Virus record (IMG/VR): IMGVR_UViG_3300025101_000044
Span: 1 to 45,903 of that record
Length of the DNA: 45,903 nucleotides
Reading direction: 5' to 3' (one strand)
From: a virus
Shown here: piece after piece, positions 1-45,903 of the stretch
Position numbering within the stretch: the stretch's first letter is position 1
Layout of the letters: the number at the start of each line of letters is the position of its first letter
The notes under the pieces: model-generated
The model's input: the letters and a program-made list of their open reading frames with translations, nothing else
What the model was told of the DNA's origin: nothing
The model's database searches: none
Made by a program: the position numbers and the translations under genes

Positions 1-48
1 AACAAACTAAAAAGAAATGTTAGAAGATTAAAGAAAATATTTGGGTGA
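1..48 (+). CDS. C-terminal end of an upstream gene (partial)
   Basis: The first reading frame is open from base 1 to a TGA at 46-48 and encodes 15 very basic residues ending KKIFG. Its last bases (GGGTGAT) also form the ribosome binding site of the adaptor gene that starts at 54, as in the other tightly packed genes here. Gene order in tailed viruses suggests a capsid or portal-region protein, but nothing in 15 residues identifies it. Confidence 0.6.
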   Translation, partial: NKLKRNVRRLKKIFG

Positions 49-53
49 TAACG

Positions 54-1358
54 ATGGGAACAACCATATCGCCAAGCGACTTTACCGAAATAAATCCCGA
101 CTATTCACAAGGCAGGGGATTTTATACTAATGCAACAGAAGTCGCTAATCTATTACAAATACCTGCTTTTTCAAATAGCACTTATCCAACAGTTGCTCAA
201 GTTGGAAATATAATAAAAAGAGTTGAAGGAATTATTGATGATAAAGTCAAGCGTTCCTTTAGACCAATTATTACTAAAGACGAATACCATAACTTTGAGT
301 TTTCAAGAAGGCCACATAAAACATACTTTGGTGGCCATGTTGGATTTGTTCAACTAAAACAAATGAAAGTTAGAAAAATAGTTTCCTTATTAGTTTGGCA
401 AGGCGGTTCATATGAAGAGTTAGCATCAGCACAAGCAAAAATACATCTTCTTGATAATTTTAGAGATTTAAATTCAATCATATTACAACTGCCTAATAGC
501 GGTGTATCTTTTGAGTTGTTATCGGAGAATGACATAACTGATTTAGCAAATAGTGAATTTTGTAATACATTTGGATTAAAAACCACTAATGATGAGATTA
601 CTGCACTAATCAATGAATCCTTCCCTTCTGCTACATCTTCTTTTACAGGAGCAACTGCACCAAAGGCTCTAACCTCTTCTAATCTATCCATTTCCGACTT
701 TTTCTATGCCTCAAAAGATAAGAATAATAGCAAGCAACTTCTCATTTCCTCCCTACTTTCCGGTGATGATGGGGCAGATTGTGTATTAAAAGCAACCATA
801 AAACAATCATGCACTACTGCTAACTCATCAACTGCTCTTACTGTTGCGGATTCATCTAAATTAGGTGTTGGTATGACTGTTAGCGGAACAGGCATTACAG
901 GAACAATTACTATTGCTTCAATTACAGATGGAACAAATGTTGTATTAAGTGCGCCAGCGTCAGCAAGTGGAACAAATGTTCTTACATTTACTGCAACAGA
1001 TACAATACCAACAGTTTGTAATCTTGTTGATTTTACAGACAAAGAAGATTTGAATAGGCTTGGTTCTTTTTGGACAATCGGTGAAGAAGGGCGGATATTC
1101 TTTTTCAATGATTATCCATTCCATGCTAATAATTCTGTAATAGTTTCTTATGTTGCAGGTGATGGTAGAGTTCCTTCTGCAATACATGAAGCCGCTACAA
1201 AATTAGTTTCGGCTGAAATAATAAGACATGACGACCAAAGCGTATTAATTGCAGAAACAGGAGCAAATATTTCTACAAAGGAAAAGTATGATATTCTCCG
1301 TAAAGAGGCTATGGACACTCTAAAAGGTAAAGGCGACCTTGTATATTTTCTTGATTAG
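54..1358 (+). CDS. Head-tail connector (adaptor) protein with an inserted beta domain
   Basis: A 434-residue protein starting at the ATG at 54, preceded by GGGTGAT; an in-frame GTG at 45 lies too close to that site. Residues about 25-70 (T-EV--LL-IP, then PT-AQV--II-RVE--ID) resemble the N-terminal helices of HK97 gp6-type head-tail adaptors, and the C-terminal helical part (H-AATKLVSAEII onward) fits the same fold. Residues about 250-320 are Thr/Ser/Gly-rich and carry a pattern of the type VGMTVSGTGI followed by ASITDGTNV, seen in beta-sandwich insertions of phage virion proteins. It is the first complete gene of the tail module. The adaptor role is inferred from weak similarity and position; the insertion would decorate the neck. 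Confidence 0.6.
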   Translation: MGTTISPSDFTEINPDYSQGRGFYTNATEVANLLQIPAFSNSTYPTVAQVGNIIKRVEGIIDDKVKRSFRPIITKDEYHNFEFSRRPHKTYFGGHVGFVQLKQMKVRKIVSLLVWQGGSYEELASAQAKIHLLDNFRDLNSIILQLPNSGVSFELLSENDITDLANSEFCNTFGLKTTNDEITALINESFPSATSSFTGATAPKALTSSNLSISDFFYASKDKNNSKQLLISSLLSGDDGADCVLKATIKQSCTTANSSTALTVADSSKLGVGMTVSGTGITGTITIASITDGTNVVLSAPASASGTNVLTFTATDTIPTVCNLVDFTDKEDLNRLGSFWTIGEEGRIFFFNDYPFHANNSVIVSYVAGDGRVPSAIHEAATKLVSAEIIRHDDQSVLIAETGANISTKEKYDILRKEAMDTLKGKGDLVYFLD

Positions 1359-1366
1359 GTGATTCT

Positions 1367-1582
1367 ATGGCTTTTGAAATAGATATTAAAAAGTTAGAAG
1401 AACTTTATGAAATAGAAAAAGAAAGACAACTTGCTATGAAAGAATTATCGGAACAATTAGGATATGATATTTCATTTAGTGATGAAGAAACAATACAGAA
1501 CGCATTACAATCATATAATATGTATCTTAGCAAATCAGTAGAAACGGAGGTATTGGCATTGATGAAGTCTCTCTTCTCTTAG
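1367..1582 (+). CDS. Small helical protein between neck genes
   Basis: 71 residues, acidic and predicted helical (EIDIKKLEELYEIEKERQ at the N-terminus). The start at 1367 follows AGGTGATTCT, a good binding site, and it begins 8 bases after the adaptor stop. Its 3' end holds GGAGG at 1546-1550, the apparent ribosome binding site of the next gene, whose frame overlaps. No family recognised; position suggests a neck or tail-completion accessory protein. Confidence 0.6.
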   Translation: MAFEIDIKKLEELYEIEKERQLAMKELSEQLGYDISFSDEETIQNALQSYNMYLSKSVETEVLALMKSLFS

Positions 1583-2073
1583 ATTTGTTATCAACTCAAT
1601 GGTCGTCTAATGCTACTGCATTAGTTAGTTCGGGAGATATTGATGTTTCCCATGCAATTACTCCCGATTTTATTGATATTAGAACAACAACGGCTAATAA
1701 GGGAGTAAGAGTTGATTTAAGCAGAACACCTGCAACAATAGTTGTTTTTGAAGATTCTCAAGATGTTGAATACCCAACGGTTCATTATGATATTAAAAAC
1801 GAAACATATTCATTTACAATTCATATTAGAGTTCTACATGATGAGCGTTCCGGTTTAGATGCCTCTTATGGCAAAGATAGGCTAAGGGCTATATACTTGA
1901 TACTTAGTAGGGTTGTTGAAAGCAACAGGCGTGGATATACTGCAAGCGATGGTTCAAGGTTTAATCAATTATTTTTAGGTTCAAGAAATGAAAGTAATGA
2001 CAGGGCGAAGAGGTTATTTGGATATAAGATTACATTACAAGCAAAAAAATTCGCAATTAGTGTTCCCTCGTAA
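1558..2073 (+). CDS. Tail completion/terminator-like protein
   Basis: The frame encodes about 171 residues. The only strong ribosome binding site is GGAGG at 1546-1550. Seven bases after it comes ATT (1558), giving IDEVSLLLDLLSTQW, a plausible amphipathic N-terminal helix. No ATG or GTG lies in frame nearby; the first TTG, at 1585, has no binding site. I prefer the rare ATT start, with TTG 1585 as the alternative. The protein has a helical start, then beta strands (VEYPTVHYDIKNETYSFTIHI) and a helix-strand end, the layout of small tail-terminator proteins between adaptor and tail tube genes. The function is inferred from position. Confidence 0.6.
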   Translation: MDEVSLLLDLLSTQWSSNATALVSSGDIDVSHAITPDFIDIRTTTANKGVRVDLSRTPATIVVFEDSQDVEYPTVHYDIKNETYSFTIHIRVLHDERSGLDASYGKDRLRAIYLILSRVVESNRRGYTASDGSRFNQLFLGSRNESNDRAKRLFGYKITLQAKKFAISVPS

Positions 2074-2099
2074 GTAAGTAAGGAAAGGGGAGAGATAAG

Positions 2100-4085
2100 A
2101 TGGTAAATAAAGACATATTTTTAGGAAGTGGAGCAAGTTTAAACCTTGTTCCGGAATTAGATTTTAGAATTAAAAGTGCGGCTAATCCACAAGCAGGACA
2201 TACTTCTGTTGATTTACATTCGGATATGGCGCATTTTAGTTTATTAACTAACTTATATGAAGGTTCAATGTTAGAATTTTATTCAACCGCAGGAACGACT
2301 AATGTTGCTGAAATAACAACTCTTACTCTCTCAAGTGATACTAAAACAGATTATAATGGAGACTACTTAATATTTACAGTTTTAGCAAATAATGGTAATG
2401 CTTCAACTCATGCTATTTGGTTTGATGTAGGAGGTAGCGATACCGAACCAACACCTTCTGCAAATGCCGGAGGTAGCACAGAAATTCCTATTAGTGATGC
2501 AGGAATAACAACAAAAGAAGAAATTGCGGCTTTGGTCGCTAATGCTATTAATGCAGTTTCTAATGTTAGTGCAGTTAGAAATGGTGCAGTAATAACAATA
2601 ACTAATACTAATGGTGGTAATAATTCAGCCGCAACAACTACAACAGATAATGCAAATTTAACTGTTGTTAGAACACAAGCAGGGGCGCAAATCACTACGG
2701 CCGGTGCTTTGGTTTCAACTCATAGAGTAACTTCTAATACTGCTACACAAATTAAATTTACTCCTGCTTTAAGTGAAGGAACGGCTAATCATTACTTTGT
2801 TCTAAAAGCATACGGTTCTCCATTACCTGCTCCTAAGAACGGCACAGATAAGAGACTACTTGCTGACAATTGGTTGGGTCTATTAGAAACAGGAACTTTC
2901 CCTAATGTTGAGGTTGAAATGAAACAAATGAATCTATCTTTAGGTGGCTCAAGAAATTGGACTTATCAATACAAAGGAACTGAAAACGCAACAGGTGGAA
3001 GTTTGGCTTTTGTTCTTACCCACCCGACTTGGTTTTATTATTTCTTAGGTGCTTGTTCTAACTTTCAAAAGGGAGATGGTTCTACTTTTTCAGGAAGTTC
3101 TGCGGCCTTATCCGATTTATTAACCACAAGTGCATCAGGTAGTAATAATAAATTCTTAATTGATGCTTCGGGTCATTTTGCTCAAGGGCCAATTATTTAC
3201 AGAACAGTCGCAGATAAAATTGTTCCTCCATTAATGGAAGGAGACGCAACAGGAAATATGGATATAGTGCCTGTTCCTACGGCTTCCGGAAGTAATGGTG
3301 TAAATTTGTTTAGATATACCTTTAGCGAAGTTGAAGGAGATATTCTTCCTTCATTCGCTTTGGAACAAAGCATTAGTAAGTTAGATGGTGCAGTTTCTAA
3401 TCATTATAAAACCGGAACAGATGCTCTTGAAGATAATAACTTTGTTAGAATCGCAAGAGGAAATATGGTGAACGATATTAGTTTAACCGCTAATGAAAAT
3501 GAAGAAGTTAAAATGACCATGAATCTAAACACAAGAAATGTTCATCTGCCAAATACTGATGCAGTATATGAAGCAAGAAACGGCCAAGCCACTAATACAT
3601 CTTTAATAAATTATAATACGGAACAAGAATCCTTTAACGAACCTTACTTTTATTCCGGTGGAAGTTTCTCAATCTTTGGCGAAAACTTCTTGAAGATAAC
3701 AAGTTTTACTTTGAATATGAATAACTCATTAGAAGATAAGAGATTCTTAGGTTCTCAAAGTAAATCCATAAAAGATGCTATACCTGCTCAAAGAACCTAT
3801 GAAATTAGTTTTACTGCTATGATTACTGACAACAGACTTTTTAGAGAATTATTAGACAATACAGATTCAGCAGAACAAGCGGCAGGAACAAATAATATTG
3901 TTTTGACCTTTGCTAAACAAGGAAACCCCGATGAAAACTTTACAATTACTTTAACAGATTATCTCTTAAGTTCTGCTAATGTTACTATTCCCGATAATAA
4001 GGGTGCGGTAACAATTGAAGCAACAGTTATGCCGAGAAAATGTTCAAGCATTGTTGCTAATACTAATTGGATTTTACAAGGGTGA
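2100..4085 (+). CDS. Major tail tube protein with inserted domain
   Basis: 661 residues starting at ATG 2100, preceded by GGGGAGAGATAAG. It lies directly before the tail chaperone and tape measure genes, where tailed viruses encode the tail tube subunit. It is longer than typical tube proteins. A Thr/Asn/Gly-rich block at about residues 70-215 looks like an inserted surface domain. The remainder is beta-rich, with helical segments such as TGTDALEDNNFVRIARGN. The C-terminus (VTIPDNKGAVTIEATVMPRK) looks like a closing beta strand. Identity is by position and composition. A sheath protein is less likely because no contractile-tail genes are seen. Confidence 0.55.
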   Translation: MVNKDIFLGSGASLNLVPELDFRIKSAANPQAGHTSVDLHSDMAHFSLLTNLYEGSMLEFYSTAGTTNVAEITTLTLSSDTKTDYNGDYLIFTVLANNGNASTHAIWFDVGGSDTEPTPSANAGGSTEIPISDAGITTKEEIAALVANAINAVSNVSAVRNGAVITITNTNGGNNSAATTTTDNANLTVVRTQAGAQITTAGALVSTHRVTSNTATQIKFTPALSEGTANHYFVLKAYGSPLPAPKNGTDKRLLADNWLGLLETGTFPNVEVEMKQMNLSLGGSRNWTYQYKGTENATGGSLAFVLTHPTWFYYFLGACSNFQKGDGSTFSGSSAALSDLLTTSASGSNNKFLIDASGHFAQGPIIYRTVADKIVPPLMEGDATGNMDIVPVPTASGSNGVNLFRYTFSEVEGDILPSFALEQSISKLDGAVSNHYKTGTDALEDNNFVRIARGNMVNDISLTANENEEVKMTMNLNTRNVHLPNTDAVYEARNGQATNTSLINYNTEQESFNEPYFYSGGSFSIFGENFLKITSFTLNMNNSLEDKRFLGSQSKSIKDAIPAQRTYEISFTAMITDNRLFRELLDNTDSAEQAAGTNNIVLTFAKQGNPDENFTITLTDYLLSSANVTIPDNKGAVTIEATVMPRKCSSIVANTNWILQG

Positions 4086-4090
4086 TTTAC

Positions 4091-4201
4091 ATGGGTAAAG
4101 GCCATACTCTAAGAGAGAAACTAAGAATGTTTCAAGAAAAAAAGGTTGAAGAACCTAAACCTAAACCTAAAAGAAAAAGAAAATCTAAATTAGAAAAGTA
4201 A
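4091..4201 (+). CDS. Tiny lysine/arginine-rich protein
   Basis: 36 residues beginning MGKGHTLREKLRMFQEKK and ending with a run of alternating Lys-Pro and Lys-Arg. The start is 5 bases after the tail tube stop, and the site GGTGATTTAC precedes the ATG. The strongly basic C-terminus could bind nucleic acid or an acidic virion surface. No family is recognised. Real-gene status rests on the ribosome binding site and snug spacing. Confidence 0.5.
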   Translation: MGKGHTLREKLRMFQEKKVEEPKPKPKRKRKSKLEK

Positions 4202-4250
4202 TATTCCACCAACACCGTTTGTTTGTTTGTTGGTTTTGAAGGTGGATAAC

Positions 4251-4613
4251 ATGGATAAAAAAATAGTAAGTGATAAGTCGGTGCTTTTTGCACTACAAGA
4301 GCCTAAGATGCACTATATTAAAGTTGCAGAAGATAAAGAAGAATACCTCAAGATTTGGGTCAAAGAACCAACTTGGCTTGAGGTTGATAAAGCGATGAAT
4401 AGCATGATGAAAATTGATGCTAAGAATCAAGACATGAATATTGATTTGAATGCCATGTTTAAATTTATGGTTGAAAATTTTGTGGTTAAAACAGAACCGC
4501 ATCTTTCAGCAATTGACATTCTAAGATTAACTCCTTATGTGGGTAATCAACTAAAGGAAATATTACCTAATCCTTTTACAACGCTTGAAGGTGATGAAGA
4601 AAAAAACGAATAA
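4251..4613 (+). CDS. Tail assembly chaperone, short form (G-like)
   Basis: 120 residues from ATG 4251, preceded by AAGGTGGATAAC. Acidic and mostly helical, it lies just upstream of the tape measure gene, as the lambda G gene does. It ends in a Glu/Lys/Asn tail encoded over the slippery heptamer A AAA AAC at 4601-4607, in the correct phase for -1 slippage. Slippage would join it to the next frame and give a fusion of about 196 residues (4251-4840), equivalent to lambda gpGT. Such proteins coat the tape measure during tail assembly and are absent from the finished virion. The role is inferred from order plus frameshift site. Confidence 0.75.
   Translation: MDKKIVSDKSVLFALQEPKMHYIKVAEDKEEYLKIWVKEPTWLEVDKAMNSMMKIDAKNQDMNIDLNAMFKFMVENFVVKTEPHLSAIDILRLTPYVGNQLKEILPNPFTTLEGDEEKNE
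4587..4607 (+). promoter_or_regulatory. Programmed -1 ribosomal frameshift site
   Basis: The heptamer A AAA AAC (4601-4607) has zero-frame codons AAA AAC, the classic X XXY YYZ arrangement. After a -1 slip, reading continues CGA ATA ATG into the frame of the 4613-4840 gene with no intervening stop. A Shine-Dalgarno-like GAAGGTGAT at 4587-4595 sits 5 bases upstream, comparable to the stimulatory element of E. coli dnaX. A GGGG...CCCC pairing about 25-45 bases downstream could add a weak stem. Confidence 0.75.
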
Positions 4614-4840
4614 TGAGAGAAGTTATTAGGGGAAAAAGACATGACCCCAAACGACTTTCTCTCGTTATTGTTTATACTCTCGCTAAAGCCTTAGCGATTA
4701 GCCCATTAGAGATTTATAGGATGCCAGCGAGTTTAGTAAGCGATTTGCTTATAATCCACAGCGAGATAGAAACAATCAAGGCGGAAGAAATAGAGAAGAT
4801 TAGTTCCGACTCGCAATCAAAATTACAAAGTCTTAGGTGA
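4613..4840 (+). CDS. Tail assembly chaperone, frameshift extension (T-like)
   Basis: 75 residues if started at ATG 4613, which overlaps the preceding stop as TAATG. It has no well-spaced ribosome binding site of its own, which suggests it is mainly made as the C-terminal part of the -1 frameshift product. It begins basic (MREVIRGKRHDPKRLS), followed by helices and a Glu/Lys-rich end. In lambda-like systems this part binds the tape measure protein. Independent initiation by coupling remains possible. Confidence 0.7.
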   Translation: MREVIRGKRHDPKRLSLVIVYTLAKALAISPLEIYRMPASLVSDLLIIHSEIETIKAEEIEKISSDSQSKLQSLR

Positions 4841-4845
4841 ATTTT

Positions 4846-6768
4846 ATGACTGAACAAGTGCCGCTTCCTCAAATTACAAAAAAGGTTGCTACGCTTAAAA
4901 AAGAAGTTAAGTCCTTTGAAAGCCAAATATTGGCTTTAATGAAAACTCAAAACAATTACTTAAGGTCTTTAGACAAGGTAATTAAAAAAGAAAAAGAAGA
5001 AATTAATTTAAAAAAATTAAATAAAAAAGAATTAAGAGAACAAGTAGAATTAGTTAAAGGGTTTTCAACAAGGACTAAAATACAAACAGCCGTTCAAAAA
5101 ATGAATAATAATGAATTTAATTTAGGAATTAAGACTCTTTTAGATTATAGAAAGGCTGGTGGAACGACTTTTGAGTATTTAGCGACATTTATGACTTCTA
5201 CTAAAGAAGAAGTCCAAATATTAGGTTTTCATGCAAGTGCGGCAAGAAGAGTTCTTTATGGGTTTTTTCCGCCCGGAATGTTTAGAATCGTTAATAAATT
5301 AGCAACGGGATTAAATACATTAGGTGGCGGTTATAGGTCAATAAAGAAAATGATTCAAGAAGCGGGAGATGCGACAAAAACCAGTAATAATATCTTTACA
5401 TCTTCTTTTAAACTTCTTAGCAAACTTAATGTCGGAAAAGCAACTAAAAAAGCCTTTACTATTTTTGGTTCAGATAAAGAATTAAAAGATGCTCAAGATA
5501 AACTTTTTAATTTAACTAAAGCAAATAAAGCGGCTCAAAAAGAACTTAGAGATATGGAAAAATCTGCTAAAAATAACTTTGAACTTCTCAATTCTCCTGC
5601 TTATAAAAAAGAAAGAAGAGAAAAGAAAAAGAAAGCAGGGGAAGCAAGGTCAGCGATGACGAAACAAAAAAAGGTTGTAGAAGGAATACAAGAAGATGGA
5701 ATGGGTAGTGGTCTTAAAGGCTTTTTTTCAAGATTTGGAAAATCTATGAATCCCTTTGGGAAGGATAAAGGCGGTGGAATACTTAACAGAAGAAACATAA
5801 AAAAACTTTGGAATAGTAAAGCGATGAAAAAAGTTGGTAGAGGATTAAATATGTTTTTTTCAAAGAAAGGTATTTTTGGTCTTAAGAATTGGTTTAGAGT
5901 AGGAATAATGGTATTAAAGTCTCCATTCAAATTGGTAGGAAAAGCCTTCGGTTTAATTAAAATGGTATTTAGACCAATGATGACATTTTTAGTAATGACA
6001 ATAGTTTATATTTCTATAATTTCTCTAATAGTGGTTTTTATGTCAAAAACAATAGGGGAAGCGTGGAAATTTACTAAATCAGTTGTTGCTCCATTTATAG
6101 CAATAATGGTAAATGCATTAGCAAGTATTTGGGATGGAATTAAAGAAGTATTTTCAGGAATAGTAAATGGTGATTTGTGGCAAATAATAAATGGAGTGTT
6201 AGATATTGCTATCGGTGTTGTTCAGTTTGTTATAGGTTTGGCCTTGACTGTCGTTATAGGATTAGGAACATTAGTTTTAAAAATGGCTCATGTTGGTGCA
6301 AAAAAATTATTCAAATTTGTTAAGGGCATATTTACAGGTGCAGTAGATATTAAAAAGAATGCTGGTAAAATTCTAATGCTTGTTGCCGTAGTAGTTGCTT
6401 TAATCTTTGGTTGGCCTGTTGCTTTAGGTCTATTAATAATAGGTTTAGTTCCATTAATAGTAAAGAAACTATATAATAAATTTAAAGATTTATTTGATTT
6501 CTTTAGCACAGGAGGAACTGCAACAGGCGGTATGTCAGTTGTTGGAGAAAGAGGGCCGGAATTAGTTAAATTACCAATTGGCTCAAGAATTAAAAATAAC
6601 CATGTAAGTAAAAGAACCGCTTCATCAAATAGAGGCGGAAACACAATCAATATTACAATTAATGCAAAAGATACTTCCGATGCTGAAATGCGAAGAATAG
6701 CAGAAAAAGTCGGAAGATTAGTCAATAATAGTATTAATAGAAATACAGGAATGTCGGGGATAAGGTGA
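4846..6768 (+). CDS. Tail tape measure protein
   Basis: 640 residues from ATG 4846, preceded by AGGTGAATTTT. The N-terminal third is Lys/Glu-rich coiled coil. The middle is basic and helical. Several hydrophobic stretches follow between about residues 365 and 545 (for example MMTFLVMTIVYISIISLIVV and ILMLVAVVVALIFGWPVAL), typical of tape measures that enter the host membrane. Near the C-terminus the motif GERGPELVKLPIGSRI matches the widely shared tape-measure signature. Length in this family sets tail length; 640 residues would imply a fairly short tail. It follows the frameshifted chaperone pair, its expected partner. Confidence 0.9.
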   Translation: MTEQVPLPQITKKVATLKKEVKSFESQILALMKTQNNYLRSLDKVIKKEKEEINLKKLNKKELREQVELVKGFSTRTKIQTAVQKMNNNEFNLGIKTLLDYRKAGGTTFEYLATFMTSTKEEVQILGFHASAARRVLYGFFPPGMFRIVNKLATGLNTLGGGYRSIKKMIQEAGDATKTSNNIFTSSFKLLSKLNVGKATKKAFTIFGSDKELKDAQDKLFNLTKANKAAQKELRDMEKSAKNNFELLNSPAYKKERREKKKKAGEARSAMTKQKKVVEGIQEDGMGSGLKGFFSRFGKSMNPFGKDKGGGILNRRNIKKLWNSKAMKKVGRGLNMFFSKKGIFGLKNWFRVGIMVLKSPFKLVGKAFGLIKMVFRPMMTFLVMTIVYISIISLIVVFMSKTIGEAWKFTKSVVAPFIAIMVNALASIWDGIKEVFSGIVNGDLWQIINGVLDIAIGVVQFVIGLALTVVIGLGTLVLKMAHVGAKKLFKFVKGIFTGAVDIKKNAGKILMLVAVVVALIFGWPVALGLLIIGLVPLIVKKLYNKFKDLFDFFSTGGTATGGMSVVGERGPELVKLPIGSRIKNNHVSKRTASSNRGGNTINITINAKDTSDAEMRRIAEKVGRLVNNSINRNTGMSGIR

Positions 6769-6772
6769 TAAA

Positions 6773-7417
6773 ATGCCAATAGATGTAATCAATACTGAAC
6801 ATAATGTTTTTCTAAAAATAAATGCTCACAATAGTTCAGTTGGTAGTCAAGTTGATACTATTCCATTAAAATGTATTTCAGTCGGGGTTGATGTTAGCAG
6901 AACAGTTCCGGCTATACCCGTTCCTCTTTCAAGCATAGCAAGGGGTCAATCGGAAACAATTGCGGTTGATTTAGGAATGGCGAGTAAAAGCATTACATTG
7001 AGTGGAGTCATTACAAGCGCAACAATAAGAAGAAGCCATACTAAAAGTTCCGGAACATTTACTCCGATAAATATGACCGCAGAAGAATTGGCTCAATTAA
7101 TTGCATCAGGTGTTGATTCTTCCGGTTTGGCTCATTATCAAAATTTTAATGAATTAGTTTTTCTAATAGAGTCAAACATTGACGAAAACTATGTTGAAAG
7201 AAATGCAGTAGAAAGAATACCATTTACCTTTGCTTCAAGAGGTTCGGCATTAGAAAAAGACAATGAGAGAGTTCCATTACCTGCTGATTTCCCAACAGAC
7301 CAAAACTCAACCGGATTAACAGGCTTTATTGAAAATTTTAATTTTTCATTAGAAGCAGAACAACCAACGCAGATTACTTTTAGTATGAGTTTTAGAGTGG
7401 CTAATATTTTCCCATGA
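6773..7417 (+). CDS. Distal tail / baseplate protein
   Basis: 214 residues from ATG 6773, preceded by AAGGTGATAAA. Beta-rich, with ARGQSETIAVDLGMASKSITLSG in the middle and a C-terminal segment rich in beta strands. It lies between the tape measure and the large tail proteins, where distal tail proteins are encoded. The family is not recognised with certainty; the position is the main argument. Confidence 0.5.
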   Translation: MPIDVINTEHNVFLKINAHNSSVGSQVDTIPLKCISVGVDVSRTVPAIPVPLSSIARGQSETIAVDLGMASKSITLSGVITSATIRRSHTKSSGTFTPINMTAEELAQLIASGVDSSGLAHYQNFNELVFLIESNIDENYVERNAVERIPFTFASRGSALEKDNERVPLPADFPTDQNSTGLTGFIENFNFSLEAEQPTQITFSMSFRVANIFP

Positions 7418-7427
7418 GGCGATTTAA

Positions 7428-8570
7428 ATGTATGATATTTATGTAGGAAAGCAAAGAAGCATAGTGTTTCCGATTATGTGTAATGCTCATATAAATATTA
7501 ATTATGCAGATAATATTGTTGATTTTGCTAATAATAATAATACAACAGATGATGTTCCTTACGGTTTGTGGGGTCATAGCGGGTCTTTTACTTATGAAGC
7601 AATATTTACTCCGTATGATATTAATGGAATGGGTGTAGATGGAGCAAGAGAGCGTAGTGTTGAATCAAATAGTGATTTTATAATGCCTAAAGGTTTTAGT
7701 GGCGGGGGAAGCCCAAGTAATGAATATTTATCAATAGCAAATAGGTATTCTCATAGTATGGCTCTTTTCCATAATACTAATTTAACTATATCTTTACAAA
7801 ACACAACAACTACAAATAATAACCAACCTGCTGAATATAAAATTAAAGTAGATATGAAGATAAATGGTGTTAATCAAACCTTTGAAACGGGAACAGTAAT
7901 TAGCGCAATATCAGATAAAACTTGGTTAAAGGGTAATGTAGAAAATAACTATAATTATCAGGGAATTGATGCTAATGGCAGAATAAAATATGAAGCAGTA
8001 GGATTTACAGATGGGGCTATGACGGCAGGTAATCAACCATTCCCTTTAAATTTAAATGGTTCAAGAACAAATCACAATACTTTTTTTATTGGACAAAAAT
8101 TATTCGTTGATGGCGCAAATGATTTTGAATATATAGAGATTGGAACAGTTACTTTTAGACCGAGTAGCGGAGACATATCTATTACTCCTGCGACTGTTGA
8201 TGTTGATAGTGGAAAACCCGTTTATATTGAGCCATTTAAAGAACCAAAATACATAAAAAACATGCATCATGTTGCCGTTGTATTTAATGAATTTGATAAT
8301 ATAATAAACATTTTTTATAATGGAGGTTTAGTTCATTCATCAATTCATAATACAAGCGGTATTTTTACATTTGATAGAACAGATTGTTTGATTGGTAGAA
8401 ACACTACTAATGGCTCAACTTCGGCATCAACCGCTTCTCAATATATGGGAGAAATTCATGAAATGTCAATAGAAAGAGGAACAAAGAAAAAAATAACTTA
8501 TACTAATTCTTTATTTCCTTTTTATGATAATTCTTTACTATATTTAAGATTTGAAGAGGTGGATGAATAA
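7428..8570 (+). CDS. LamG/concanavalin-like tail lectin
   Basis: 380 residues. The start at ATG 7428 follows GAGGCGATTTAA. The C-terminal half (about residues 270-370) reads as a laminin-G/concanavalin A-type jelly roll: HHVAVVFNEFDNIINIFYNG, then a strand with LIGR and MGEIHEMSI, matching the usual order of hVAvv, lYvnG, iG and G-Idev. Such domains bind glycans in tail-tip and adhesin proteins. It overlaps the next gene by one base (TAATG). Likely part of the tail tip involved in cell-surface contact; the substrate is unknown. Confidence 0.65.
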   Translation: MYDIYVGKQRSIVFPIMCNAHININYADNIVDFANNNNTTDDVPYGLWGHSGSFTYEAIFTPYDINGMGVDGARERSVESNSDFIMPKGFSGGGSPSNEYLSIANRYSHSMALFHNTNLTISLQNTTTTNNNQPAEYKIKVDMKINGVNQTFETGTVISAISDKTWLKGNVENNYNYQGIDANGRIKYEAVGFTDGAMTAGNQPFPLNLNGSRTNHNTFFIGQKLFVDGANDFEYIEIGTVTFRPSSGDISITPATVDVDSGKPVYIEPFKEPKYIKNMHHVAVVFNEFDNIINIFYNGGLVHSSIHNTSGIFTFDRTDCLIGRNTTNGSTSASTASQYMGEIHEMSIERGTKKKITYTNSLFPFYDNSLLYLRFEEVDE

Positions 8571-11500
8571 TGCCATCAATATCCATAGACGGTGTATCGT
8601 CATCATATAATCAAACTGGTTCTAATGCTTTTTATGATGTTCCTACTAATCCTAAAATGACATTAAATTCTTATGCTAATAATGATAAATTATACACTAT
8701 TATATATGAAGATGGAACTATTTCAAACGATGAATTTAAAAGAGGGGCAGATACAGGAACTATTTTAACACAATTTTCTAATTTGCATAATACCGAAGGA
8801 TTTGTTCTTAGATGCTTTGATAGCAATACAGGCGAGGGCGTTAATTTTAATCCAACAGGTAATGATAGTTTGGATAATTATGAATATTATGTTTTAATAC
8901 ATTCAGATAATAAGTTAATGTATCATTTTGCGAAGATAACTTCAATACTTACTCTTGACCCAACAGACCCAAATAGTGCAGGTGATAGTTTTACTTTTTC
9001 TCCGAGAATGGGAAATGAAATACCAAAGGGAGTTAAATTTAAAATTTTTAAAGGGCCACCTGTTGCGAGTTTAAATAAAATAGTTGCTATTTCTGCCGGA
9101 ATAAGTAAAGACATACCTTTGCTAAACATAGCAAGACCCTATTTTTACTTTTATAACGATAAGTTAGAGAAAAAAGGAGAGTTGAATCATAATACTAAAT
9201 ATATGCTAAAATCAAATATTAGTAATGATTTAACAACTTATAGTAGTAGTAGTGCGATAGTTGTAAATACAACTAATAGAGTTTTTCTTACTGTTTCTGA
9301 TTATAGACATAAAATAATTGATTACAGCAAATTTTCTTATAATATTAAATTAGTGGATAAATTAAGAGAATTAGATGACCCCGACATAGCAACAAGTAAT
9401 GAGTCTAATACATTACAAGGCCAATTTATTACAAATAGTGATTATAATACCATATTTATAAATGCAAGACGAGTTATAGATGACCAAATAACAAATCCAT
9501 TAGATTTAACAGGGCCAAAAAGATATGTTTATTATAATTTTTCTCCTGAAGATAATAATAGAATGCCTTCTATATATGAAATAAATATTGCTGATTCTTT
9601 TGATGTAAAGGCTGGTTATGCTTCAATTAAAATGATTGATAGCACTAAAAATTTATCAAATAAAATAGACAATAATGATAGATTATTTGTGAATCAAAAG
9701 TTAAAAGAAGAATCATTTAACGATTGGGTTGAGGTTGGTGAAATTGTTTCTAATGTAGGATTGCTCTATACATTGACGGGCGATGTAGAAAGACCTAATT
9801 TGTATTTTAGTGCAGGTAATGAAATCTTAATAGGAAATAGGATATGTATTGTTAATAGCATCTCTTCTACAAACCAAATTGCTTTAAACACTTCATTTGG
9901 TATTCACCCAAGAACAAGATTAGAAACACAATCAAAATTTACCACCGCTATTGGTTTAGTTTTTGCACAAGGAACGAAAGTGTATAGAAGAAGAGTAAAT
10001 CCTGTTGATAATACTTTTTTTACTAATGCTATAATTCCGCCCGAAAGATTAGATAAATTAAACGGTATTATTATTTCTAATCAATATAAAAATTTTTATT
10101 GCACGATGGGGAATTTTATTACTAATGCAGACAAAGACTACGGACTTATAACTATTAATTTTGAAAATAATTTATTAGATAACGATAATGCTTTAAGGTA
10201 TGTTATGGGAGAACTGTTATTAAATTATCAAGTATTTTTTGGTTTTATTGAAGAGATAAGTAAAAAATTAGAAAATAACCAATCTATATTTGAGGTTCAA
10301 GGAAGAAACACACTATCAAAATTGGTTGATGTTATAATAAATAAAAACACTTTATTTTCTGAAGATTTTATCTTGACGGCAGAAAGCCCATTCAATAATA
10401 CTCAAGCGGTTGGCTATGCAACATGGGATGAAAATAACCCACATATAACATTTGATTCTGCTCAAACTTTAGTCGCTGGCGACCATTTATGGAATAGAAG
10501 AGGGGGGTATATAGGTGAAGTAAAGATAGGAAATACAGGAACAGGCTTTGTTCTTGTTCAAGCCCCTTCTTTTAAGTGTGGAAGTAATGTGCAAAATAAT
10601 GAAAGACATGTCTATAAAGAAACCGATAAAAATTATATCTTCGGTAAGGCTTTGGCTTCTAATAGATATGTTAGTTCTGTTACGAGTTTAGCAGGAGCAA
10701 GTGATAAAGGATTATATTTTAGAACGGGTAATAAACTAATAGGGGATTATTCATCTAATTATTCCGAAGGTGTAAAGTTAGCAGGTCTTTCGGAGCATAA
10801 TGATGCTAATGCTTTAGGGTTTAATATAGAAAATGTGGAGTCTTTACTAAATGATTTACCATTCCAAGCAAAGTTAAGCGGATTAAACGCTCCCGTAGTA
10901 AATAGTTTGATTGATTTTACAATACTTGGAGTGAAAGAAAATGATGGGATTAAGACCGTAAAACTTGCTCCATACATGCCTTTAACTTTAGGAAGAGAAG
11001 TAGAAAATTATTTGAATTTTGAACACCCTACGACGAGTGGTGGTAATTCAAAGTTAGTTACAATGGGTAGTTTTGTTTCTTATAGTAATACTGATAAAAA
11101 TATACGATTAAATTCCGACGACGGACTGACTGATATTTCAAAAATTAGAACTTTAAGAGTGGGTGAACCTTTATTTGCGAATAATAATTTTATTGGAAGA
11201 TATATCGGTGATGATATTGCCGCTACTGCTGATGGTATTGATATAGTTCATATATATTTAGATAGAGCAGTTAGTTTAACAAGCGGTGATTTAATACAAT
11301 TTTTAGATACAGTCGGGAATATGATTAGGTCTTTGCATTTAATTAATGGTGGCCATCTGCAAAACAACAGATTAATTGATTTAGTTTCCCCAACACAAAA
11401 TCAATTTAGTCCAAGATTTTACAATTATGATTTAGAATATGCAATTGCTAATCCATCTATTCATGACCCTGAAACTTATGCTTTTAAATATAGAAGTAAG

Positions 11501-14500
11501 CCACACAGAATATTTAATTTAGAAAAAGGATTGATTGGTGAAAAAAATTATACTTTAGTTAATTTAATTGCTGATAACGACATAACTCCCTTTTATGCCG
11601 ATGATGCTATATTTAATTACTATGCCGATACTTATTCTGCTTTTGTTCAAACTCTTGGAAATGAGTTTGCTGATAATGTATATCCGAAAGCCATACCTAC
11701 CAATGGTCTTTTAGGGGTTCAATTACCAATAGGAATGAGAGGAATACGCCCTATAACTTATTCTAATTTTTCTGATAAAAGGTATTATTTATCCCATGCA
11801 AATAATAAATTTTTATTTGCTCTTAATCCACAAAATAAAAACAGTTTTATTGCACAGACAGGAGAGGTTTATTCCACTTATCCAAATCCTCTTTTGGTTA
11901 GAGATAAATTACAACAGTTAGACCCAAGAGCCGCAAGATTATTTTTATATGCTAATAGAGATAAAACATTTTATAGTTCAAGAAGAAGAGATAGTCTTTT
12001 GAATGATGCTAATTCTGTAAGTATAGAAAATTATGGATTATTTTCATCTAAAAAACCAAAACTTACTAACCACTCAATAGCAAAAGATAATATTTTTGGA
12101 AATACAGTTTCTTATGTTAATTTTGACTCAGATTATCAACATACTGAAATTATTTCTTCTAATAAAACAGTTAGTAATCTTAAAAGATTTTCAATAATGC
12201 GATTAACTGAATGTGTTTTTGACTCATTTATGAACCCAATAAATCCAGAATTTGACATTTCCGGTGATGCTTCCATATCCGCTTCAAATATAGACATGGC
12301 TGATATTTACACATCTACAACGACCTTCTCATCAACTTCTTTTCAATCAAATTCAATAACTATGTCGGGAGCAGTTAGCGATATTGTTCAAGGCGATATT
12401 ATAATTGATGAAACCAATAATAGAATGTTAGGTCAAGTTTCAAGTATTTCGGGAAATAATAATGAAATAATAAATTTTTATGGAACATTACAGCATTGTG
12501 TAGCCAATGATGGTTCTAATAGCCTTCATACTGCAAATGACTCTAAACTATCCGGCTTTTCTTATGTTTCGGGAGATAATGTAAAATATATTAAATATAC
12601 AGAAATAGCAAGATATGTAAGTATTGGTGGTAGGTTAGAGGATAGTGTTCTGTTTAAATATGGTAATGACGGTAAAGGCATTAATCAACTTAATTATTCA
12701 CCGCCTAACTTTCACTTATTAAAAGGATTAATTGTTAATGAGGATAAACTTGATACTTGGGGCAATTATTACATTGAAAGGACAGAAACAGATAATATAG
12801 ACAGTTCTTCCGATGTTGGCGTAGACCATATGGAGCAAGTTAGAAAAACAGACAATCAAGCAAATTCAAATACAAATGCTAATCAATATGATATTCAAAA
12901 TATAATGCTTCCATATTGTTTTCATGGAATAATAAGAGAAGGACAAACTGCCTCGCCAAGTTTAGTTTTGCCTCACCCATCAAATCCTAATTATTTCAGT
13001 GGTAGTCATGCAGATAGTTTGACTAATATACCTATAAATGAAGGTTTTTGGCAAGTTAGCACCGCAGGATTTTCGCCGCCTACAAGATTGCGTCGTTGGG
13101 TATATGAAAAATCCGCACAAAAAGATATAGCAAGTTGGGATATTTTTAGATGGATTGATGGGCTAAACTTTGGAAATCAAGGTTCAAAAGAAAATAGACA
13201 AAAAATAAATTCTTTTAAAATTGTAGGATTGAAAACATTTGGAACAGAAGATACCTCAAAAGATAGCATTCCAAGCCATATAGTAAGCCCATTTTTATCT
13301 TATGCTTCTTTAGGATATGTCTTTAGATACCAAGATGTAGGTTCATATACTATGAATGAAGGAAAATCAATTATTTATCCAATGTTAGGAACAACAATAG
13401 AAGCAGGAAATGATATGGTAGCGGATAAAAAGGTTTCTTCGGCAGGTATTTATTTAGGTATGAAATTTCATGTTTCTATAACAGGAAATGAAACTTTTGA
13501 GACTTTAAGTAATAATTATAAGTCCTATCAAATACCAATGGAGAATGAATTGATATTTTTAAAGATGGTTGATTTAACAGGTTGTTATCTTGTTCCTTCG
13601 GGAAGAGGAAAAACAATAGTAAATGGAGGACTAACTAATAATACTTCTACAAACACAAGTCATAATCTAACCCCATTCGATGAAGAAATAGTTTATGTCG
13701 TTGCTCATGAATATGATATGACTTCAGCCGCAAATGGAGAATTAAGCATTTTAGTTACTGATAAAGCCCTAACCGCAGGTGAAAAATATAAAATTATGCA
13801 ACCTAATCCTGTTTGTTTTTGGGAAAACAGTCCTAAAAAAATACAATTGAATACTTTAACTTCCGCATATACAAAAAAAATGGATAGTGATGATATGATT
13901 TCCGACCCTCCTTGTTGGGAAGATTATCAAACAAGCGGCACTATGTCAAATGTTTCAGCAAAAGAAGGAGTCCAGTCAATGTATGTAATTGCTGATTTAG
14001 ATAAAATTACAAATTCAAGTTCTTTAATTCTTAGAACCTCAGCACATTTATCAACGATATTAAATGTAGATACTGAAATGTGTCTTTCCGATGGTGAATC
14101 TAATTTAGTTTGTAATGTTAAAGGTGTTGAGGGGCTATTGGGAGTCTTTAATTTCTTAGAAATAGCAGAAATGAAAAAATTAAAAGGCATTGTGTCTGCT
14201 ACGGAAACATTTGAGTTAGAAGTAAAAGGAGACATAACTAACGATTCCGAAAGAGCAATTATAGGAACAACGGTGGCGATTAGTAAAGATATTGAAGATA
14301 CCGTTGAAGAACTACTGCGGATTAATGATATAAAGCACACTATTATAAAAGAAAACTACGATGTGTTTAATACAACTAATTTTAAAGGAACAAATTTATT
14401 TGAGACTATCAATTACTTATTAAATAAAAAAGATAAAAAATTAACTTATATTGAAGATACTATTAAAATTACTAATTTTGATGATGATGATTTTGTTGCT

Positions 14501-15169
14501 CAATTCTCTTTAACTGACGATGATATAACAGAAATAAATACCGTAAAATCTAAATTTAACTATTTTAATGAAATTGTAGTTTTTGGAAAACATCACAAAG
14601 GTATTAGAAAAAATTTAAAAGAAATACAGAAAAATGGTAAAAAAACATTAGAAATAAATGAACCTAAATTAACTTCAAAAGAAGATGTTGATAAATTGGC
14701 CCAAGAAAAATTACTTATACATACTCGGCTTCAAGAACTAATTGAGATTAAAGTTCCTATTTCTAAAATTAACACTTTAACTGTTGGAGAAACTATAATA
14801 TTAGAATCAAAAGTTGCAGGATTATTACCAAGACCATATATAGTTTTAGAAAAAATACTAACCTTTGATGGACTAATTAGATTAAAATTGGGCCAATATT
14901 TGAAAGGAATAGAAGATATTCTTTCCAGCCTAATTAGTGAAAATATTAAAACACAATCCCATTTAAGAGATAATTTTAATGCTAACGAAAATACTTTTGA
15001 CTTATTTAGCAAGATTAATATTAAAGAAATGCATCTATTAATTAGAAAGAAGGCTGTTTCGGGAGGATTCTTTTTCGGTTTCGGAACACAGTTAAATACA
15101 AACACAAACACACTTGGTTTTGGTGGAGGAAGCACCACATTTACCACATTGAAGGAGGAAGATTTATGA
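8570..15169 (+). CDS. Giant tail-tip protein with hub-like C-terminal domain
   Basis: 2199 residues, the largest gene in the window, starting at ATG 8570 after GAGGTGGATGAATA. Most of it is Asn/Ser/Thr-rich beta structure without recognised domains. Residues about 1920-2110 resemble a baseplate hub fold (gpD/gp44 type): a helix-strand unit with LFETINYLLNKKDKKLTYIED, then EIVVFGKHHKG, then EPKLTSKEDVDKLAQEKLL, as in late-control proteins where a ligated sheet leads to an EDa--A---L helix. The C-terminus is Phe/Gly/Asn/Thr-rich. It probably combines hub and receptor-contact functions in one chain. No protease or glycosidase motif was seen. Confidence 0.65.
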   Translation: MPSISIDGVSSSYNQTGSNAFYDVPTNPKMTLNSYANNDKLYTIIYEDGTISNDEFKRGADTGTILTQFSNLHNTEGFVLRCFDSNTGEGVNFNPTGNDSLDNYEYYVLIHSDNKLMYHFAKITSILTLDPTDPNSAGDSFTFSPRMGNEIPKGVKFKIFKGPPVASLNKIVAISAGISKDIPLLNIARPYFYFYNDKLEKKGELNHNTKYMLKSNISNDLTTYSSSSAIVVNTTNRVFLTVSDYRHKIIDYSKFSYNIKLVDKLRELDDPDIATSNESNTLQGQFITNSDYNTIFINARRVIDDQITNPLDLTGPKRYVYYNFSPEDNNRMPSIYEINIADSFDVKAGYASIKMIDSTKNLSNKIDNNDRLFVNQKLKEESFNDWVEVGEIVSNVGLLYTLTGDVERPNLYFSAGNEILIGNRICIVNSISSTNQIALNTSFGIHPRTRLETQSKFTTAIGLVFAQGTKVYRRRVNPVDNTFFTNAIIPPERLDKLNGIIISNQYKNFYCTMGNFITNADKDYGLITINFENNLLDNDNALRYVMGELLLNYQVFFGFIEEISKKLENNQSIFEVQGRNTLSKLVDVIINKNTLFSEDFILTAESPFNNTQAVGYATWDENNPHITFDSAQTLVAGDHLWNRRGGYIGEVKIGNTGTGFVLVQAPSFKCGSNVQNNERHVYKETDKNYIFGKALASNRYVSSVTSLAGASDKGLYFRTGNKLIGDYSSNYSEGVKLAGLSEHNDANALGFNIENVESLLNDLPFQAKLSGLNAPVVNSLIDFTILGVKENDGIKTVKLAPYMPLTLGREVENYLNFEHPTTSGGNSKLVTMGSFVSYSNTDKNIRLNSDDGLTDISKIRTLRVGEPLFANNNFIGRYIGDDIAATADGIDIVHIYLDRAVSLTSGDLIQFLDTVGNMIRSLHLINGGHLQNNRLIDLVSPTQNQFSPRFYNYDLEYAIANPSIHDPETYAFKYRSKPHRIFNLEKGLIGEKNYTLVNLIADNDITPFYADDAIFNYYADTYSAFVQTLGNEFADNVYPKAIPTNGLLGVQLPIGMRGIRPITYSNFSDKRYYLSHANNKFLFALNPQNKNSFIAQTGEVYSTYPNPLLVRDKLQQLDPRAARLFLYANRDKTFYSSRRRDSLLNDANSVSIENYGLFSSKKPKLTNHSIAKDNIFGNTVSYVNFDSDYQHTEIISSNKTVSNLKRFSIMRLTECVFDSFMNPINPEFDISGDASISASNIDMADIYTSTTTFSSTSFQSNSITMSGAVSDIVQGDIIIDETNNRMLGQVSSISGNNNEIINFYGTLQHCVANDGSNSLHTANDSKLSGFSYVSGDNVKYIKYTEIARYVSIGGRLEDSVLFKYGNDGKGINQLNYSPPNFHLLKGLIVNEDKLDTWGNYYIERTETDNIDSSSDVGVDHMEQVRKTDNQANSNTNANQYDIQNIMLPYCFHGIIREGQTASPSLVLPHPSNPNYFSGSHADSLTNIPINEGFWQVSTAGFSPPTRLRRWVYEKSAQKDIASWDIFRWIDGLNFGNQGSKENRQKINSFKIVGLKTFGTEDTSKDSIPSHIVSPFLSYASLGYVFRYQDVGSYTMNEGKSIIYPMLGTTIEAGNDMVADKKVSSAGIYLGMKFHVSITGNETFETLSNNYKSYQIPMENELIFLKMVDLTGCYLVPSGRGKTIVNGGLTNNTSTNTSHNLTPFDEEIVYVVAHEYDMTSAANGELSILVTDKALTAGEKYKIMQPNPVCFWENSPKKIQLNTLTSAYTKKMDSDDMISDPPCWEDYQTSGTMSNVSAKEGVQSMYVIADLDKITNSSSLILRTSAHLSTILNVDTEMCLSDGESNLVCNVKGVEGLLGVFNFLEIAEMKKLKGIVSATETFELEVKGDITNDSERAIIGTTVAISKDIEDTVEELLRINDIKHTIIKENYDVFNTTNFKGTNLFETINYLLNKKDKKLTYIEDTIKITNFDDDDFVAQFSLTDDDITEINTVKSKFNYFNEIVVFGKHHKGIRKNLKEIQKNGKKTLEINEPKLTSKEDVDKLAQEKLLIHTRLQELIEIKVPISKINTLTVGETIILESKVAGLLPRPYIVLEKILTFDGLIRLKLGQYLKGIEDILSSLISENIKTQSHLRDNFNANENTFDLFSKINIKEMHLLIRKKAVSGGFFFGFGTQLNTNTNTLGFGGGSTTFTTLKEEDL

Positions 15170-15507
15170 TAACAGATAATGCTAAAGCACAAATCGCTGA
15201 TTTTTTAAAAACCCTAATTAATAATGGTAGTGGTAAATTAGGTGTCGGAGGAAACACAACAAGTCCTTTAGCACTTGATTTAGATGTTGAGGTGGCAACT
15301 GTTTCACCAATCGCAGAAAAAACCGGAGAAAATGTTATCCAAGTAATGTTAGAAGAAATTGGGTCAAATATACCAAGTAAATTAATAAGAGAAATGGGAG
15401 TATTTGACACAAACGGAAACATGCTTGACAGGGTGAATTTTGAAGCAGTTGGGCCATTTAGCGGAACAGAAAGAATACAGATTTTTTTGACAGTAGAGGT
15501 TGAGTAA
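15166..15507 (+). CDS. Small tail fibre-associated protein
   Basis: 113 residues. ATG 15166 overlaps the previous stop (ATGA) and follows AAGGAGGAAGATTT. A helical N-terminus (TDNAKAQIADFLKTLI) is followed by a Gly/Asn turn and beta strands ending TERIQIFLTVEVE. It lies between the large tail protein and the fibre genes, so a connector or fibre-base role is plausible. No firm family. Confidence 0.5.
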   Translation: MITDNAKAQIADFLKTLINNGSGKLGVGGNTTSPLALDLDVEVATVSPIAEKTGENVIQVMLEEIGSNIPSKLIREMGVFDTNGNMLDRVNFEAVGPFSGTERIQIFLTVEVE

Positions 15508-15508
15508 T

Positions 15509-17632
15509 ATGAGTAAAGCAATCAATAATCCGAATTTTATAGCCACAAATGATGAACCGGAAGCACAAGCACCGATAACAGGACAAATAGTTGATGGATT
15601 TGATTTTCCACATACCGGATTAATCAAAGCATTCAATTTAGCGTGTGCAGGAAGTTATGCTATTAATGGTTTTAATGGAACAAATATTGACGCTACACAG
15701 GCTACATTTGCGGGAGGCGATGTTTTCTTAAAAGGAGAATTAGTTCCAATAACAGGTGCAACAGTTACTATAACTGCTACTTCATATAATCAACATTTAC
15801 TTGTAGCAAGAGGCGGTAATGTAGTTTTGATTCAAGGAACTGCTACTGATGTAGTGCCTTCTTTTGCTGATGGAGATGTAATTATAGCCCTTCTAAAATA
15901 TACAGGTAGCGACCCTATGCAAATACAATATTTGACTTTTAATCAAACTTCTAAATCTTTAAGCGTAGGGCATATCGCAAATGGAGAATATGTAGAATCG
16001 GGAAAAATTACAGGAGATTCTAACAGTTTAGATATTGTTTCCACTCCGACTAATGCAGATATTAACATCACACCAAACGGAAACGGTAAAATTGTCCTTG
16101 ATGGATTGAATTGGCCTATTGCTGACGGAAATGCGGCTCAAGTCTTAACAACAGATGGAAATAATGGTCTATTTTTCAGCACTGTTAGTTCTAACTCTAT
16201 TACTGATGCTGATGGAGATACAAAGATACAGATTGAGGAATCTGCTGATGAAGATAAAATTCGTTTTGATACTGCTAACAATGAAAGAATGATTATTGAT
16301 AACAACGGAAATGTAGGAATAGGAACATCTACTCCATTATTTGCATTAGATATAGCAAATGGAGGACTTAGGACTTCTGCTAATATTGTAAGTTTAACAG
16401 ATATTTCAGCAAATAATGGAAGTGTTAGTGGAAATGTTATATCAGCAACAACCGCTTTAAATAATAGTGGTTATAGAACCAAAAGCAAATTAAAAGCCGC
16501 TAGAGTAAACGGACATGCCGCCGCTAATGTATATGCACATGCAACTATAAGTCAAGCGGTACAACATGGCGGTTTAATTGATGGTACAAAAGAAGTATAT
16601 TATGTTGGTATGAATACTGATGGTGGGGCTTCTCATCAAATGATACAAAGCGGCCCATTATTTTTTAATGGAATGCCAGTACCAATCGGTTCAAATAACC
16701 CTTCGGATTTTTATACAATAACAGAAGCAAATTACAATGTATTAAACTCCGGTGATGTAGTAAATGGCCATACTTATAATCCGGAAGATGTTTTTGGAGG
16801 CGGAGCAATATTTGTACCATTAATAGCACCGGAATTAGCATCGGATAAGGAAGTAATTATACATAATGTAACAGGGTTTGCATTATATGTTATTGTTATT
16901 AATCCTGCTTTAGACCCAAGCAATAATGACTTTATATCAAGAAATAGATTTAATGGAGGTTTTCATCATCATACTCAGTTTGCTAATATTACTGGTAATG
17001 ATAGACTTTTTAATTTAGGAAGGCTATTATTGGGTATTCCTTCTGCTGCTCTTTTTAATTTTGCACCTTCTCCGCCTACTTTGCCCCATTCTAATCCTTA
17101 CAATAAAGATGCTATTCTAATAAAACCAAGAGAATCAGTAAGGCTAAGTTCGATGAAAGCCTCAGCAGGAGAAATAGGTAATGACTTTGAAATAGATTGG
17201 CATGCTCAACAAGGATTATTAAGTAATGTTATTGGAGGCCAATATGAAAATTCTCAATGGATGATTACTTCTTCTTCTAACGGTACTGATAAAGCACAAA
17301 TGGCTGAATTATTAGATTCAATGATGCATGTACCCGTTCATTATACCGGAACAACTTTTATTTGCGAAGGAGATAATGAAGTAGTATTGCCTGACAATCC
17401 CGAAGATGGTACACAATTTGCTTTTTTATGTATACAAGGTACGACAACAATTACTTTACCACAAGCGGGAAACTCAGTTACTCAATTTGGACAAAACTTT
17501 TTACCACCTGCATTTTTTGAAGCAGGTACAAACCCTGTTTCAAGTATAATTTTAACTGCCGGAGATACTCGTACTTTTGTTGCTTATACATCTCAACAAG
17601 GAAGTACGAGGGGTTATCAAGTAATAGGTTGA
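15509..17632 (+). CDS. Tail fibre / receptor-binding protein
   Basis: 707 residues. The ATG at 15509 follows GAGGTTGAGTAAT. Residues around 255-285 contain ERMIIDNNGNVGIGTSTP followed by LDI-NG, a pattern very common in trimeric fibre shafts of tailed viruses. Repeated short beta units with NG turns occur before it. After it come a putative globular head rich in His/Asn (HHHTQF) and a beta-rich end. Likely the adhesin that determines host binding. No autoproteolytic chaperone (S74) motif was recognised. Confidence 0.65.
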   Translation: MSKAINNPNFIATNDEPEAQAPITGQIVDGFDFPHTGLIKAFNLACAGSYAINGFNGTNIDATQATFAGGDVFLKGELVPITGATVTITATSYNQHLLVARGGNVVLIQGTATDVVPSFADGDVIIALLKYTGSDPMQIQYLTFNQTSKSLSVGHIANGEYVESGKITGDSNSLDIVSTPTNADINITPNGNGKIVLDGLNWPIADGNAAQVLTTDGNNGLFFSTVSSNSITDADGDTKIQIEESADEDKIRFDTANNERMIIDNNGNVGIGTSTPLFALDIANGGLRTSANIVSLTDISANNGSVSGNVISATTALNNSGYRTKSKLKAARVNGHAAANVYAHATISQAVQHGGLIDGTKEVYYVGMNTDGGASHQMIQSGPLFFNGMPVPIGSNNPSDFYTITEANYNVLNSGDVVNGHTYNPEDVFGGGAIFVPLIAPELASDKEVIIHNVTGFALYVIVINPALDPSNNDFISRNRFNGGFHHHTQFANITGNDRLFNLGRLLLGIPSAALFNFAPSPPTLPHSNPYNKDAILIKPRESVRLSSMKASAGEIGNDFEIDWHAQQGLLSNVIGGQYENSQWMITSSSNGTDKAQMAELLDSMMHVPVHYTGTTFICEGDNEVVLPDNPEDGTQFAFLCIQGTTTITLPQAGNSVTQFGQNFLPPAFFEAGTNPVSSIILTAGDTRTFVAYTSQQGSTRGYQVIG

Positions 17633-17637
17633 TTAAA

Positions 17638-18297
17638 ATGAATCCACTTTTTCTTATTACTAAAGGCATTAAAGCCAAAAAGAAAAGATTAGCAGGTGGC
17701 GGTGGCGGCGGTGGTATTTCTGCTGGAACTAAATTAATCTCACGAACAAGTAAAGTTGGGCCGGTTTCAAATCATGCTGAAGTAGTTTTAGAAATAGAAG
17801 ATTTAAGCAACGGGCAATACCATGTAGACCCAATAAGCGGTGCTTTAATTAGAAATGTTGTTGTTAGTGATTTTGTTGCCATTTCTAATTCTGTTTTTGG
17901 AACTTCGGCATTATTAACTAATGGTACTGCTACATTAAGTATTGCTAATGATTATGAAATAAGACCTTACGCTTTTTATAGTAGTCATAGTTCAGTAAAC
18001 CCTTCAGGAACAGAACAATTAACTGTTTCAGTAATACAAGATACTGCTAATAATGTATCAAATGGCCATATTAGTATTAATGGACTTAATATTGCTGGCG
18101 GTCTAACTTTTAATTTAACCAGCCCATATAGGTCGGATTTTAATATAGGTAATATAGAAATTAATTCCAGTGCTTTAGCAGGAACTCTTATTTTTAAATT
18201 ACAAATAACAGGAGGAACAACAGATACAGATGCTAATGTAATTGCAGGAACAGCATTAACTTCCGATAGTTATTATTTGAGGGTAATTTTACAATGA
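17638..18297 (+). CDS. Glycine-rich tail fibre-like protein
   Basis: 219 residues from ATG 17638; an in-frame TTG at 17629 is the alternative start. A basic N-terminus (KGIKAKKKRLAG) runs into seven consecutive glycines, encoded by repeated GGC/GGT near 17697-17718. The rest is a Ser/Thr/Asn-rich beta domain ending YYLRVILQ. The Gly run may be a flexible linker between an anchor and the beta domain. Position after the fibre gene suggests a virion surface or tip protein. Confidence 0.5.
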   Translation: MNPLFLITKGIKAKKKRLAGGGGGGGISAGTKLISRTSKVGPVSNHAEVVLEIEDLSNGQYHVDPISGALIRNVVVSDFVAISNSVFGTSALLTNGTATLSIANDYEIRPYAFYSSHSSVNPSGTEQLTVSVIQDTANNVSNGHISINGLNIAGGLTFNLTSPYRSDFNIGNIEINSSALAGTLIFKLQITGGTTDTDANVIAGTALTSDSYYLRVILQ

Positions 18298-18309
18298 AGT
18301 TTTGATTTT

Positions 18310-18456
18310 ATGTTTATTAAACTATTAATAGACTTTTTACTTAGTTTTATTTTTGGCTATTTTACTATGTCATTATTATTAAAAGACAGTGAAAAGGTCG
18401 GAGTTATTTTTGTTCAAGAAAATGATTTTGATTTACCCGAACAAAATTCAAAATAA
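18310..18456 (+). CDS. Small single-pass membrane protein
   Basis: 48 residues starting at ATG 18310, 12 bases after the previous stop. Residues 1-24 are strongly hydrophobic (FIKLLIDFLLSFIFGYFTM), followed by an acidic tail ending DLPEQNSK. It is the last gene of the late operon, a common site for lysis or exit functions, so a holin-like role can be considered. That is a guess; there is no second transmembrane segment and no clear endolysin next to it. Confidence 0.5.
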   Translation: MFIKLLIDFLLSFIFGYFTMSLLLKDSEKVGVIFVQENDFDLPEQNSK

Positions 18457-18463
18457 GCGAACA

Positions 18464-18479
18464 AAAAATCGTGATTTTT
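18464..18479 (+). terminator. Likely terminator of the + strand late operon
   Basis: A palindrome AAAAATC-GT-GATTTTT lies 7 bases after the last + strand stop codon. It ends in five T on the + strand. Archaeal termination depends mainly on T-runs, so the T tract may matter more than the short stem. Confidence 0.45.
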
Positions 18480-18494
18480 AAAAAACCAAAAAAA

Positions 18495-18522
18495 AATGAG
18501 AGAGGCCGAAGCCCCCCTCATT
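18495..18522 (-). terminator. Hairpin terminator of the - strand operon
   Basis: AATGAGAGAGGC and GCCCCCCTCATT can pair around a CGAA loop (12 positions, two A-C mismatches). Read on the - strand, the stem is followed by a long T tract, complementary to the A-rich run at 18481-18496. It lies where two convergent operons meet. The stop codon of the last - strand gene (18518-18520) is inside the stem. Confidence 0.6.
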
Positions 18523-18661
18523 TAGTTTTATCCGACCATATTCCATTACAAGCCCTGCATTCCCACAATTTTACTTGTTCGGGAGAACCTACATAAAAAC
18601 CTAATAGCCTTCTCGCTACCGTTTTTTCGCCACAGTAGCGGCATTCTTGTTTTAAACTCAT
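18518..18661 (-). CDS. Zinc-ribbon miniprotein
   Basis: 47 residues with C-x2-C near the N-terminus (ECRYCGEK) and C-x2-C near the C-terminus (WECRACNGIW), a classic zinc ribbon. Its stop codon lies in the terminator hairpin, so it is the last gene of the - strand operon. KLWECRAC resembles KLWWVCRDC in the miniprotein at 26200-26355, suggesting a small paralogous family. Nucleic-acid binding is likely but the target is unknown. Confidence 0.6.
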   Translation of the reverse strand: MSLKQECRYCGEKTVARRLLGFYVGSPEQVKLWECRACNGIWSDKTK

Positions 18662-18665
18662 ACAA

Positions 18666-18815
18666 TCACTTGTTTTTGTTATCTTCGCTCATCAAACGCT
18701 TCATATATTCTTCAACGCTTTCATCGGTGATATTAGTTCCACCGAAAGCGGCAAAGAAAAGAAGCATGAGAATTACGACGAAAACAAACAAGCCGAACCA
18801 TTCCCAACCAGTCAT
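18666..18815 (-). CDS. Single-pass membrane miniprotein
   Basis: 49 residues: a short Trp-rich start (MTGWEWFG), one strong transmembrane segment (LFVFVVILMLLFFAAF), then an acidic cytoplasm-like tail. Its ATG shares a base with the stop of the exonuclease gene (TAATG), indicating coupled translation. Function unknown. Confidence 0.55.
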   Translation of the reverse strand: MTGWEWFGLFVFVVILMLLFFAAFGGTNITDESVEEYMKRLMSEDNKNK

Positions 18816-19408
18816 TACCAATCAACCTCCATTTCTTTATGTTCTCCCTTTTCCATTGAAAAGCCTTTAACTAATCCATTATCTTGTCCATATTTCCAAA
18901 GGTCATAGACTAATTGTGTATCTTTCATGCAATACTCAACAACTTCATCATATTGACCCATTTTCCATAACTTAGGAGCATCTGCACTATCCATTAGTTT
19001 TGCATCATTCATGGTGCATTTAACTAAATTCTTTAATTGAAATCTTTCTTTATGTTCTTTCATTAAGATGCGACTTGTATCTATAAACTTCTCTTCTTTT
19101 AGATACTTATTAATGCAGTAAATATCCATAGAATCTCTTAATATGGGTAAATCAAAAGCCTTAATATTATGTCCTAAAAGAACTCCGCCTTTTTGAAAAT
19201 GCTCGTCTAAGTCGTATTTTAGTTCCGATAATGATTTAATAATATGGCCGGATTTAGCAAAACTATCCATTTTCTCATCAACATAAACTGTTCCGGTTTT
19301 ACCATCCCAAGTAGCAACAGTAGATACTTGGAACATATGGGTATTACCAAAACCGCCTATGTCAAAAGACATATTTTTAGTTTCTAAGTCAATAGCCAAT
19401 ACTGACAT
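18815..19408 (-). CDS. DEDDy-type 3'-5' exonuclease
   Basis: 197 residues with all three motifs of the DnaQ/RNase H-like exonuclease fold: Exo I DLETK (residues 7-11), Exo II GHNIKAFDLPIL (about 79-90), and Exo III with Tyr four before Asp (EYCMKDTQLVYDL, about 157-169). It resembles stand-alone predicted PolB-like or YprB-type exonucleases. It would trim single-stranded 3' ends of DNA (or RNA) during replication or recombination. Because the split PolB carries its own exonuclease motifs, this enzyme is probably for repair rather than basic proofreading. Confidence 0.8.
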   Translation of the reverse strand: MSVLAIDLETKNMSFDIGGFGNTHMFQVSTVATWDGKTGTVYVDEKMDSFAKSGHIIKSLSELKYDLDEHFQKGGVLLGHNIKAFDLPILRDSMDIYCINKYLKEEKFIDTSRILMKEHKERFQLKNLVKCTMNDAKLMDSADAPKLWKMGQYDEVVEYCMKDTQLVYDLWKYGQDNGLVKGFSMEKGEHKEMEVDW

Positions 19409-19410
19409 AC

Positions 19411-19641
19411 TTATTCACCAGCATTAGACCAAAGTTTGCTAATTTTTTCCTCTTCTTTATTTACTTTAGGTTTCTCGTCTAAATCGGTTCTTCTTTTAAG
19501 AAAACAAACTATCTGCTTATTAGCCACAATTAGTTGAGAACAACATTCCCAACCATCATCGCCATAAGTATTTAGCGTGTCAATTATTACTTTTGGCCCT
19601 TTTTCTACTTGAAAAACTAAATATGTATTTTCCCATTTCAT
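19411..19641 (-). CDS. DUF4177-like small protein
   Basis: 76 residues. The order MKWENTYLVF, then a helix IDTLNTYGDDGWEC, then strands ending FLKRR, matches the small DUF4177 pattern (strand, helix with L-N--G--GWE, strand with fkR). The C-terminus is charged and low in complexity. Start ATG 19641 overlaps the helicase stop by 4 bases with GGTGATGATGA upstream. Function of the family is unknown. Confidence 0.6.
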   Translation of the reverse strand: MKWENTYLVFQVEKGPKVIIDTLNTYGDDGWECCSQLIVANKQIVCFLKRRTDLDEKPKVNKEEEKISKLWSNAGE

Positions 19642-21101
19642 TCATCATCACCTTTTATCATTTTAATATATGTTGTTCTGCCTTCCTTCTTTTCTTCAAA
19701 CTTATGTCTAATAACTTCATAATATCTATAAATCTGCGCCCTTGACTTCTTCGCTTTGGTCTTGACTTCGGTTAAGAGGTTGGTCTTATTCACGAATCCC
19801 TCATCATCTTTATTTAACTTATCGTAGATTTCTACAAAAATCGGCTCTAAATTGTTTTCTGCGATGCTTCGCTTCTTCTGTCTCATGGTTCTTTCAAGCC
19901 AATCAACTAATGTCATGTAGCATTGTTTGATAATAGTTGCGGCTTGGCGCACATTATGTCCTGTTACTTTGAATCTATCTTCTTCATTATTAATAGATGG
20001 TGCGGAAGCAACACTACAAAGAACAGACATTTTATACAATATCTTCATTAAACGAGTAGTAAAGTTTCCTGCGATAACCGCAACATCTTCTCTTGCGTCT
20101 TGCATTATTTTTCTTAATGTTTCATATTCTAATCTTAAAACTTGGTTAAAGTCGGGAGTAAATGTCATTGTATCAAGAGGATTTTTATTTGCATCTTCCC
20201 ATCTTTTCTTAGTCATGTTATAAATAGTCATTAAAGCCTCAACATACTTATCAATTGGGGCATTTACTTCTTCTATTGTTCCTGCTTTTGCTATTTGCTC
20301 AAGCCTCATTTTATGTTGAATAAATTCGGGAACTTCCCAACAATAAACAAGCATTCTTTGTAATACTCCTTTTTCAGCCATTACTTCATTAAGATTACTT
20401 GGGGGATAAGTCATAGCAATTACTGAACGCTCGCAAAAACATTCCATAACCATACCACCAAAAGAAGTTAATGCTTTTGATATTATCCAAGAATTGCCCG
20501 ATAAAGAGTTCATTAAAGTGTTTAAATAAACAATTGAGTTTTCTTTATGCTGAGTTTGTTTAAATATTCCTGAATATTCAAATTCATCCCAATGGGCTAA
20601 ACCATTTCCTTCTAAAACGCCCGGATTTCTTTCATATACATTTTCTCCATCATCATCTTGTTCTTTAGTAAAACCACCAATTAAAACAGAATCGGTATAA
20701 TCAGTGATACCAAAAGTATCAAAGATTCTATTCATAGGTATATTGTTTTCATTTAAATATGGCGGGTGTGCGTTTTGTGCATTTATTCTCTTAAATACTC
20801 TATTAGCAACAGGGCCGACAAAATTCCATAAAGTTGATTTTCCCGTTCCTGAAGTTTGAATCCAACAAAAGTGTATTCTTGTATCTTCGTGGTTTCTTCC
20901 ATTAGGGATAGTAATAAAATCTTTACAAATCTGTCCTAAGATAGTAAAGAAACTTATTCCTGCGGGTATATCATTATAGTGTGATACTTCAACTGCTGAT
21001 TTTTGAAAGTCTCTAACGACTCTCGGTAGGGCTTCGCTGAAAACACCTGCATTAGTTTCAAGCATTTCCATGTATTCTTCTTCATTATATTCTTCATTCA
21101 T
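19638..21101 (-). CDS. P-loop replicative helicase-like ATPase
   Basis: 487 residues. Walker A is TSGTGKST at residues 83-90. A Walker B-like LAHWDEFE follows at about 168-175, and a sensor-type region has VIAMTYPPSN. The organisation resembles DUF3987-type primase-associated helicases. The last 60 residues, after a helical bundle, look like a winged helix (FVNKTNLLTEVKTKAKKSRAQIYRYYEVI). It lies two genes from the primase. No MCM gene is visible, so this is the best candidate for the replication helicase. Identification is by motif and context. Confidence 0.65.
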   Translation of the reverse strand: MNEEYNEEEYMEMLETNAGVFSEALPRVVRDFQKSAVEVSHYNDIPAGISFFTILGQICKDFITIPNGRNHEDTRIHFCWIQTSGTGKSTLWNFVGPVANRVFKRINAQNAHPPYLNENNIPMNRIFDTFGITDYTDSVLIGGFTKEQDDDGENVYERNPGVLEGNGLAHWDEFEYSGIFKQTQHKENSIVYLNTLMNSLSGNSWIISKALTSFGGMVMECFCERSVIAMTYPPSNLNEVMAEKGVLQRMLVYCWEVPEFIQHKMRLEQIAKAGTIEEVNAPIDKYVEALMTIYNMTKKRWEDANKNPLDTMTFTPDFNQVLRLEYETLRKIMQDAREDVAVIAGNFTTRLMKILYKMSVLCSVASAPSINNEEDRFKVTGHNVRQAATIIKQCYMTLVDWLERTMRQKKRSIAENNLEPIFVEIYDKLNKDDEGFVNKTNLLTEVKTKAKKSRAQIYRYYEVIRHKFEEKKEGRTTYIKMIKGDDE

Positions 21102-21787
21102 ATTTTCACCTTCTCTTCCGAGTTTAATGTGGAGATTATTCTTTTGGCTAAGGTTTCCCCAATACCTTCAATTGCTTGCAGTTCAAAAACTGAACATTCA
21201 CCAATTTCCATAATAGAGCCGAATTGCTTTATTAGTTCTTTTGCCTTTTTTACTGATATTCCTTTAATACTTGTTAATAAATCTAATCTTAAATCATCTG
21301 TTGTTAATCTTTTAAATACTTGTGGTGCTATTGTTTCTCTTGTTCTTGGTTTCATTTTACTTACTGCTGTTATTATTGATGCCGCTTCTTCTTCTGTTTT
21401 TACCCAAAAGGGCTTTATGTCCGTGTCTAATACTATTCTCCCTAATGCCCCAAGAAACTTATTGTTCAACATCACGCTTCTTGCGGCTACGGGTAATTTA
21501 CTGCTGGAATGTTCAATTATATTTAGTATGGCCTCACTAAGAGAGCCATAGATGATTACTACATTGGTTTGATAATGTCTATCCATGTTATCAAGTTGAG
21601 TCCAAAGCCTCTTTGACATTACAGACCCGATGAAATCAATAGTGGATTTTGCTTCAAAACAAACATCATCATAAACATAGTCGCCTATCTCAATCCATTT
21701 TTTCTCATGTGGAATGAATAGGGCTTTTGCCTTTTTCATTACTAAATCGGCTAACTTGGATTTTTCTCTTGAATCAATTATTAGCAT
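21098..21787 (-). CDS. XPF/Mus81-family structure-specific nuclease
   Basis: 229 residues. The N-terminal ERCC4 nuclease domain shows IIDSREK (3-9), GDYV (about 36-39) and FEAK, where the family normally has ERK, followed by SKRLWTQL. The C-terminal half has two helix-hairpin-helix units, SIKGISVKKAKELIKQFGS and AIEGIGETLAKRIIS. This order is that of archaeal XPF/Hef nuclease modules without the helicase. Such enzymes cut branched DNA at forks, flaps and recombination intermediates. ATG 21787 follows GGAGGTATTCAA. Confidence 0.85.
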   Translation of the reverse strand: MLIIDSREKSKLADLVMKKAKALFIPHEKKWIEIGDYVYDDVCFEAKSTIDFIGSVMSKRLWTQLDNMDRHYQTNVVIIYGSLSEAILNIIEHSSSKLPVAARSVMLNNKFLGALGRIVLDTDIKPFWVKTEEEAASIITAVSKMKPRTRETIAPQVFKRLTTDDLRLDLLTSIKGISVKKAKELIKQFGSIMEIGECSVFELQAIEGIGETLAKRIISTLNSEEKVKI

Positions 21788-22814
21788 TTGAATACCTCCA
21801 ACATTTTCCTACACAAAACCCATCACTAATCAGTTTATCACAATGAGGGGTGTTGTAATTATTATACACAGTAAATTTAGAATGCTTGATAGTTTCGCTT
21901 TTATCCCAATCCAACCATACTGAATCGGATTCAGCAAATACTCTTTCTAATTCTTCAACTACTAATTTATGCACTTGTGCTTTATCTGCTTGATTTACTA
22001 AATTAGTATAGCCCGATAACAAATCTCGATACCAAGAAACCAAATATGCTCTTGCTAAATGCGTAGGATTTTCTACCATAACCGCATTATGCAAACAAGG
22101 CAACATAGGCAAATTACCAACTGTTGAAGGCACAGAAACCGAGCCTTCCATAGCCTCGATAGGGGGTGCTTCGGGAAAAACTACCTCTTTTTTCCCGCTT
22201 TTTTTGAACGGTAAAAGGCGAGGCTCAAGAGCCATTGTTAGTATTTCTTCAATATCTAATCTTAAGTCATTAATTGTTAAAGGTATGCAATACCGAGCAT
22301 TTCCTTTACCATCGGAAGAGGACATATTAACAGTATTAGGAACTCTTCTCAATCTTGTTTTCTGTCCAACTCTTTCATCTAATGAATTTTTCTTACCGAC
22401 TTTTAAATTCAATAATTGTTTTATTTCTCTAAATAATGTTTGGACATTTCTCATGTTTTTTGTTGTCTTACCAAATAAAAATAAATGAAATCCACGACCT
22501 GAAAAAAATAAAGTATGTAAATAATTATTTTCAATAACCATTTCCATTACAACCTTAACATCTCTCCAAGCCATATCTAAATTATTTTCATGAGCATCAA
22601 AATCTAAAAAGATTCTATCAATGATTACGCTATCCTCAACAGGCATAGTTTCTGTAAAATGCTTAAAATCATAAACGGTAGTATATACATTAGTTCGGTT
22701 ATTATGAGATTTAACAAACTCAAAGTATTCATTCTTTGTTGTCATCTTTTTTCTTTTCATTTGCGGAGCGTTTTTTACTTGACTCCCCGCCCAAACCATT
22801 CTCGGAAACTTCAT
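21774..22814 (-). CDS. priS: Archaeal-type primase: PriS core joined to a PriL Fe-S domain
   Basis: 346 residues. The ATG at 22814 is preceded by GGAGGT with 7-base spacing. AEP-primase motifs are present: metal-binding FLDFDAHE (69-76), SGRGFHLFLFG (105-115) and RRVPNTVN (156-163). From about residue 235 the pattern changes to that of the PriL C-terminal domain: PCL (Cys240), a helix THLARAYLVSWY, then PHCDKLISDGFCVGKCW with Cys325, Cys334 and Cys338. Four cysteines would bind a 4Fe-4S cluster. In cellular archaea these parts are separate subunits; a comparable fusion is known for the plasmid enzyme PolpTN2. It probably primes viral replication without host PriL. It overlaps the upstream gene by 86 bases. 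Confidence 0.85.
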   Translation of the reverse strand: MKFPRMVWAGSQVKNAPQMKRKKMTTKNEYFEFVKSHNNRTNVYTTVYDFKHFTETMPVEDSVIIDRIFLDFDAHENNLDMAWRDVKVVMEMVIENNYLHTLFFSGRGFHLFLFGKTTKNMRNVQTLFREIKQLLNLKVGKKNSLDERVGQKTRLRRVPNTVNMSSSDGKGNARYCIPLTINDLRLDIEEILTMALEPRLLPFKKSGKKEVVFPEAPPIEAMEGSVSVPSTVGNLPMLPCLHNAVMVENPTHLARAYLVSWYRDLLSGYTNLVNQADKAQVHKLVVEELERVFAESDSVWLDWDKSETIKHSKFTVYNNYNTPHCDKLISDGFCVGKCWRYSNANN

Positions 22815-23100
22815 TGTTATTACCTCCAAAATTAACTGTTGCAGTATTTAGCATCTGTTTAATTACTTCTGCTACATCTGCTTGTATTTGTATTAATCCA
22901 ATATCTCTAAACATATCTTCATAGGTTCTTCCTACCATATTTTCATTTATTCTAATATCTCTAATCAATTCAAATCTTTCTTGAAGAGACAATTCTATGT
23001 AAATATCATTGGCTAAAGAACCAATAGAAGTTGCTAAATCGCTAACTTCAACAAAAGACCATTGTTTAGATAAAACTTTTTTCTTAATTAAGTCCTTCAT
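22729..23100 (-). CDS. Helical protein upstream of primase
   Basis: 123 residues, mostly helical, with an Asn/Gly/Ser-rich and then Lys/Asp-rich disordered end (from about residue 92). That tail is encoded in the 86 bases overlapping the primase start, which probably explains its odd composition. ATG 23100 overlaps the preceding stop by 4 bases. No family recognised; tight linkage suggests a primase or helicase partner. Confidence 0.5.
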   Translation of the reverse strand: MKDLIKKKVLSKQWSFVEVSDLATSIGSLANDIYIELSLQERFELIRDIRINENMVGRTYEDMFRDIGLIQIQADVAEVIKQMLNTATVNFGGNNNEVSENGLGGESSKKRSANEKKKDDNKE

Positions 23101-23372
23101 TTATTCAACTCCTTTAATTGTTCATATGCTTGTAGTCTGGTTTGTTTTAGTGAATTAGCCATTTGTATAACTCCTGCTACTAAAGCACAAACCCATTCAT
23201 GACTCTCTTTAGGCACAATTCCTCTAAGTAATATTCTACTCGCAGTAACATAATCATTACAATCTCTACAAACTCTATCTTCAAAATTCTCAAGAAGAGG
23301 TTGTGGATTATTACTTTCAAATTCCATCATTTTTTCATTACATAATTTACATTCTATTACATTATTATTCAT
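23097..23372 (-). CDS. Zinc-ribbon plus helical protein
   Basis: 91 residues from ATG 23372 (MNNNVIECKLC). The start is chosen because it lies just past the preceding stop with GGGGTTGATAAA upstream; in-frame codons further upstream run into the Cas4-like gene. C-x2-C pairs (CKLC and CRDC) form a zinc ribbon, followed by a helical C-terminus (VAGVIQMANSLKQTRLQAYEQL). Function unknown; it may bind nucleic acid or the neighbouring nuclease. Confidence 0.55.
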   Translation of the reverse strand: MNNNVIECKLCNEKMMEFESNNPQPLLENFEDRVCRDCNDYVTASRILLRGIVPKESHEWVCALVAGVIQMANSLKQTRLQAYEQLKELNK

Positions 23373-23376
23373 TTTA

Positions 23377-24306
23377 TCAACCCCATGTATCTTCTTGTGC
23401 CGCAGGACAAATACCAAAATAAGTGCATTCAGCACACATCTTGTAAAAGAAATTTGGTGTAAATTCTTGTATTTCATACGCTTTTATTAGTTTAGCAATA
23501 TTTAATTTGACAGAAGTCATAGACCTTTTCTTTACTTCTTCGACTGTAATATGATTAGCCGCAGGATAATACCAACCCCAATGAGTAACTTTCATATCTT
23601 TGTTTAAGCCATATTTAGCCAATACTTCTTCGCTACAATTCTCTATCATTAGTTGATAGAAAGCCATTTCTTGACGCATAGAGGTTGTTTTATAGTCTTT
23701 CCATCCTCCTGTTTTATATTCAAAAGGAATTAAATTACCATTCTCTATAAATATTCTATCAATAATACCTTGAAGTCTAACTGTATATGGTCTATTAAGA
23801 GTAAATTCTTGATAATTATTCCATGCTCCGCCTTTATATGGGCCAATAGGAATAACTATTTCTGTATCAAACATTCCTTCATTAACAATAGGAAGAAATT
23901 CATTTACTTTATTTTCTGCTTTTGCTTCAATAAATCTTTGTGCTTCAAATGCGGCTACATTTAATGTAATATCAAAGTAATCATCAACAGGCATTAAAGA
24001 AGTGCAATACTCTAAAATTTCACTATTGTTCATATTCTCCGCTTTCTTAATGTCAAAATCATTAAAGAAGTCTTCACGATGATTATGTAATATCGTTCCT
24101 TTACGCATGGCTTCTGTTTGGTCTTGCGGTCTTCTTTCAATATAATTAAATTGATACTTTTTAGGACACCAATTAAATGAACCTAAAGAAGATTTACTTA
24201 TCTTCAATATTGGTTTAGATGGGTCATCAAAATTTTCCCATGCCCATTTATATGTAAATTCCTGCATACTTGCTATTCTTGCTTTATATTTTTCATCTGT
24301 ATTCAA
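23377..24306 (-). CDS. Cas4/RecB-like Fe-S exonuclease
   Basis: 309 residues if begun at TTG 24306, which overlaps the polymerase stop as TTGA with GGAGG 7 bases upstream. ATG 24312 is the alternative but lies next to that site. Pattern of the PD-(D/E)XK superfamily: a first Cys in SFNWCPKKYQF, a helix with GTILHNHREDFF (Cas4 motif I), RLQGIIDRIF (catalytic Asp), PFEYKTGG (E-x-K), MRQEMAFYQLMI, and a C-terminal CAECTYFGICPA. Four cysteines suggest a 4Fe-4S cluster. It would resect DNA ends to make 3' single strands for recombination. No cas1/cas2 is nearby, so it is a viral recombination nuclease, not a CRISPR adaptation gene. Confidence 0.85.
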   Translation of the reverse strand: MNTDEKYKARIASMQEFTYKWAWENFDDPSKPILKISKSSLGSFNWCPKKYQFNYIERRPQDQTEAMRKGTILHNHREDFFNDFDIKKAENMNNSEILEYCTSLMPVDDYFDITLNVAAFEAQRFIEAKAENKVNEFLPIVNEGMFDTEIVIPIGPYKGGAWNNYQEFTLNRPYTVRLQGIIDRIFIENGNLIPFEYKTGGWKDYKTTSMRQEMAFYQLMIENCSEEVLAKYGLNKDMKVTHWGWYYPAANHITVEEVKKRSMTSVKLNIAKLIKAYEIQEFTPNFFYKMCAECTYFGICPAAQEDTWG

Positions 24307-25193
24307 AACCATTCCTCCAAACTTCTTTGTATTGTTCCCGTTCTTATTGATGTTAAATCCCATGCCATAGCACTAAAAATAGGCTCGGCCTTCTTTATTA
24401 CCTGCTCGGCATAGTGCTTGAGGTCGGGATTACAACCCTCAAATTCCTTCGCAGTTGTGCATGATATATACTCAACTATCTTTCTTTCCTTTGTTAAAGG
24501 GTGAATATAATACTCACTATTGTTTAATACTTTCATAAAGATATATGAATCATCAAATTCAGTATCTTTACTCCAAGCATAAATAACTCCTGCGATACCC
24601 GAACCTATTGTTGGTTTTTTACCTTCAAGAGTTGTGAATTTCTTTGTATGTGTAGCGCATTTACTACATACAGAATGCTCTAATTCTAAACATTCTTTTA
24701 GATGATATTTAGTATTACAATCCGGACATTTAACCATGAGTCTATTAGTTCTCAATCTACTTCTTTTAATAAGAGGCGTTAATCCTAAATTACCATCTAA
24801 AACATCTGCATATTTATTATGTAGATATTGAACTATTTGTGCTTGTGAATTTTGGTTCACCCACATTTTCAATACATCTGTTTGAACTTCTTTAGCCAAC
24901 TTAGTTTCACTAACTCTTTTGGCAGTAAATCCGGTCATGCTGAATTTAGGCTCATCAAGCCATTCTCCATCTTCCCAAGATACTAAACCTGCATTTCTGT
25001 TTCTAACAGTTCCAACACCTAACGCTGAAAAATACTTTTCAAACTCTAATACTACGGGGTGTTCATCTAATCCCATTACATTTGGAAAGTGTTCTCTTAC
25101 GCTTTCTTCTATCTTCTTGATAGCCGTCTGCGCTATTTCAACAGAATCTATTTGAACATAAATAGAATCCGTATGTCCATAAACTACTTTCAT
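24303..25193 (-). CDS. polB: B-family DNA polymerase, C-terminal half (motif C, thumb, PIP box)
   Basis: 296 residues that begin MKVVYGHTDSIYV, i.e. directly at polymerase motif C (usual YGDTDS; here the first Asp is His, the second is kept). GFTAKRVS further on matches the K-x-Y/KKRY region. A Cys cluster (CPDC and CSKC, about residues 155-180) forms an inserted zinc ribbon. The last residues QRSLEEWF are a good PCNA-interacting (PIP) box. The N-terminal half is encoded separately at 26355-27995; residues join without a gap (KELEV then KVVYGHTDS). Both must assemble for activity. GGAGG inside the PIP-box codons is the binding site for the next gene. Confidence 0.9.
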   Translation of the reverse strand: MKVVYGHTDSIYVQIDSVEIAQTAIKKIEESVREHFPNVMGLDEHPVVLEFEKYFSALGVGTVRNRNAGLVSWEDGEWLDEPKFSMTGFTAKRVSETKLAKEVQTDVLKMWVNQNSQAQIVQYLHNKYADVLDGNLGLTPLIKRSRLRTNRLMVKCPDCNTKYHLKECLELEHSVCSKCATHTKKFTTLEGKKPTIGSGIAGVIYAWSKDTEFDDSYIFMKVLNNSEYYIHPLTKERKIVEYISCTTAKEFEGCNPDLKHYAEQVIKKAEPIFSAMAWDLTSIRTGTIQRSLEEWF

Positions 25194-25197
25194 AATA

Positions 25198-25395
25198 TCA
25201 CTTCATACGAGTAAATAATATTCCAACAGGTTGATTTGCTAACTTAGCAACTTCTTCTTGTAATTCTTCAATGCAATATTTGAGTGAACCTGTATTATTG
25301 CTGTTTTCTACAACATAATCTAAATCTCGCTCTAAACCTTTGATTGTCTGTTTTAATTCTTGTATTTCTTTTTTTAATTTATCTATATCATTCAT
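25198..25395 (-). CDS. Coiled-coil miniprotein in the polymerase gap
   Basis: 65 residues with a clear heptad pattern (IDKLKKEIQELKQTIKGLERDL), a break, and a second helix. It starts at ATG 25395 in an ATGA overlap with the preceding miniprotein and ends 5 bases before the C-terminal polymerase half. A role as oligomerisation partner or bridge for the split polymerase is conceivable, but nothing in the sequence proves it. Confidence 0.55.
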   Translation of the reverse strand: MNDIDKLKKEIQELKQTIKGLERDLDYVVENSNNTGSLKYCIEELQEEVAKLANQPVGILFTRMK

Positions 25396-25523
25396 ACTAT
25401 CACCGTCATAATTGTTATAATGGTCGCTATGTTCACGATATTTACCATCATTAATATCTTATTTGATTTTGCTATCATAGCCAGCAATTCTTCTAATAAT
25501 TCATTTGTCTTGTCCATCATCAT
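25392..25523 (-). CDS. Membrane miniprotein in the polymerase gap
   Basis: 43 residues (start among three tandem ATGs at 25517-25523, with AAGGTGTG upstream): an acidic helix KTNELLEELLAMI followed by a hydrophobic C-terminal segment (VNIVNIATIITIMTVIV). It overlaps both neighbours, by 23 and 4 bases. A tail-anchored membrane protein is the simplest reading. Confidence 0.5.
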   Translation of the reverse strand: MMMDKTNELLEELLAMIAKSNKILMMVNIVNIATIITIMTVIV

Positions 25524-25674
25524 TTTTATTCACACCTTGCTCAATATCAATAATGACCGCATTACGCTTTAAATTATTCATCATTTGAAATATCTCCTTT
25601 ACTTCTTTTAAAGTAATATTCCATGTTTCTTCGGTATCATACGATACCTTTACACTTACAATTTTAGTTCTCAT
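25501..25674 (-). CDS. Small alpha/beta protein in the polymerase gap
   Basis: 57 residues from ATG 25674 (MRTKIVSVKV), preceded by GGAGAATTAATT. A longer in-frame reading from upstream would run through most of the neighbour and is rejected. Predicted strand, strand, helix (LKEVKEIFQMMNNL), strand, and an acidic tail ending DDGQDK. No family recognised. Confidence 0.5.
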   Translation of the reverse strand: MRTKIVSVKVSYDTEETWNITLKEVKEIFQMMNNLKRNAVIIDIEQGVNKNDDGQDK

Positions 25675-25891
25675 AATTAATTCTCCTGTAAATCTTTCTT
25701 CCTTTAGTTGTTTTAATAGGCTCAACATATTTTTGTCTATTCAAATACCAACCAATAGCGGCATTATCACAAACAAAAGTTGTTCCTCTTGTTTCAATTA
25801 GTTTTTCTTTTATTGACATAGCGAAAAATTCTTCGCCAATATCAAGGGATAAAACTAATTCATCTATCCATCTTTTAATGTGTGTGTTCAT
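25664..25891 (-). CDS. Winged-helix-like miniprotein in the polymerase gap
   Basis: 75 residues. Helices IKRWIDELVLSL and MSIKEKLIETR are followed by DNAAIGWYLNR, a possible recognition helix, and a wing-like basic hairpin KTTKGRKIYRRI. This resembles a small winged helix and suggests DNA binding. Start ATG 25891 overlaps the upstream stop as ATGA. Confidence 0.55.
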   Translation of the reverse strand: MNTHIKRWIDELVLSLDIGEEFFAMSIKEKLIETRGTTFVCDNAAIGWYLNRQKYVEPIKTTKGRKIYRRINYEN

Positions 25892-26073
25892 TCTTCTTCA
25901 CCCCAATTATCATCAAGCCCTGTTCCCGAAGTTTGAATCCATCTAAAAGGAACTCTTTTATCTATTAAATCCAATAACTTTTCAGCCTCAATTCTTGCTT
26001 CTTCGGCACATCTTTTACAATGGTATTTGCCTTCAAATTCCGGCCTACATCTTAGTGGTGTTTTACATTTCAT
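25888..26073 (-). CDS. Cysteine-rich miniprotein with P-loop-like peptide
   Basis: 61 residues. Cys3, Cys9 and the pair Cys19/Cys22 (HCKRC) suggest a small zinc site. Residues 45-52 are WIQTSGTG, the same eight residues that precede the Lys of Walker A in the viral helicase (19638-21101). The peptide here is followed by LDDNW rather than KST, so it cannot be an ATPase motif. The C-terminus GEEE overlaps the next start (ATGA). Function unknown. Confidence 0.55.
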   Translation of the reverse strand: MKCKTPLRCRPEFEGKYHCKRCAEEARIEAEKLLDLIDKRVPFRWIQTSGTGLDDNWGEEE

Positions 26074-26203
26074 ATTTATTCCTCATTCTTTTTTGTTGTA
26101 GTTTTAATGACCCATATCTGCCTTTATCATAGCATTTCCAACACAATAAACGACCAATATAACATAACTCGGATTCCTTTTTATTGCATACTATACATTT
26201 CAT
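26063..26203 (-). CDS. Zinc-ribbon miniprotein in the polymerase gap
   Basis: 46 residues with C-x2-C (MKCIVC) and a second C-x2-C (CWKC) plus an extra Cys14, then a basic tail (KLQQKRMRNKYEM). The ribosome binding site AAGGAGTTGGAAAT lies in the end of the preceding gene. It looks related to its neighbour at 26200-26355. Confidence 0.55.
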   Translation of the reverse strand: MKCIVCNKKESELCYIGRLLCWKCYDKGRYGSLKLQQKRMRNKYEM

Positions 26204-26355
26204 ATTTCCAACTCCTTTTTTGGTTTCACTTTATTTATTAACATGATAAGTCCATACTCTACACAATCCCTGCATACCCACCATAACTTATTTCCTAAAC
26301 TAAACTCATCTAAATATTCATATTCGCTACAAATTTCACATTTACTCATTCCCAT
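26200..26355 (-). CDS. Zinc-ribbon miniprotein directly after PolB N-terminal half
   Basis: 51 residues with CEIC and CRDC pairs. The start ATG 26355 shares a base with the polymerase stop (TAATG); ATG 26349 is an alternative. Its last codons repeat those of the polymerase N-half: AAGGAGTTGGAA, encoding KELE, occurs at both gene ends. This suggests the gene entered by recombination at a short homology that carries the ribosome binding site. Confidence 0.55.
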   Translation of the reverse strand: MGMSKCEICSEYEYLDEFSLGNKLWWVCRDCVEYGLIMLINKVKPKKELEI

Positions 26356-26372
26356 TATACTTCCAACTCCTT
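26206..26372. repeat. 12-bp direct repeat pair flanking the 26200-26355 gene
   Basis: TTCCAACTCCTT (+ strand) occurs at 26206-26217 and 26361-26372, near both ends of one miniprotein gene. On the coding strand it reads AAGGAGTTGGAA: the ribosome binding site plus codons for KELE of the preceding protein. Confidence 0.6.
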
Positions 26373-27995
26373 CGCCTTAAATGCGGCTAATCTAATAGCC
26401 TCTCTTGCACTTGCCGTTATAGAAGCCGCTAAATTAACATTAGCCCAACCAAAGCCTTGAAAGGCAATAATTCCGTAAAATGAAGCCATTAAACGCTTTA
26501 CTGCCATTTGATTATTATACCATTTTTGATACTCGCCACTATCATTAGAGGCTTTCATTCTTTTCTTATAGTCATTTCTTAACTCTTTTAATTCTAATAC
26601 TGCTCTTGGTAATAGTCCTAATTCATCTGTTTTAAAATACAACATATGTTTCTTTTCGACGGGGCTAAAATCTCTTGGTGTTAGAATATTAACTGCAAAT
26701 TCTGTTGGTTCTTCACTAATTGTTTCCCAAGATATATTTCTTGCTATCATCATTGAAGGATATAGACCTGCAAAATCAAAAGCAGCAACATTAAGATGTA
26801 ATCCTTGAGTTTGTTCACTTAATGGGTCATATATCATAGCCCCTTCATAAGTTTCTCTTTTCTCTACTTTACTTCCGGTCTTACATTTCCACCAAGCATT
26901 TCTCATAAAGTAAATACTTCCCATATGAGAAGCATAGAAACAAGCATCAAATGGTGCTTTTAGTAATCTTTGTAGTGATAGTATTGCTTCACTACAATAA
27001 TTCATTTCATCTATCTCAACTATCAACTTTACATCTTGTAAAGCATAATCAAGATAAGTTTCTGTATCTTCTAACCAAGCCCTACGATAAAATTCATTTG
27101 TGTCGGGAAACTTCTCCGAGACGAGTTTGTTCTTGTTCAAAACTGTTTCACCAATATAATTAAGAGACAAAGAAGGTAATGTTCCTCTTTGTGAATCATT
27201 CCATTGTCTTTCAAATGCTAAATCTAAAGATAAAGTAATTCTTCCATTAATAGGTTGTTCAATAGGACTAAAGCCCTTTTCACCATAAGCAAAGGAAAAA
27301 CTATCTTTCTTTTTCTTAATACCTTTAATGTGTCCTGTTGGCGACATTATTTGTGGATTAAGACCAAGAGCGCAGGTTCTTTCTAATAACTTAGGAATAT
27401 CTGCAAAATGACCGAACCATGCAATTAACATATCGGGGTCTTTTACAACCATAGTTGTCATAAAGTTTTCAAGCATATCTTTTTCATTAGTAAAAAAATA
27501 CTGATGTGCTGAATCACATAGAACATTATCTTTAGGAAACCACGCCCATTGATAGTATTGCTTATCATAATTATCATACACTACAATGGTAGTAATTTCA
27601 TCATGATGTTCTCCGCCTTGTTGCCATTCCATATCCCAATACCATTTACGCATTTTATACTCCGGCATTTCTTTTATTTCATCAACCGCATATCTAAAGT
27701 GAAAAGGCACATCAGCCTCATAGGTTTTCTTGAACATATCTTTAGCCTTTTTAATATCAAAAGAAGTATCAACTACAACTTTCTTCAACGGCTCATTATC
27801 AATATTAACCCAATCACCACGAATATACTCAAAGTCTCTATCAATATACTTTGATGCCTTATACTTGGAAGGTTCTTTCTCATCTTCTTTAACATAAAAA
27901 TAAGGTTTAACTTCCACCATTTCAAACTTCTTTTCACCGTTCTCTCTCCAAGATTTATAGATTCTTTTACCATCATTCATCTTACTTATTATCAT
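26355..27995 (-). CDS. polB: B-family DNA polymerase, N-terminal half (exonuclease, palm motifs A and B)
   Basis: 546 residues. Exonuclease motifs: WYWDMEWQ (Asp121, Glu123), WFGHFADI (Asp199, with Gly-His where the family usually has Asn) and YLDYALQD (Tyr317, Asp321). Polymerase motif A is FDFAGLYPSMM (Asp407, Tyr412); motif B is AVKRLMASFYG (Lys500, Tyr507). The chain then stops after KELEV, one or two residues before where motif C should begin. Motif C and thumb are in the separate gene at 24303-25193. The halves add up to 842 residues, normal for PolB. This half alone lacks a catalytic Asp and should be inactive. The clamp gene lies just upstream. Confidence 0.9.
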   Translation of the reverse strand: MIISKMNDGKRIYKSWRENGEKKFEMVEVKPYFYVKEDEKEPSKYKASKYIDRDFEYIRGDWVNIDNEPLKKVVVDTSFDIKKAKDMFKKTYEADVPFHFRYAVDEIKEMPEYKMRKWYWDMEWQQGGEHHDEITTIVVYDNYDKQYYQWAWFPKDNVLCDSAHQYFFTNEKDMLENFMTTMVVKDPDMLIAWFGHFADIPKLLERTCALGLNPQIMSPTGHIKGIKKKKDSFSFAYGEKGFSPIEQPINGRITLSLDLAFERQWNDSQRGTLPSLSLNYIGETVLNKNKLVSEKFPDTNEFYRRAWLEDTETYLDYALQDVKLIVEIDEMNYCSEAILSLQRLLKAPFDACFYASHMGSIYFMRNAWWKCKTGSKVEKRETYEGAMIYDPLSEQTQGLHLNVAAFDFAGLYPSMMIARNISWETISEEPTEFAVNILTPRDFSPVEKKHMLYFKTDELGLLPRAVLELKELRNDYKKRMKASNDSGEYQKWYNNQMAVKRLMASFYGIIAFQGFGWANVNLAASITASAREAIRLAAFKAKELEV

Positions 27996-28001
27996 TAATA
28001 T

Positions 28002-28775
28002 TCACGCACCTATATGTGGTGCTTTCAATAGTATTCTATCATTAGCCACTATCAAAAGCGGAAATTCATCTTTCATGTATATGTTTAGCATTTGGTCTTT
28101 CTCAAAGAAAGCATAAAGAGGACTACTAAACTCAACCGTTGCTCCTTCATTTGGATTAGTAATAAACAACGGAGTTAGCGTTTCTTCATACTTGTTAGTA
28201 ATGCTTTGTCTTGTTGAAAGTGTTATTGTTTCATTCTTATCTAACTTGTATATGCCACTCTTAACCAATTCACACGCTTTAAGTGCATTCTGTAATTGTG
28301 CGTGTGTAATAGTAAATGCAGTTTCAAATTGTCCTTTGCCGAAAGTCCATAATCTGTTAGGATTTACTTCATATCTAACATGACTTAGCATTCCCTTAAT
28401 TCTTGTCAATGGTTGAATTTGAGGGTGATTAACAACTAAAGGTATTGATGCCTTCTTTGAATCACCACTTGTAATAGTAATAAAATCGCCAACTGCAAAT
28501 GTTATCTCATTAGAGAATGATTTCAAATAAGGAAGGACATTTGCGCTATCAAGACAGCAAACGCCTTCTTCGGATTCACCTTCTAATGGAATAGTTAGCG
28601 ATACAAAGAAAGTTTGGTTTCCGTTCCAAATGCTCAAAATATTATCCTTAACTTCTAAGAGAGCGTATGCTCCAAGATTAGTATTACCAAATCCATTATT
28701 GGTTGTTCCTTTTCCTTTAACTTGAACCCTCTCTAATCCGTTCTTTAGTTTATTTGCTTCAATTGTAAATTTCAA
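28002..28775 (-). CDS. pcn: Sliding clamp (PCNA-like)
   Basis: 257 residues. The start codon is TTG 28775, overlapping the previous stop as TTGA, with GAGGGATTGAT upstream; there is no ATG alternative. The N-terminus KFTIEANKLKNGLERVQ and the C-terminus KDEFPLLIVANDRILLKAP match DNA clamp repeats, and length is right for an archaeal PCNA. Next to PolB, which has a PIP box, it would tether the polymerase, and it is loaded by the RFC subunits encoded at 31531-32439 and 32665-33507. Sequence divergence leaves PCNA versus DnaN-like undecided, but the archaeal loaders favour PCNA. Confidence 0.8.
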   Translation of the reverse strand: MKFTIEANKLKNGLERVQVKGKGTTNNGFGNTNLGAYALLEVKDNILSIWNGNQTFFVSLTIPLEGESEEGVCCLDSANVLPYLKSFSNEITFAVGDFITITSGDSKKASIPLVVNHPQIQPLTRIKGMLSHVRYEVNPNRLWTFGKGQFETAFTITHAQLQNALKACELVKSGIYKLDKNETITLSTRQSITNKYEETLTPLFITNPNEGATVEFSSPLYAFFEKDQMLNIYMKDEFPLLIVANDRILLKAPHIGA

Positions 28776-29593
28776 ATCAATCCCTCTCGCAATTCAGGAA
28801 TACCTGTCCATGAAACTTTACCTGTTCCGACAGTTAATGATTCCCAAGTTTTACCGACAAGCGCAGTATTAGTTTTACTACTTAGTAATTCAGCCTTATA
28901 CACTACATCGTTTTTCTTGCGAGTTCTTCTTGTTGAAATGATTTGGAACATATAATCTCCCCAATTGTGCCAATTAGGTTTAGAACCAATTACTTCTCCT
29001 GTTGCTCCATAATCTGCTTTAGCATGAGTAATGTAAATTTGGTCGCAATCTAAATTCTTACACATCATCAATAGAGAATAAAATGGTGCATTTCTTTTGC
29101 CCCATTCAAATTTCATCTTTTGTGGTTTGCCAATTTTAGAACTTCCAGTTACATTTAATGTGCAACAATCAAGCCACTTATCTACTCCGTCAAATACAAA
29201 CAAAACATCTTCTCCTTCTGCTATTTTAGACTTAACGAATAGAACAAAATCTTCGGAATTTGCTTCCGACTTTTGAATATCTAATTCGCCATTTTGGTTT
29301 CTTACTTCGGGATTCCATAAAGTAATCCTGTCGGTCATTTCATGATTTTGTCTCCATGTCGGTTCGCAACCATTATCCCAATCTAAAACATATATTTGTT
29401 TATTAGGAAAATCAAGTGCTAATCCGCTTTTGACTGTTTTAGGTTCTCCCCAAATACCACAGACTAAACGACTACTTCTTGCTAATCTACCTTCTGTTTG
29501 TTTTTTCAATTTATCCTGAAATGCGACAACTCTTTGGTTTTCTATCATTTCATTCGCTACTGCTGGTTGTTTATTCTTACTTGTTAAACTCAT
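28772..29593 (-). CDS. Sak4/RadA-like recombination ATPase
   Basis: 273 residues of RecA-like fold: Walker A region GEPKTVKSGLAL (about residues 48-59), strand IYVLDWDNG (Sak4/AAA_24-type), Walker B VLFVFDGVDKW, and a later QIYITHAKADYG. The Walker A has Val where Gly is expected before Lys-Ser. Sak4 proteins are phage single-strand annealing or RecA-related enzymes that act with an SSB; an OB-fold SSB gene lies upstream at 30259-31482. ATG 29593 is preceded by GGTGATATA. Confidence 0.75.
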   Translation of the reverse strand: MSLTSKNKQPAVANEMIENQRVVAFQDKLKKQTEGRLARSSRLVCGIWGEPKTVKSGLALDFPNKQIYVLDWDNGCEPTWRQNHEMTDRITLWNPEVRNQNGELDIQKSEANSEDFVLFVKSKIAEGEDVLFVFDGVDKWLDCCTLNVTGSSKIGKPQKMKFEWGKRNAPFYSLLMMCKNLDCDQIYITHAKADYGATGEVIGSKPNWHNWGDYMFQIISTRRTRKKNDVVYKAELLSSKTNTALVGKTWESLTVGTGKVSWTGIPELREGLI

Positions 29594-29597
29594 TATA

Positions 29598-29855
29598 TCA
29601 CCATTCCTCTATTATATCTTCATCTTCTATCTCTATTTTCTTTCCATTAAGTTTAGACCATGTTTCCAATACTGTTCTTAATTCCTCAATACCATTACAA
29701 ACATATCTTGCTTCTTTAGTTCCAATATGAAACTTAGCCCAATAGGTATTTTCTTTCTTGTCATTTTCTTTCCAAGTAATAAAATCTACTTTGGACAAGT
29801 CAATCATATAACTATTAGTCTTTATTAAATACTTATCTTCTTTTAATTCATTCAT
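29598..29855 (-). CDS. Small beta-rich protein, tandem paralogue A
   Basis: 85 residues. The pattern of a strand (YMIDLSKVDFITW), charged loop, strand pair (YWAKFHIGTKEARYV) and helix (GIEELRTVLETW) parallels the next upstream gene (29848-30069), suggesting duplication. The C-terminus is acidic (IEIEDEDIIEEW). Function unknown. Confidence 0.55.
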   Translation of the reverse strand: MNELKEDKYLIKTNSYMIDLSKVDFITWKENDKKENTYWAKFHIGTKEARYVCNGIEELRTVLETWSKLNGKKIEIEDEDIIEEW

Positions 29856-30069
29856 AGGTAAATCCCCCTATTCCTAACCAATCACGAACATAAGAATTTA
29901 AAAACTCTTCAAGTTCTTCAACTTCCACACTTTGAATAATCACACCTGCACCCGAATGAACTTTTAGTTCCATTCGGTTCAATGTGCGACTCCAAGAAAT
30001 GTGTTGGATTTTGTCGTAGTGAATAAACGCTCTATCTGTTTTTAATGCATTTTTAAATATCTTTATCAT
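29848..30069 (-). CDS. Small beta-rich protein, tandem paralogue B
   Basis: 73 residues from ATG 30069 (MIKIFKNALK), preceded by AGAGGAATTAAT. Reading further upstream adds residues without a binding site. AFIHYDKIQHISW, MELKVHSGAGVII and VEELEEFLNSYV align in order with the strands and helix of the downstream paralogue. The stop overlaps the start of that paralogue. A small PH-like beta-barrel is possible, but this is a guess. Confidence 0.55.
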   Translation of the reverse strand: MIKIFKNALKTDRAFIHYDKIQHISWSRTLNRMELKVHSGAGVIIQSVEVEELEEFLNSYVRDWLGIGGFTYE

Positions 30070-30070
30070 A

Positions 30071-30163
30071 TTAATTCCTCTTAAATATAGGCTTTGCACC
30101 TATCCGAGTATCAATTGCTTCCACAAGTTCATACTTACACTTGTTATCCATTAATCCCAACAT
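30071..30163 (-). CDS. Tiny possible gene upstream of the paralogue pair
   Basis: 30 residues (MLGLMDNKCKYELVEAIDTR and ten more), stopping 1 base before the next start and containing that gene's binding site (AAGAGG) in its last codons, as in other real overlaps here. It has no clear Shine-Dalgarno site. If transcription starts at the candidate promoter nearby, the leader would be short, which would fit. Weakly supported. Confidence 0.35.
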   Translation of the reverse strand: MLGLMDNKCKYELVEAIDTRIGAKPIFKRN

Positions 30164-30210
30164 GAAATCTGTAATGTCGCCAACACATCATACCGCAAAC
30201 TATGGAGGCC

Positions 30211-30220
30211 AATATAAAAC
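30211..30220 (-). promoter_or_regulatory. Candidate internal TATA box in a 95-bp non-coding gap
   Basis: Bases 30164-30258 are the longest stretch without a gene in the - strand operon. On the - strand it contains GTTTTATATT, similar to an archaeal TATA element, with G/A-rich sequence upstream. Initiation 25 bases downstream would fall about 24 bases before ATG 30163. No transcript data; the match is short and AT-rich DNA gives such matches by chance. Confidence 0.3.
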
Positions 30221-30258
30221 CTCACGACATTTCTACGGGGGAATAACCGGAATATCAA

Positions 30259-31482
30259 TCAAAACCAATCAAAGTTATCCTCAACGGGTTGTGAAACTTC
30301 AACGGCTGAACCATGCTTTAAGGTGCAATAAATACCCGAAGCATTAATTGTTGTTGGTTCAACTCCTTCATCGGTTGTTCTTTGGCTTGTTCGGCCAACA
30401 ATAATAACTGATGATTGAATACCGAAATCAATATTCAAATGTGGAGGAATCCAACAAGTTACAATTCCTGAACCATCGGAATAATCCAATTCATAATCAA
30501 TATCTGTTATATTGATAATTCTATTACCGTTCTTTGTTGGAGTCATGTTCATATTAGTTACTGTTCCATCAGTAATTACATATCTTTCTTTAGAAGGTAA
30601 TTCCTGTCTTTGAATATGCGCTCTATCTAATTCCATAAGTGGAGTTAGATGAGAACCAAAGTTATTTCTTAGACAATCTTCAAAGTCAAAGTTAGACATA
30701 TCTCTAAATAATTCATTGTCCGGACTCATTTCACTATTCAATGAAAGACTATTAACTGTTAAATCTTTAGCCCCATAAATATCTGTTCCGGCATCATTAG
30801 CAACACAAAGGAAATGCACCCATTCAAATGTATTAGGTGCAAAATCTACTCCGCCTTGATTCTTATAAGAGAAGAAATAAGGTTTCATTTCACTTGTTCC
30901 AATAGAACCGTAAAATACTCCGCTTCTTCTCATTTGTTGTGGTGGTAGTGGTTTTCCGTATTGTGCATTCTTTCCGCCATTCATATAAACGGGTGTGTTA
31001 TCTAAAGGAATATAATATCGGCCATCTTCTGTTTCTTCTGCTCCCGCAGGTAGAGATGAAATGGTTTTCTCTTCATATTCTCCATGTTGATAACGGGAAA
31101 TAACCCACTTACCTAAAGCATTTTCATTTGCTATTGCTACAATTCCTTTTTCAAGGGCATTATCAGCATCACGCATAAACTCTTCTTTTGCTTTCATTCT
31201 GTTCCACGCCATCATATCTCTTGGTTCTTCTAAAGCAACAAAGAATCCAAATGCTGCCTTGTAAAAAGAATCATTACTGTTGTTATTGTTATTATTTGAA
31301 TCTCCCTCTTGGGTTCTTCTAACATTCGCAACATAGTTTCTCCATACACCTTTAGCAATTGGGGCGGTTGTTTCAATTCCGTTTTCTTCGCAAACTTCAA
31401 CGAATTTTGCTAACGCTTCTTCTTCGCTCAAACCAATATATTGTGCGCTTTTAATCACTTCTGCTTTCATATCTTCATTCAT
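30259..31482 (-). CDS. Single-stranded DNA-binding protein (RPA/SSB-like)
   Basis: 407 residues from ATG 31482 (GTG 31491 is a possible alternative). After a helical N-terminal region and a poly-Asn linker (about residues 63-70), the C-terminal third shows an OB-fold pattern: YVITDGTVTNMNMTP, RIINITDIDYEL, VTCWIPPHLN, SSVIIVGRTSQ. The chain ends EDNFDWF, an acidic tail with terminal Phe as in bacterial and T7 SSBs, where it recruits replication partners. It would protect single strands during replication and assist the Sak4-like ATPase. It is much longer than minimal SSBs; the middle section is unidentified. Confidence 0.7.
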   Translation of the reverse strand: MNEDMKAEVIKSAQYIGLSEEEALAKFVEVCEENGIETTAPIAKGVWRNYVANVRRTQEGDSNNNNNNSNDSFYKAAFGFFVALEEPRDMMAWNRMKAKEEFMRDADNALEKGIVAIANENALGKWVISRYQHGEYEEKTISSLPAGAEETEDGRYYIPLDNTPVYMNGGKNAQYGKPLPPQQMRRSGVFYGSIGTSEMKPYFFSYKNQGGVDFAPNTFEWVHFLCVANDAGTDIYGAKDLTVNSLSLNSEMSPDNELFRDMSNFDFEDCLRNNFGSHLTPLMELDRAHIQRQELPSKERYVITDGTVTNMNMTPTKNGNRIINITDIDYELDYSDGSGIVTCWIPPHLNIDFGIQSSVIIVGRTSQRTTDEGVEPTTINASGIYCTLKHGSAVEVSQPVEDNFDWF

Positions 31483-31530
31483 ATTTTTCACTTTCCTATT
31501 TTTTGTTTTTTTGTTTTGTTTTGTTCAATT

Positions 31531-32439
31531 CTATGATAGTTGGCCAATTAACCATGAGGCTAATACTTTAGGAGTCATAGTGGTTGAACGCCATTCACTT
31601 TCTCCTATCGTTCTAAGGACTTTAAATTTCAAATTGCTATCTAATTCAGCAATTAATACTGCGTCATGCAAGCCAATACAAATTTCACGGATAGTATATC
31701 CATCGTAAAGTAAGTTATGTATTGCCTGTAAAGAATCTGCCTGTTTATCAATTATTTTCATTAGTATTTTGCTATATTCATCTAAACTGTTATCCACCTG
31801 TGCCTTGAGGGAAGAATCACTTGCTTTAGCCGCCTGTAATTCAGTAATCGCCCTCCGCATATCACCGTTCATAGCATATATAAAGGAGTTCAAATCATTG
31901 GTTTCAAAACGAGTTATACCTTCTTTTTGAAGGATTGATTGTATTACTTCCAATACTGATTCATTAGTCAATGGCTTAAAATGATAGTTAGCACATCTAC
32001 TTTGTAATGCAAAAATAATCTTATTTCTATCATTACAAGTAATAATAAATCTTATATTACTTGCATATCTTTCCATAATTCTTTTTAATGCATTTTGAGC
32101 ATCATTAGTCATTCCATCCATTTCATCTAATAATACGATTCTAAATGGTGCATCACCTATTGTTGCACTTTGAGCAATATTCTTTATTGTTGTTCTTACT
32201 GTTTCTAATCTTCTATCATCGGAAGCGTTCACTTCAATATAATTATCAATAAAAGATTCACCGAGTATTTCTTTGGCTAATACTAAAGAAGCACTTGTTT
32301 TCCCATTTCCGGGATTTCCATGAATTAAAACATTAGGCATGTTTCTTTCATCTATCCATGTTTTAGCATCTAAAGTAAAGTGTTCTTGTCCTATTAAGTC
32401 ATTTAACTTATTTGGTCTGTATTTTTCTGTCCATAACAT
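31531..32439 (-). CDS. rfcS: Clamp loader small subunit (RFC-S)
   Basis: 302 residues from ATG 32439, with GGAGGAATAAAA upstream and the family's usual N-terminus LWTEKYRP. AAA+ motifs are clear: Walker A HGNPGNGKTS (about 40-49), Walker B IVLLDEMDGM, sensor 1 FIITCND and the RFC signature LQSRCANY. The C-terminal helical collar is present. It loads the sliding clamp with the RFC-L-like protein encoded two genes upstream. It overlaps a winged-helix gene by 32 bases. Confidence 0.95.
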   Translation of the reverse strand: MLWTEKYRPNKLNDLIGQEHFTLDAKTWIDERNMPNVLIHGNPGNGKTSASLVLAKEILGESFIDNYIEVNASDDRRLETVRTTIKNIAQSATIGDAPFRIVLLDEMDGMTNDAQNALKRIMERYASNIRFIITCNDRNKIIFALQSRCANYHFKPLTNESVLEVIQSILQKEGITRFETNDLNSFIYAMNGDMRRAITELQAAKASDSSLKAQVDNSLDEYSKILMKIIDKQADSLQAIHNLLYDGYTIREICIGLHDAVLIAELDSNLKFKVLRTIGESEWRSTTMTPKVLASWLIGQLS

Positions 32440-32668
32440 TTTTATTCCTCCATATATTAACATCTTTATTTTTACATTTTCCAATCTTTTCAAATCTTTT
32501 ATTTCTAAGTAGTTGTGCAATTTGATTTGAGGTAAATGAATATGACCTATTGGAAGAATTGCGCTTCCTTGAATTTTCTTTATTTAATTCATCCATTATC
32601 TGCCTACAAGTCATTTCTTTGTCTTGTAAAATAGATTCTATTCTATAAACTAATTTGTGTGTTTTCAT
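32408..32668 (-). CDS. Winged-helix-like protein between clamp loader genes
   Basis: 86 residues. LVYRIESILQDKEMTCRQIMDEL looks like helices 1-2 of a winged helix, FTSNQIAQLLRNKRFEKIG like the recognition helix plus wing. The end is basic. It lies between the two RFC genes and overlaps both. A DNA-binding regulator or replication factor; no closer assignment. Confidence 0.55.
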   Translation of the reverse strand: MKTHKLVYRIESILQDKEMTCRQIMDELNKENSRKRNSSNRSYSFTSNQIAQLLRNKRFEKIGKCKNKDVNIWRNKNVMDRKIQTK

Positions 32669-33507
32669 AAATAATCCTCCAAAGAGGTTTGTTTTGCTTT
32701 TATCGGGTCTGTCTTTTTTCTCTTTCTTTTTTCACCTAAACCTAAAAGACGACATTCCCCATTATTTAATTTCTTTTTAAACTGTGAAGCAACGGTCTTA
32801 TCCATACAAAGTTGCCGTAAGACTCTTGGATTCCTTACTCCAAGCCGTCTTGCTAACTTAGGCAATACTGAATATTTTCTTCTTTTAGGCATATTTAATC
32901 TATCAAAAGAGCCACCTTCATGTGCATAGGCTAACATTTCATAGAAGTATTTTTGACTCCATCTTCTCTTTACTACACCATCAACAAAGATTAATCTATG
33001 CGGGTGCATATTTTCACTTAACCAAGATACTATTTGAGTGTCCGGAGGCTTGTTATAAACTAATAACTTAGCAACTAAGTCTCTATCTCTTTCCTTCAAG
33101 TAGCCTCTTACGAGGGAATAAGTGTCTCTTTCAAACGAGAACGGTTTTTCTGAATTAGGCGCAATTGATTTAATTGACTCTTCAAGAAAGTTATAAGAAC
33201 CGGCTCGCTTAATACGGCACATATCTTTTATTTCTTTAGGAACTGATTTTTCATTAATGGAAGTTAATACAATTTGTCCTCTATAAATTCTTAAAATAGA
33301 TAGAATTGCTTGTTTATCTGGTTTATAATGCACATCTTCTATTATAATACCATTCTCCACAGGAAAAGAACCTACATCAATATCAATATCATTAGCAAAT
33401 ACAATCATTGGTTCTTTTACTAATGTTAAAGCCATAGTTGATTTTCCTGTTCCTATTTTACCTGTTATTAAAATTGCTCTATTTTGATTCATTGTTGTTA
33501 ATCCCAT
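32665..33507 (-). CDS. rfcL: Divergent clamp loader large subunit (RFC-L-like) with PIP box
   Basis: 280 residues. Walker A is ITGKIGTGKSTMA (about 14-26). A Walker B is not obvious. The middle has QIVSWLSENMHP, matching the W-(I/L)-x-EN element of the RFC-L collar, then MLAYAHEGGSFDR resembling its ls-aD region. A basic end carries QTSLEDYL, a PIP box, as in archaeal RFC-L. It is shorter than cellular RFC-L (usually 400-500 residues). The neighbour RFC-S completes the loader. The alternative is an unrelated P-loop protein that binds the clamp. ATG 33507 follows GGGGTTATTTA. Confidence 0.65.
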   Translation of the reverse strand: MGLTTMNQNRAILITGKIGTGKSTMALTLVKEPMIVFANDIDIDVGSFPVENGIIIEDVHYKPDKQAILSILRIYRGQIVLTSINEKSVPKEIKDMCRIKRAGSYNFLEESIKSIAPNSEKPFSFERDTYSLVRGYLKERDRDLVAKLLVYNKPPDTQIVSWLSENMHPHRLIFVDGVVKRRWSQKYFYEMLAYAHEGGSFDRLNMPKRRKYSVLPKLARRLGVRNPRVLRQLCMDKTVASQFKKKLNNGECRLLGLGEKRKRKKTDPIKAKQTSLEDYL

Positions 33508-33905
33508 TAAATAACCCCTTTTAATTCTAATAATTTATCTAATCCTTTCTGTGTCAAATGTTCTTTATTTACCAACATTTTAACTACCTTGTCCATTGTA
33601 ATCCACTCACCTTGACGACTTTCTAAATTGTCGGGAATGTTATTTATTACTTTATTAAGGTTCATTATCCCGCTAATATAGAGTATTGGCTTTGGTCTTG
33701 AAGAGGATTCTTCATTGTGATAAGAAGAATATACTCCCCAATGCAACAAAGACCGTTGCACACCATGTAGAAACTTAGCCTTTCCTCTTATGCTCAAACC
33801 CACTATTGGTTTGTAGCCAATCTTTAATTCATCTGTTCTAATAATCTTGAACTGAACTTTTGCACATGATAATAAAATTCCTACTAACATATCTTTACTA
33901 AACAT
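33507..33905 (-). CDS. LAGLIDADG-family protein lacking the catalytic acid (copy 1)
   Basis: 132 residues from ATG 33905. DMLVGILLSCAKVQFKI fits the first LAGLIDADG helix (normally LAGFIDGEGSF), a beta section follows (IGYKPIVGLSIRG), and the end VKMLVNKEHLTQKGLDKLLELK is typical of the family's C-terminal helix. The position of the catalytic Asp/Glu is Cys, so DNA cutting is unlikely. It may act as a DNA-binding protein, as the bacterial regulator WhiA does. It sits free-standing between replication genes, not inside an intron or intein. A relative is encoded at 40439-40852. Confidence 0.75.
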   Translation of the reverse strand: MFSKDMLVGILLSCAKVQFKIIRTDELKIGYKPIVGLSIRGKAKFLHGVQRSLLHWGVYSSYHNEESSSRPKPILYISGIMNLNKVINNIPDNLESRQGEWITMDKVVKMLVNKEHLTQKGLDKLLELKGVI

Positions 33906-34254
33906 AATTCTCACTTACTTTTATTCCTAAGTATTCGCATTTGTATCTAAGAAAATTTAGCCCATCTAAGATTATTCCTTTGATGGTATTTTCTGTTTCC
34001 GAAGCGTCTCCTGCAAAGATAAACGCTAAACTTGTTCCTTGATAAGTATTCCAAGCAACCGCTTGCTTCTCATCTATTGGGTCAAAAAATACTGCCATTT
34101 CCGAGTATTTCTTAATTTGTTGGAGATGAATAACTACGCCCTTAATCAAGAGTTCAACTTCTTCTTCTTTCAAATCTCCAAATACTACGAATGTAAAACT
34201 CGTAGCCGTTCCATGACTTTCTATCCATTCTTGAATATGAAGGTCATTGAACAT
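33898..34254 (-). CDS. Alpha/beta protein of unknown function
   Basis: 118 residues from ATG 34254 (MFNDLHIQEW), preceded by AAGGAATGATT; longer starts overlap the previous gene. Predicted alternating strands and helices (TSFTFVVFGDLKEEEVELLI, TSLAFIFAGDASETENTIKG), where two strand-D-helix halves look alike, suggesting an internal duplication. No motif recognised. Confidence 0.55.
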   Translation of the reverse strand: MFNDLHIQEWIESHGTATSFTFVVFGDLKEEEVELLIKGVVIHLQQIKKYSEMAVFFDPIDEKQAVAWNTYQGTSLAFIFAGDASETENTIKGIILDGLNFLRYKCEYLGIKVSENYV

Positions 34255-34259
34255 AATAA

Positions 34260-34703
34260 TCATTCCTTCATGTATTTCATGTTTGACGGCCAATATCCAT
34301 TAGGTGCAGTATTTGTTTCTAACCAAAAGAAATGTGCGGCAGTTATTCGACTATCGCCCCTGCTTATAGCGTTTTCTTCTGCGTTGGCTATTAAGTTGCA
34401 TAAAGCCGTTTCAACCCATTCACCCACGAAATACCTTGCTTGATTAGAAACTTGTAAATCTGTATTTTCCTTAAACAGTTTTGTTATATTCACCTTTGTT
34501 TTTGGTTTATGTTTTGGTATTTGTGGTTTCTCCGGAATAACAATTGCATTATCTTTGATATAAGGACAATACTTCTGTAATACTAATTTAGGTCTGCCCT
34601 GCTCATGTAATATATTTTTAAGATGAGCATAACCTTCTTTATCAATTTTAATACATCTATAAGTTATGGTATCAATAATTGTCATTTCTCCTGCTTGAAT
34701 CAT
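34260..34703 (-). CDS. Protein with C-terminal histone-fold-like domain
   Basis: 147 residues. The start at ATG 34703 follows GAGGAATGATT (ATG 34709 is the alternative). The first 70 residues are an unidentified small domain followed by a Pro/Lys linker. Residues about 72-130 read like a histone fold: helix NITKLFKEN, then LQVSNQARYFVGEWVETALC leading into a long helix with two Ala-rich turns, then SRGDSRITAAHFF. This matches the archaeal histone/DUF1931 rhythm of VS--A, long central helix, A---G-R-I---D/H. It could compact or mark viral DNA. The inference is from pattern only. Confidence 0.5.
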   Translation of the reverse strand: MIQAGEMTIIDTITYRCIKIDKEGYAHLKNILHEQGRPKLVLQKYCPYIKDNAIVIPEKPQIPKHKPKTKVNITKLFKENTDLQVSNQARYFVGEWVETALCNLIANAEENAISRGDSRITAAHFFWLETNTAPNGYWPSNMKYMKE

Positions 34704-34705
34704 AA

Positions 34706-35095
34706 TCATTCCTCTTCCAATGGTTCTAATGCCTGTTGTAATACTGCTTTAACCAAGCCAATATCATCATTTCCATTCTCTATAAAACTAAGAGCAGTTA
34801 GTATAATATGCTTATGTCTTTGGTCGTCAAGAGCGAATTTGTCATTCTCAAGCATACCTAAAGTTTGAGCAATCTTCTTTTTAGCATCTTTTCTTTGATA
34901 GTTTGTTTCGCCTTGTTGATGTAAAAGAATAAATCTTCTTTGATATAAACCAAGAAGTTGAACATATTGGGTTCTTATTCTTCTCATGATATTCCTAATT
35001 TCACGATTAGTTTGGTTCATTGATAAATCACTTATCTTTATACTTCTACCAAATATATCTGTCATATATTTAGTATTCCATGATGCACTTTTCAT
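34706..35095 (-). CDS. Helical protein of unknown function
   Basis: 129 residues, basic and helical (REIRNIMRRIRTQYVQLLGLYQRRF would be a long helix), ending LEEE. The start follows GGAGAGATTAGA. It is flanked by an 18-base repeat copy. It might partner the adjacent histone-like protein; nothing is recognised. Confidence 0.55.
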   Translation of the reverse strand: MKSASWNTKYMTDIFGRSIKISDLSMNQTNREIRNIMRRIRTQYVQLLGLYQRRFILLHQQGETNYQRKDAKKKIAQTLGMLENDKFALDDQRHKHIILTALSFIENGNDDIGLVKAVLQQALEPLEEE

Positions 35096-35215
35096 TCTAA
35101 TCTCTCCAATGTTAATGCTATTGCTTCTTCATATGCTTTTTTTATAGGCCAACCATCTCTTAGCATAGCCATAAAATACATTCTATGTAGTGTCCAATTC
35201 ATTCTAATCTCTCCA
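35091..35215. repeat. 18-bp direct repeats at gene junctions
   Basis: TTCATTCTAATCTCTCCA (+ strand) occurs exactly at 35091-35108 and at 35198-35215. On the coding strand it reads TGGAGAGATTAGAATGAA: ribosome binding site, codons for ERLE, stop and next start. The two copies bracket the 36-residue gene at 35092-35202. Confidence 0.8.
35092..35202 (-). CDS. Miniprotein between ligase and helical protein genes
   Basis: 36 residues, helical (RDGWPIKKAYEEAIALTLER). It ends with the same ERLE as the ligase, because an 18-base repeat covers both gene ends. The 4-base overlaps on both sides support translation. Probably acquired by recombination at the repeat. Confidence 0.5.
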   Translation of the reverse strand: MNWTLHRMYFMAMLRDGWPIKKAYEEAIALTLERLE

Positions 35216-36734
35216 CATCTTCTAAGGTATTAATATCCGCAACAAACTTATCATCTCTAATTCTAACACATCTTGGGAATCTTAAGCCTAAGTTGTCCTT
35301 TTCATCTCTTGAAACTAAATCAGCCTTAACTTCTAAAACTACAACAGGTGAAACAAAGAACTGCCCATTCTCAAATTTCTCAACATTTCTTCTTAGCGTA
35401 TTTGTTAGGGTGATTAAATCCTCATCGGAAAAACCACTACCACACCAACCAACGCTTTGATAACCATTGTCGGACTTTACTCCTAATTCAAATGTTCCAA
35501 ACACATTTGCTCTTTTACCTTCTCCATACTTAGTAGATAATACAACTACATCAAGATTGATTTGTGGCGGTTTATATTTAGCCCAACCAACACTTCTTTT
35601 TCCTGCTTCATAAGCCATTGAAGAATCTTTGACGATAATACCTTCAAAACCATCATTAATTGCTTGATGATAAAAAGCCATAATATCACCTTCTGTTATT
35701 CGGTGCGCTTGATTCGGTAAATCCTTCATCTTCTCAAGTCTTTCATTGTATGGTAAATCCATAATAGTTTCATTATTTAGCATAAGACAGTCAAAGATAA
35801 CCCATTCAACCTTTACCTTTTCAGCCGCCTCTAAATGATTCTTAGAATGAACTCTTGTAGCCATTAATTTATGTGGCGCAGGTGTTCCATCATCTTTTAT
35901 TGGATATATTTCACCATCAAGTATTGCATTCTTGACATCATACTTTGAGCATAATAAAACAATATCAGGAAATTGAACTGTTACTAATTTACCTTTACGA
36001 TTAAAAATCATAACTTTACCATCTTCAATGTGAATTTGATACCTATTGCCATCATACTTGTAATCAACTACAAAATCAGTTGGCCACTTATTCATAGGCA
36101 CTTCTTTTGCTAACATAGGTGCTACAAACTTTCCATGTGTTAAATTACATGGAGGCTCTATTCCTCTTTCATATGCAGAACATACTACTTCGATAGAGTT
36201 AAAGTTCAAGTGTTTCTTTACTTCTTTAACTTTCTTTTTGTAGTAATGAGCCATAATTTTCGTAACTGTTCCTCTATTGATACCGTTTCTTGGTGTTCTT
36301 AGAAGATACCTAACAAACCATCTTCGGCCATTAGCAGACATACCAACTAAAGCAGTTTCTACATTTGTAAAAACATCGGAATCAATTTTACCACAATTAA
36401 ATTCCAATATTAGTTTAGCACTTAATAAAGGCATACCGTCTTTTATTTCTGTTTCTGCTGAAACATCAAGATAATATATTGCATCTCCCAAATCATTGTG
36501 AGCCGCTAATAGACCATCTATTTCACTTTCAAAAACATCAAATATTTTTGCTAACCATTTCTTAGCCTTTGCTAAACCTAAATTGTTAGCAGTAAGATTA
36601 TCTTTATCTAAAATAGATAATACTAATCCTTTATTTTCAAAATTCTCAAGAGCGTTTCCTATCATTTTTATCTGTTGCGTTGGTGTTAGAGTATCGCTCG
36701 CTTCTAATAACCTTGCCATTCGTTCCCATGTCAT
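35199..36734 (-). CDS. lig: ATP-dependent DNA ligase
   Basis: 511 residues. An N-terminal helical DNA-binding domain (about 1-195) precedes the nucleotidyltransferase domain with motif I YKYDGNR (Lys226 is the adenylated residue), motif III WVIFDCLML, motif IV DGFEGIIVKD, motif V GWAKYKPP, and the OB-fold domain with LGLRFPRCVRIRDD. This layout is that of archaeal/eukaryotic Lig1-type enzymes. It would seal Okazaki fragments and repair nicks. ATG 36734 follows GGAAGTGATTATAG; the preceding gene overlaps by 89 bases. Confidence 0.95.
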   Translation of the reverse strand: MTWERMARLLEASDTLTPTQQIKMIGNALENFENKGLVLSILDKDNLTANNLGLAKAKKWLAKIFDVFESEIDGLLAAHNDLGDAIYYLDVSAETEIKDGMPLLSAKLILEFNCGKIDSDVFTNVETALVGMSANGRRWFVRYLLRTPRNGINRGTVTKIMAHYYKKKVKEVKKHLNFNSIEVVCSAYERGIEPPCNLTHGKFVAPMLAKEVPMNKWPTDFVVDYKYDGNRYQIHIEDGKVMIFNRKGKLVTVQFPDIVLLCSKYDVKNAILDGEIYPIKDDGTPAPHKLMATRVHSKNHLEAAEKVKVEWVIFDCLMLNNETIMDLPYNERLEKMKDLPNQAHRITEGDIMAFYHQAINDGFEGIIVKDSSMAYEAGKRSVGWAKYKPPQINLDVVVLSTKYGEGKRANVFGTFELGVKSDNGYQSVGWCGSGFSDEDLITLTNTLRRNVEKFENGQFFVSPVVVLEVKADLVSRDEKDNLGLRFPRCVRIRDDKFVADINTLEDVERLE

Positions 36735-36864
36735 CTATAATCACTTCCATATTTTTATTTATATTTTTTATCAGTTCTTTTAACAGGCTACTGATTTTCC
36801 CGTCATGCTTTTCAGCATATGTCCACATAGCATTTGCTAAGTAAATCCATTCACTCTTCTTCAT
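36646..36864 (-). CDS. Small protein overlapping the ligase start
   Basis: 72 residues from ATG 36864 (MKKSEWIYLANAMWTYAEKH). The N-terminal half is helical. The C-terminal third is polar and probably disordered (SERYSNTNATDKNDRKRS); it is encoded in the 89 bases shared with the ligase gene, which likely dictates its composition. Unknown function. Confidence 0.5.
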   Translation of the reverse strand: MKKSEWIYLANAMWTYAEKHDGKISSLLKELIKNINKNMEVIIDDMGTNGKVIRSERYSNTNATDKNDRKRS

Positions 36865-37207
36865 TTGATTCTTCCCCATCTAATCTTTGAAGCAATCTTA
36901 AGAAATTAGCCATAATCTGTTGTATAGTATGTATTTCTTCTTGGTTGCCTCTTTCAATAAAGCGGTGCATCATATGAATAAGAGTTGCTTGAGTAATAGC
37001 GGGTGCTAATCTTGCTAAATCATTATGAGCATAAATCTCCCAATAACAAACAAATGATGCTCTTGCTAAATAATTACCTTTAGCGATACCTGCATATCCC
37101 ATATTAAAATGTTCTAATTCAACTTCATTAAGTGCTTTCTTTTGTTTCTTAGACCATTCATCAAACTTCTTATCATTTGTTGTTATTAAAAATAATTTAT
37201 TATTCAT
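36851..37207 (-). CDS. Helical protein of unknown function
   Basis: 118 residues from ATG 37207 (MNNKLFLITTND), preceded by GGTGAAAAAG. Almost entirely helical (LARLAPAITQATLIHMMHRFIER, HTIQQIMANFLRLLQRL), ending in SNEEE that carries the next ribosome binding site. No family recognised. Confidence 0.55.
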   Translation of the reverse strand: MNNKLFLITTNDKKFDEWSKKQKKALNEVELEHFNMGYAGIAKGNYLARASFVCYWEIYAHNDLARLAPAITQATLIHMMHRFIERGNQEEIHTIQQIMANFLRLLQRLDGEESNEEE

Positions 37208-37463
37208 CTTTTTCACCATCCATAAAATCTCTCAATGTTTTGTAAAACCTACTGTATGCTAATTCAACATGAAGTCTTTGAACTCTACTTCCTGCTCCTT
37301 TTCTTGGTGGAACAGTCATTTGACTTTCCAAATACTGTGCAAATAAATCCATTAAATCTGCTGAACAGTTAATGAATAAATCTACTGAACCATGTCCATA
37401 CTGTCTATCTTCGTTTGCTTTCTTCAAACTCTTTTTGGCTTGAACTACGCTTATTCTTTTCAT
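37200..37463 (-). CDS. Second histone-fold-like small protein
   Basis: 87 residues. A short basic helix (SVVQAKKSLKKAN), then a long helix (DLFINCSADLMDLFAQYLES), a Pro/Gly loop, and SRVQRLHVELAYSRF. The last part resembles the histone loop-helix 3 motif (R-(V/I)-x-x-x-H/D-(V/I)-x-L-A), and length is close to a single histone fold. The initial loop is longer than in archaeal histones. Adjacent genes encode a PC4-like and helical proteins. The call is tentative; helical bundles can mimic this pattern. Confidence 0.4.
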   Translation of the reverse strand: MKRISVVQAKKSLKKANEDRQYGHGSVDLFINCSADLMDLFAQYLESQMTVPPRKGAGSRVQRLHVELAYSRFYKTLRDFMDGEKDE

Positions 37464-37660
37464 TCTATCTCTCTCCCTAATATTTGTAATAATAATTTTG
37501 CTTCTTCCATGTTCATCCGAACACCCTTATTTGTGGGTTTATTATCTTTAAACCATCGAATATCCAAGACTTCGATATTCCAATATTTGCCTTTTTTAAT
37601 TTTACACTCCATGCTATCATCACGGATAATTGTTCCAATAACTTCAAACTCATCTGTCAA
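37460..37660 (-). CDS. PC4/p15-like single-strand-binding transcription coactivator
   Basis: 66 residues if started at TTG 37660, which overlaps the preceding stop as TTGA and is preceded by GGGGTGGATGAA; GTG 37669 is the alternative. The core WNIEVLDIRWF...KPTNKGVRMNMEEAKLLLQIL follows the PC4 pattern (ldiR-wy...pTkKGi-L---e---L). PC4 proteins bind single-stranded DNA, often as dimers, and help transcription or repair. In a virus with its own TFB it may promote late or viral transcription. Confidence 0.75.
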   Translation of the reverse strand: MTDEFEVIGTIIRDDSMECKIKKGKYWNIEVLDIRWFKDNKPTNKGVRMNMEEAKLLLQILGREIE

Positions 37661-38055
37661 TTCATCCACCCCTGTTTGAATTTATCTAAATCTTGTCTTG
37701 ATGTAAAGTATCTTGGCGTATCTAATTCATCTATACGATTAACTATCCAACATGCGCCTCCTAATGAAGAAACTTGAACCACTTCATATTGACCGCTATT
37801 TACTTCTATAACTTCTTTAGTGTTTATTTTAGGAACTAATCCCCACTTAAGAGTTAATTCTTGAGCAACTTCATGTATGTTTTCAGCAACATATTTTATG
37901 ATATGCGCTCTTTGAATAGGTATTTTAGGAGCAACTTCTATTGCTAATTCACCTGTCATTTTACAGACATTACATTTATTTCCTAAACAAATAGGACACT
38001 TTACTCTTGCTTTATGTGGTGCAGGAAGATTAACTGTTATTGCTTTCTTTTTCAT
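37657..38055 (-). CDS. Zinc-binding protein of unknown function
   Basis: 132 residues from ATG 38055, preceded by AGGTGATGAGAAA. Residues around 19-31 contain CPICLGNKCNVC, a compact zinc knuckle. The rest is alpha/beta (RAHIIKYVAENIHEVAQEL, then strands YEVVQVSSLGGACWIVNR). No known family seen. Confidence 0.55.
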   Translation of the reverse strand: MKKKAITVNLPAPHKARVKCPICLGNKCNVCKMTGELAIEVAPKIPIQRAHIIKYVAENIHEVAQELTLKWGLVPKINTKEVIEVNSGQYEVVQVSSLGGACWIVNRIDELDTPRYFTSRQDLDKFKQGWMN

Positions 38056-38153
38056 TTTCTCATCACCTTTATGCACTTCTCACATACACCGTATCTTCTT
38101 ACATAATAAGCATCTGTTGGTCTTATGCGCCTTTTACATCTTGAACAGTCCAT
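38052..38153 (-). CDS. Zinc-ribbon miniprotein
   Basis: 33 residues: MDCSRCKRRIRP, a Tyr-rich turn, and VCEKCIKVMRK. Two C-x2-C pairs and high Arg/Lys content suggest a nucleic-acid-binding zinc ribbon. It overlaps the neighbours on both sides (ATGA, TAATG). Confidence 0.55.
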   Translation of the reverse strand: MDCSRCKRRIRPTDAYYVRRYGVCEKCIKVMRK

Positions 38154-38257
38154 TACTTGTTCCTCCGTTCAATTCTAAATACATTCCCATCTTTAACAAG
38201 AATAATCATTGAACCATCGGAATAAACAGTTGTCATTCTTACGATTTCTTTTTCCAT
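38153..38257 (-). CDS. Beta-rich miniprotein after GroEL
   Basis: 34 residues (MEKEIVRMTTVYSDGSMIIL and 14 more) forming a likely three-stranded sheet ending FRIERRNK. ATG 38257 follows GGAGGCTTGATT, whose first bases lie in the GroEL stop region. Unknown function. Confidence 0.5.
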   Translation of the reverse strand: MEKEIVRMTTVYSDGSMIILVKDGNVFRIERRNK

Positions 38258-38259
38258 AA

Positions 38260-39774
38260 TCAAGCCTCCGGTAATAATACTGCTACATCTGTCGAATAGA
38301 ATAAAGATGCTATTGATAATGCCGCTAAGAAACTATTCTTAACTACCTTATATGGGTCAAAGACTCCCGCTTCTTCTAAGTTTTCTATTTTATTAGTAAG
38401 AGCATTATAGCCCATACCGGAAGAAATATCAATTTCAAGGTTCGATGAAACATCACCACTATTCTCAATCAATGTTAGCATTGGTTGTTTTAAAGAATAT
38501 GTGAACCACTTCGGTAAAGTATCGTCTTCTGCTAATTTAGCATATAATGTTCCACCACCAACTACAATTCCTTCTTCTAATGCGGCCTTTGTAGCGTGTA
38601 AAGCATCATCGAGTCTTTCTTTAGTTTCTCGCATTTCAATAGATGAAGAAGCACCAATTCTAATTGTGGCAACTCCCCCGCTAAGTTTTGCTATTCTGTT
38701 TTTGATTCTTGCTAATTCATGTCCTTTAGTATCTTTAGCCTGTTTCTTAAGCGTTTCAATTCTATTTTGAATCTCATTCCCTTTTTCTTCATCTGTTCCA
38801 ATAAATGTAGTTGATTCTTTAGTAATAGATATTTTTTTACAAGTTCCTAACTCTAAAAGTGTGAAAACTTTAGGGTCGTCTTTGCTTTCTTCAACAAATA
38901 CTCGCCCACCTAATGCACAAGACATATCGCCTAATTCATTTATTTGTTCATCACCAAAATTAGGTGAAAGAACAACTGCACATTGAACAGTCTTTTGTAA
39001 GAGATTCATAACTAAATTATTCATGGCTGAACCATCCATTCCTTTACAGAAAATAACAAGAGGTCGGTTGTTTGCTGAACTAAATTCTAATAGTGGCATA
39101 ATATCACTAAACTTTCTAATAGAAAGATTGGACATAAACACTAATGGATTATCAAATTCAACACGGCCATTTTCAGTATTGCACATCAAATGACTTAGAT
39201 AACCTTCATTGATTTCCATACCTTTTCTAATCTCAATTTCTGTATTATAATTATTAGATTCTTCAACGGTGATAATACCGTCTCTTCCGACTTCATCAAT
39301 TGCTCCTTTGATTAGACTACCAAGATGCCTGTCATTGTTTGCTGCTATTGTAGCGACATTTAGAATATCATCGTTTTCTACTTCAACAACATGATTATCT
39401 AAATGACTAATCATAATGTCTCTCAATTCACTAATCAAGACATTAAATTCATGAATTGACATATCTTCTCCAAAATCAACCAAATTATTACAAAAAGCCT
39501 GTGCTAAAATACAAGCGGTGGTCGTTCCATCGCCTGAATTATCTTGTGCTTTACTTGCTAAGTTTTGAACTAATTGAATCCCCATTTGAACATAAGGGTC
39601 TTCATGAGAAATATACTTTGTTATTGTAACTCCGTCATTAATAATAACAGGAGGATTACCTTGCAGTATAACTGTTTTCGCTTGTGGGCCAAGTGTAGGT
39701 TTTACAGTATTAGCCACTAAATTAATTCCTTCTAATAATTTTCTTTTAACTTCAATTCTATCATTCAGTATCAT
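38260..39774 (-). CDS. groEL: Group I chaperonin (GroEL-like)
   Basis: 504 residues, slightly shorter than GroEL. Diagnostic parts: NTVKPTLGPQAKTVIL, the ATP-site GDGTTTA (81-87), RIAKLSGGVATIRIGASS, LDDALHATKAALEEGIVVGGG, and AGVFDPYKVV, all group I (bacterial type) rather than thermosome type. The C-terminal Gly-Gly-Met tail of GroEL is missing (ends LLPEA). A GroES-like gene lies 150 bases upstream, so the pair likely forms a capped folding chamber for virion proteins. ATG 39774 follows GGAGAGGAAAGA. Confidence 0.9.
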   Translation of the reverse strand: MILNDRIEVKRKLLEGINLVANTVKPTLGPQAKTVILQGNPPVIINDGVTITKYISHEDPYVQMGIQLVQNLASKAQDNSGDGTTTACILAQAFCNNLVDFGEDMSIHEFNVLISELRDIMISHLDNHVVEVENDDILNVATIAANNDRHLGSLIKGAIDEVGRDGIITVEESNNYNTEIEIRKGMEINEGYLSHLMCNTENGRVEFDNPLVFMSNLSIRKFSDIMPLLEFSSANNRPLVIFCKGMDGSAMNNLVMNLLQKTVQCAVVLSPNFGDEQINELGDMSCALGGRVFVEESKDDPKVFTLLELGTCKKISITKESTTFIGTDEEKGNEIQNRIETLKKQAKDTKGHELARIKNRIAKLSGGVATIRIGASSSIEMRETKERLDDALHATKAALEEGIVVGGGTLYAKLAEDDTLPKWFTYSLKQPMLTLIENSGDVSSNLEIDISSGMGYNALTNKIENLEEAGVFDPYKVVKNSFLAALSIASLFYSTDVAVLLPEA

Positions 39775-39928
39775 TCTTTCCTCTCCTATATTCCATTTCT
39801 TTGATTCCTTCTTGTATTAAATAAACCATAATCTCATTTGTTGTCATGTTTAAGTCGTCTCTCATCTTCATTATGAAACTCCATTGTCCTTCTGTAATTG
39901 GTAATGAATCAACATTAACTTCCTTCAT
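39761..39928 (-). CDS. Small helix-turn-helix or ribbon-helix-helix-like protein between GroES and GroEL
   Basis: 55 residues: a short strand (MKEVNVDSLPITE), helix QWSFIMKMRDDL, then TTNEIMVYLIQEGIKEME, which reads like the two helices of a ribbon-helix-helix or small HTH unit. It overlaps GroES by 4 bases and GroEL by 14. It might autoregulate the chaperonin genes; this is inference. Confidence 0.5.
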   Translation of the reverse strand: MKEVNVDSLPITEGQWSFIMKMRDDLNMTTNEIMVYLIQEGIKEMEYRRGKNDTE

Positions 39929-40173
39929 TCTTTCACCAACTTAGTTTGTTTTGTTTTAGAAAATACTCCCAATAAGTTTTCTGTTGGAACAAAAATCATA
40001 TCTTCATGAGTCGGAAATCTATGTCTATCATCAAATAGAACCTCTTGACCTTCTAATTCGGGATATTTAGGACATGAAACAACAAGTCCTCTTCCATCTG
40101 TTTTAACTTGAATACCACTTGAAGAAGTTGAGTTCTCAAGTTTAATTATGCAGTAATCTCCAATAGCCCTCAT
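39925..40173 (-). CDS. groES: Co-chaperonin (GroES-like)
   Basis: 82 residues from ATG 40173, which overlaps the previous stop (ATGA) and follows GGAGGAAGAGGA; longer in-frame starts lack a binding site. MRAIGDYCIIKLEN, SSGIQVKTDGRGLVVSCP, LEGQEVLFDD and DMIFVPTENLLGVF follow the GroES barrel pattern (-LgDrVlV-, GI, G-V--G, G--Vlf, --v-e-diLav). Slightly shorter than GroES (about 95). It caps the neighbouring GroEL. Confidence 0.8.
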   Translation of the reverse strand: MRAIGDYCIIKLENSTSSSGIQVKTDGRGLVVSCPKYPELEGQEVLFDDRHRFPTHEDMIFVPTENLLGVFSKTKQTKLVKE

Positions 40174-40436
40174 TCCTCTTCCTCCGATGGTAAAGCAATC
40201 CAACCTCTTGCAGTTTCGGAAACCCATACTGATGTATGAGTTTTGTAAAACTGTTTCAGTCTTTTGTCTCTTTCTGTTTCTTTAGACCAAGTAACCCCTT
40301 TATCTTCCTTTCTAATGTTTTTATCATTAGGGTGTCTTTCTTGATGCCTTCTTTGTCTTTCAAGAAGAGTTTTAGGTTCTTCATTTACAATGACTTCTCC
40401 ATATTCTCTTTTCTTTTGTTTTCTCTTATTATACAT
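40170..40436 (-). CDS. Basic small protein with acidic tail
   Basis: 88 residues. The N-terminal half is highly basic (NKRKQKKREYG, RQRRHQERHPNDKN); the C-terminus ends SEEEE, encoding the Shine-Dalgarno site for GroES. Probably nucleic-acid binding or disordered. Not recognised. Confidence 0.5.
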   Translation of the reverse strand: MYNKRKQKKREYGEVIVNEEPKTLLERQRRHQERHPNDKNIRKEDKGVTWSKETERDKRLKQFYKTHTSVWVSETARGWIALPSEEEE

Positions 40437-40438
40437 AT

Positions 40439-40852
40439 TTATACCTCATATTCTTTTGCGTCTTTTGCATTACGGTTTAACATCATTTTATCTCTAAGTC
40501 GTAAAATATGATTAATACCATCATCTGTTAAATGTTCCTTTTTACGAACCATTTTCATTATTTTATAGAAATTAACTAATCGTGGACAGGTTTCTAAAAG
40601 AGCAGGTGGAATCATTCTTAGCAACATGAGTATTGATGTTCTCTCTTGAATCCTTAAGTATTCACAATTATTTACCGTTGTGAAACTAAAACGCAAACAA
40701 TGTTCTTCGGCAAATTCTTCATAAATTTCTTTTCTATTTTTAACGGGAATCAACCAATAATGATGAAGTTGGCGTTTGCTTGCTTGGCGTTTGCTTATGC
40801 TTACATGGGGGTAAGTGCTTAATAAAATTCCTACAAATATATCTTTGTTCAT
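40439..40852 (-). CDS. LAGLIDADG-family protein lacking the catalytic acid (copy 2)
   Basis: 137 residues (ATG 40852; ATG 40858 also possible). KDIFVGILLSTYPHVSIS corresponds to the LAGLIDADG helix, and MKMVRKKEHLTDDGINHILRLRDKM to the C-terminal helix, the same two landmarks as copy 1 at 33507-33905. The catalytic Asp/Glu is Thr. The middle is more divergent and Arg/Lys-rich. Likely a DNA-binding descendant of a homing endonuclease. Confidence 0.7.
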   Translation of the reverse strand: MNKDIFVGILLSTYPHVSISKRQASKRQLHHYWLIPVKNRKEIYEEFAEEHCLRFSFTTVNNCEYLRIQERTSILMLLRMIPPALLETCPRLVNFYKIMKMVRKKEHLTDDGINHILRLRDKMMLNRNAKDAKEYEV

Positions 40853-40854
40853 TG

Positions 40855-41439
40855 TCATTCTTCTTCATCTCCAAATTTATTCCATGTTTGGGTTCTTTCT
40901 AATTCATGATTAACATAAATATCTAATTGCTTAGGTTTATCATTTTCCCAAAAACCATAGTGTCCTTGTCCACCTAAAACATAAGCAGTTTCCATTAATA
41001 ATTGCCAATTAGATACTGTTCTAATATCTGTTCCACTAAAGTAAGCAGAACCGAATGGGTGTGTATGAATCCAACATTTAACAGGCATCTTCATCCCTTT
41101 AGGAACAGAACCAAAATCAACAAAACCGGATGAACCGGATGAAACATAACAATCATTCTTTGCATCAATAACAACTTGAACTTCTAAATGAGGTAGTAAT
41201 GCAGTTGAAGCATACCAAATAGCCTCATGAAAAGAAACATTATGAAATGCTACCATTTCTAATAATGTTTTATCATCATGCGGAACTCCCTCTAATCTCT
41301 CTTTAACAATATCTTCAAATGCTGACATAACATATTGTTCAGCATCAAATCTCGCTACTTCCATTTCTTCTAAATATTTATCATATCCATCATCATCACT
41401 ATTAATTTGATTGAAATAGTGGTCTTTTATTTTACTCAT
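40855..41439 (-). CDS. JAMM/MPN (JAB) metalloprotease
   Basis: 194 residues. The zinc site HTHPFGSAYFSGTD (His125, His127, Ser135, Asp138) is a full JAMM motif, and an upstream Glu (for example Glu72 in HEAIWYAS) can complete it. The N-terminal 60 residues are helical and acidic. Such enzymes remove ubiquitin-like proteins from targets or process them. An E1/ThiF-like gene lies one gene upstream (42580-43146), which suggests a conjugation or processing pair. ATG 41439 follows GGAGAGATTAAA. Confidence 0.85.
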   Translation of the reverse strand: MSKIKDHYFNQINSDDDGYDKYLEEMEVARFDAEQYVMSAFEDIVKERLEGVPHDDKTLLEMVAFHNVSFHEAIWYASTALLPHLEVQVVIDAKNDCYVSSGSSGFVDFGSVPKGMKMPVKCWIHTHPFGSAYFSGTDIRTVSNWQLLMETAYVLGGQGHYGFWENDKPKQLDIYVNHELERTQTWNKFGDEEE

Positions 41440-41440
41440 T

Positions 41441-42583
41441 TTAATCTCTCCTTAGTTGTTTCTTAATCTTATCAATTCTCTTCTGTAATTTTGCCTGTTT
41501 TCTTGCTATCCTTCGCTCTCTACGGCTTGGTTTTGACGGCTTGGCCGACTTAGCCTTACGCTTGTTAATGACCTTAGAGGCTTCTATAAGCATTGAATGG
41601 TGTTGAGGTTCTGTGCTATCAACGATGTATTCTAATCTACCTGCTATTTCAGCATAAGATTTATTGAATTTCTCTCTTGCTTCATCTATTGATAATTCAT
41701 AAAAATTACAAAGAATATCAAAATCTTGTTCTTCTGTCCAAAGAACCTTTTTAGTTTTCTTAGGTTCTACAACAATAGAACGATTTACTGTTTCTACATC
41801 TAAATACTTAGACTCAGTTTTTCTTTTCCTTGTTCCCATATTTTTGATATGTCCATTCTTTAGTGCTACAAATGCTTCTGCTTTTTTCTTTGTTATCTTA
41901 TCACCAATTAAAGATTCCATATCAAATCTTCTTGGAGGCCAATAATCAAGGCCAAGTAATTCTCTTTGTTTCTTTGAATATCCATTATTATCGGATAATC
42001 CGGCTTTAAGCAATTTAGCATTAATAGTCTGCATTTGTTTTTCTTTCTTAGAACTGCTTTTAGGCTTCTTTCTAAGAACATACCATTGGCGTTCAACTGC
42101 TGGTGGGTTTCTTCCAAATGATACCCCAAGCCTTCTTGCTTCTTTAGCAGTTTTACAAGCCATTATTTGCTTCTTTTCTTCTTTCGTATATTTACTTCTT
42201 TTCATATTTTTCACTTCCTTATTTTTATTTTTCTTTTGAGATTTCATTACCTCTTGAATTTCTTTTGATGGAGTTTGTTTCAAAAGCAACTCCCATCTTT
42301 TAACATTGAGAGGCTTACCAAATATTTCACCGTAAGCCATCATAGTTTGTTTTTCAGTCATAAGATTAAGATGGCACTTATGTATAAAATCAATTTCTTC
42401 TTGGGGATAATCTACATTATTTTCAGTCAGCATTCTATATAATTTTTTAAGAGTGTTGCCCGAAACTGTTGTGTCAAACCTTCTGTTAAAGTTTCTCGCC
42501 ATTTTATCCCAAGATACCTTCCTTGCTGATGCTGAAACAACATATGCTATTTCCTCATTAGACCATTTATTTAACCAACTCAT
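41441..42583 (-). CDS. Basic protein with Myb/SANT-like repeats
   Basis: 380 residues, very basic. Three regions resemble Myb/SANT-type helical units with a leading Trp/Tyr: KWSNEEIAYVVSASA (N-terminus), KYTKEEKKQIMACKTAKEAR (about 130-150) and LWTEEQDFDILCNFYELSID (about 283-302). The C-terminal 45 residues are Lys/Arg-rich (ending KIKKQLRRD). Multiple units indicate sequence-specific DNA binding, probably a viral transcription regulator or nucleoid protein. It lies between the E1-like and JAMM genes and overlaps the former. Confidence 0.6.
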   Translation of the reverse strand: MSWLNKWSNEEIAYVVSASARKVSWDKMARNFNRRFDTTVSGNTLKKLYRMLTENNVDYPQEEIDFIHKCHLNLMTEKQTMMAYGEIFGKPLNVKRWELLLKQTPSKEIQEVMKSQKKNKNKEVKNMKRSKYTKEEKKQIMACKTAKEARRLGVSFGRNPPAVERQWYVLRKKPKSSSKKEKQMQTINAKLLKAGLSDNNGYSKKQRELLGLDYWPPRRFDMESLIGDKITKKKAEAFVALKNGHIKNMGTRKRKTESKYLDVETVNRSIVVEPKKTKKVLWTEEQDFDILCNFYELSIDEAREKFNKSYAEIAGRLEYIVDSTEPQHHSMLIEASKVINKRKAKSAKPSKPSRRERRIARKQAKLQKRIDKIKKQLRRD

Positions 42584-43146
42584 AGATTCACCACCATATA
42601 ATCTTTAACTTCATCATTATTTTGAAACCATCTTTGAATCCATTGTGCGCCCATTCCTGCAATAGCAACTTGCATAAAATGAACTCCCTCATTTGAACCA
42701 TTCCAAGAATCACCTTGACAAGAAAAAGACCGTTCTTCACCCGCTAAAAGCATATCATACATTTTCGGGTCGGCCTTATAACTTACTAAAGCGGCATTCC
42801 TACCTTGCGCTCGTAAATCAAGCCATTTAACACTTGTGTTGTATAAGGTCTTTCTCACGCCTAAGTTATCTACACAACAAATAACCAAGTCATATCCTTG
42901 CATTTGTTTTTCTGTTAGAATAGGGTATTGCGATGCGTTAGAAACAGAACCATAATAGGTGTCTTTCATAACTACTGCTTTGTTTAAACTAACATGGCCG
43001 CTACCAAAGTTTTGATATGGTAGATTTTTCTTTTCTACCACATCGGGGTCTGCTACTGTTATATCATACATTTCTACTTTATCTAAAAGAGGTATCAAGA
43101 AACTCCCAATACCACCTGCTCCAATTACTAATACTTTTCTTTTCAT
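42580..43146 (-). CDS. E1/ThiF-like adenylating enzyme
   Basis: 188 residues with a Rossmann ATP-binding motif VIGAGGIGSFLIPLL (7-21), ADPDVVEKKNLPYQNF (32-47, cf. family D-D-VE--NL-RQ, here Tyr for Arg), Lys56, and CCVDNLGVRKTLYN (Asp93, Arg98). This is the core of ThiF/MoeB/E1 enzymes, which adenylate the C-terminus of a ubiquitin-like protein. Cys143 (SFSCQGD) is a possible thioester residue. The protein is shorter than typical E1 or ThiF (about 240 or more). A JAMM protease is encoded nearby; no ubiquitin-like partner ending in Gly-Gly was found in the window. Confidence 0.8.
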   Translation of the reverse strand: MKRKVLVIGAGGIGSFLIPLLDKVEMYDITVADPDVVEKKNLPYQNFGSGHVSLNKAVVMKDTYYGSVSNASQYPILTEKQMQGYDLVICCVDNLGVRKTLYNTSVKWLDLRAQGRNAALVSYKADPKMYDMLLAGEERSFSCQGDSWNGSNEGVHFMQVAIAGMGAQWIQRWFQNNDEVKDYMVVNL

Positions 43147-43148
43147 TT

Positions 43149-43580
43149 TTATTCCTCCCTAAATTCTTCTCTTCTATAATGAATATCATTATCTAATATT
43201 CTCTTAACTGTTACTGCGTAAAAATTACCGCCTTTCTTTCCTCTATATCCTTCTGCATTCAGTCTTTTTGCTATAAGTGCATAGGATAAATGGCCTTTTC
43301 TTTCAACTCTCATTCTATCAATAAGGGCTTGTTCATCCCAATTGGGAATCAAATCCCCGCTATCGGTAGCATTCCACCCATAGATGTTATTTGTAAATCT
43401 TGTAAGGTTTTTCTTACAGTTAGCCATTCCCTTTTTAGTCGCATTTGAAATACTTTGCTTTTTTTCTGTTTTCATTTCTTCTTTAATGGCATTATACAAA
43501 TCAATATCTAAATTATTTCTTGAGCCTAAGTAATAACCTAAGACTAATCCTGTTCCTAATCCTACTAATGAATAAATCAT
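43149..43580 (-). CDS. Membrane-anchored protein with recombinase-type helix-turn-helix domain
   Basis: 143 residues. The N-terminus MIYSLVGLGTGLVLGYYLGS is a membrane anchor. The C-terminal domain WDEQALIDRMRVERKGHLSY onward (ALIAKRLNAEGYRGKKGG, TVKRILDN) matches the DNA-binding 'Recombinase' domain that follows the catalytic part of large serine recombinases. The catalytic domain is absent, so it cannot recombine DNA by itself. It may tether viral DNA to the membrane. Confidence 0.65.
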   Translation of the reverse strand: MIYSLVGLGTGLVLGYYLGSRNNLDIDLYNAIKEEMKTEKKQSISNATKKGMANCKKNLTRFTNNIYGWNATDSGDLIPNWDEQALIDRMRVERKGHLSYALIAKRLNAEGYRGKKGGNFYAVTVKRILDNDIHYRREEFREE

Positions 43581-43807
43581 TTTGATTCCTCCATGCTACT
43601 AAGCATATTAACTGCGATATACATTTCCATAAAGAAATTTAAAATCCAATCGTCTTTTTTGAGTAGTGTCATATTGTTTTCTAAATCAGCATTATACAAT
43701 CTATCTATATCTTTAACAATGTCTTCTTTTCTTTCTAAATACATCATTTCCGTATTGTGTCTTGATACTCTTATTTTTTCTAATTCTTCTTCTGTTCCTT
43801 TCCACAT
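43577..43807 (-). CDS. Helical acidic protein
   Basis: 76 residues from ATG 43807 (MWKGTEEELEKI), preceded by GGAGAGATTAAA. Mostly helical, with a Met/Phe-rich C-terminal helix (NFFMEMYIAVNML). Overlaps the next gene by 4 bases. Unknown function. Confidence 0.55.
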   Translation of the reverse strand: MWKGTEEELEKIRVSRHNTEMMYLERKEDIVKDIDRLYNADLENNMTLLKKDDWILNFFMEMYIAVNMLSSMEESK

Positions 43808-43808
43808 T

Positions 43809-44072
43809 TTAATCTCTCCTTCCTGCATGGGGTAAATCAATTTCTTTAATTTCCCAAATTCTGCCCTGTTTAATCAGTGGTTCAAGTTCGCCATACCAAA
43901 AAGAACCCCATTCATTTTCAAAGCCTTGAACATAGCCAAAATATAGAGGGTGTCCTCCATAATCTTCTTGTTCTATTTCAGTAGCAAACCAATACCAACC
44001 GCTAAACGATTCGTAGCCTTTGATTACTTCTTTATCTCCCACATACAATTTTCCATTTTTATTATTCAACAT
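43809..44072 (-). CDS. Small globular protein, DUF2958-like
   Basis: 87 residues, aromatic-rich: SGWYWFATEIEQ, then LYFGYVQGFENEWGSFWYGEL and a short helix. The order of W-W-aTE, FG-V-G-E-E-G-F and EL resembles DUF2958, a family common in mobile elements and phages. Function unknown. ATG 44072 shares its first base with the TFB stop. Confidence 0.5.
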   Translation of the reverse strand: MLNNKNGKLYVGDKEVIKGYESFSGWYWFATEIEQEDYGGHPLYFGYVQGFENEWGSFWYGELEPLIKQGRIWEIKEIDLPHAGRRD

Positions 44073-44920
44073 TATAATTCCTTTCCTTTTAGTTCTTCAA
44101 CTAATTCAACACCGATTAAATTCAGTATTGCTTTTGTTTGTTTCCAAACAATCCATCTTGAGAATCCTGTTTTCTCACATATTCTCTCTTTAGTAATATT
44201 ATCCTTAACATATACATTAGCCGCTATCCAAATAATAGAAGCGTAGTATGACCTACCTTTATTGAAGGTTGAGTTTACGACTACTGTTTCAAAATACTCT
44301 AATACCCGAATACATTGATTTCTAAATATCATGTCATCTGTTATTTTTGTTAATGTCTGTATCAAAGCATACTGCGGATTAATCGGTTTGTAATTAATGC
44401 TATTTCTATGAAACTGATTAATCTTCCTTACTAATCTTTTAACTGATTTAACATTAGGGTTAAATTCAGCGCATACATCTTTGATAGTGTGCGGTGTTCC
44501 ATTCTCTTTTAGAGCATAATAAACAACTGCGGTTGCTCTTGCTTCGTATTGACTTCTACCAAATATATTTCTATTTAGACAATCAATGTATAATTTTTCA
44601 ATTCTTGGTTGAAGAGAACTATTCGGTGCTACATTCGCCAATACCATATTACAAAATCTAATTCCATTTTGGATATGCTTAGGTAAAACACTATTCATTC
44701 CATACTTATTATACTTGAAAGAACCCTTTCCTGTTATTACAGAACCTAATTTATTTCTGTCCGGTGAATGAACCAATTCTCCTGTTGAATCAAGAATATG
44801 AACTGTCTCTTCAAACATTTCTGTTATCAAAACAAGTCCACAGTCTTTACAAACTGTTTCGCCAAGCCGTTCATTAAACTCATTGTTTTGGCTTCTGCAT
44901 TCTTCGCAAATTAATTTCAT
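44072..44920 (-). CDS. tfb: Transcription initiation factor B (TFB)
   Basis: 282 residues from ATG 44920, with GAGGGGA upstream. The N-terminal zinc ribbon has CEEC (7-10 region) and CKDC, followed by a B-reader/linker (SPDRNKLG) and two cyclin-like repeats with helices such as YEARATAVVYYAL and YYASIIWIAANVYV, then a recognition-type helix near FSRWIVWKQTKAIL. It would replace or compete with host TFB to direct RNA polymerase to viral promoters. It lies near the operon's upstream end, as expected of an early regulator. Confidence 0.9.
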   Translation of the reverse strand: MKLICEECRSQNNEFNERLGETVCKDCGLVLITEMFEETVHILDSTGELVHSPDRNKLGSVITGKGSFKYNKYGMNSVLPKHIQNGIRFCNMVLANVAPNSSLQPRIEKLYIDCLNRNIFGRSQYEARATAVVYYALKENGTPHTIKDVCAEFNPNVKSVKRLVRKINQFHRNSINYKPINPQYALIQTLTKITDDMIFRNQCIRVLEYFETVVVNSTFNKGRSYYASIIWIAANVYVKDNITKERICEKTGFSRWIVWKQTKAILNLIGVELVEELKGKEL

Positions 44921-45887
44921 TCCCCTCAATCCTATATTTATTCGCATCGTGTGTCATATATCCCCTGATAGTTGATACCATTTTTACTGTTATTAAATCA
45001 TTTAGAAGTGCTAATGCTCTACCTGCGAATTGGTCGCCTAATGGTGAATTATTCGCTACATTGTCTATACAAATCGGCCCACTCCAAAACTTGAAATCTT
45101 CTTTATTATCTTCAGTGATATTGAAATACTTTGTTCCTTCAACTTCACTAATGTTTCCAAGCATCCAATTCTGTTCTGCAAATTCAGCAACAACATCTTT
45201 CTTTGGTTGCCAAATATAAGTTGATACCATTTGTATTCCTGTCTTATATCTGTTATTAGTTAGTTTCCAATCGTAGCCTCTACCTCTAACATACATTGTA
45301 GTTAATACTCCGAGTTCATCATAAACTGCATGAATACGACCATCATGTTGTTTGCATAAATCCTTTACTAATTGTAATGCTCTTTCTTCAACCATATCTT
45401 GAGTTCTGTTCTGCATTAGAAATGCTCTCATAACTTTCTTTTCAGCAGTTGTTGGTTCTCGGCCAATTAGTTTCTTGAATAAATATTTTGGGCCAAGTTT
45501 TTTCCATGAACCTCTTGCTTTACCAAGATGATAAAAATTACAAAAAGTATCTAATTGTCTTGGGGTTATTTCTCCCCAAACACCATCGCTTATTTCCATA
45601 GCGAGCATATTATCATCTATTTGCACAACATTCAATCTAACTTCCACCTTTTCATAATCATGTCTAAAATGATATGGCGCACGATTCTCTAAACAATATC
45701 TAACATTTTCCGGTAGTGATAATGTTGAATATAAACTACTCAACAATACTTCCGGATTATCTTCAAAACAAGATTTGAAAGTTAGCCTTGCTAATGCTGA
45801 ACATATGGTAGCAAGGCTATATGATTTACCATTTAGTTGATACCTAATACCTTCTCGGCTTAATACAACAGGACAGGTTTTAATCAT
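44880..45887 (-). CDS. Large protein of unknown function
   Basis: 335 residues, mixed alpha/beta, Cys-containing but without regular zinc spacing. Recognisable pieces: EITPRQLDTFCNFYHLGKAR (helical), GREPTTAEKKVMRAFLMQN, and a beta-rich C-terminal half with PICIDNVANNSP. It overlaps the TFB start by 41 bases. As the first - strand gene in the window it could be early or regulatory, but I cannot assign a family. Confidence 0.6.
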   Translation of the reverse strand: MIKTCPVVLSREGIRYQLNGKSYSLATICSALARLTFKSCFEDNPEVLLSSLYSTLSLPENVRYCLENRAPYHFRHDYEKVEVRLNVVQIDDNMLAMEISDGVWGEITPRQLDTFCNFYHLGKARGSWKKLGPKYLFKKLIGREPTTAEKKVMRAFLMQNRTQDMVEERALQLVKDLCKQHDGRIHAVYDELGVLTTMYVRGRGYDWKLTNNRYKTGIQMVSTYIWQPKKDVVAEFAEQNWMLGNISEVEGTKYFNITEDNKEDFKFWSGPICIDNVANNSPLGDQFAGRALALLNDLITVKMVSTIRGYMTHDANKYRIEGNEINLRRMQKPKQ

Positions 45888-45900
45888 AACAACATGATTA
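45881..45900 (-). promoter_or_regulatory. Palindrome over the start codon of the 44880-45887 gene
   Basis: TAATCAT (45881-45887) and ATGATTA (45894-45900) are inverted repeats separated by 6 bases. The start codon lies in the first arm as read on the - strand, so an RNA stem could mask it. The upstream region beyond 45903 is not visible. Confidence 0.4.
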
Positions 45901-45903
45901 AAT

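Follow-up and report, generated by a model that had tools for sequence, protein, structure and literature searches.

The window analysed here is the whole 45,903-nucleotide stretch of DNA from IMG/VR record IMGVR_UViG_3300025101_000044. Between its tail tube and tape measure genes lie two overlapping reading frames. The first, or zero frame, ends with the codons GGT GAT GAA GAA AAA AAC GAA TAA; the second continues in the -1 frame as CGA ATA ATG AGA.., translated RIMREVIRGK... The features of the locus are:

2100..4085, + strand: tail tube protein gene (Pfam Phage_tube_2, E 5.3e-10)
4251..4613, + strand: zero-frame gene for a gpG-like tail assembly chaperone of 120 aa (ATG 4251, stop 4611-4613)
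4587..4595, + strand: putative SD-like stimulatory element GAAGGTGAT, with its core AGGTGAT (4589-4595) 5 nt upstream of the heptamer
4601..4607, + strand: slippery heptamer A_AAA_AAC, in the zero-frame X_XXY_YYZ phase
4607..4840, + strand: -1 frame encoding a gpT-like domain, 77 codons plus stop (4838-4840)
4609..4669, + strand: putative stimulatory stem-loop, a long irregular hairpin (MFE -23.9 kcal/mol, z -5.38)
4846..6768, + strand: tape measure protein gene, 640 aa (PHROG 19914, E 5.5e-6; also assigned by position and hydrophobic composition)

Translation across the heptamer predicts a fusion protein, gpG-T, of 196 aa. The preliminary description of this DNA had placed A AAA AAC in the exact phase for -1 slippage, with an SD-like element five bases upstream, and had predicted a junction of EEKN followed by RIM and a -1 frame that reads to just before the tape measure gene. 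The coordinates and translation bear out each of these statements; the hairpin had been overlooked. A small Lys/Pro-rich ORF of about 36 aa (4091-4201, +) lies between the tail tube and chaperone genes; a short run of TTTG repeats separates it from the latter.

Weak PHROG matches link each frame to tail assembly chaperones (E 0.003 and 0.01), and the protein models are more informative for gpG. Comparison of its AlphaFold model (pLDDT 80) with BFVD finds the Haloarcula hispanica tailed virus 2 tail assembly chaperone at E 4e-6 and TM 0.72, with the HCTV-2 chaperone as a weaker match; in the PDB, the HK97 chaperone 2ob9 is a non-significant match (E 6.5). Judged by its predicted structure, gpG is a member of the tail assembly chaperones. 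The gpT model is all-helical (pLDDT 91), with weak structural matches and no strong named one. Annotated phage records searched with gpG, and with the gpT of a relative, yielded no match. The tail tube protein has a single named relative, its counterpart in Haloarcula hispanica tailed virus 2.

The window also encodes a TFB-like zinc ribbon protein, an RFC small subunit, an ATP-dependent ligase, and an ERCC4 nuclease. PolB is split into two ORFs (24303-25193 and 26355-27995, -) with small ORFs between them, and a group I GroEL-type chaperonin (38260-39774, -) matches bacterial 60 kDa chaperonins at E 3e-91. Morphogenesis and replication modules are oppositely oriented. Opposed modules, split PolB, RFC-S, ATP ligase, TFB, and GroEL are traits of the Magrovirales, and the same gene complement, GroEL included, has been reported in Aoguangviridae, a family of magroviruses (PMC10768690); the window shares this module arrangement and gene content. 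The best named relatives of its clamp loader are haloviral. The window yielded no identifiable capsid or terminase gene, and no host CRISPR or MAG link was obtained for these contigs. The sole GTDB match among the relatives (L073; 53% identity, G_GGA_AAC) lies on a 10.5-kb contig of a Maricaulis-titled MAG; this contig is probably mis-binned viral sequence, and was therefore left out of host assignment. The window comes from a tailed virus of archaea, probably a magrovirus of marine Poseidoniales, and the archaeal attribution made in the preliminary description is supported by the sequence.

Conservation of the in-phase heptamer

By itself, the heptamer is unremarkable. The window is 33% GC, and AAAAAAC occurs 16 times versus 31 expected; the case for frameshifting therefore depends on its phase and its conservation. 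Of the 97 window ORFs, 3 combine an in-phase slippery heptamer close to their end with a -1 extension of 30 codons or more. Besides 4601-4607, one of these candidates is carried by an antisense ORF. A second candidate heptamer, A_AAA_AAG at 32719-32713 (-), lies near the end of ORF 33507-32665 and has an 85-codon -1 extension; it was set aside as probably due to chance, since the gene that follows starts at an ATG of its own, preceded by a good SD.

An initial IMG/VR search with gpG recovered 68 relatives (47-100% identity). In every one of the 68, a slippery heptamer sits in phase close to the stop, and the -1 frame past it is open for at least 62 codons. The set was extended to 197 distinct IMG/VR loci, which are not independent of one another phylogenetically. 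An in-phase X_XXY_YYZ heptamer with an open -1 gpT domain is present in 185 of them: 124 have A_AAA_AAC; 31, T_TTA_AAA; 12, A_AAA_AAG; 11, A_AAA_AAA; and 7, G_GGA_AAN. Loss of the heptamer or its phase in close relatives, which the preliminary description had named as evidence against frameshifting, was not found: the remaining 12 loci, in which gpT occupies the +1/-2 frame, keep both a slippery run and the hairpin. On a quick tree of 128 of the 197 loci, in which many branches are weak, a label combining heptamer and frame changes at least 17 times, and the heptamer types swapped are all slippery.

Codon usage was examined in 46 lineages sharing less than 93% nucleotide identity, which also served for the stimulator statistics. 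The first codon touched by the heptamer specifies E, G, A, S, Q, or D, yet the required last base is kept. Asn at the YYZ codon is AAC in 36 of 36 cases, and AAC makes up 23% of Asn codons in these genomes. The bases 3' of this AAC in the aligned relatives are always GA. With GA following, AAT at YYZ would introduce a TGA into the -1 frame immediately past the slip. Exclusive use of AAC, together with the invariant GA, therefore argues that the heptamer marks the exact point from which the -1 frame has to stay open.

One 184.7-kb contig, IMGVR_UViG_3300021958_000021, carries two different tail chaperone loci (L093 and L145), which suggests that the assembly is chimeric or joined, or that two viruses are present.

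The flanking elements

Upstream, positions -14 to -6 relative to the heptamer have the family consensus GAGGNGGAT, or a close variant, when sequences are aligned on the heptamer. Residues G-11, G-8, and A-7 are invariant in 46 of 46 lineages. Pairing was scored with a generic 16S tail, GAUCACCUCCU, which was assumed rather than derived from the host; on this basis, the best anti-SD duplex at the element averages -10.1 kcal/mol versus -3.7 for background (46 lineages). Gene starts in the window carry similar SDs (mean -7.9 versus -2.65 at random). Codon choice points the same way: within the SD-like region, Glu is encoded by GAG in 19 of 22 cases (18% in the rest of the gene) and Gly by GGG in 23 of 25 (17% in the rest of the gene). 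AGGTGAT may act on elongating ribosomes as an SD-like stimulator of frameshifting.

Downstream, the AU-rich base of the hairpin begins 1 nt past the heptamer, and its stabler part about 8 nt past. Across the 46 lineages, the 60 nt past the heptamer have a mean z of -3.68, the strongest structure within about 1 kb, and in 45 of the 46 z falls below -1.64 against synonymous shuffles that keep the -1 frame protein. Hairpins are weaker in the most divergent members (z -1.1 in L070). (A second RNA-structure peak, with mean z to -2.4 in these lineages, lies about 180-260 nt upstream of the heptamer, in the 5' part of gpG.)

RNAalifold, applied to 37 sequences, returned no consensus pairs because the pairing register of the helix drifts; the synonymous-shuffle and register-based tests were used in its place. 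In the commonest register, 69.8% of cells pair, with 45 double changes. The observed pairing, double-change cells, and covariation score were reached by none of 500 shuffles, a control that ignores relatedness among the sequences; counts of pairs and of pair types were unexceptional against 500 shuffles. An Rfam search gave sub-threshold matches only. Since the shuffles are blind to relatedness and RNAalifold finds no structure, the claim made here is for a conserved hairpin of drifting register, not for one fixed fold.

Frameshifting and its alternatives

These features very probably make up a lambda G/GT-type site of programmed -1 ribosomal frameshifting in an archaeal tailed virus, its signal built of three parts as in dnaX. 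Sequence and comparison establish the slippery site and its phase, the SD-like element, the hairpin, the -1 domain, and the gene order; we infer slippage itself, its efficiency and the resulting protein ratio, and the roles of both proteins. Most ribosomes would terminate at 4611 to release the 120-aa gpG. A minority would be held at A_AAA_AAC, with AGGTGAT paired to the tail of the 16S rRNA and the stem-loop lodged where the mRNA enters the ribosome; both tRNAs would slip back one base, re-pairing on AAA AAA, and the slipped ribosomes would read 77 further codons to make gpG-T. By analogy with lambda, gpG may coat the tape measure protein, and the rarer gpG-T may recruit the tail-tube subunit to it.

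Re-initiation offers an alternative, in which free gpT is made from ATG 4613 through stop/start coupling, without frameshifting. This ATG, unmentioned in the preliminary description, overlaps the zero-frame stop codon (TAATG) in the window and in its nearest relatives (L005-L007). Nevertheless, the first 12 gpT codons contain no ATG in 134 of the 197 loci, and no ATG, GTG, or TTG in 89. At the gpT position that ATG 4613 encodes, most relatives have I, L, V, or M, so that the position is mostly hydrophobic. Spacing also argues against this use of the ATG: no SD lies at the distance that window genes use, their best SD-like stretches mostly ending 1-8 nt ahead of the start, and the conserved element stops 17 nt short of ATG 4613. 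Moreover, the element keeps a constant distance from the heptamer, whereas the stop codon drifts by 3-24 nt among relatives. Finally, coupling leaves the conserved in-phase heptamer and hairpin unexplained. Re-initiation is therefore very unlikely as the source of gpT, though less clearly so in the window itself, where the ATG overlaps the stop.

Transcriptional slippage on the A run would generate a mixed mRNA pool, and thereby the same fusion from ribosomes that never change frame. Runs of 6-7 A at most sites would permit this, but T_TTA_AAA (31 loci) and G_GGA_AAN (7) are ribosomal slippery heptamers rather than homopolymers; the SD-like element and hairpin are stimulators of ribosomes; and in-phase placement would be unnecessary. 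This explanation we consider very improbable. Least credible of all is a chance heptamer produced by an AT-rich genome and an acidic, lysine-rich C-terminus (EEKNE): AAAAAAC is common in the window (16 copies), but heptamer codon choice given the amino acids has log10 P = -14 (46 lineages, uncorrected for ancestry), and the heptamer, swapped in places for T_TTA_AAA or G_GGA_AAN, is conserved in 185 of 197 loci.

Programmed -1 frameshifting thus remains the preferred reading for the window and for most of its relatives. The 12 loci with gpT in the +1/-2 frame (L173, L216, L217, L220, L285, L295, L311, L312, L313, L317, L373, and L374) come from several metagenomes and belong to a single broader clade, in which the 128-locus tree implies 1 to 4 frame changes. 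Their zero frame ends GAA AAA AAG GAT GAT TAR/TGA (GAC AAT TAA in L317). Eleven of the 12 have a -1 frame that shuts immediately, at GGA TGA; in L317 it is open at that point. The SD-like element and an A7G run are kept, and hairpin z ranges from -3.3 to -7.1 in the six loci tested.

This sublineage may use -2 frameshifting where its relatives use -1, with the same cis-signal serving both; we lean slightly toward this reading. A -2 slip on A7G is plausible, because both Lys tRNAs could re-pair two bases back. A +1 slip, from AAA to AAA before AGG, is possible. Re-initiation is an alternative here too, with a nearby ATG in 11 of the 12 loci, but L317, which has no start codon there, argues against a simple form of it.

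These loci provide some 200 natural variants of one compact signal in abundant ocean viruses, with all three cis-elements under visible selection. With these variants, two questions can be put to the test: do archaeal ribosomes react to an internal SD and a hairpin in the way that bacterial ribosomes do, and how does a virus shift from -1 to -2 or +1 slippage without losing its tail? For genomes of this kind, annotation should treat the tail chaperone as one joined gene.

Comparison with known systems

The preliminary description likened the locus to lambda G/GT. The gene order fits: tail tube upstream, two overlapping frames, and tape measure downstream, with a conserved in-phase heptamer and membership in the chaperone family. 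Lambda shares the -1 direction as well, and a C-terminal extension placed just before the tape measure gene. It differs in its heptamer, G_GGA_AAG, and the window would rely on the translation machinery of an archaeal host. No sequence match between the window chaperone and lambda G/GT was found.

The E. coli dnaX cassette is a parallel for the signal, although its SD lies farther from the heptamer than in the window. Both combine an upstream SD or SD-like element, an A_AAA_AAR/C heptamer, and a stem-loop just downstream (PMC5009743); in the window, however, the frameshift would act in a viral tail gene and yield the longer product. Among other phages, the tail chaperones are known to use -1, -2, or +1 frameshifts, phage Mu being a -2 case (PMC5009743). 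Mu is comparable to the 12-locus sublineage, which differs in its A7G run and archaeal-virus context.

In the literature covered, one archaeal cellular gene, Saccharolobus fucA1, has experimental proof of -1 frameshifting (PMC8211752), and the process is predicted for a few haloviruses (PMC5009743, PMC7911831, PMC7230728, PMC8211752). The earlier remark on the scarcity of documented cases in archaeal viruses is fair: those found in this literature are these halovirus predictions, one of which, the HCTV-2 tail chaperone, has the same A_AAA_AAC heptamer (PMC5009743). In the magrovirus papers found, the tail assembly chaperone is mentioned at most, with no frameshift in it.

Like the window, HCTV-2, HVTV-1, HCTV-1/-5, and Hardycor1 are archaeal tailed viruses with a -1 chaperone fusion flanked by tail tube and tape measure genes. 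HCTV-2 differs in three respects: it has no strong SD-like element (-4.0 kcal/mol versus -10.0 in the window); it has no downstream hairpin (z +0.5 versus -4.9 in the window, over the same 60 nt); and its second domain has about double the length of the window gpT. Because HCTV-2 lacks a strong SD or hairpin, archaeal viruses do not share the three-part signal as a rule. The kind of frameshift, including the same heptamer in HCTV-2, is therefore known already; what is new is its occurrence in this virus group, the conserved stimulators, and the 12-locus +1/-2 sublineage.
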